A stretch of DNA of 32,586 nucleotides from an uncultured Prevotella sp. (GTDB lineage Bacteria; Bacteroidota; Bacteroidia; Bacteroidales; Bacteroidaceae): positions 1 to 32,586 of the forward strand of contig CAJOHP010000002.1 of assembly GCA_905234355.1 (NCBI GenBank). The letters are read 5' to 3'. Positions 1 through 32,586 of this stretch are shown piece by piece (positions within the stretch are counted from its first letter, which is position 1; each line of letters begins with the position of its first letter). Both the position numbers and the translations under genes were made by a program. The notes under the pieces are model-generated. The model searched no databases and was not told the DNA's origin. It was given only the letters and a program-made list of their open reading frames with translations.

Positions 1-99
1 GGACAATTCTTATCAATTCTTTTCATGGGTAAATTCTCTAATTCTCTAATTCTTGATAGACAAAGACTTTACTTCCTTTATGGGGGTGGGAAAGTTCAG

Positions 100-145
100 C
101 TATTAATTCCCGCCTTAAAATGTCAACCGCACAGCACGGAATCAG
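100..145. repeat. Diverged copy of the window's MITE-like repeat
   Basis: This segment contains CTATTAATTCCC, then ATGTCAAC, then GGAAT. It aligns in the opposite orientation with the left end of the element at 32263-32456, where the reverse strand reads ATGTCAACACAAACC followed by GTGGGAATTAATAG. The left flank (GGTGGG, about 85-90) can pair with CCCGCC. The match is imperfect and was aligned by eye, so membership in the same family is probable rather than certain. Confidence 0.4.
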
Positions 146-162
146 AAGAGTTGGATAAAAAG

Positions 163-196
163 ACCTGCCCCCTAAGCGATGGCGTAGGGGGCAGGT
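163..196. terminator. 12-bp perfect hairpin downstream of the BI-1 gene
   Basis: ACCTGCCCCCTA (163-174) pairs perfectly with TAGGGGGCAGGT (185-196) around a 10-base loop. It lies 59 bases past the stop codon of the minus-strand BI-1 gene and has no T-tract on either side. It may be a terminator or 3'-end stabiliser. The rest of 1-254 shows only AT-rich short repeats (AATTCTCT) and no convincing gene. Confidence 0.5.
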
Positions 197-254
197 GGAG
201 TGTGTAGTATTTACGCGTTGACGCTCTCGTAAGGCATAAAACGACATCGTATGC

Positions 255-1007
255 TTACTCTCTGCGTCCGAAGATGCGCAGCAGATAGAGGAAGAGGTTG
301 ACGAAGTCAAGATAGAGGGACAGTGCTCCAAGCAGTGCCACCTTCTGTGCGGCCTCTCCTGCGTCGGGTGCTTGGATGAGCATCTCCTTGATTTTCTGCG
401 AGTCGTATGCGGTAAGTCCCACGAACACGAGGACGCCGAGATAATTGAGTATCATGGTGAGTCCATCGCTCTTGAGGAAGATGTTGACCAACGTAGCAAT
501 GATTATGCCGATGAGGGCCATGAGGAGAATCTTTCCAATGGAGGTCAGATCAGTCTTGGTGAAATATCCGTAGGCCGCCATTGCAGCGAATGTACCTGCA
601 GTGATAAGGAAGACAGACACGATGCTGGCAGAGGAATAGACCAAGAAGATGCTGGACAGTGTAGCTCCGTTGACGACGGAGTAGAGCACAAACATGAGTG
701 TAGCGGCCGTGAGCGACAGCTTATCGATGGCCCATGACAGTGCGACGACGAGAGCGAGTTCGCCTATGAGCATGCCGAAGAGCACCGGCGGATTGCCATA
801 GATGAGTGCGAGCACCGCAGGGCTCGTAGCGACATAATAAGCCGTTAGTGCAGTGATGAGCAGTGCGAGCGTCATCCAAAGATAGACTTTCCGCATGAGT
901 AGAGGAAAGGCCATGGATGCCTGCACCTCATAGTCATAGCTGCTGGCCCCCCTCCGCTCGAAGTCGACTCCAGCCGGCTGATAGTTTCTGATTTCTTTTT
1001 GTTCCAT
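255..1007 (-). CDS. Bax inhibitor-1 / YccA family membrane protein
   Basis: The 250-residue protein has a short charged N-terminal tail (about residues 1-35) followed by seven closely packed hydrophobic segments, the arrangement of the BI-1/YccA/TMBIM family. The region from about 190 reads YDSQKIKEM and then a final hydrophobic stretch with YLDFVNLF, both typical of the family signature. Family members are inner-membrane proteins linked to proton-sensitive calcium leak or to FtsH-mediated quality control; which role applies here cannot be read from sequence. The ATG at 1007 lies about 39 bases after a TATCTTTG -7 box, so it is probably a single-gene transcript. The neighbouring XRE gene is on the same strand but separated by about 105 bases. 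Confidence 0.93.
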   Translation of the reverse strand: MEQKEIRNYQPAGVDFERRGASSYDYEVQASMAFPLLMRKVYLWMTLALLITALTAYYVATSPAVLALIYGNPPVLFGMLIGELALVVALSWAIDKLSLTAATLMFVLYSVVNGATLSSIFLVYSSASIVSVFLITAGTFAAMAAYGYFTKTDLTSIGKILLMALIGIIIATLVNIFLKSDGLTMILNYLGVLVFVGLTAYDSQKIKEMLIQAPDAGEAAQKVALLGALSLYLDFVNLFLYLLRIFGRRE

Positions 1008-1045
1008 ACTTTAGCAGAATTAGTAAAACAATTTGAATACGGCGG

Positions 1046-1053
1046 CAAAGATA
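1046..1053 (-). promoter_or_regulatory. Bacteroidota -7 box for the BI-1 gene
   Basis: The minus strand reads TATCTTTG, matching the TAnnTTTG consensus, 39 bases upstream of the BI-1 ATG. No good TTTG -33 box lies at the usual distance. Confidence 0.6.
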
Positions 1054-1112
1054 CGAAAAAAGAAACAAACGTGTGCTTAAGATGGAAAAAATTAACTGCT
1101 GTGAATAATTTT

Positions 1113-1328
1113 TCACTTTTTCCCTCCAGGGAAGATTTCTTGAGATATCTCAGCGAAGAAATCGTGTTTAAGTATGGCCGACAACTGCGCGAGCAGCCTG
1201 ACGTTCATATCATCGCGTTTGAAGATGTCGTAGACATTGGTTCGCTCACATGGTATCTGTTCAGACAGCCACTTAGCCGTGTGACCCTGTCTGAAGAGCA
1301 CCTCTTTTACTCGTTCTCCTATTTTCAT
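1113..1328 (-). CDS. Small XRE-like helix-turn-helix protein
   Basis: The 71-residue protein begins MKIGERVKEVLFRQG and continues with a helix-turn-helix pattern: TAKWLSEQIPCERTNVYDIF (about residues 17-36) as the two central helices, then DDMNVRLLAQLSAILKHDFF as the following helices. The whole protein is one DNA-binding domain with a short charged tail, so it is probably a dimeric transcriptional regulator. It has its own TAATTTTG/TTTG promoter and faces away from lutABC across 412 bases, so a role in controlling lut genes is possible but not shown. Similar one-domain XRE proteins are common in Bacteroidales. Confidence 0.8.
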   Translation of the reverse strand: MKIGERVKEVLFRQGHTAKWLSEQIPCERTNVYDIFKRDDMNVRLLAQLSAILKHDFFAEISQEIFPGGKK

Positions 1329-1379
1329 TTGTCAATTGTTTTAGATGGGATGATGAAATATCCCGGTTTAAGTTTTGTG

Positions 1380-1410
1380 CAAAATTACGCAAAAAACATG
1401 ACACAGCAAA
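1380..1410 (-). promoter_or_regulatory. Promoter of the small XRE gene
   Basis: On the minus strand TTTG (1410-1407) and TAATTTTG (1387-1380) are separated by 19 bases, close to the Bacteroidota -33/-7 arrangement. The XRE ATG follows 52 bases downstream. Confidence 0.6.
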
Positions 1411-1530
1411 ATGAGGAAACAGCGCAAAGTGAATATCAGGGCATTTGTGCGCCCCAAGCGGACAAAAATGCAGACAAGAGGGATTTTTTTGACGCGTCCA
1501 GCATCCAACAACAGTCAAGGCGTGCTCTAT

Positions 1531-1613
1531 AGGTGGGTTCTATTAATTCCCACGGTTTCTGTTGGCATAGATGGGGTATTAATTCTGCCGAAGCAAATGA
1601 CCAGGCCGCACCT
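1531..1613. repeat. Internally deleted copy of the MITE-like repeat
   Basis: The first 18 bases, AGGTGGGTTCTATTAATT, are identical to the left terminal repeat of the element at 32263-32456, and the next ~34 bases differ at only three positions. The 3' part (TCTGCCGAAGC, then CACCTTAATAAAATAT) matches the right arm of that element (TCTGCCAAAGC, then CACCTTTAAATAATAT) imperfectly. The central hairpin of about 110 bases is absent. It sits in the gap between the XRE gene and lutA; the rest of 1414-1660 shows no gene. Confidence 0.6.
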
Positions 1614-1665
1614 TAATAAAATATAAAAAAGCTGCGTGACGTGCCATTATATCGTAAGAAAACAC

Positions 1666-1673
1666 TATCTTTG
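1666..1673 (+). promoter_or_regulatory. -7 box for lutABC
   Basis: TATCTTTG matches the TAnnTTTG consensus and lies 67 bases upstream of the lutA ATG. It is the only good candidate in the gap; the -33 box is poor, which would fit a promoter that needs an activator. Confidence 0.6.
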
Positions 1674-1740
1674 CAATTAGCCCTTGGAGCACGGATGTCA
1701 TTGTATCCCCACGAGCAACAACTCTAAAACAACGCAAAAG

Positions 1741-2478
1741 ATGAAAATAGGACTATTTATTCCCTGCTATGTAGATGCTGTTTACCCCGAAGTGGGAGTA
1801 TCTGCCTACAAGCTGCTCAGACACTTCGGCTTGGACGTGAGCTACCCTGTGGCTCAGACGTGCTGCGGCCAGCCGATGGCCAATGCCGGTTTTCAGCGTC
1901 TGTCGGAGCCACTGATAGAGAAGTTCGACCGTCTGTTCAGCGCCTACGACTATGTGGTGGCTCCCTCAGCCTCTTGTGCCGCCTTTGTGCGTGTGAATCA
2001 TCCTGAGATTATGAAGGGCAAGCACGAGTGCGTGGCGTCGAGGAAGACAATGGACCTAGTGGAGTTTCTGCACGACGTGCTTTCGATAGACCGTCTGCCA
2101 GGTCATTTCGCCCACAAAGTGAGTCTGCACAACTCGTGCCACGGCGTGAGGGAATTGGGTCTGTCATCAGCTTCGGAGCTCCAGATACCGTCTTACAACA
2201 AGATAAAGGATCTGCTTCAGCTGAAGGCAGGTATCGAGGTGGTGGAACCCGAGCGCCGCGACGAGTGCTGCGGCTTTGGGGGCATGTTTGCTGTGGAAGA
2301 GACCGCTGTGTCGTGCCGCATGGGCAAGGACAAGGTGTCACGCCATATAGCCACGGGCGCAGAGTATGTGACTGGCCCCGACTCCTCTTGCCTGATGCAT
2401 ATGGCCGGCGTGGCTAAGCGTGAGGGCATGAACATCAAGTTTGTGCACGTGGCAGAGGTGCTGGCTGCAGGTGTGTGA
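1741..2478 (+). CDS. lutA: L-lactate utilisation Fe-S protein LutA (LldE)
   Basis: The 245-residue protein consists of two cysteine-rich CCG domains. The first ends with QTCCGQPMANAG near residue 40 and the second with ECCGFGGMF near residue 175; each CCG motif helps ligate an iron-sulfur cluster. LutA is one of three subunits of the LutABC complex that oxidises L-lactate to pyruvate in the cytoplasm. The ATG at 1741 is chosen because MKIGLFIPCYVDAVYP is the usual N-terminus; an upstream TTG at 1684 would add 19 unusual residues. It is first of three genes on the same strand with lutB and lutC directly downstream. Related heterodisulfide-reductase-like CCG proteins exist, but the LutABC gene order makes this call firm. 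Confidence 0.93.
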   Translation: MKIGLFIPCYVDAVYPEVGVSAYKLLRHFGLDVSYPVAQTCCGQPMANAGFQRLSEPLIEKFDRLFSAYDYVVAPSASCAAFVRVNHPEIMKGKHECVASRKTMDLVEFLHDVLSIDRLPGHFAHKVSLHNSCHGVRELGLSSASELQIPSYNKIKDLLQLKAGIEVVEPERRDECCGFGGMFAVEETAVSCRMGKDKVSRHIATGAEYVTGPDSSCLMHMAGVAKREGMNIKFVHVAEVLAAGV

Positions 2479-2522
2479 AATCGAAGACAACCGACAACAA
2501 GAAAGCCATCAGAGAGAGAAGA

Positions 2523-3938
2523 ATGAGCACGAAACACGCAGACCGGAGCAAGGAATATCTCCGCAATCCAGAGAAGATAAGCCGTCACGACCAGACCTTC
2601 TGGGGCGTGCGGGAGAAGCGCGACAGGATGGCGCAGGAACTGCCCGAATGGGAGGCCCTTCGCGAGCTGGCCAGCCAGATAAAGCGCCACACCGTAACCC
2701 ATCTTGCCGACTACTTAGACGAGTTTTCCACCCGTCTGGAGGAGCGTGGTGTAGTGGTGCACTGGGCCCGAGACGCTCAAGAGTTCAACGAAATAGTGTT
2801 CGGCATCCTGGAGACACACAAGGTGCAGAAGCTGGTGAAGTCGAAGTCGATGCTGACTGAGGAGTGCGAGATGAACCCCTACCTCGAGTCACGCGGCATA
2901 GATGTGGTGGAGACCGACCTAGGCGAGCGCATCATCCAGCTGCTGGGTCAGAAGCCGAGCCACATCGTGATGCCCGCCATCCATCTGACGCGCGACGAAG
3001 TGGGAGCGCTGTTTGAGCGACTCGGCATCTCTCGGGAGGCAGGCAACCACGACCCAAGCTACCTTACTCGTTGCGCGCGCTATCATCTGCGCGATGAGTT
3101 TATGACAGCCGATGCAGGGATGACAGGCTGCAACTTCGGTGTGGCTCAGACAGGCGACGTGGTGGTATGCACCAACGAAGGCAACGCCGACATGTCGACG
3201 TCGATGCCCAAGTTGCACATCGTGGCGATGGGCATAGAGAAGATTGTGCCCGACTACGCCAGCCTGTCTGTGATGCACCGTCTGCTGGCCCGTTGCGGCA
3301 CAGGCCAGCCCACGACAACGTTTACCTCCCATTTTGAGAAGGCTCGCCCTGGCGGAGAGATGCACGTGGTGCTGGTGGACAACGGGCGCAGCGAGATGCT
3401 CAGCAACGAGGAGCACTGGCAGACGCTGAAGTGCCTGCGCTGCGGTGCGTGCATGAACACATGTCCCGTGTACCGAAGGAGCACCGGCTACAGCTACAGC
3501 TACTTCATTCCCGGCCCGATAGGCATCAATCTGGGCATGCTGAAGTCTCCCGAGGCTCACCACGGCAACGTGTCGGCCTGCACACTGTGCCTGTCATGTT
3601 CCAACGTCTGCCCGGCCAAGGTGGACCTTGGCGAGCAGATCTACCGCTGGCGACAGCAGTTGGAAGCACTTGGCTATGAAAGCAGCGAGAAGAAGTGGAT
3701 GTCGCGGGGGATGAGTGGTCTCTTTGGAAACACGGCAGTCTACCAGACTGCGCTTAAGTGCGCGCCCATACTGAACAGCATGCCTCGCTGGCTCCTATAC
3801 AACAAGATGAACGCATGGGGTGAGGGTCACGAGATGATGACCTTCCCCAAGAAGTCGTTCCACGCCATGTGGAAGGACGGCGATATAGAGGACCTAACAA
3901 AAGAAACGCCCGCAAAGGGCGAGGAGAACAAGCGATGA
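2523..3938 (+). CDS. lutB: L-lactate utilisation Fe-S protein LutB (LldF)
   Basis: The 471-residue protein begins MSTKHADRSKEYLRN, a usual LutB start. The N-terminal two thirds form the LUD domain (EFNEIVFGILETH..., with TGCNFGVAQTGDVVVCTNEGN near residue 205). Two ferredoxin-type cluster motifs follow: CLRCGACMNTCPVY near residue 305 and CTLCLSCSNVCPAKVDL near residue 357. This subunit links the LutC-like LUD fold to the clusters of LutA. A GTG at 2475 overlapping the lutA stop would add 16 lysine- and arginine-rich residues; the ATG at 2523, preceded by AGAGAGAAG, is preferred. The end overlaps lutC by four bases (ATGA). Confidence 0.93.
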   Translation: MSTKHADRSKEYLRNPEKISRHDQTFWGVREKRDRMAQELPEWEALRELASQIKRHTVTHLADYLDEFSTRLEERGVVVHWARDAQEFNEIVFGILETHKVQKLVKSKSMLTEECEMNPYLESRGIDVVETDLGERIIQLLGQKPSHIVMPAIHLTRDEVGALFERLGISREAGNHDPSYLTRCARYHLRDEFMTADAGMTGCNFGVAQTGDVVVCTNEGNADMSTSMPKLHIVAMGIEKIVPDYASLSVMHRLLARCGTGQPTTTFTSHFEKARPGGEMHVVLVDNGRSEMLSNEEHWQTLKCLRCGACMNTCPVYRRSTGYSYSYFIPGPIGINLGMLKSPEAHHGNVSACTLCLSCSNVCPAKVDLGEQIYRWRQQLEALGYESSEKKWMSRGMSGLFGNTAVYQTALKCAPILNSMPRWLLYNKMNAWGEGHEMMTFPKKSFHAMWKDGDIEDLTKETPAKGEENKR

Positions 3939-4513
3939 AGAAAGAAGAACTACTGAAGACGCTGCGTCAGAACACCCGGCAGCAGTATGACCTGCCTCAG
4001 CTGGGCATAGCCGCCATCAGGTATGCCGACGTGGTGGGTCAGTTTGTAAAGACGAGCGAGGCCGTGGGCGGGCGGGTGAAGCGCATCAGCAAGAGCGACG
4101 ATGTAAGTGCCGTGGTGCGCCGTCTCTATCCAGATGCCCAGGAGATAGCGAGCTCCATGCCACAGTTAAGCATAGCCACCAAGAACCCCGACACAGTAGG
4201 CGAGGCCCGCGAGCTGAACGGCACCGACGTGGCTGTGCTGCAAGGCGAGGTGGGCGTGGCCGAGAACGGTTGCGTATGGGTGCCTCAGACGATGAAGGAG
4301 AAGGCGGTGATGTTTATCTCGGAAGAACTGGTGATAGTACTGGATGCCGACCGCATCGTGTCGAACATGCATGAGGGGTATGAACGTATGAGCGTGCCTG
4401 AGCTGGGCTATGGTTGCTGGATCAGCGGTCCGTCGAAGACGGCCGACATCGAGCAGGCTCTGGTGATGGGGGCTCAGGCCGCAAGAGGGGTGACCGTGCT
4501 GGTGAGGGAGTAA
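3935..4513 (+). CDS. lutC: L-lactate utilisation protein LutC (LldG), LUD domain
   Basis: The 192-residue protein is a single LUD domain, with the family stretch of a conserved aspartate and glycines (LNGTDVAVLQGEVGVAENGC, about residues 90-109) and SGPSKTADIEQALVMGAQ near residue 170, where LutC proteins carry the conserved SxTADIE motif. It is the third subunit of the lactate-oxidising complex. The ATG at 3935 overlaps the lutB TGA, indicating translational coupling; an in-frame upstream extension inside lutB is therefore rejected. After the stop the operon runs into a tandem hairpin repeat. Confidence 0.92.
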   Translation: MKKEELLKTLRQNTRQQYDLPQLGIAAIRYADVVGQFVKTSEAVGGRVKRISKSDDVSAVVRRLYPDAQEIASSMPQLSIATKNPDTVGEARELNGTDVAVLQGEVGVAENGCVWVPQTMKEKAVMFISEELVIVLDADRIVSNMHEGYERMSVPELGYGCWISGPSKTADIEQALVMGAQAARGVTVLVRE

Positions 4514-4519
4514 GGAGGT

Positions 4520-4599
4520 GCTGCGCTGGTAGCGCAGCCTACTGGACGGACAGAGAAGGCATGTTGCGCTGGTAGCGCAGCCTACTGGACGGACAGAGA
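4520..4599. repeat. Two tandem 35-bp hairpin repeats at a convergent junction
   Basis: A 35-base unit occurs at 4522-4556 and again, identical, at 4565-4599. Each carries TGCGC-TGGTA-GCGCA as a hairpin. With flanking bases the stem reaches 7 bp: GCTGCGC with GCGCAGC in copy one, GTTGCGC with GCGCAGC (one G-T pair) in copy two. The repeats fill the gap between the convergent lutC and GNAT genes, and there is no T-tract. They probably end both transcripts or protect their 3' ends. Confidence 0.75.
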
Positions 4600-4615
4600 G
4601 CGAGCACCCTTCCGG

Positions 4616-5554
4616 CTACAGGGACCACTCATAGGTGTCGTAGCAAACGGTGCGCCCCCCATAGCCCTCCTTGTGAGCAATGAGTCCCTCGTTGAGGATG
4701 CGTCCGCCCTCTTCGTTGGACGTGCCGAAGTCGAGATAGGTGCAGTGGGGAAAATCGTGATACATGACCTGCTCGTAGATAGCCTCCATGGCTCCGCAGT
4801 GCTTACCCTCATCGTTGGTGGAACTGTACTGCCCGTGTAGCACATGTCCCATGACATAGAAGGTGATGCCGCCCACGATTTGCTGCCCGATGTAGGCATT
4901 GTACTGCACAATCTCTTTTTGGAATCGCGACTTGAGCAGCAGCATCTCCTCAATGGTGTGCACGGGTTTGGCAGCAAAGCGCTGCTCGAGGTTTTCCTCG
5001 AGCAAAGGCCAGAATGCAGCCAGGCTGTCGTCGGCACGGACTGTGACGCCGCTGTCGTGTGCCAGTCTGAGCCTGCGGCGATGGTCCTTTCGCCAAGGCA
5101 GGTTGCTTCGCAAGAAGATGACGGTGCCCGACATACGCCGTTCCAATCGTGGATGGCACTGCCAGAACATAGCATAGAGGTCTTCCTCAGCCGGCAGTCG
5201 ATGATAGACCCAAGGCACGGGTTTATAGACCACAGAAGCAAAGCCTTCGGAGCGGAGATAGTCGTTGAGCTGGGCAAAAAGCGCCACCACGTCGGCTGTC
5301 GTCACGTCGTTGTTCATGACCAGTCCGCCGTAGGTCAGTCCGAGGTGTGTGCAGAACCGGTCAGCGTCGCGATGGGCAGGCATGACAGCAAAGAGGCTGT
5401 TGCCCTTGTAGAAGAGCAGCGAGTGGTCGTGGAAGCGGTCGGCATGATAGTCCATATAGCCGCGCTTGAAGAGGAAAGTGGCATTGCGGGCTGTATCGAC
5501 ATATCGGTCCCATACGGTCAGCAGCTCAGGTGTATATCGTCTTATCTGGAACAT
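4616..5554 (-). CDS. GNAT/FemAB-like N-acyltransferase
   Basis: The 312-residue soluble protein resembles the FemAB-like GNAT proteins found in polysaccharide and sugar-nucleotide clusters. The N-terminal half contains LFAVMPAHRDADRFCTHLGLTYGG; the C-terminal half holds the acyl-CoA-binding-type stretch GGITFYVMGHVLHGQYSSTNDEGKHCGAMEAIYEQVM and LDFGTSNEEGGRILNEGL, close to the pattern of two-lobed GNAT enzymes. It is last in the minus-strand cluster and its start overlaps the 3' end of the FdtA-like gene by 13 bases. A role in N-acylating an amino-sugar nucleotide or lipid-linked sugar is inferred from context; the acyl donor and acceptor are unknown. Confidence 0.75.
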   Translation of the reverse strand: MFQIRRYTPELLTVWDRYVDTARNATFLFKRGYMDYHADRFHDHSLLFYKGNSLFAVMPAHRDADRFCTHLGLTYGGLVMNNDVTTADVVALFAQLNDYLRSEGFASVVYKPVPWVYHRLPAEEDLYAMFWQCHPRLERRMSGTVIFLRSNLPWRKDHRRRLRLAHDSGVTVRADDSLAAFWPLLEENLEQRFAAKPVHTIEEMLLLKSRFQKEIVQYNAYIGQQIVGGITFYVMGHVLHGQYSSTNDEGKHCGAMEAIYEQVMYHDFPHCTYLDFGTSNEEGGRILNEGLIAHKEGYGGRTVCYDTYEWSL

Positions 5555-5958
5555 TGCACACTTTTGATAAACTCGTCGTAGTCATACCAATAGTCGCTCT
5601 CGTCGAAGGGGTCGCTGGCAAGGACGAGACAGACGGCCCCACTGGAGAAGTCGTCGAGCGTGCGCCAGACGGCCGTCTCGACGAGTAGTCCCTGGTAGGG
5701 ATGGTTCAGATGGAAGGTCTCCCGTGTGCCCCTCCCGTTGTCGAGGGTGACGCTGAACGAGCCGCTTACGGCGATGATGAACTCGCGGCAGTGCTTATGG
5801 GCGTGCCCTCCCCTACTCTCGCCCGCAGGCACGTCGTAGGTCCAGTAGACACGCGACACCTTGAAAGGCACATGTCTGAACTCCTCGGCCACAGTGAGGT
5901 TGCCCCTGGGGTCGACGAGCTTTGGCAGATTGATGATTCTTCCTTCGTTTGTATTCAT
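5542..5958 (-). CDS. FdtA/QdtA-like sugar 3,4-ketoisomerase (WxcM-like cupin)
   Basis: The 138-residue protein is a single cupin. RGGHAHKHCREFI (about residues 49-61) supplies the HxH pair, H52 and H54, that corresponds to the two catalytic histidines of FdtA-type isomerases. WRTLDDFSSGAVCLVLAS and DPFDESDYWYDYDEF are also typical family segments. These enzymes move the keto group of dTDP-4-keto-6-deoxyglucose from C4 to C3 ahead of transamination. The dehydratase making that substrate, rmlB, is four genes upstream in the same cluster. The ATG at 5958 is chosen because MNTNEGRIINLPKLVDPRG is the natural N-terminus. No adjacent FdtB-type aminotransferase is present, so the final sugar is unknown. 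Confidence 0.85.
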   Translation of the reverse strand: MNTNEGRIINLPKLVDPRGNLTVAEEFRHVPFKVSRVYWTYDVPAGESRGGHAHKHCREFIIAVSGSFSVTLDNGRGTRETFHLNHPYQGLLVETAVWRTLDDFSSGAVCLVLASDPFDESDYWYDYDEFIKSVQCSR

Positions 5959-5980
5959 AGTCAATATTTTTTTCGATGCA

Positions 5981-6949
5981 CTAAATGGCCTGCTTACTGC
6001 ATAGCCTGTCCACATGCCTGAGCAGGAACCTGTCTATGCCCCAACTGACCGTGAGCACCACGGCAAGGCAAACAGCCAGTGCAACGGTATAATGTAGCGT
6101 GGGCAATCGCCGCAGCACAGCCGAGACGACCATGGGATGGAGCAGGAACACGGGCATACTGAGTGCTCCGAGCATCTGCATGGGCCTTGAGCCCAGCATT
6201 CGCGAGAGCCAGCCTCGCTCGTGAGCAAAGACAAAGATGAGGGGTATGAGTGCCACCCAGAAGAGTGGCGCATTTCGCCACTTGGCGTCGGCATGCGGAT
6301 AAGCCAGGATGGCAGCTACGAGGAGGGCGACGACGAGCAGCTCGGCCCATGGCGGCGGAGCAGGGCACCGTCGGCTCCGGAAGAGCCGGGCCAGCATGAT
6401 GCCCATAAAGAAGTCGGCCGAACGCACTATCGGGCTGACATAGAGCACATCGGTCACCCTGTCGTAAGGCACCACAGCATAAGCCACGGTGCACAGTGCC
6501 AAGACGAGGGCCAGCAGTGTCAGCGAGGCATGCCGGTAGAGCCAAGGGAACGCCATGTAGCAGAAGAGCATGCAGGAGAGAAACCACGACACGGCATTGC
6601 AGGAGAAGTAGACCTCGCGCAGTGGCACCCAGCTCTGCAAGAGCAGTGCATTGAGCACGACGGGCCACCCTATGGCAGCATGGCTAAGCAGCAGAAAAGC
6701 CAGCAGCGTGAGCCAGTGCAGCGGGAGCACCTTCAGCAGTCGGCGCCGCATGAAGGAGCCGAAGTCGAAAGTGCCCTGTTCTATCTTCGGTCCGTAGCCC
6801 AGCGTCAGTACAAAGCCGCTGAGCAGGAAGAAGAAAGCCACGCCACAATCGCCTCCGGCATCGAAGGGCATCAGCCCGCCGTAGGAGAAATGTGACATGA
6901 AGATCATCATCACGAAGACGAATCGCAGAGACTGCAACGTCGAGATCAT
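5981..6949 (-). CDS. Acyltransferase 3 family membrane protein (OafA/WecH type)
   Basis: The 322-residue protein is almost entirely hydrophobic, with about ten membrane segments. The N-terminus reads SLRFVFVMMIFMSHF with R9 and H20, followed by GGDCGVAFFFLLSGFVLTLGY, the hallmark start of acyltransferase-3 proteins, in which the early histidine is the likely catalytic base. Such proteins O-acetylate cell-surface or secreted glycans from the membrane. It lies 9 bases downstream of purT and 22 bases upstream of the FdtA-like gene, so cotranscription is likely. The acceptor glycan is not known. No SGNH domain is fused to it. Confidence 0.9.
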   Translation of the reverse strand: MISTLQSLRFVFVMMIFMSHFSYGGLMPFDAGGDCGVAFFFLLSGFVLTLGYGPKIEQGTFDFGSFMRRRLLKVLPLHWLTLLAFLLLSHAAIGWPVVLNALLLQSWVPLREVYFSCNAVSWFLSCMLFCYMAFPWLYRHASLTLLALVLALCTVAYAVVPYDRVTDVLYVSPIVRSADFFMGIMLARLFRSRRCPAPPPWAELLVVALLVAAILAYPHADAKWRNAPLFWVALIPLIFVFAHERGWLSRMLGSRPMQMLGALSMPVFLLHPMVVSAVLRRLPTLHYTVALAVCLAVVLTVSWGIDRFLLRHVDRLCSKQAI

Positions 6950-6958
6950 CGTAGCGCC

Positions 6959-8158
6959 TTACTTTTTCATATACGGGTCGGTGCCGAGCACCGTGGCGGC
7001 AAGACGCTTTGCCTTGTCGCGCAGGGGGGTAGTGTCGGCATCGGCATCGCCATAGCAGAGCACGACACCCATGCGGCGCCCCTTGTGTGCCTCGGGCTTG
7101 CCGAATATGCGTATGCGTGTGCGGTCTTCCTTCAGCGCCTCCTCCAGATTGTAGGGCAGCAACGAGCGGTCGAGCGGCGTATTGGCCTCGACGGGCGAGA
7201 GGATGACGGCCGATGCTCCTGCATGCTCGAGGTGAATGCCTGCAATAGGCAGTCCGAGCACAGCGCGCAGATGGAGTTCAAACTCAGAGAGATTGGTGGT
7301 ATGCCCCAATGTGACCATACCAGTGTCGTGCGGACGTGGCGACAGTTCGCTGAAGATGACCTCCCCTTGCTTCGTGAGGAAGAACTCCACGCCCCAGATG
7401 CCAGCGCCGGTGAGTGCGCGTGTCACCTTGTCGGCCATGGTCTGTGCCGTGTGGAGCGCCTCGTCGCTAATCTTGTAGGGCTGCCACGACTCACGGTAGT
7501 CGCCTCCCTTCTGCACATGTCCGATGGGCGGACAGAAGAGCGTGGGCCATCCGTGCTGCTGCGTGACGGTGAGCAGGGTGAACTCAGACTCAAAATCGAT
7601 GAACTCCTCGATGATGACCTCCTTCACGTCACCTCGGGAGCCCTCCATGGCCTCGCTGTATGCCTGTTCCAGCTCATCATCGTTGTGCACATAGCTCTGA
7701 CCGTGACCTGAGGACGACATCAGGGGCTTGACGACACAGGGGAATCCAATCTCGTCGGCAGCCCTGCGGAACTCGTCGAACGTCTTGGCGTAGAAATACC
7801 GTGCCGTGCGCAGTCCGAGCTCCTTGGAGGCGAGATCGCGTATGGCACGGCGGTTCATGGTGTAGTTGACGGCACGTGCCGACGGCACGACCTGTATGCC
7901 CTCCTCTTCAAACTGGAAGAGCCGCTCAGTGCGGATGGCCTCTATCTCGGGCACGATGATGTCGGGCTTATGCTTGCGCACGACAGCCTCGAGGGCATCG
8001 CCGTCGAGCATGTTAAACACTTCGCGCTCATCGGCCACCTGCATGGCAGGGGCATTGTCGTATCGGTCGCAAGCGATGACATATTGGCCGGCACGCATGG
8101 CGGCAATGACAAACTCCTTGCCCAGTTCACCTGAGCCTAATAAAAGTATCTTCTTCAT
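6959..8158 (-). CDS. purT: Formate-dependent GAR transformylase PurT
   Basis: The 399-residue ATP-grasp enzyme makes formyl-glycinamide ribonucleotide from GAR, formate and ATP in purine synthesis, without folate. It begins [20 protein letters not shown], the N-terminal PurT nucleotide-binding motif, and has ATP-grasp segments [16 protein letters not shown] (about residue 150) and [28 protein letters not shown] (about 265-292) where the conserved glutamates and arginine bind Mg-ATP. Length matches the family (about 390-400). The ATG at 8158 overlaps the TGA of the upstream membrane-protein gene; an in-frame TTG at 8164 is the alternative. Its place inside a sugar-modification cluster is unusual. 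Confidence 0.96.
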
Positions 8159-9093
8159 CTCCAATTAAATTTTTTACCCAAATGATATTTTAACGATTGG
8201 AAGCCCATGAATTCCAATCTTCCCAGACAACTGACAGATTGAAACACGGTTTTCAATTCCTCATAATTACTATACATCGGTTCTTCCACACTTATCACGA
8301 GTCTGTCGTCCTTGACAAGCCACAGGGAATCCTCGTCTCTAGACCCTAACTGACCATTGGATTTTTCCGTCACATAATAGAATCCATCAAAATCGGATAT
8401 GGCATAGTAATGAACATTAAAAGGCCAAAACGTACGTTTCACCTCCATCTGCCCACGCCATACTGTGATTTTCTTATATGGAAGAAGGAATACGAGAAGC
8501 AGACTGCCAAAGAGCAATACTTCAATTGCGCCTAATAAAACCATACCCCACCGTACCGGATTGCCATCAATCAGGTCTGAAAGAGAGGTTGCTACTCCAA
8601 CAAACACTAAGAACAGCATAGAAACCAAGATACCATACAAACGTGACTTTTTATATTCAGATACAACTTCGGCATTGTCTCTTACAATGAAGCCTGACTT
8701 ATCCTTAACCGCAATAGCTGCTTTTATCTCTTCAAAATTCAAGTATAAATTAGAGGCTATACTAACCTGCCGTTCTCCGTTCTTAATCAACCTGAGCACT
8801 TCGCCAGACTTACTATACTCGCTCTGAGCATAGTCAAACTCAGCAAAGCGATAGAACCGTTTCCAGAATGGCAACAGCAAGTTTTGTGTCTCCAACCCAT
8901 CAGCAACAACAATGATGCGCTTTATGGAAGCCAGATAGAAAGCAGAAAAAAGTAAAGCAAATGCAATCCAAACAATTAACAAAGGCAAGATGGCACTCTT
9001 TAATAAGGGAACACCACATAAGGCAAGAACACCAAGTGCTATTTCAACAAGTGTCAGCCACACATACCTTTTATTTAATTGAGAGGTTACCAT
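8155..9093 (-). CDS. Duplicated TM-TM-PH-like membrane protein of unknown function
   Basis: I do not recognise a named family. The 312-residue protein shows two similar halves. Each has two hydrophobic helices (about 12-55; about 150-205) followed by a soluble domain starting with a basic KRI or KKITV stretch and ending in a helix led by NFEEIKAAI or NYEELKTVF. The soluble parts (about 56-130 and 206-300) look like bacterial PH domains: strand-rich, with aromatic pairs such as [14 protein letters not shown] and [20 protein letters not shown]. The gene is clearly more AT-rich than both neighbours, suggesting a different origin, yet its end overlaps purT by four bases (ATGA) and its start follows rmlB by 7 bases. 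It is probably a membrane-associated accessory protein. Confidence 0.7.
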
Positions 9094-9100
9094 CTACTGA

Positions 9101-10234
9101 CTAGCGGTTATTATACATCTTCTCGTAGTACTTCTGATAGTCACCTGATGTGACGTTGTCGAGCCACTCCTGGTTGTCGAGATACCAGCGCACGGTCTTC
9201 TCTATGCCCTCCTCAAACTGGAGCGAAGGCTCCCAGCCCAGTTCGCGCTGGAGCTTCGACGAGTCGATGGCATAGCGCAGGTCGTGGCCGGCACGGTCGG
9301 TGACATAGGTGATGAGGTCCATGTCCTCGCCCTCCTTGCGGCCGAGCAGGCGGTCGACGGTGCTGATGAGCACACGGATGATGTCGATGTTCTTCCACTC
9401 GTTGAATCCACCTATATTATATGTGTCAGCCGTCTTGCCCTTGTGGAAGATGAGGTCGATGGCCCGTGCATGATCCTCCACATAGAGCCAGTCGCGCACG
9501 TTCTCGCCCTTTCCGTAGACAGGCAGTGGCTTGCGATGGCGTATATTATTTATAAAAAGAGGTATAAGCTTCTCTGGAAACTGATAGGGCCCGTAGTTGT
9601 TGGAGCAGTTGGTCACGACGACGGGCATGCCGTAGGTGTCGTGGAAGGCGCGCACGAAGTGGTCGGACGATGCTTTCGAGGCCGAGTAGGGCGAGTGCGG
9701 CTGATACTTCGTGGTCTCGAGGAAGAACTTCTCTCCGTAGGCCAGATGATGCTCGGCCGAAGAGGCTGTTGTGGTGAACGGAGGCTTGATGCCCTCGGGG
9801 TGTGTCAGTTCGAGTGCACCGTAGACCTCGTCGGTGGAGATATGGTAGAAGCGCTTGCCTTCATACCGCTCGGGCAGCGACTCCCAGTAGAGCTTGGCTG
9901 CCTGAAGGAGCGAGAGGGTGCCCATGACATTGGTGCGTGCAAAGGTGAAGGGGTCCTTGATGGAACGGTCAACATGGCTCTCAGCAGCAAGGTGGATGAT
10001 ACCATCGACCTTCTTGTCCTGCATCAGCTGGTAGAAGGCATCGAAGTCGCAGATGTCCATCTTCACAAACTCATAGTTGGGCTTCTGCTCTATGTCCTTG
10101 AGATTGGCCAGGTTGCCAGCATAGGTCAGCTTGTCCAGGCAGATGATGTGATACTCTGGATACTTGTTTACAAACAGGCGCACGACATGGCTCCCAATGA
10201 AGCCGGCGCCACCGGTGATGACGATTGTTTTCAT
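9101..10234 (-). CDS. rmlB: dTDP-glucose 4,6-dehydratase RmlB
   Basis: The 377-residue short-chain dehydrogenase-like enzyme converts dTDP-glucose to dTDP-4-keto-6-deoxyglucose. It has the NAD-binding motif TGGAGFIGSH (residues 7-16), the catalytic STDEVYG with T134, D135 and E136, and YSASK with Y183 and K187. SHVDRSI and NNYGPYQFPEKLIPLFI are further RmlB signatures. The product can feed dTDP-rhamnose synthesis or, with the FdtA-like gene of the same cluster, 3-keto sugars. RmlA, RmlC and RmlD are not in the window. The start overlaps the stop of the 61-aa upstream gene by four bases. Confidence 0.97.
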   Translation of the reverse strand: MKTIVITGGAGFIGSHVVRLFVNKYPEYHIICLDKLTYAGNLANLKDIEQKPNYEFVKMDICDFDAFYQLMQDKKVDGIIHLAAESHVDRSIKDPFTFARTNVMGTLSLLQAAKLYWESLPERYEGKRFYHISTDEVYGALELTHPEGIKPPFTTTASSAEHHLAYGEKFFLETTKYQPHSPYSASKASSDHFVRAFHDTYGMPVVVTNCSNNYGPYQFPEKLIPLFINNIRHRKPLPVYGKGENVRDWLYVEDHARAIDLIFHKGKTADTYNIGGFNEWKNIDIIRVLISTVDRLLGRKEGEDMDLITYVTDRAGHDLRYAIDSSKLQRELGWEPSLQFEEGIEKTVRWYLDNQEWLDNVTSGDYQKYYEKMYNNR

Positions 10235-10416
10235 ATCTCTTCGTTTTTATGCTTATTCTTTAGAAACAGTCCCACGACGAACATGGTGAGGAAAGCCACG
10301 CCAAACGTATTGGAGGCCGTCTGCCACGACTCCTCCAGTCCGAGTACGTAGCTCAGTAGCGTGCAGACCGCAGCTACTATGGTGCAGATGAGCAGTTCAG
10401 CGGCTATTTTCTTCAT
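10231..10416 (-). CDS. Small two-helix membrane protein
   Basis: The 61-residue protein has two hydrophobic helices (about 6-26 and 37-53) joined by a short polar turn with EESWQTASNT, and a charged C-terminus KNKHKNEEI. It is probably real because both ends are locked into the operon: its start lies 20 bases inside the 3' end of the MATE gene and its TGA overlaps the rmlB ATG as ATGA. No function is recognised. It could be a small accessory of the exporter or an orphan coupling peptide. Confidence 0.65.
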   Translation of the reverse strand: MKKIAAELLICTIVAAVCTLLSYVLGLEESWQTASNTFGVAFLTMFVVGLFLKNKHKNEEI

Positions 10417-11791
10417 ACCATCTGTTGTTTAGTGCGTCGACGGTCTTCGGCGCCCTTATTTTTCTGAGATACCACCACAGCACAGGCAGGGTGAAGAGGA
10501 ATGCCGCGAAGTCGCTTGCCGGCATGGAGAACCAGACGCCGTCGAGCTGCCAGAACAGCGGGAACACGTATGCCATGGGGAGCAGCAGCAGCAACTGCCT
10601 GGACAGCGAGAGCCAGATGCTCACCTTCACCTTGCCGATGCTCTGGAAGAAGTTGGTGATGACGGCCTGCGACCCCACCACAGGAAAGACGAGCATGTCG
10701 ATGCAGAGTCCGCGTTCAGCCATGTCGATGAGTGTGGCATCGGTAGTGAAGATGCGTGCTATCTGCCTGGCGAACAGCATGGTGACAGCCCATCCGGCCA
10801 GCAGTATGGCCGTGGCCACGGCAATGGCTAACCAAAGGCAGCGCAGCATGCGGTCGTACTTCCGGGCACCGAAGTTGTAGCCCACGATGGGCTGCATGCC
10901 CTGCGTCACGCCGATGACAAACATAAAGAACACCATGACCATGGAGTTGGCTATGCTGTAGGCCCCCACGGCCATGTCGCCGCCATAAGCCACAAACTGG
11001 TTGTTCATGAAGATGACGATGATGCACGACGTGGCGTTCATCAGGAAGGGTGAGATGCCTATGGCTATGATGTTGCGCACCAGTTCGGCTTTCAGCCGGT
11101 AGATGCCCCGCTTGAGGTGCAGCAGCTCGCTGGGATTGCTGAAGAGCCACATCTGCCAGCCGAGGGCCAGCGTCTGTGAGGCGACGGTGGCCAGCGCCGC
11201 ACCGCGTATGCCCCAGCGGAACCACCAGACGAAGGCCACGACGAGCACGATGTTGCAAGCCACGGTGAAGAGCACTGAGTACATGGCGTGACGGGGCTTG
11301 CCCGAGGCACGCAGCACGGCGTTCATGCCGAAATACATGTGGGTGATCACGTTGCCCGCCAAGATGACCTGCATGAACTCCCGTGCATAGGGCAGCGTGA
11401 CGTCGCTGGCACCAAAGAAACGCAGGATGGGGTCGAGGAAGACGAGACAGACAACCATGAAGGAAAAGCCGATGATGAGGTTGAGTGTCACGGTGTTGCC
11501 CAGCAGATGGCCCGCTGCGAGATAGTCGCGCTGGCCGAGCTTCACCGAGATGCACGTCGAGGCACCCACGCCCACAGCCGCGCCGAAGGCACCGCTCAGG
11601 TTCATGAAGGGAAAGGTGATGCCCAGGCCGGCAATGGCCTCAGGGCCTACCACCTGGCCTATGACCGACCGGTCGATAATATTGTAGAGCGACGAGGCCA
11701 CCATCGCCACCATGGCAGGCAGCGCATACTGCCACAACAGGGTGCCTACAGGCCGCGTGCCCAGCTCAAGTGCCGCTTTCTTGTTGTCCAT
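10397..11791 (-). CDS. MATE family exporter
   Basis: The 464-residue protein has about twelve membrane segments in two repeated halves, as in MATE transporters. MDNKKAALELGTRPVGTLLWQYALPAMVAM is the usual Bacteroidales MATE start, followed by YNIIDRSVIGQVVGPEAIAGLGI; the second half has GVTQGMQPIVGYNFGARKYDRM, a diagnostic segment. MATE proteins export drugs, metabolites or lipid-linked compounds using Na+ or H+ gradients. The upstream in-frame region lacks these features and overlaps the promoter, so the ATG at 11791 is chosen. As first gene of the cluster it may export a product, but the substrate is unknown. Confidence 0.93.
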   Translation of the reverse strand: MDNKKAALELGTRPVGTLLWQYALPAMVAMVASSLYNIIDRSVIGQVVGPEAIAGLGITFPFMNLSGAFGAAVGVGASTCISVKLGQRDYLAAGHLLGNTVTLNLIIGFSFMVVCLVFLDPILRFFGASDVTLPYAREFMQVILAGNVITHMYFGMNAVLRASGKPRHAMYSVLFTVACNIVLVVAFVWWFRWGIRGAALATVASQTLALGWQMWLFSNPSELLHLKRGIYRLKAELVRNIIAIGISPFLMNATSCIIVIFMNNQFVAYGGDMAVGAYSIANSMVMVFFMFVIGVTQGMQPIVGYNFGARKYDRMLRCLWLAIAVATAILLAGWAVTMLFARQIARIFTTDATLIDMAERGLCIDMLVFPVVGSQAVITNFFQSIGKVKVSIWLSLSRQLLLLLPMAYVFPLFWQLDGVWFSMPASDFAAFLFTLPVLWWYLRKIRAPKTVDALNNRWYEENSR

Positions 11792-11806
11792 AATAAAAAG
11801 AATGTG

Positions 11807-11838
11807 CAAAGATAAGCATTTTCCACGACACCACCAAA
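11807..11838 (-). promoter_or_regulatory. Promoter of the MATE-to-GNAT cluster
   Basis: On the minus strand TTTG (11838-11835) and TATCTTTG (11814-11807) are spaced by exactly 20 bases, a full Bacteroidota -33/-7 promoter. The MATE ATG follows 15 bases after the -7 box. No other strong promoter was noticed between the eight genes downstream. Confidence 0.75.
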
Positions 11839-11895
11839 TTCTGCAACACAAAAGAGTCGGCACGGCACTTATCGAGGCACTTTTCGCTGTTGCCG

Positions 11896-11927
11896 TTTGG
11901 CCGTTTCAGAAAAAAGGCGTAACTTTG
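11896..11927 (+). promoter_or_regulatory. Promoter of the S8 peptidase-xse genes
   Basis: TTTG (11896-11899) and TAACTTTG (11920-11927) are separated by 20 bases, and the peptidase ATG lies 29 bases beyond. It is back to back with the MATE promoter. Confidence 0.75.
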
Positions 11928-11956
11928 CGCCCTATATCACCGATAACAAAAAAACT

Positions 11957-13369
11957 ATGCACCGCATACTACTCACCCTACTCACCCTGCTGACAGCCGT
12001 CTGTTGTCCTGCAGCGAAGATAAAATATCCCGGACCGAAGTCTTACATCTACCGCTACTACCTGCGCGACAAGCAGGACTGCGGCTACAGTGTCAGTCAG
12101 CCTTCCCGGTTCCTGTCGGCCAAAGCCATAGAGCGGCGCCGCAGGCAGCACCTGAAGGTCGACGTGAGCGACCTGCCCGTGAGCAAGAAATATCTGAGTC
12201 TCTTTCGCGAAAAGGGAGCCCAAGTGTTGGGCACCAGCCGGTGGAACAACACCGTCGTGGTGCGCTCTGCCGACTCATTGCTGCTGCAGCGCCTGGCCCA
12301 GCTGCCCTGCGTCAGTGAAGCCAGGATGGTGTGGCTGTCGCCCGACTCCATCGATGCGCCGGAAGACGTCAGGTGGAACGTCAGGGAGCAATTCCAACGG
12401 TGGGACTCCGTCCCCAACGACCCCTACGGCATGAGCCGGCCGCAGATAGAAGCACTCGGGGGCAACCGTCTGCACGAGATAGGGCTGAGGGGCGAGGGCG
12501 TGACCATTGCCGTGCTCGACGGCGGCTTTCAGAATGCCGACCGCATACCCTGCCTGCAGCACCTGCACCTGAACGGTGTCCACAACTTCGTGCCCGCCCC
12601 CGTCAGCACGGCCGGAAGCAATGCCACGCTCTGGGGCATCTACGACGGCATAGACCATGGCACAAAGGTGCTCTCGGTGCTCGCTGCCGATGCGCCCGAG
12701 GTGATGATGGGCACTGCCACCGCCGCCACCTACTGGCTGCTGCGCTGCGAAGACCCTCAGACGGAGCAGCCCGTCGAGGAAGACTACTGGGCCATGGCTG
12801 CCGAATGGGCCGACTCGGTAGGGGCCGACATCATCAGCTCGTCGCTCGGCTACAATGAGTACGACCACGACCTGGGGTCCTACCGCCTGCAGGACCTCGA
12901 CGGACAGACCGCGCTCATCTCGCGCACGGCATCGATGCTGGCCAGAAAAGGCATCGTGCACTGCAACTCGGCAGGCAACTCAGGCATGTATGCCTGGAAA
13001 AAGATAGGCGTGCCCGCCGATGCACGCGACATCCTGTCAGTGGGGGCGCTCGACACGAAAGGCAAGATAGCCCCATTTTCCAGCGTAGGCCCGTCGCAAG
13101 ACATGCGCGTGAAGCCCGACGTGGTGGCCTTAGGCGCGCCCACCACACTCGTCTCCGGCCGCGGACTGCTGGCCCGCGACATGGGCACGTCGTTCTCCAC
13201 ACCGCTCGTGGCCGGCCTCGTGGCTTGCCTCTGGCAGGGGCTGCCCGGCAAGACGGCTCTGGAAATCATGGAGCTGGTCAGGCAGAGCGCCACACTAAGC
13301 CAAGAGCCCGACAATGTCTATGGCTACGGCGTGCCCGACTTCTGGCAAGCCTACCTGAGAGGGCAATGA
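11957..13369 (+). CDS. Secreted subtilisin-like (S8) serine peptidase
   Basis: The 470-residue protein starts with a Sec signal (MHRILLTLLTLLTAVCC), then a propeptide-like region rich in basic residues (AIERRRRQH). The S8 triad is intact: D188 in TIAVLDGGF, H234 in DGIDHGTKV and S412 in GTSFSTPLVAG; HCNSAGNSG supplies the oxyanion asparagine. The chain ends about 50 residues after the active serine, so no type IX secretion C-terminal domain or other appended module is present, implying a periplasmic or outer-membrane-attached enzyme. The ATG at 11957 is chosen because it begins the signal peptide 29 bases after a strong promoter. It overlaps xseA by four bases. Confidence 0.92.
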   Translation: MHRILLTLLTLLTAVCCPAAKIKYPGPKSYIYRYYLRDKQDCGYSVSQPSRFLSAKAIERRRRQHLKVDVSDLPVSKKYLSLFREKGAQVLGTSRWNNTVVVRSADSLLLQRLAQLPCVSEARMVWLSPDSIDAPEDVRWNVREQFQRWDSVPNDPYGMSRPQIEALGGNRLHEIGLRGEGVTIAVLDGGFQNADRIPCLQHLHLNGVHNFVPAPVSTAGSNATLWGIYDGIDHGTKVLSVLAADAPEVMMGTATAATYWLLRCEDPQTEQPVEEDYWAMAAEWADSVGADIISSSLGYNEYDHDLGSYRLQDLDGQTALISRTASMLARKGIVHCNSAGNSGMYAWKKIGVPADARDILSVGALDTKGKIAPFSSVGPSQDMRVKPDVVALGAPTTLVSGRGLLARDMGTSFSTPLVAGLVACLWQGLPGKTALEIMELVRQSATLSQEPDNVYGYGVPDFWQAYLRGQ

Positions 13370-14877
13370 CACGCACACACGAGCCTCTGCTTTCCCAAGA
13401 GCGAAGAGACACGAGCCAGACAGACGAAGCTATGAACAGATACAATAAAGGATTCAGCAACAGCCATCCCTCACTTTGGCAACACCTTGACGGCTCTTCC
13501 AGCTCGGCAGAGCCCGCTGGCTCCGACGGCGGCACGGCGCCTACGCTCAGCCTCTTTGAGCTGAACGGCCTGGTGCGACAGACCATCGAGCAGGTGCTCG
13601 ACCGCGAGTACTGGGTAGAAGCCGAGCTCAGCGAATGCAGGGAGAACAATGGGCACTGCTACATGGAACTGGTGGAGAAAGACGCCCGGGGCAACACCCC
13701 CATAGCCCGTGCACAGGCTAAGTGCTGGCGAAGCACGTGGAGCATGGTGCGCCCACACTTCGAGCGCATCACCGGACAGCAGATGCACGCCGGCATGAAA
13801 GTGAAGCTGAAGGTCTACCCGCAGTTTCACGAGGCCTACGGATTCTCATGGATAGTGACCGACATCGACCCCACCTTCACCTTGGGCGACCTAGCCCGCC
13901 GCCGGCAGGAAATCGTCCGACAGCTGAAGGAAGAAGGCGTCTTCGACCTGCAGCGCGAGCTCCCACTGCCGCTCTTCTGCCAGCGCATAGCCGTCATCTC
14001 CGCACCGACGGCCGCCGGCTATGGCGACTTCACAGACGAGCTGCTACAGAACCCCTACGGACTGGCATTCGCCGTAAAACTCTTCCCCGCCGTGATGCAG
14101 GGTGAACAGGTGGAACAGAGCATCATCGACGCACTCAACCAGATATATGCGTCAGCCACCGGCGACGCCGGCGACACGCAGGCTTTCGACTGCGTGGTCA
14201 TCATCCGCGGCGGCGGCAGCACAAGCGACCTCTCCGGCTTCGACACACTGGCCCTGGCAGAGAATGTGGCGCAGTTTCCCCTGCCCGTCATCACCGGTAT
14301 AGGCCACGACCGCGACGAGAGCGTGCTCGACATGGTGAGCCACACCCGCGTAAAGACCCCTACAGCAGCCGCCGACTTTCTCATCGACCACCTGCGAGGC
14401 GTGCAGCAGCGCGTCGACAGCAGCGAGGAGCGGCTCCTGCACCACGTGCAGCAAGCCATGGAGATGGAGCGCATGCGCCTCGGCCGCCTTGCCGAACGCA
14501 TCCCCCCGCTCTTCTCGCTCGTGAGCACACGGCAGCAGGCACGCCTAGACAGCCTGACACAGCAGCTCACCGCAGCCATCGACAACCAGTTGCAGCGGCA
14601 GCTCGCACTCTTGCCCATGTTCCACACCAGACTCGCGGCAGCCACGGCGAGGGTGATGCTCGAGCAGCAGCACCGACTACAGCTGCTCCAACAGCGCACC
14701 GCTTCGCTCGACCCCGCCATCCTGCTGCGCCGGGGCTACAGCATCACCCTGCACAACGGCAAGGCACTCACCGACAGCACCCTCATAGCCCCTGGCGACG
14801 AGATAGAGACACGCCTCAGCCAAGGCTCTCTCCGCTCTACCGTCACACTCACGGCAGTGCAGCCACCTGCTCCATGA
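13366..14877 (+). CDS. xseA: Exodeoxyribonuclease VII large subunit XseA
   Basis: The protein has the XseA layout. An N-terminal OB fold starts at LSLFELNGLVRQTIEQVLDREYWVEAELSE and includes NGHCYMELVEKD. The catalytic region holds RIAVISAPTAAGYGDFTDEL, VIIRGGGSTSDLSGFD and PVITGIGHDRDESVLDMVSHTRVKTPTAAADFL; a long coiled-coil C-terminus binds small subunits. With XseB it degrades single-stranded DNA to oligonucleotides without metal. The ATG at 13366 gives 503 residues and overlaps the peptidase stop (ATGA); the internal ATG at 13432 would give 481. About 40-60 low-complexity Ser- and Gly-rich residues precede the OB fold, so either start is possible. Confidence 0.93.
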   Translation: MTRTHEPLLSQERRDTSQTDEAMNRYNKGFSNSHPSLWQHLDGSSSSAEPAGSDGGTAPTLSLFELNGLVRQTIEQVLDREYWVEAELSECRENNGHCYMELVEKDARGNTPIARAQAKCWRSTWSMVRPHFERITGQQMHAGMKVKLKVYPQFHEAYGFSWIVTDIDPTFTLGDLARRRQEIVRQLKEEGVFDLQRELPLPLFCQRIAVISAPTAAGYGDFTDELLQNPYGLAFAVKLFPAVMQGEQVEQSIIDALNQIYASATGDAGDTQAFDCVVIIRGGGSTSDLSGFDTLALAENVAQFPLPVITGIGHDRDESVLDMVSHTRVKTPTAAADFLIDHLRGVQQRVDSSEERLLHHVQQAMEMERMRLGRLAERIPPLFSLVSTRQQARLDSLTQQLTAAIDNQLQRQLALLPMFHTRLAAATARVMLEQQHRLQLLQQRTASLDPAILLRRGYSITLHNGKALTDSTLIAPGDEIETRLSQGSLRSTVTLTAVQPPAP

Positions 14878-14979
14878 GGCGGCACGCGGCACAACCCGAC
14901 ACGTAGGTTGCCACCATGTCGCAACCACCATCAGCAATCACATATAGTAACCACAAAAGAAGAATACACCTCCCCAACA

Positions 14980-15159
14980 ATGAAATACGAAGAAGCACTG
15001 CAACAACTGGAGACCATCGTCAAGAAGATGGAGGCCGGCGAGTACGACATCGACCAGCTCTCCGAACAGCTGAAAGAAGCCCAGAAGCTCATCAAGCTCT
15101 GCCGCGACAAACTCACCAAGACCGACGCCGACATCAAAAAGATACTCGGCAAAGAGTAA
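14980..15159 (+). CDS. xseB: Exodeoxyribonuclease VII small subunit XseB
   Basis: The 59-residue, almost wholly helical protein reads MKYEEALQQLETIVKKMEAG, the standard XseB opening, then DIDQLSEQLKEAQKLIKLCRDKL. Several XseB copies coat the XseA stalk and support activity. The ATG at 14980 is preferred over a longer reading from 14908 because the family begins at MKYEEAL. The 102-base gap after xseA contains a 6-bp hairpin (GGTTGC with GCAACC, about 14907-14927) and no obvious promoter, so it is probably in the xseA transcript. Confidence 0.93.
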   Translation: MKYEEALQQLETIVKKMEAGEYDIDQLSEQLKEAQKLIKLCRDKLTKTDADIKKILGKE

Positions 15160-15207
15160 GGCAAAAGGCCTTTTTGCTGACATACTGCTCAAATGACAGC
15201 TAAAAAA

Positions 15208-15239
15208 TTTGGCAGATTCGCTTTTTTGCCGTAACTTTG
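15208..15239 (+). promoter_or_regulatory. Promoter giving a probably leaderless mRNA
   Basis: TTTG (15208-15211) and TAACTTTG (15232-15239) are spaced by 20 bases. The next gene's ATG is at 15244, only four bases after the -7 box, so transcription is expected to start at or within a base or two of the A of the ATG. Confidence 0.7.
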
Positions 15240-15243
15240 CGCT

Positions 15244-15480
15244 ATGAATCAGAAGAATAAGCGCGAACGCATCACTCCTGCAGAACGGAAAGAAGCCTAC
15301 AAAGAGGTCAGTAAGTTTGTCCTTGACATCGCCAAACTGGTCTTTGCAGGTGTCATTCTGGCAAGCATCATGGATATGGATCTTGATAAGATTTATGTCT
15401 TCGTGATGGGCATCATCATTGTCATTGGGCTGACCATGCTGGGCGCATTTTTTTATTATGTTTCAATTAAAAAATACTGA
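15244..15480 (+). CDS. Small two-helix membrane protein (DUF6722-like)
   Basis: The 78-residue protein has a charged N-terminus (MNQKNKRERITPAERKEAYKE) followed by two membrane helices (about 26-46 and 50-73) separated by MDMDLDK. From memory it resembles the short Bacteroidales proteins annotated DUF6722; no function is known. The gene has its own strong promoter and is followed four bases after its stop by a 37-aa gene, then ilvE, so it appears to lead a small operon. The ATG at 15244 sits at the predicted transcript start. Confidence 0.8.
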   Translation: MNQKNKRERITPAERKEAYKEVSKFVLDIAKLVFAGVILASIMDMDLDKIYVFVMGIIIVIGLTMLGAFFYYVSIKKY

Positions 15481-15483
15481 ATT

Positions 15484-15597
15484 ATGGCATTCTTAGCAGT
15501 TTCTGGAATTATGACCTTATTCATTGCCGCGTTTGCACTATGGGTGGCCATCTATGAGCACAACCGCTCAAAGCGACTTGAACTGGAGCAACAATAA
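15484..15597 (+). CDS. 37-residue single-helix membrane peptide
   Basis: The reading frame encodes MAFLAVSGIMTLFIAAFALW as one hydrophobic helix, then a charged tail HNRSKRLELEQQ. It starts four bases after the previous stop and ends 16 bases before the ilvE ATG, filling the space between the two genes exactly. The N-out/C-in topology expected from the basic tail, and the position beside another tiny membrane protein, suggest a paired membrane complex. No family is recognised. Confidence 0.6.
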   Translation: MAFLAVSGIMTLFIAAFALWVAIYEHNRSKRLELEQQ

Positions 15598-15613
15598 TTA
15601 CATCACAACCGAT

Positions 15614-16630
15614 ATGAAAAACCTAGATTGGGCAAACCTGTCCTTCGGCTACATGCCGACCGACTACAACGTCCGTTGCTACTATCGCGACGGCAAATGG
15701 GGCGAGATAGAAGTCTGCTCCGACGAGTACATCAAAATGCACATGGCCGCCACCTGCCTGCACTACGGGCAGGAGGCCTTCGAGGGCCTGAAGGCCTACC
15801 GCTGCCCCGACGGCAAGGTGAGGCTGTTCCGCGTGCGCGACAACGCCGAGCGCCTGCAGTCGACCTGCCGCGGCATCCTCATGCCCGAGGTGCCTACCGA
15901 CCTGTTTGTCGAGATGGCAAAGAAGGTGGTGCGCCTCAACCAAGAGTGGATACCCACCTACGAGAGCGGCGCCACGCTCTACCTGCGCCCACTGCTCATC
16001 GGCACCAGCGCACAGGTGGGCGTGCACCCGTCGAAGGAGTACCTCTTCCTCATCTTCGTCACGCCAGTAGGCCCCTACTTCAAGGGCGGATTCGCCAGCA
16101 ACCCCTACGTCATCGTGCGCGACCACGACCGCTCGGCACCACTCGGCACCGGATGCTACAAGGTGGGAGGCAACTACGCTGCCTCGCTCTTTGCCAACAA
16201 CCAGGCTCACGAGAAAGGCTACGCATGCGAGTTCTACCTCGATGCCAAGGAGAAGAAATACATCGATGAGTGCGGCGCTGCCAACTTCTTTGGCATCAAG
16301 GACAACACCTACGTCACACCGAAGTCCACCTCCATCCTGCCCTCCATCACCAACCGCTCGCTCATGCAGGTGGCCGAAGACCTGGGGCTGAAGGTGGAGC
16401 GCCGTCCCATACCCGAGGAGGAGCTCGACACCTTCGAGGAGGCCGGTGCATGCGGCACGGCAGCCGTCATCAGCCCCATCAGCTACATCGACGACATGGA
16501 GACCGGCAAGCGCTACGACTTCGGACCCGAGCCCGGACCCATCTCGAAGAAGCTCTTCGACACACTGCGCGGCATACAGTATGGCACCATCGAGGACAAG
16601 CACGGATGGACTACCGTCGTCATAGAGTAA
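15614..16630 (+). CDS. ilvE: Branched-chain amino acid aminotransferase
   Basis: The 338-residue PLP fold-type IV enzyme transfers amino groups between glutamate and the keto acids of leucine, isoleucine and valine. It starts MKNLDWANLSFGYMPTDYNVRC, has HYGQEAFEGLKAYR (about 50-63), LYLRPLLIGTSAQVGVHPS, and TGCYKVGGNYAASLFANNQA with the PLP lysine K183; DECGAANFFGI and GACGTAAVISPI complete the cofactor site. The size and segments match the mammalian/Bacteroides-like BCAT subgroup rather than the 300-residue enterobacterial IlvE. The ATG at 15614 is chosen over extensions that run into the 37-aa gene. A DUF975-like gene follows 43 bases later. Confidence 0.95.
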   Translation: MKNLDWANLSFGYMPTDYNVRCYYRDGKWGEIEVCSDEYIKMHMAATCLHYGQEAFEGLKAYRCPDGKVRLFRVRDNAERLQSTCRGILMPEVPTDLFVEMAKKVVRLNQEWIPTYESGATLYLRPLLIGTSAQVGVHPSKEYLFLIFVTPVGPYFKGGFASNPYVIVRDHDRSAPLGTGCYKVGGNYAASLFANNQAHEKGYACEFYLDAKEKKYIDECGAANFFGIKDNTYVTPKSTSILPSITNRSLMQVAEDLGLKVERRPIPEEELDTFEEAGACGTAAVISPISYIDDMETGKRYDFGPEPGPISKKLFDTLRGIQYGTIEDKHGWTTVVIE

Positions 16631-16673
16631 GACATCACATCAACAACAAAACCTAGCAAAAGCATCAACTATC

Positions 16674-17288
16674 ATGGACACATCATCAGGCTACAAAGAC
16701 CGCGCCCTCGAGTCGCTCAAGGGCGTATGGGACAGAGGCATCTCCGCTGTCATCATCTATTTCGCCATCACACAGATAGGCAGCACGCTGCTCACATTCA
16801 TGGTCAGCGACGTCACAGCCTCCACTACCATCAGCGGCCTCTGGGAGCTGGCATGCCTGCCGCTGGCATGGGGCGTCAGCGTCTATTTCCTCCGCCTCGT
16901 CCGCGGTGAAGACCTGGCCTACGGCCGGCTCTTCGACGGCTACTCCGACATCGTGCGCATAATGGGCGTCTACATCCTCGCAGGACTGGCCATCGTCATC
17001 GGCACCATGCTGCTCATCGTGCCGGGCGTCATCGCCTGGCTCATGTTCTCACAAACCACGTTCATACTCAAAGACGACCCGCAGATAGGCGTCGTAGACA
17101 GCCTGAAGAAGAGCGCAGCCATGATGGACGGACACAAGATGGACTTCTTCCTGCTCTGTCTCAGCTTCATCGGATGGTTCCTGCTCGCCATCATCACCTT
17201 AGGACTGGGGTTGCTCTTCCTCATGCCTTACTTCTACGCCACCTGCGCCCACTTCTACGAAGACCTCAAGGCAGAACAGGCAGTATAA
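16674..17288 (+). CDS. DUF975-like integral membrane protein
   Basis: The 204-residue protein has an amphipathic start (DRALESLKGVWDRGISAVII) and about five membrane segments. The central LLIVPGVIAWLMFSQTTFILKDDPQIGVVDSLKKSAAMMDGHK (split over about residues 108-150) and the last part LMPYFYATCAHFYEDLK match DUF975-family proteins. Function is unknown; the family is thought to be envelope-associated. It follows ilvE at 43 bases on the same strand, and a long hairpin lies about 85 bases after the stop. Confidence 0.85.
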   Translation: MDTSSGYKDRALESLKGVWDRGISAVIIYFAITQIGSTLLTFMVSDVTASTTISGLWELACLPLAWGVSVYFLRLVRGEDLAYGRLFDGYSDIVRIMGVYILAGLAIVIGTMLLIVPGVIAWLMFSQTTFILKDDPQIGVVDSLKKSAAMMDGHKMDFFLLCLSFIGWFLLAIITLGLGLLFLMPYFYATCAHFYEDLKAEQAV

Positions 17289-17372
17289 CTCTAGTTTCGC
17301 AGGGGCATAGGAGTCTGCTTATTCTGCAGTTCGGACTGTTTTGCTATCCAGAGATTGCAAAAACCCCTTCCA

Positions 17373-17472
17373 TTTACCCCCTAAACGAGCCCGCTCTACC
17401 CCCTAAATGACCCGCCGCTACCCCCTAGCCGAAGGTCGTTTAGGGGTAGAGCGGGCTCGTTTAGGGGGTAAA
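17373..17472. repeat. Long near-perfect hairpin built from a triplicated 22-base motif
   Basis: A 35-base left arm (17373-17407) pairs with a 34-base right arm (17439-17472) with a single one-base bulge and a 31-base loop. Within the left arm and loop, a 22-base motif starting TACCCCCTA recurs at 17375, 17397 and 17419; the first two copies begin TACCCCCTAAA, the third is TACCCCCTAG. No T-tract follows; the right arm runs into AAAACAAAAG. It follows the DUF975-like gene and may end its transcript. The strength is unusual for a terminator. Confidence 0.8.
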
Positions 17473-17566
17473 ACAAAAGCAATGCATATCGGAAAACGTA
17501 ACACTTTCATTTCCAACGATTTACAAAACACCATTTTTACCCACGAAATCCTGTGCCTGCGCATCC

Positions 17567-17640
17567 CTGTAGGGACGGGCTTTATGCCTGTCCGCCATAA
17601 CCAGCAGATGGACGTTTTGACTTCGGGCAGACACAAATCT
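17567..17640. repeat. Dispersed REP-like repeat, copy A
   Basis: Bases 17567-17594 carry CTGTAGGGACGGGC, then TTTATGCCTGTCCG, an imperfect palindrome identical to the copy at 24413-24440 and, inverted, to 24346-24372. Further on, GCAGATGGACGTTTTG (17604-17619) is shared, inverted, with 24444-24459, and ACAAATCT-like sequence near 17631 recurs beside copy B. The rest of 17289-17734 contains the long hairpin and the trmB promoter and no gene. Confidence 0.75.
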
Positions 17641-17682
17641 TGCCCACCTCTTTATTAATTAAACCAAAATTACCTGGCTTTT

Positions 17683-17714
17683 TTTGCTCATTCCGAAACT
17701 ATTGCGTAACTTTG
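17683..17714 (+). promoter_or_regulatory. Promoter of trmB-LRR-mrp
   Basis: TTTG (17683-17686) and TAACTTTG (17707-17714) are spaced by 20 bases; the trmB ATG follows at 17735. Confidence 0.75.
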
Positions 17715-17734
17715 CAAGCTAAAAAGGACTACAA

Positions 17735-18538
17735 ATGAGCAAAGGAAAACTGGCCAAGTTTGCCGACTTGGAAACCTACAGCAACGTATTCCAATACCCC
17801 TACAAGGCGATGGAAGCCCTGCCGGAGTTCGGCATGCGCGGGCACTGGCACGAGCAATACTTCCACAACACCCACCCCATCGTGCTCGAGCTGGGATGCG
17901 GCAAGGGCGAATACACCGTGGAGCTGGCGCGCAAGTACCCCGAAAAAAACTTCATCGGCGTCGACATCAAGGGTGCACGACTCTGGACAGGTGCCACACT
18001 GGCACTCAAGGAGAGCCTGACCAACGTGGCTTTCCTGCGCACCAACATCGAAATCATCGACCGCTTCTTCGGCCCTGCCGAGGTGCAGGAGCTGTGGCTC
18101 ACCTTCAGCGACCCGCAGATGAAGAACCCGCGCAAGCGTCTCACCTCTACATTCTTCCTTGAGCGCTACCGCCACTTCCTCACCGACGGCGCACTGCTGC
18201 ACCTGAAGACCGACAGTAACTTCCTCTTCACCTACACCACCTATGTGGTCGACAAAAACCACCTGCCCCTGCTACTCAAGACCGACGACCTCTACGCCGC
18301 CGCCAGCGCCGTGACCGCCGACTCGGCAGCCGACACACGCCACGACATACTGCAAGAGGCAGCCAGCATACAGACCTACTACGAGCAGATGTGGCTCGCA
18401 CGCGGTCTCAGCATCCGCTACATGGTCTTCTGCCTGCCCCACGACGGCATCCTGCAGGAACCCGACATAGAGATAGCCCTCGACGACTACCGCAGCTACC
18501 ACCGCACCAAGCGCAGCTCGCTCGAGACAAGCAAATAA
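17735..18538 (+). CDS. trmB: tRNA (guanine-N7)-methyltransferase TrmB
   Basis: The 267-residue SAM-dependent enzyme makes m7G46 in tRNA variable loops. SAM-binding motif [15 protein letters not shown] lies at about 51-65, [15 protein letters not shown] at about 73-87, and the family motif [17 protein letters not shown] at about 128-144. The C-terminal end after YMVFCLPH ([18 protein letters not shown]) is typical of Bacteroidales TrmB proteins. It has its own promoter and is followed 23 bases later by the LRR protein gene. Confidence 0.95.
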
Positions 18539-18561
18539 CACCACCCCAACACCTACAAAGG

Positions 18562-20307
18562 ATGAAAAGAACACTCCTATCGCTACTCATCGCCGTCATG
18601 GCCACCACCGTATGGGCACAAGCGCAGCTCACCATCAGCGTCGACTCAGCCGGCACACTGGGCACGCAGCTCACAGAGGCCGTGCGATTTACCGTGGCCG
18701 CACTCAAGGTGAGCGGACCACTCAACGGAGCCGACATCAAGATACTGCAACAGATGGCCAGCAGGAGCAAGACACGCAAGGAAGGCGAAGAACTGCTCAC
18801 CGAGCTCGACCTCTCGGAGGCCACCATCGTGGACAACAAAGGCGGATTCCGCACCCGACTCAACCAGCTGCCGCCCGCCATGTTTGCCAACTGCAAGGCA
18901 CTAGAGACCGTAGCACTGCCCGACAGCATCACTGCCGTCAGCAAGAGCTGCTTCAGCGGGTGCACAGGACTGAAAGAGATCACCATACCCAGCCTGGTCA
19001 CCACCATCGACGACTATGCCTTCAACGCCTGCAGCAGCCTCACCTCGCTGGAACTGCCACCGCTACTGCAGAAAATAGAAAACCATGCCTTCGACGGATG
19101 CTCATCGCTCACTGCCATCAGCATCCCCTCCGGCGTGACGCTCATCGACAACTATGCCTTCGCACGCTGCACCAACCTGGAGGACCTCATGCTCGACAGC
19201 TGCCATATCAGCGGCGTGAACAACTCCGTCTTTGCCGGATGCGAGCGTCTCTCACAGGTAGCACTGCCCCCCACGGTCCAGACCATAGGCAGCGAAGCCT
19301 TCAGCGCATGCAAGAGCCTGACCGACGTGTCCTTCCCCGAGACACTCAAAGAGATAGGACCCAACGCCTTCAGCGGCTGTGCCTCGCTCAGCAGCATCGC
19401 CCTCGGCAATGTGGGACGCATAGGCAACGAAGCCTTCATCGACTGCACTAGCCTGCAGAAAGCCAGCATCAGCACACTGGGACGTATAGGACATAGCACT
19501 TTCGAAAACTGCATCAGCCTCAGTGAGGCCACCATCGGCAGCGGCTTGCAGGACCTGCCCGACGACCTCTTCGCCGGATGCACCAGCCTGGCACACGTCA
19601 GCCTGCCCGCCACGACCAAGACCATGGGCGACAGGGTGTTCATACTGTGCAAGTCGCTCGAGACCATACAGCTGCCTGAGTCGCTCAGCAAGATGGGCGA
19701 CCACGTCTTCGAAAACTGCGCCAGCCTGAAGACCATCACCATACCCAAACTGGTGAAACGCATAGGCAGCGACACCTTCGAAGGATGTCTCAGCCTCGAC
19801 AGTGTCAGCATACTCGGATTCATAGAGCAGATAGAAGACGACATGTTCCGCTACTGCCGTTCGCTACGCACCATCAGCCTGCCCGTGTCGCTCAGCGAGA
19901 TTGGCGACAATGCCTTCGAGCAGTGCTCACTGCTGGAAGAGGTTATCCTGCCCATTGCCGTAAAGAGCATCGGCGACAACGCCTTCGAGAAGTGCCTCAC
20001 GCTGCAGACCGTCATCGTCCCCGCAGCATGCACAAGCATAGGCAGTGCCGCCTTCCGCGAGTGCAGCGGACTGAAGCGCGTGGAGCTGCCTGCCGCGCTC
20101 AAGAAGGTGGGAGGAAACGCCTTCAACAAGTGCGTATCCCTCACCGACATCGTGTGCTACGCCCCCAACCCGCCCGCGCTCAACCACAGCACCTTCAAGG
20201 GCGTGCCACTCGACGCATGCCGCGTCACTGTGCCACGGGGGTGTCGCAGCACTTATCAGAAGAACAAGTCGTGGAACAAGTTTCCCCACGTGATGGAACT
20301 GAGATAG
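18562..20307 (+). CDS. Secreted BspA-like leucine-rich repeat protein, 19 repeats
   Basis: The 581-residue protein begins with a signal peptide (MKRTLLSLLIAVMATTVWAQA, AxA cleavage near 21), then about 85 residues without repeats. From about residue 112, nineteen LRR_5/BspA-type repeats of about 23 residues follow, each opening with C-x-x-L and ending with an F-x-x-C boundary, as in CSSLTSLELPPLLQKIENHAF and CRSLRTISLPVSLSEIGDNAF. The last repeat passes into a capping segment ending HVMELR. No sortase, PKD or type IX C-terminal domain is visible. BspA-type proteins bind host or microbial ligands at the cell surface. The gene sits between trmB and mrp, probably on their transcript. Confidence 0.9.
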   Translation: MKRTLLSLLIAVMATTVWAQAQLTISVDSAGTLGTQLTEAVRFTVAALKVSGPLNGADIKILQQMASRSKTRKEGEELLTELDLSEATIVDNKGGFRTRLNQLPPAMFANCKALETVALPDSITAVSKSCFSGCTGLKEITIPSLVTTIDDYAFNACSSLTSLELPPLLQKIENHAFDGCSSLTAISIPSGVTLIDNYAFARCTNLEDLMLDSCHISGVNNSVFAGCERLSQVALPPTVQTIGSEAFSACKSLTDVSFPETLKEIGPNAFSGCASLSSIALGNVGRIGNEAFIDCTSLQKASISTLGRIGHSTFENCISLSEATIGSGLQDLPDDLFAGCTSLAHVSLPATTKTMGDRVFILCKSLETIQLPESLSKMGDHVFENCASLKTITIPKLVKRIGSDTFEGCLSLDSVSILGFIEQIEDDMFRYCRSLRTISLPVSLSEIGDNAFEQCSLLEEVILPIAVKSIGDNAFEKCLTLQTVIVPAACTSIGSAAFRECSGLKRVELPAALKKVGGNAFNKCVSLTDIVCYAPNPPALNHSTFKGVPLDACRVTVPRGCRSTYQKNKSWNKFPHVMELR

Positions 20308-20365
20308 GACACTGCGCCCGCAACGCCCGCGACAATACGAGAAGACAACAAAACAGCATAGCTAC

Positions 20366-21496
20366 ATGACACTATACCCCAAACTCATTATGGACGCGCT
20401 GGCCACCGTGGTGTATGCCGGCACGAAGAAAAACCTGGTGGAGAGCGGCATGGTGGCCGACACGCCCACCGTGGCACCGCTACATCCTGCCCAAGAAGGA
20501 AAGAACTGGAAGGTAGGCGTGGTGCTGGAGTTTCCGCGCGACACCGACCCTTTCCTGAAGTCGACCGTCAAGGCTGCTGAAGCAGCCATCAAGTATCATT
20601 GCGGACAGGACATCGAGGTGACCATCGTCACCGAGTACAAGTCGAAGCCACGCCCCGAGCCCGACAAGCTGCTGCCCGGCGTCAAGAACATCGTGGCCGT
20701 GAGCTCAGGAAAGGGCGGCGTGGGCAAGAGCACCGTGGCTGCCAACCTGGCCATCGCTCTGGCACGGCTGGGCTACAGCGTAGGACTGCTCGATGCCGAC
20801 ATCTTCGGGCCATCGGTGCCCAAGATGCTGCACATCGAGGACGCACGGCCCTATGCCGTCCACGTGGACGGGCGCGACCTCATCGAGCCCGTAGAGCAAT
20901 ACGGGGTGAAGACGCTCAGCATAGGCTTCTTCGTCTCGCCCGACACAGCCACACTGTGGCGCGGCGGCATGGCGAGCAACGCACTCAAGCAGCTCATTGC
21001 CGACGCCGACTGGGGCGAGCTGGACTATCTCATCCTCGACACGCCGCCGGGTACAAGCGACATACACCTCACACTGCTGCAGACGCTCGCCATCACGGGC
21101 GCCGTCATCGTCTCCACACCGCAGCAGGTGGCCCTGGCCGACGCACGCAAGGGCATCGATATGTATCGCAACGAAAAGGTGGCCGTGCCCATCCTCGGAC
21201 TGGTGGAGAACATGGCATGGTTTACCCCCGCCGAGCTACCCGACAACCGCTACTACATCTTCGGACGCGAGGGGTGCAAGCAGCTGGCACAGCAGATGCA
21301 GGTCCCGCTGCTGGCACAGATACCGCTCGTGCAGAGCATCTGCGAGAGTGGCGACGAAGGCATGCCGGCCGCCACACGCACAGACACCATGACGGGACAG
21401 GCGTTCATCTCGCTGGCACAGGCCGTCGTCACCGTCGTCAACCGCCGCAACCGCGAACTGCCCAAGACGAAAATCGTAAGGACAACCAAAGGATAA
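20366..21496 (+). CDS. mrp: Mrp/NBP35-type Fe-S cluster carrier ATPase
   Basis: The 376-residue protein has an N-terminal FSCA (DUF59/MIP18-like) domain (about 1-90) and a P-loop ATPase: deviant Walker A SSGKGGVGKSTVAANLA (about 113-129), DADIFGPSVPKML, LDTPPGTSDIHL. Mrp/ApbC proteins carry or insert [4Fe-4S] clusters. The region following GLVENMAWF, where ApbC proteins have a CxxC cluster ligand pair, reads TPAELPDNRYYIFGREGCK and lacks that pair. The same loss is what I recall for Bacteroidales Mrp proteins. It follows the LRR gene by 58 bases with no clear promoter. Confidence 0.93.
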   Translation: MTLYPKLIMDALATVVYAGTKKNLVESGMVADTPTVAPLHPAQEGKNWKVGVVLEFPRDTDPFLKSTVKAAEAAIKYHCGQDIEVTIVTEYKSKPRPEPDKLLPGVKNIVAVSSGKGGVGKSTVAANLAIALARLGYSVGLLDADIFGPSVPKMLHIEDARPYAVHVDGRDLIEPVEQYGVKTLSIGFFVSPDTATLWRGGMASNALKQLIADADWGELDYLILDTPPGTSDIHLTLLQTLAITGAVIVSTPQQVALADARKGIDMYRNEKVAVPILGLVENMAWFTPAELPDNRYYIFGREGCKQLAQQMQVPLLAQIPLVQSICESGDEGMPAATRTDTMTGQAFISLAQAVVTVVNRRNRELPKTKIVRTTKG

Positions 21497-21596
21497 GGCT
21501 GCCGGACGCTGGGGCGAAGACCACAGATGCGCCCACCCGCCTGCACCGCCTCGTGCTGCTCTGGCGCGGCATGGAGCTCGCCGTGGCCGAAGAAAT

Positions 21597-21648
21597 ATAG
21601 GGACGGGCAAAAAGCCCGTCCCTATGTCATTCCGGCCTGCAGGGCCGG
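21597..21648. terminator. Two adjacent hairpins between convergent mrp and GH51 genes
   Basis: ATAGGGACGGGC (21597-21608) pairs perfectly with GCCCGTCCCTAT (21614-21625) around AAAAA. Then CCGGCC (21632-21637) pairs with GGCCGG (21643-21648) around TGCAG. The second is followed by ATCTTTT on the plus strand. The first shares GTAGGGACGGGC-type sequence with the REP-like repeats at 17567 and 24413. A bidirectional terminator role is likely. Confidence 0.7.
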
Positions 21649-21681
21649 CGTCTCATCTTTTCCAAGTAGCGTGCTGTCGAC

Positions 21682-23685
21682 TTATTTCTTCACCTTATAG
21701 AGACGGAACGACATGGCGGGCACTTCGTCGGCTATCACCGTCTGCTTGCCACCGGCCTTGCACAGCAGGGTGCCCCGCTGCGGCACAATCTTCTCCGGCT
21801 GGTCGAGTGTGTTCTCGTCGTCCATGGAGCCGCTGTGGCTCAGGGTGATGGTCTCGGCGGTGCGCTCGCCCTTCATGCCTGCGAGGTTGATGGCAATGGG
21901 CTGCGACTGCTTCGAGGTGTTGACCACCTTGACGAGCACCTCGCCCGTTGTCTTGTCGAAGACCGACGAGGCGAAGAGTCCGTCCTGCCCGTCCTGTCCG
22001 GCCACGGGCTTGCCGCCCATGGTGAGCTGCAGGACATTGGTGCCTTTGTTCTGGGCATAGAGCTGCTGCACGTAGTAGCTCACGGACTTAAACATACGCA
22101 GGTTGTCGTACCATATCATGTCGGGACGCCACTGCCATCCGTCGACGTGGGCGAAGAGCGGTGCATAGGTGGCCATCTCGACAATGTCGGCATTACGCTC
22201 CAGTCCGGTCATGAAGGCGGCCTCGTAGAGCGACGTCTCGTAGTGGTTCCACTTCTTCCCGCGTCCGTGGCAGGCGTATTCGCCGGCAAAGACCTTCGGG
22301 CCCTTGCGCGAGTAGCTGTCGTAGCGCATGGCGCCGCAGTTGCCGTAGCGCTCCTTGGCCTCGGGGGTGGCGAGAAACCATGCCTCGGGGCGGTAGAAGT
22401 GCTCGTCGACGAGGTCGGCCTTCTGCTCGCGCATGGCCTGCCAGCCCTTGTCAAACATCTTGCCCTCGCTGTCAGGACCGCTCGTCCCCACTATCTTGAT
22501 GTTGGGATACTGCTTGCGCATGGCTTCGACGAAGGGCTTCAGGCGCTCGAAGTAAGGGGTGTCCCACTGCTCGTTGCCTATGCCCAGATACTTCATGTTG
22601 AAGGGAGCGGGATGACCCATGTCGGCACGCACCTTGCCCCACTTGGAGTCGGCAGGTCCGTTGGCAAACTCGACGAGGTCGAGACAGTCCTGTATGAACG
22701 ACTGTAGCTCGTCCATCTTGGCGTGAGCCTCTGGCCCGTTCTGGAACTGGCAAGCCAGGCCGACGCTGAGCACGGGCAGCGGCTCGGCACCGATGTCCTC
22801 GCAGAGCTGGAAGAACTCATAGAAGCCCAAGCCGTAGGACTGGTAGTAGTCGGCATAATAGCGATAGTCGAAGGTGTCCTCCCAGCGGTTGCGGTTGGTG
22901 GGACGGTTCTCCACGGGTCCCACGCTGTTCTTCCACTGGTAGCGTGTGTCGAGCGTGGTGCCCTCGACGATGCATCCGCCGGGAAAGCGGAAGACGCCGG
23001 GCTTCACATCGGCCAGGGCCTGTGCCAGGTCGCGGCGCAGGCCGTTCTCGCGGCCCTTATAGGTGTCTTTTGGGAAGAGGGAGATGTGCTCCAGACAGAC
23101 GGGGTTGCGGCTGCTGAGGAAGATGCGCAGCTGTGCCTTCGGCTCGGTCTTGGTGGCCTTGAGCGTCAGCTCATACTTCTTCCACTCGCCCGAGCCGACC
23201 TTGAGCTTCTGCTGCACAAACTCCTGGTGCTCGTCCATGGTGTTCTCGTTGATGAGCTGCACGCGTATCTCCGACTCGCCCTGGGGCGCCTTGGCCCATA
23301 CGGTGAAGCGGTACTCCTTGCCCTGCTCCACGCCTATGCCGAAGTATCCCTCGTTCTGCAGTCCGGTGCGGCGCTCGCGGTGGCCGGGGTCGCTCAGCAC
23401 GACGTAGTGCGGACAGCGCTCGAAAGGACCGTCCTGCCGCAGTGCCACGTTGCCGAAGACGCGCCACCCCATGTAGGGCTGGGCAAACTCAAACGAGCGG
23501 TTCTTCACCAGTTCGCCATACAGGCCGCCGTCGGCAGCAAAATTGATGTCTTCAAAAAACAGGCCATACATCGTGGGCGATACCTGAGCACCCAGTTTCT
23601 TGGTGTTCAGGTCCATCACGTGCTGGGCCGATGCCCCCAGAGAGGCAGCCAGTGCAAGTGCACAGGAGAGGTGTTTCAGTCTCAT
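21682..23685 (-). CDS. Secreted GH51 alpha-L-arabinofuranosidase
   Basis: The 667-residue protein has a signal peptide (MRLKHLSCALALAASLGASA), a beta-sandwich carbohydrate-binding-type insert (about 60-205, with YFGIGVEQGKEYRFTVWAKA), a GH51 barrel and a C-terminal beta domain from about 570. The acid/base is E372 in LGIGNEQWDT and the nucleophile E469 in KVFAGEYA, both present. FRFPGGCIVEG is another GH51 signature. It removes arabinose side chains from arabinan or arabinoxylan in the periplasm. No SusC/SusD pair or other glycosidase is adjacent, so it lies outside a classical polysaccharide utilisation locus here. It has a TAATTTTG -7 box at 23746-23739. Confidence 0.95.
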   Translation of the reverse strand: MRLKHLSCALALAASLGASAQHVMDLNTKKLGAQVSPTMYGLFFEDINFAADGGLYGELVKNRSFEFAQPYMGWRVFGNVALRQDGPFERCPHYVVLSDPGHRERRTGLQNEGYFGIGVEQGKEYRFTVWAKAPQGESEIRVQLINENTMDEHQEFVQQKLKVGSGEWKKYELTLKATKTEPKAQLRIFLSSRNPVCLEHISLFPKDTYKGRENGLRRDLAQALADVKPGVFRFPGGCIVEGTTLDTRYQWKNSVGPVENRPTNRNRWEDTFDYRYYADYYQSYGLGFYEFFQLCEDIGAEPLPVLSVGLACQFQNGPEAHAKMDELQSFIQDCLDLVEFANGPADSKWGKVRADMGHPAPFNMKYLGIGNEQWDTPYFERLKPFVEAMRKQYPNIKIVGTSGPDSEGKMFDKGWQAMREQKADLVDEHFYRPEAWFLATPEAKERYGNCGAMRYDSYSRKGPKVFAGEYACHGRGKKWNHYETSLYEAAFMTGLERNADIVEMATYAPLFAHVDGWQWRPDMIWYDNLRMFKSVSYYVQQLYAQNKGTNVLQLTMGGKPVAGQDGQDGLFASSVFDKTTGEVLVKVVNTSKQSQPIAINLAGMKGERTAETITLSHSGSMDDENTLDQPEKIVPQRGTLLCKAGGKQTVIADEVPAMSFRLYKVKK

Positions 23686-23738
23686 TGTCTCTTTTTAGTA
23701 AGTTGTCTTTAGTTATTACTGGTTTGCTGTCAATTCTG

Positions 23739-23746
23739 CAAAATTA
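23739..23746 (-). promoter_or_regulatory. -7 box for the GH51 gene
   Basis: The minus strand reads TAATTTTG, 54 bases upstream of the GH51 ATG, with CTTG at the -33 distance. It is divergent from the receiver gene promoter. Confidence 0.55.
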
Positions 23747-23790
23747 GTTAAAAAGTTTCACCAGGACAAGTTTTTCTCGCAGAAAAGCAT

Positions 23791-23798
23791 TACTTTTG
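23791..23798 (+). promoter_or_regulatory. -7 box for the receiver-domain gene
   Basis: TACTTTTG matches TAnnTTTG and lies 49 bases upstream of the ATG at 23848. No clear -33 box is seen. Confidence 0.55.
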
Positions 23799-23847
23799 TA
23801 TCAATTTAACGAAATCACAATTGTTGAACCATAAATACCTCAACGAC

Positions 23848-24204
23848 ATGAAGACCATATTGGTAGCAGAAGACAACGACAGCAACTACATCCTGATGAC
23901 TTACATCCTGAAGCGCGACTACCTTTACAAGCGCGCCAAGAATGGCGCCGAGGCAGTGGAGATGGTGAGTGCCGGCGGCATCGACCTAGTGCTCATGGAC
24001 ATCAAGATGCCGGTGATGGACGGGCTGGAGGCCACAAAGAAGATAAAGGAGCAGCACCCCGCGCTGCCTGTGGTGGCGCTGACGGCCAACGCCTTCGACA
24101 GCGACCGCACGCTGGCGCTCAACATTGGGTGCGACGACTTCCTCTCGAAGCCAGTGAGCAGCGAGAAGTGCCTGAAGACCATAGAGAAGTTCATCGGGAA
24201 GTAG
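23848..24204 (+). CDS. Stand-alone response-regulator receiver domain
   Basis: The 118-residue protein is one CheY-like receiver with no output domain. MKTILVAEDNDSN provides the acidic pair (E8, D9), LVLMDIKMPVMDG carries the phosphorylated aspartate, VVALTAN the switch threonine and FLSKPVS the conserved lysine. The sequence resembles receivers of hybrid histidine kinases, so it may act as a phosphate shuttle or a protein-binding switch. The ATG at 23848 begins the domain; an upstream TTG at 23821 would add nine residues. No kinase is adjacent. Confidence 0.92.
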   Translation: MKTILVAEDNDSNYILMTYILKRDYLYKRAKNGAEAVEMVSAGGIDLVLMDIKMPVMDGLEATKKIKEQHPALPVVALTANAFDSDRTLALNIGCDDFLSKPVSSEKCLKTIEKFIGK

Positions 24205-24345
24205 CCGTACACAGACCAAGGAGACGGCCTGTACTGCCGGGGTGCACACTTTTCTCCTGGTTTTATCTAAATTTTTGCTGAAGTTTTCGGAAATAGGCTG
24301 TTCAGAATTGTCATCACAAACAGCATTCCGACTGCTGTAGGGACT

Positions 24346-24440
24346 CGGACAGGCATAAAGCCCGTCCCTACACCTTTTCCGTCCCCGTCCTTCCACGTGT
24401 CTGTGCCACCCGCTGTAGGGACGGGCTTTATGCCTGTCCG
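24346..24440. repeat. Inverted pair of dispersed REP-like repeats, copies B and C
   Basis: A 27-base sequence at 24346-24372 is the exact reverse complement of 24414-24440, with 41 bases between. Both match 17568-17594. Either unit is itself weakly palindromic (GACGGGC with GCCTGTC), and together they could form a very long hairpin. The pair lies between the convergent receiver and YfhO genes. Confidence 0.8.
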
Positions 24441-24495
24441 AAACAAAACGTCCATCTGCCGGATGGTTCTACAAAGATTTCGTGTGGGATAATTA

Positions 24496-24544
24496 CAGAC
24501 CCCACCCCCGTCTACTCCCTTCAAGGGGACGGGGGTGGGGTCTG
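24496..24544. terminator. 17-bp perfect hairpin between convergent genes
   Basis: CAGACCCCACCCCCGTC (24496-24512) pairs perfectly with 24528-24544 around 15 bases. No T-tract flanks it. Together with the REP-like pair it fills the 24205-24632 gap, in which no gene is visible. Confidence 0.75.
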
Positions 24545-24632
24545 GACTCGGCTTTGCCGCTTCGCTTGCCGAAGAACTTATCAACACAAAAACGTAGGAC
24601 CAAAAACAATTGGGTACATGATATTGAACAAC

Positions 24633-27143
24633 CTACTTGTGAAATGCGTTCTTTCCCACGACGGCCAGGACAATCAGCAGCAACAGGGCAAGCGAGACGT
24701 AGGCCACGGTCTCTGTGGTGTCTACCGAGCGAGGCTTGAAGGTCAGCTCCACCTTATGGCGTCCGGCAGGCATCTGGAGGGCACGCAGCACATAGTCTGC
24801 CCGGCCCAGCTCTGCCTCCTGTCCGTCGATGGTGGCAGTCCAGCCGGGATAGTATATCTCAGAGAACACCACCACGCCGCCAGCCGTGCTCTCCACGGTG
24901 TAGACCAGGTGGTTGGGCTCGTAGCTCTCTATCGTGGCCACGCTTGTGCTGTCCTGCTGTCGTGCCTCGCCGAGCACCTGGCTGAATCGCTTGTCGGCCA
25001 CGGCCACATGGCGCAGGTCGGTATGGCTCAGACCGTCTATCTCCTGATTGGCATTGTCCACATAGCGCACCTGGTCTACAAACCACGCATTGCCGTAGGT
25101 GTAGGGGTTCTGCAGGGGCACGGTCTGTCCGCCCTGCAGTGGCAGGATGAAGTAGCGCGTGTTGAGCATGTTGAGCACCGGATAGATGCTGTCGCCGCTC
25201 ACCTGGGTCATGTCGCCCCCGGCATCGGCGATGGCCTGCATGGCAGCCTGCATCTCGGGTGCGATGTGGGCATCGATGAGCTCCTGATAGCGGCGCAGCT
25301 TGGCTGCATGATAGCCGCCGACGGACTTATGGTAGTAGCTCGTCTCGTTCTCGTTGAAGGTGTTCGACGCCAGGTTCAGCACGCGGTAGTCCAGCTGCGT
25401 GTCGGCCAGTATCAGTTCGTCGGCCTGTGTCTTGGGCTGAGCCATCTCGCGCTCGGCCTTGGGCACAAACATGGAGTCGTTCAGGTAGCGCTTGTTCACC
25501 TGCCACAGGTCGAGCAGGCAGAGCACCACGAGCATGGCCACCATGGGCAGCGCCTTCAGCTTGCGGGCCTTATAGAGCAGCATGAGCAGTGTCCCCACGA
25601 GGATGATGGCAAACGACCGCCAGCAGTCCTGCGTGAAGACGGCCTTGCGCATCTCTTCAAGGTTAGCCAGCAGTGGGGCGGCCTGGTCGGCGGGCCACTG
25701 GCTGAAGGCCTGCTGCTCGTATTCTGACACGAAGCCGAAGAACAGCGAGGGCATCAGTGCAAAGAGCAGGCAGAAGCCGGCGGTGAGGGCGAAGGAGACC
25801 AGCAGGTACTTAGGGGGTATGGGGCTACGGGGCTGCGAAGCGGCGGGGTCGGCCTCGTCACGACTGTAGGCGGCCATCCACTCCCTGAGGGCCAGCATGG
25901 CCAGCAGGGGGATGGTGAACTCGGCGATGACCAGTATGGACGACACCGTGCGGAACTTGGCATACATCGGCACATAGTCGAGGAACAGGTCGGTCAGCCC
26001 CATGAAGTTCTTTCCCCATGAGAGCATGATGCTCAGCACGGTGGCCACGAGCAGTGCCCACTTCATGGGTCCTCTCACGATGAAGAGGCCGAGGATGAAG
26101 AGGAACATGACGAAGGCGCCCACATAGACGGGACCGCTCGTCATGGGCTGGTCGCCCCAGTACTGCTGCAGCTGCTGGTAGATGGGCAGATACTGGTTGT
26201 CGGCATGCTGCATGGCCGTCTTGCTCTGTGTGAGCGGCACCGAGGCACCGCCCTTGGTGTTGGGCACGAGCAGGGTCCACGTCTCGCCGATGCCATACGA
26301 CCACTGTGTGATGTAGTCGCGGTCCAGTCCGCTCGACGTCTGGTTCTGCGCGTCGGCCTTGACCAGTTCGCTCTTGCCGCGCATGGTCTCCTGGGAGTAC
26401 TGCCACGTGTGGTAGAGGTTGGAGAGATTGACCGCCACGCCGAGCAGGCCGCCGAGCAGGCATGCGCCTGTGGCCTTGAGGAAGTGGGCGGCACGCCCCT
26501 CGCGGAAAGCCTCGACGGCATAGGCCACCACCATGCAGAGGATGATGAAGAGGTAGTAATAGGTCATCTGCACGTGGTTGGCGTGTATCTCCAGTGCGGT
26601 GAAGATGCCCGTGACGGCAATGCCCCAGAGATAGCGTCCGCGGTAGGCCAGCACGATGCCGGCTATCATGGGCGGCAGGTAGGCCAGGGCCATCACCTTC
26701 CACAGATGGCCGGCAGCGATGATGATGAGGAAATAGGTGCTGAAGGCCCAGAGCACCGACCCCAGCGCTGCCAGATGCCAGCGGAAGTCGAAGGCACGCA
26801 GCAGGATATAGAAGCCCAGCAGATAGGCAAACAGATACCACACGTTCTCCGGCAGCCATAGGTGGTAGGCATCCTCGACAGCCGACAGTGTGGCCGTGCT
26901 GTCGTAGGAGGGCGACAGCTGGTAGGTGGGCATGCCCGAGAAGAGGGCATTGGTCCAGCGGGTACGCTCGCCAGTGCGCTGATAGTACTCCGAGGCCTCC
27001 TGACCGGCTCCCACACCGGCCGACGAGTCGTGGCGGAACAGGATGCGCCCCTCTATGTCGGCGGGAAAGAAATAGGCAAAGGCCACGACAACGAAAAACA
27101 ATACTGCCAGCACATCGGGCAGCACTTTCTTAATCTGGGTCAT
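24633..27143 (-). CDS. YfhO family multi-pass membrane protein
   Basis: The 836-residue protein has about 12-13 membrane helices in the first two thirds, an extracytoplasmic domain in the last third, and a final helix. Helix 1 follows MTQIKKVLPDVLAV; a large early loop holds RILFRHDSSAGVGAGQEASEYYQRTGERTRWTNALFSGMPTYQ, a family-defining stretch seen in YfhO/GT-C-like proteins. The C-terminal part ends with ADYVLRALQMPAGRHKVELTFKP before the last helix. YfhO proteins are implicated in glycosylating cell-envelope polymers. The ATG at 27143 lies shortly after a TACCTTTG box; earlier in-frame codons overlap that promoter. Confidence 0.9.
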   Translation of the reverse strand: MTQIKKVLPDVLAVLFFVVVAFAYFFPADIEGRILFRHDSSAGVGAGQEASEYYQRTGERTRWTNALFSGMPTYQLSPSYDSTATLSAVEDAYHLWLPENVWYLFAYLLGFYILLRAFDFRWHLAALGSVLWAFSTYFLIIIAAGHLWKVMALAYLPPMIAGIVLAYRGRYLWGIAVTGIFTALEIHANHVQMTYYYLFIILCMVVAYAVEAFREGRAAHFLKATGACLLGGLLGVAVNLSNLYHTWQYSQETMRGKSELVKADAQNQTSSGLDRDYITQWSYGIGETWTLLVPNTKGGASVPLTQSKTAMQHADNQYLPIYQQLQQYWGDQPMTSGPVYVGAFVMFLFILGLFIVRGPMKWALLVATVLSIMLSWGKNFMGLTDLFLDYVPMYAKFRTVSSILVIAEFTIPLLAMLALREWMAAYSRDEADPAASQPRSPIPPKYLLVSFALTAGFCLLFALMPSLFFGFVSEYEQQAFSQWPADQAAPLLANLEEMRKAVFTQDCWRSFAIILVGTLLMLLYKARKLKALPMVAMLVVLCLLDLWQVNKRYLNDSMFVPKAEREMAQPKTQADELILADTQLDYRVLNLASNTFNENETSYYHKSVGGYHAAKLRRYQELIDAHIAPEMQAAMQAIADAGGDMTQVSGDSIYPVLNMLNTRYFILPLQGGQTVPLQNPYTYGNAWFVDQVRYVDNANQEIDGLSHTDLRHVAVADKRFSQVLGEARQQDSTSVATIESYEPNHLVYTVESTAGGVVVFSEIYYPGWTATIDGQEAELGRADYVLRALQMPAGRHKVELTFKPRSVDTTETVAYVSLALLLLIVLAVVGKNAFHK

Positions 27144-27176
27144 AATAGCTTGCAAGTTATTTTTGTTTCGTGGGTG

Positions 27177-27184
27177 CAAAGGTA
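27177..27184 (-). promoter_or_regulatory. -7 box for the YfhO gene
   Basis: The minus strand reads TACCTTTG, 33 bases upstream of the ATG at 27143. It is divergent from the pfs-luxS promoter. Confidence 0.6.
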
Positions 27185-27227
27185 CAAAAAAAACGCCATT
27201 CGATGCCTATATATACATAATAATTTG

Positions 27228-27235
27228 TAACTTTG
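27228..27235 (+). promoter_or_regulatory. -7 box for pfs-luxS
   Basis: TAACTTTG precedes the nucleosidase ATG by 14 bases. No TTTG box is found 20 bases upstream. Confidence 0.65.
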
Positions 27236-27249
27236 CACGCAAAAACGAC

Positions 27250-27894
27250 ATGAAGATAGGTATTATCGTAGCTATGGACAAGGAGCTGCAGCAGCTGCAG
27301 CAGCTTTTCTGCAGTGCCGACGTGCAGGTCAGGAAGTGCGGCATCGGCAAGGTGAATGCCGCCCTGGGCGCCCAGCGCATGATCAGTGAGTTTGGTCCCG
27401 ACGTCATCATCTCTACCGGCTGTGCCGGCGGCAACGGCGACGACATCCAGGTGCAGGACGTGGTGGTGGGCGCCGAGGTGTGCTATCACGACGTGTACTG
27501 CGGCCGGGCCGTCGACGACACGACAATCTATGGCCAGGTGCAGGGGTTGCCCGCCCGCTATGAGGCCGACCCGTGGCTGCTCCAAAAGGCGCGCGGCATA
27601 GCAGATTGCGACGTGCCCATACACCCAGGGCTCATCGTCACCGGCGACTGGTTTGTGGATTCCAAGGACAAGATGCGCGAGATTATCGGCCACTTCCCTG
27701 AGGCCAAGGCCGTCGATATGGAGTCGTGTGCCATCGCACAGGTATGCTATATTTACAAGGTGCCGTTCATCTCCTTCCGCGTCATCAGCGACATTCCACT
27801 TCGCGACACTGACGCCTCGCAGTACCACAACTTCTGGGACACTGTTGCTGAGCACTCTTTCCAGGTCACAAAGACCTTCATCGAGAGCCTGTGA
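27250..27894 (+). CDS. mtnN: MTA/SAH nucleosidase (Pfs/MtnN)
   Basis: The 214-residue enzyme cleaves adenine from S-adenosylhomocysteine and methylthioadenosine. MKIGIIVAMDKELQQL contains the catalytic-site glutamate E12, STGCAGGNG is the ribose/adenine loop, VDMESCAIAQV carries the substrate-binding glutamate and FRVISDIP the general-acid aspartate. The substrate site is complete. It lies 51 bases upstream of luxS, so both steps from SAH to homocysteine and DPD are encoded together. The ATG at 27250 is chosen because the earlier in-frame start lies upstream of the promoter. Confidence 0.95.
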   Translation: MKIGIIVAMDKELQQLQQLFCSADVQVRKCGIGKVNAALGAQRMISEFGPDVIISTGCAGGNGDDIQVQDVVVGAEVCYHDVYCGRAVDDTTIYGQVQGLPARYEADPWLLQKARGIADCDVPIHPGLIVTGDWFVDSKDKMREIIGHFPEAKAVDMESCAIAQVCYIYKVPFISFRVISDIPLRDTDASQYHNFWDTVAEHSFQVTKTFIESL

Positions 27895-27900
27895 TTGTGA

Positions 27901-27940
27901 ATTGTGAATTATGAATTGTGCATTGTGAATTATGAATTGT
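27901..27940 (+). repeat. Two AT-rich 19-bp direct repeats in the pfs-luxS spacer
   Basis: ATTGTGAATTATGAATTGT occurs at 27901-27919 and 27922-27940, preceded by a partial third copy overlapping the nucleosidase stop region. The repeats fill the 51-base spacer before the luxS ATG, and no Shine-Dalgarno is present in it. Confidence 0.75.
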
Positions 27941-27945
27941 AAATT

Positions 27946-28455
27946 ATGGAAGTCATACAAAGTTTCACCATCGACCACACCCATCTGAAGCCGGGTATCC
28001 ATGTCTCACGCGAGGACAAGGGCTTCACCACTTTCGACCTGCGCATCACCGAGCCCAACAAGGAGCCCGCCGTTGCCCCCGCCGCCATACACAGCCTCGA
28101 GCACCTGATGGCCACCTGGTTCCGCAACTCCGAGGTGAAGGAGGATGTCGTCTATGTAGGTCCGATGGGCTGTCTCACGGGTATGTATATCATCATGAGA
28201 GACAACGGGCCATCAAACACCTACACCGTTGAGGACATGCGCCGCCTCACCATCGAGTGCCTACAGTGGATACTCACACAGGACGAGGTGCCAGCCACCC
28301 GCCCTGAGGCCTGCGGCAACTACCTGCTGCACGACCTGCCAATGTGCAAATGGGAATGTGCCCGCTATCTCGACCGCCTGCAGAACGATTTCCACTGCGA
28401 GTACACAACACTACAGATTACGCTCGACGACGGACGCGCTTTCGCAGATGCATAA
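27946..28455 (+). CDS. luxS: S-ribosylhomocysteine lyase LuxS
   Basis: The 169-residue enzyme splits S-ribosylhomocysteine to homocysteine and DPD, the precursor of the AI-2 signal. The metal site is intact: H49, E52 and H53 in HSLEHL, with C123 in RPEACGNY as third metal ligand; C76 in GPMGCLTGMY is the catalytic cysteine. Length matches the family. It is the second gene after mtnN and ends at a 17-bp bidirectional hairpin. Whether AI-2 is used as a signal here cannot be seen: no lsr genes are in the window. Confidence 0.97.
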   Translation: MEVIQSFTIDHTHLKPGIHVSREDKGFTTFDLRITEPNKEPAVAPAAIHSLEHLMATWFRNSEVKEDVVYVGPMGCLTGMYIIMRDNGPSNTYTVEDMRRLTIECLQWILTQDEVPATRPEACGNYLLHDLPMCKWECARYLDRLQNDFHCEYTTLQITLDDGRAFADA

Positions 28456-28460
28456 GCCCA

Positions 28461-28498
28461 ATCATTAATCCCCAGCCATCGGGCTGGGGATTAATGAT
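28461..28498. terminator. 17-bp perfect bidirectional hairpin, luxS/typA
   Basis: ATCATTAATCCCCAGCC (28461-28477) pairs perfectly with 28482-28498 around an ATCG loop. It starts 5 bases after the luxS stop and ends 3 bases before the typA stop, so it must serve both convergent transcripts. There is no T-tract. Confidence 0.8.
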
Positions 28499-28501
28499 AT
28501 C

Positions 28502-30310
28502 CTATCCTCGCTGTATAGAGGCTTTCTTGCGCTGGTCGTGGTCGAGAATCACCTTGCGCATACGCATCGACTTCGGTGTCACCTCCACCAGTTCGTCCTG
28601 CTTGATATACTCCAGGCACTCCTCCAGACTCATCACCGTCTTGGGGATGATACGCGCCTTGTCGTCAGTACCCGAGGCACGCACGTTGGTGAGCTGCTTG
28701 GCCTTGCACACGTTGATGACGAGGTCGTTGTCGTGCACATGCTCGCCGACCACCTGCCCCATGTAGACGTCTTCACCCGGATCGATGAAGAACTTGCCGC
28801 GGTCCTGCAGTTTGTCTATGGCATAGGCATAGGCCGTGCCGGTCTCCAGGGCAATCATCGAGCCGTTCTGCCGCCGCTCTATCTCGCCCTTGTAGGGCTG
28901 GTACTCCTTGAAGCGGTGGGCCATGATAGCCTCGCCCTGCGAGGCGGTGAGCACGTTGGTGCGCAGGCCTATGATGCCGCGCGAGGGTATCTCGAACTCG
29001 ATGTTCGTGCGCTCGCCCTGGCTCTCCATCGAGGTCATCTCGCCCTTGCGGCGCGTCACCATGTCTATCATCTTCGAGGCAAACTCCTCGGGCACGTTGA
29101 TGGTGAGCTCCTCGATGGGCTCACACCTCACGCCGTCCACCTCTTTATATATTACCTGGGGCTGTCCCACCTGCAGCTCGTAGCCCTCGCGACGCATGGT
29201 CTCGATGAGCACGGAGAGGTGGAGCACGCCTCGGCCGGAGACGACCCACTTGTCGGTAGCGTCTTCAAACGGCTCCACACGCAGGGCGAGGTTTTTTTCC
29301 AGCTCGCGCTCCAGGCGGTCGTTGATGTGGCGTGAGGTGACAAACTTGCCCTCCTTGCCGAAGAAGGGCGAGTCGTTGATGGTGAAGAGCATCGACATGG
29401 TGGGCTCGTCGATGGCGATGGGCGGCAGCGGCTCGGGCTGCTCCAGGTCGCAGATGGTGTCGCCTATCTCAAACTTGTCCAGGCCGATGACGGCACAGAT
29501 GTCGCCACACTCCACGCGGTCGGTGCGGTGGTGGCCCATGCCGTCGAAGGTGTGTAGCTCCTTTATCTTCGTCTTCTCCTGCGAGCCGTCGCGGTGGCAG
29601 ATGGTGATCTGCTGGCCGTCGGCCAGACTGCCGCGGTGCACGCGCCCCACGGCGATGCGGCCGGTGTAGCTCGAGAAGTCGAGTGAGGTGATGAGCATCT
29701 GCGGCGTGCCCTCGTTCTGCTGCGGGGCAGGTATCACCTCGAGTATCTTGTCGAGCAGGTAGGTGATGTCGCCCGTGGGCTTGGCGTAGTCCTCGCCCAT
29801 CCATCCGTTCTTGGCCGAGCCGTAGACCACGGGGAAGTCGAGCTGGTCTTCGGTGGCACCGAGGGAGAACATCAGGTCGAATACCATCTCGTAGACCTCC
29901 TCGGGGCGGCAATTGGGCTTGTCCACCTTGTTCACCACGACGATGGGCTTCAGTCCTATCTCAAGGGCCTTCTGCAGCACAAAGCGCGTCTGCGGCATGG
30001 GACCCTCAAAGGCGTCGACAAGCAGCAGACAGCCGTCGGCCATGTTGAGCACACGCTCCACCTCACCGCCGAAGTCGCTGTGGCCTGGGGTGTCGATGAT
30101 ATTGATTTTAGTGCCTTTCCAGTTGATGCTCACATTCTTCGAGAGGATGGTGATGCCCCGTTCGCGCTCCAGGTCGTTGGCGTCGAGTACTTGGTTGCTG
30201 AGGTCCTGTCCTTCACGAAACAGGTTGCCGGCCAGCATCATTTTGTCCACGAGCGTCGTCTTGCCGTGGTCCACGTGCGCTATGATAGCGATGTTTCTGA
30301 TATCCTGCAT
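28502..30310 (-). CDS. typA: Ribosome-binding GTPase TypA/BipA
   Basis: The 602-residue translational GTPase has G1 AHVDHGKTT (about 11-19), the switch and G2 region [12 protein letters not shown]3 DTPGH, G4 NKVDKP and G5 SAKNGW, followed by EF-G-like domains III and V and the BipA-specific C-terminal domain ending [17 protein letters not shown]. It assists 50S assembly and translation under stress. The ATG at 30310 puts G1 at the normal place; a longer in-frame reading to 30469 crosses the promoter and is rejected. It is transcribed divergently from rpsO. Confidence 0.97.
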
Positions 30311-30337
30311 ATATTGCCTTTGCTTAAAAATCGGGTG

Positions 30338-30345
30338 CAAAGGTA
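30338..30345 (-). promoter_or_regulatory. -7 box for typA
   Basis: The minus strand reads TACCTTTG, 27 bases upstream of the typA ATG. The remaining typA-rpsO gap (30346-30456) shows no gene. Confidence 0.6.
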
Positions 30346-30456
30346 CTAAGAAAAAACGAAAAACGAGAAATGACCAATAAGAAAAGTCGCTCGGAAAGAA
30401 GAAAATACCTGCCACGAACATAATAAATGTTAAATTGCTGGCGCCGTTGTTCGATT

Positions 30457-30484
30457 TCTCATCTCTCATTTCTCATTTCTCATT
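30457..30484 (+). repeat. Four tandem 7-bp repeats upstream of the rpsO -7 box
   Basis: TCTCATC is followed by three TCTCATT copies in 30457-30484, ending nine bases before the -7 box. They occupy the place where a -33 box would sit. Confidence 0.7.
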
Positions 30485-30493
30485 TTATTTGCG

Positions 30494-30501
30494 TACCTTT
30501 G
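30494..30501 (+). promoter_or_regulatory. -7 box for rpsO
   Basis: TACCTTTG matches the consensus and is followed by a leader of about 115 bases before the rpsO ATG. Confidence 0.65.
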
Positions 30502-30506
30502 CACCC

Positions 30507-30620
30507 GCTTTTCGGAAAATCCGAAGCATCTGACGATGTGACGCCCCGGCCGTGATTAGCCGGACATGCATCAGAAAGATGTATTTGAGCACCCAATCCT
30601 ATAATCACATCTTTTACATT
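30507..30620 (+). ncRNA. Candidate structured leader of rpsO
   Basis: The untranslated leader can form hairpins. GCTT-(TT)-CGGA (30507-30516) pairs with TCCGAAGC (30520-30527). CCGGC (30546-30550) pairs with GCCGG (30559-30563). ATGCATC (30566-30572) pairs with GATGTAT (30578-30584) around AGAAA, with one G-T pair. GCATC (30526-30530) and GATGT (30535-30539) offer an alternative to the first stem. Ribosomal protein S15 is known to regulate its own leader in several phyla with unrelated RNA structures; assigning that role here is inference. Confidence 0.45.
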
Positions 30621-30890
30621 ATGTATCTCGACAAAGCAAAGAAGCAGGAGATCTTCACCCAGTATGGCCAGTCGGCCACCGACACAGGCTCGTGCGAGAG
30701 CCAGATAGCGCTGTTCACCTATCGCATCAAGCACCTCACCGAGCACCTCAAGCAGAACCACAAGGACTTTGCCACGGCCCGCTCGCTGACCAAGCTCGTA
30801 GGCCGTCGCCGCAAGCTGCTGAAGTATCTCTACAACAAAGACATCAACCGCTATCGTGCACTGATCAAGGCCCTCGGCCTGCGTAAGTAA
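30621..30890 (+). CDS. rpsO: Ribosomal protein S15
   Basis: The 89-residue protein has the exact family length and the four-helix pattern: MYLDKAKKQEIFTQYGQSATDTGSCESQIALFTYRI, HLTEHLKQNHKDFATARSL and LVGRRRKLLKYLYNKDINRYRALIKALGLRK (given here as separate segments of one chain). The DTGS and the SL-x-x-LVGRRRKLL regions contact 16S rRNA. It has a single-gene transcript between the leader and a strong terminator. Confidence 0.98.
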   Translation: MYLDKAKKQEIFTQYGQSATDTGSCESQIALFTYRIKHLTEHLKQNHKDFATARSLTKLVGRRRKLLKYLYNKDINRYRALIKALGLRK

Positions 30891-30920
30891 TCGCACGACA
30901 CAGCACAAACCAAAAGACAG

Positions 30921-30960
30921 AAGCCCCGCAGTTCTCGCTGAGAGAGTTGCGGGGCTTTCC
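30921..30960 (+). terminator. Rho-independent-like terminator of rpsO
   Basis: AAGCCCCGCA (30921-30930) pairs perfectly with TGCGGGGCTT (30948-30957), a 10-bp stem beginning 31 bases after the rpsO stop. The T-tract is short (TTTCC). Confidence 0.8.
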
Positions 30961-31039
30961 TATTACAGGTGGGGCGGCTTTTCTTTTGCAGCAACAAAAA
31001 AATCATCGTGCTTTTCTTGTCCGTTTCACGAGAAATCAC

Positions 31040-31047
31040 TATCTTTG
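31040..31047 (+). promoter_or_regulatory. -7 box for the Rpn-family gene
   Basis: TATCTTTG lies 21 bases upstream of the ATG at 31069, with CTTG 20 bases further upstream. Confidence 0.6.
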
Positions 31048-31068
31048 TGCCATCTAAGGGAAAGAGCC

Positions 31069-32049
31069 ATGATAAAGAACAGATACATCCGCTTCGACTG
31101 GGCTGCGAAGTATATGCTTCGCAACAAGGCCGACTTTGCCATCTTCGAGGGGCTGATCTCCGTGCTGGTGAACGAGAAGGTGACCATCGTGGAACTGCTC
31201 GACACCGAGTCGAACCAAGAGTCGCGCAACGACAAGTACAACCGCGTGGACATCAAGGCCAAGAACTCCAAGGGCGAGATCATCCTGGTGGAGATTCAGC
31301 AGACACGCGAGTACGACTACTTGCAGCGTATGATTTACGGCGTGGCAAAGACTATCACCGAGCACATGAACAGCGGCGATGCCTACCGGAACGTGAAGAA
31401 GGTGTTCAGCATCAACATCATCTACTTCAACATGGGCCAGGGCGAAGACTACCTCTACCATGGACAGACCACGCTAAAGGGCGTGCACACAAACGACAGC
31501 CTGGAGCTGACCGACTATGAGCGCGACGACCTGCAGGTGGTGCCGCCCGAACAGGTGTTCCCCGAGTATTATGTCATTCGTGTGAACGTTTTCGACAAGG
31601 AGACTGTCAACGGCTGGCTGGAGGAGTGGATGGACTACCTGAAGAACGAGCGTATCAATCCCGACACCACGGCTCCCGGCCTGCAGGAGGCCCGCAAGCG
31701 TCTGGACCTGCTGAGGATGACCGATGCTGAGCGCCGCCGCTACGAGCACGACATAGACACGCTGGTGCGCGACACCGACGTGATGCGCACCCAACTGCTG
31801 GAGGCCGAGATAAAAGGACGAAAGCAGGGAATGGCTGAAGGATTGGCCGAAGGACGTGAGAAAGGATTGGCCGAAGGTCGTGAAAAAGGATTGGCCGAAG
31901 GTCGTGAGAAAGGATTGGCCGAAGGTCGTGCCGAAGGAGAAACGAGAAAGGCTTTGGAGTCAGCCAGAAGCATGAAGGCCGATGGCATGCCCATAGAACT
32001 GATAGCAAAATACACGGGACTCTCCATGGAGGACGTTGAGAGTCTATAG
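31069..32049 (+). CDS. Rpn-family PD-(D/E)XK nuclease (putative transposase)
   Basis: The 326-residue protein has an N-terminal PD-(D/E)XK nuclease domain of the Rpn/PDDEXK type: IRFDWAAKYML at the start, D61 in RVDIKAK and E75-x-Q77 in ILVEIQQ as metal-binding residues, then YLQRMIYG. After about residue 200 comes a helical segment (MTDAERRRYEHDIDTLVRD), four GLAEGREK-type tandem repeats (about 258-289) and a C-terminal domain ending IAKYTGLSMEDVESL. Rpn proteins were named for recombination promotion; in E. coli some act as antiphage toxins inhibited by a shorter product of the same gene. The ATG at 31069 lies 21 bases after a -7 box. Confidence 0.88.
   Translation: MIKNRYIRFDWAAKYMLRNKADFAIFEGLISVLVNEKVTIVELLDTESNQESRNDKYNRVDIKAKNSKGEIILVEIQQTREYDYLQRMIYGVAKTITEHMNSGDAYRNVKKVFSINIIYFNMGQGEDYLYHGQTTLKGVHTNDSLELTDYERDDLQVVPPEQVFPEYYVIRVNVFDKETVNGWLEEWMDYLKNERINPDTTAPGLQEARKRLDLLRMTDAERRRYEHDIDTLVRDTDVMRTQLLEAEIKGRKQGMAEGLAEGREKGLAEGREKGLAEGREKGLAEGRAEGETRKALESARSMKADGMPIELIAKYTGLSMEDVESL
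31840..31935 (+). repeat. Four 24-bp tandem repeats inside the Rpn-family gene
   Basis: Units start at 31840, 31864, 31888 and 31912, each beginning GGATTGGCCGAAGG. Differences are few: one base in unit 1 versus unit 3, one in unit 2, and the last unit ends GCCGAA. The 24-bp period keeps the reading frame, adding or removing eight residues per unit. Preceding codons (ATGGCTGAA) are a decayed unit. Confidence 0.9.
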
Positions 32050-32077
32050 TCTGTGAGTATCATATCATAATGTATAA

Positions 32078-32278
32078 CTTTTTACGGCACTAACAGAACT
32101 GTATTGCTCTTACAACCAACTTGCCGCTCTCGATGTATCGAAGAACACAGCACTGGAAACACTATATTGCGACAACAACAGCATAAAGGGGGCTGACATG
32201 GATGCACTCATCAGCAGTTTGCCGCAAAGTACTACCAATAGGCCTAAATACTTCTACGTTATAGGTGGGTTCTATTAA
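32078..32278 (+). pseudogene. Remnant of a Bacteroidales leucine-rich repeat protein
   Basis: Read in one frame, this stretch encodes TALTELYCSYNQLAALDVSK, then NTALETLYCDNNSIKG and ADMDALISSLPQ, ending PKYFYVI before GGFY and a stop. This is the 21-residue LRR pattern common in Prevotella and Bacteroides surface proteins, including the usual final-repeat sequence before a VI segment. A stop lies just upstream of 32078 and no start is present, so both ends are missing. Homology stops at 32263, where the MITE-like element begins, so the last four residues and stop are encoded by the element. Confidence 0.8.
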
Positions 32279-32456
32279 TTCCCACGGTTTGTGTTGACAT
32301 AGATGGAGTATTAACCTTTTGCCATCTTTCTGGCTCTTTTTGTTTCATCCTGTAAGTCTCATCGGTCGTGTAGCCCGCTACACTCTCTCTTCGACTTACA
32401 GACTGAAAGCAAAAATAGCTTAAAAATCTGCCAAAGCTAATTAATAGAACCCACCT
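32263..32456. mobile_element. 194-bp MITE-like palindromic element
   Basis: AGGTGGGTTCTATTAATT (32263-32280) and its exact reverse complement (32439-32456) bound the element. Inside, 32309-32446 forms an imperfect long hairpin: CTGTAAGTC (32350-32358) pairs with GACTTACAG (32393-32401) and GTGTAGC (32368-32374) with GCTACAC (32377-32383). No reading frame of useful length exists. Copies at 1531-1613 (internally deleted) and about 100-145 show that it is dispersed. No clear target duplication is seen (left flank ACGTT, right flank TTAAA). Confidence 0.65.
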
Positions 32457-32466
32457 TTAAATAATA

Positions 32467-32586
32467 TTATCCCATGACCACGTCGAGTACCATCATCAGT
32501 ACGAAACCGATGGCAAAGCCGATGGTGCTGAGGTTGGAGTGCTGGCCTTCTGAAGCTTCGGGAATCAGTTCTTCTACGACGACGTA
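32467..32586 (-). CDS. ZIP family metal transporter, 3' end
   Basis: Only the last 39 residues lie in the window; the gene continues past the right edge. EELIPEASEGQHSNLSTIGF is the metal-binding helix segment of ZIP proteins, where a glutamate and histidine coordinate Zn2+, and AIGFVLMMVLDVVMG is the final membrane helix. It probably imports zinc or another divalent metal. The stop lies 11 bases from the inverted-repeat end of the MITE-like element. Confidence 0.85.
   Translation of the reverse strand, partial: YVVVEELIPEASEGQHSNLSTIGFAIGFVLMMVLDVVMG

Follow-up and report, generated by a model that had tools for sequence, protein, structure and literature searches.

A conserved pseudoknot leader of rpsO in Prevotella is a predicted translational autoregulator

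The rpsO leaders are a textbook case in which one protein, S15, recognizes several unrelated RNAs in different phyla. The locus described here raises the question of whether Prevotella rpsO carries such a leader, and by which structure it could act. We analyzed a window, the whole stretch of 32,586 nt from an uncultured Prevotella sp. (GCA_905234355.1, contig CAJOHP010000002.1, positions 1-32,586, forward strand), which ends with a divergent gene pair. On the minus strand lies typA/bipA (28502-30310; BipA_C PF21018, E 4e-46), outside the leader, and on the plus strand rpsO (30621-30890, ATG at 30621), coding for the 89-aa ribosomal protein S15 (uS15), as identified by Pfam PF00312 (E 4e-33) and solved uS15 homologues. 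S15 is the only ribosomal protein encoded beside the leader. The gene 3' of rpsO (31063-32046) encodes a PDDEXK_2 family protein and contains a 24-bp tandem repeat of 3.9 copies (31838-31930) coding for GLAEGREK units, the copy number of which looks prone to change.

Scans for sigma-70 promoters and terminators are uninformative in Bacteroidota, where TAnnTTTG is the established -7 promoter consensus. A box of this type, TACCTTTG, is found on the plus strand at 30494-30501, and TACCTTTGCA or TAATTTTGCA also stands 5' of the leader in relatives. Transcription of rpsO probably starts around 30505-30508, as read from the promoter sequence, and the position of the box gives a leader of about 115 nt (30505-30620, plus strand). 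The covariance model R1, representing the leader described below, matched 30503-30620 with an E value of 1.5e-17.

Genes for S15 were searched in 200 genomes of the home genus, then in the family, the order and the phylum, and about 250 upstream regions were read. Named GTDB relatives, among them Xylanibacter brevis, Prevotella communis and a large number of rumen MAGs, identify the home genus as Prevotella as GTDB broadly defines it, and most of its members read shared the same leader design and the same promoter box. The conserved pattern is TTCGGAAAATCCGA...GCATTCGACGACGT...GTGATTAAGGC...GCGTCGGAAGGATGT...TTAATCA...ATG, and all leaders of this type were placed between the conserved promoter box and the rpsO start. 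The structure was tested on an alignment of 46 sequences with slid-partner controls and 500 shuffles, and leader-by-leader tests used 112 distinct leaders.

In this layout, P0 comes first, P1, P2 and P3 form a stack around an internal loop of GA/GAA, and pairing between the P3 loop and the tail makes an H-type pseudoknot. All elements lie on the plus strand. P0 is the hairpin UCGGA-AAA-UCCGA (30512-30524), which is missing from one short subtype of the leader. P1 joins GCAUCU (30526-30531) to AGAUGU (30577-30582), P2 joins GAUGU (30535-30539) to GCAUC (30568-30572), and P3 joins CCGGC (30546-30550) to GCCGG (30559-30563) in a register that moves by one base between subtypes, the helix strands being assigned from the alignment. 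Between P1 and P2, the internal loop has a conserved GA on its 5' side (30532-30534) and GAA on its 3' side (30574-30576), identical in 94 of the 112 leaders. Inside the P3 loop, the 5' strand of the pseudoknot, GUGAUUA (30552-30558), was located by loop-tail comparison and alignment, and loop-tail comparison placed its 3' strand, UAAUCAC (30602-30608), 12 nt upstream of the start codon.

Covariation across relatives, the absence of which the initial annotation had named as refuting, was strong. With P0, P1, P2, P3 and the pseudoknot taken together, 88.8% of the alignment cells were paired, compared with 32-43% in the slid controls; two-sided changes were found in 16 pairs (4 of 5 in P0 and 4 of 5 in P2), and none of the 500 shuffles was as good on any measure. 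Helix by helix, pairing reached 92% in P0, 97% in P1, 94% in P2 and 90% in the pseudoknot, and the 68% obtained for P3 is due to the register shift between subtypes, which the alignment did not follow. The variable P1 pair 30531/30577 occurred as CG, UA or UG; a C-G and a U-A pair in P1 and a G-C pair near the top of P2 were invariant among the 112 leaders. In a structure-free scan of all column pairs, the top two ranks went to P2 pairs and the third to a P1 pair. Against a tree-based null over 6555 pairs, the top pair alone passed E<0.05 (E about 0.01; about 0.3 for the second), so that most of the statistical weight comes from the controls (shuffles and slid partners) together with the coupling between loop and tail.

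This coupling was assessed by comparing the P3 loop of each leader with the last 34 nt 5' of its start codon, using shuffled and swapped tails as controls, because the default alignment misplaces the pseudoknot tail of the short subtype, in which TTTAATCATCA fits two registers. At least six contiguous Watson-Crick pairs between loop and tail were found in 111 of 112 leaders, compared with 9% when the tails were shuffled, and at least seven in 79% compared with 2%. At least six distinct loop sequences occurred, each with its own matching tail, with co-changing sets such as UGAUUAA/UUAAUCA, UGAUGA/UCAUCA, UGAUUGA/UCAAUCA, GUGACUG/CAGUCAC and GUGGCU/AGCCAC. Every tail from leaders with a GATTA loop (79/79) matched the TGATTAA loop, and 13% matched TGATGAT; every tail from those with a GATGA loop (27/27) matched TGATGAT, and 30% matched TGATTAA; the GACTG and GGCT loops were matched solely by their own tails. 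The sister genus g8 has further pairs that can be read off the sequences, GGCUGA/UCAGCC in L263 and UUGAUGA/UCAUCAA in L261. The rpsO leader is thus almost certainly a conserved structured RNA with a pseudoknot.

For the window leader itself, the minimum free energy was -30.8 kcal/mol; shuffled sequences averaged -22.0 (z -2.9), and 1 of 200 of them was as good. The conserved nested fold lies 3.2 kcal/mol above the best nested fold of the window, pseudoknot not counted, and the pseudoknot helix contributes -5.4 kcal/mol as a duplex value that excludes loop costs. Since the alternative nested fold is better before the pseudoknot helix is added, the window leader may be bistable in these calculations. 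A three-way junction (GAUGUGA/UCACAUC) from the single-sequence minimum-energy structure was also considered and rejected, being 46% paired in relatives and no better than shuffles.

The 3' strand of P1 contains an almost invariant AUG (30579-30581 in the window), present in 107 of 112 leaders and replaced by ACG in five, about 40 nt 5' of the rpsO start. It is often part of AUG-UAA or AUG-UUA, and the window copy is open and in frame with rpsO. AUG has been reported as depleted near starts in Bacteroidota (PMC6847099). The P1 core is without covariation, so something beyond pairing may fix this AUG. A leader peptide or N-terminal extension was rejected, because an uninterrupted frame between the P3 loop and the start codon exists in just 21 of 111 leaders and is thus not conserved.

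Model R1 found one copy in each of 62 of the 249 family genomes, restricted to two genera, the home genus and g8 (two matches). It had no hits among the remaining 147 order-sample genomes or in the phylum sample. All 27 matches compared with the position of rpsO, by coordinates or sequences, were directly upstream of it. Twelve home-genus members, among them L044, L050 and L055 with 40-50 nt, had unstructured rpsO leaders of about 30-50 nt, an apparent absence or loss of the regulator, and two others looked like degenerate remnants of the leader; the control would be dispensable, since several members of the genus are without it.

How could such a structure act on rpsO? Translation in Prevotella is independent of the Shine-Dalgarno interaction, as shown with P. 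bryantii (PMC3155529), and because Bacteroidota ribosomes do without this pairing, repression must act by structure near the start codon alone. In the P. bryantii reporter, a structure of -5.2 kcal/mol just upstream of the start codon lowered protein to 0.12 and one of -11.1 to 0.007; protein was unaffected by a hairpin of -9 kcal/mol placed at -21 (PMC3155529). In 110 of 112 leaders, 4-15 nt separate the end of the pseudoknot 3' strand from the downstream start codon, a distance inside this inhibitory range as judged by position only. P1, with its end 38 nt from the start, is beyond the sensitive zone, and the pseudoknot lies within it. Closing the pseudoknot should therefore repress translation, and control of translation through the pseudoknot is quite likely.

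From these features we predict that the leader is probably a cis-acting translational autoregulator of rpsO with S15 as its effector. Without an excess of S15, the 6-8 mostly weak pairs of the loop-tail helix would form just partly, leaving the 38 nt from P1 to the start codon accessible for ribosomes to initiate. Excess free S15 would bind the P2/P3 region, probably through GU/GC steps as in helix 22 of 16S rRNA, and keep the pseudoknot closed, so that structure would cover the initiation region, which has no Shine-Dalgarno sequence, and rpsO translation would fall. We infer S15 as the closing ligand from the exclusive association with rpsO, the precedent of E. coli and mycobacteria, and the GU/GC steps. 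The S15 site on 16S rRNA is bipartite, combining a three-way junction with a GU/GC motif (PMC4684408), and the pseudoknotted rpsO leaders of E. coli and mycobacteria need a U-G/C-G motif for S15 (PMC10931766). A GU/GC step is found at the top of P2 in 76 of 112 leaders, including U30539.G30568 beside G30538-C30569 of the window, and in P3 in 85 of 112, the window leader not being one of these 85; RNAs in general often contain such steps. The aligned leaders showed no conserved 16S-like three-way junction, and mimicry of the 16S site is suggestive only.

The strongest competing explanation, which we regard as unlikely, is that the pseudoknot is a translation element independent of S15 (an intrinsic repressor, a thermosensor or a standby site) and tunes rpsO without feedback, for which the loop-tail helix alone would be strong enough by the P. 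bryantii data. Its conserved core, with the invariant C-G, U-A and G-C pairs and the widely identical GA/GAA loop, nevertheless exceeds what an occluding helix needs and so points to a bound partner, and in several other phyla S15 is known to control its own synthesis through rpsO leaders (PMC10931766). That this partner is another ligand, either a ribosomal protein such as bS6:bS18 or S1 or a small molecule, appears improbable: a single ribosomal gene lies downstream, the model matches once per genome and at rpsO wherever checked, and the GU/GC steps fit S15, although the assignment of a ligand by gene association alone is uncertain (PMC7247131).

The fold in the initial annotation, with independent small stems and a local GCATC/GATGT switch, is very improbable as the basis of control. 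Its pairings can all be drawn in the window, where the elements TTCGGAAAATCCGAA (30511-30525), CCGGC/GCCGG (30546-30550/30559-30563) and ATGCATC/GATGTAT are present and GCATC (30526, 30568) and GATGT (30535, 30578) each occur twice, as described. The first two of its three stems are conserved and correspond to P0 and P3. The third is not; its 70% paired cells are carried by wobbles, its two outer pairs fail in 37 and 26 of the 46 sequences, and the pseudoknot had been missed. Of the competing pairing, the local hairpin (30526-30530/30535-30539) shows no two-sided change and is unsupported by relatives, but GCATCT and AGATGT pair over a long range (30526-30531/30577-30582) as P1, the repeated motifs being the strands of P1 and P2. 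The structured rpsO leader, overlapping the initiation region and matching no Rfam family, has the form expected of an S15 autoregulator and supports the initial proposal in part, in a fold that differs from the proposed one in most details. Conservation through DNA-level signals (a promoter or regulator of the divergent typA) can practically be discounted. The intergenic region is common to typA, but paired changes, and a loop and tail that are coupled across some 50 nt, are signatures of RNA structure, and the rpsO promoter stands between typA and the leader.

The pseudoknot leader is one of several designs found at rpsO within the family. In genus g12, the last 90 nt before rpsO form an extended hairpin with an apical GGCUGAAA loop, and in 14 sequences (L074, L075, L084, L087, L090, L095, L109, L134 and L268-L273) this was 96.4% paired compared with 29-46% in slid controls, with eight two-sided pairs; an AGCC alternatively pairing with the loop GGCU could make it a switch. 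Genus g8 has a third type within the last 75 nt before rpsO, a short hairpin GCAGU/GCUGC followed by the conserved ACAAGUUUAA, in which the U.G beside G-C never varies among ten sequences (L082, L083, L093, L097, L128, L129, L262 and L265-L267). This genus is mixed, L261 and L263 carrying the pseudoknot type instead. In further genera of the sample, g3 for example, the rpsO leaders are short and look unstructured. From these sequences, turnover of candidate S15 leaders within one family is plausible, as the g12 and g8 leaders differ and genera like g3 appear unstructured. A combined and bolder reading, to which we give slightly less than an even chance, is that the pseudoknot leader is a new structural class and that S15 leaders were invented or replaced at least three times in this one family (the pseudoknot, g12 and g8 types) beside genera with no structured leader; if this is true, the family is a natural experiment on the origin of new protein-RNA regulation.

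With regard to described leaders, known or predicted bacterial S15 leaders come from Gammaproteobacteria, Firmicutes, Thermus, Alphaproteobacteria, Actinobacteria and, weakly, Chlamydia (PMC4137082, PMC4684408, PMC10931766), to which Eckert and Weinberg (2020) added a borderline Flavobacteria type and two archaeal S15 leaders (PMC7247131). The initial statement that no Bacteroidota type had been described is wrong, because Rfam holds RF03161 S15-Flavobacteria (PMC7247131). Its covariance model matched neither the window leader nor the relatives with the pseudoknot leader, and in the same run it recovered, as a control, five of the eight rpsO leaders taken from other Bacteroidia families. Since these five matches come from several such families, RF03161, although rated borderline, appears to be a genuine and fairly broad family. 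No Rfam 15 family matched the leader at gathering thresholds, permissive thresholds gave spurious microRNA, snoRNA and sRNA matches only, and the RF00114 S15 model (E. coli type) did not match the window leader even with E values of up to 10 allowed. In the literature searched we found no report of a Prevotella rpsO leader; the main text of a human-microbiome RNA survey contains none, and an unnamed overlapping prediction may be present in its supplementary tables (PMC8040213).

Relative to the published and Rfam types, the pseudoknot leader is very likely a new class. It adds a well-supported leader class in a dominant rumen and gut genus, and the variety among sister genera offers closely related test cases for the gain and loss of a regulator. 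The pseudoknot leader could also find use in Prevotella genetics as a compact control element.

Among the nearest known systems is the E. coli rpsO leader (RF00114), which shares an H-type pseudoknot linking a hairpin loop to the initiation region, a GU/GC step and translational autocontrol, the last being predicted for Prevotella. The E. coli leader uses its U-G/C-G motif in an entrapment mechanism and its pseudoknot embraces the start codon, whereas the Prevotella pseudoknot lies upstream of the start codon, in a leader with the extra P0, the stacked P1 and P2, the GA/GAA internal loop and no Shine-Dalgarno sequence. The mycobacterial (Actinobacteria) leader also has its pseudoknot 5' of the initiation site and a U-G/C-G motif and is thought to block ribosome binding rather than entrap the ribosome (PMC4137082, PMC10931766), but by its description it is set apart as a kissing-loop type with other helices and with the ribosome-binding site in its H2 helix. 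RF03161, an rpsO leader of the same phylum, is modelled as a single simple A/U-rich hairpin of 66 nt without a pseudoknot. The rpsO leaders of Geobacillus and Thermus likewise hinder ribosome access to the initiation region, yet they do so by mimicking the 16S three-way junction, in contrast to the Prevotella leader, whose conserved features are stacked helices and a pseudoknot rather than such a junction.
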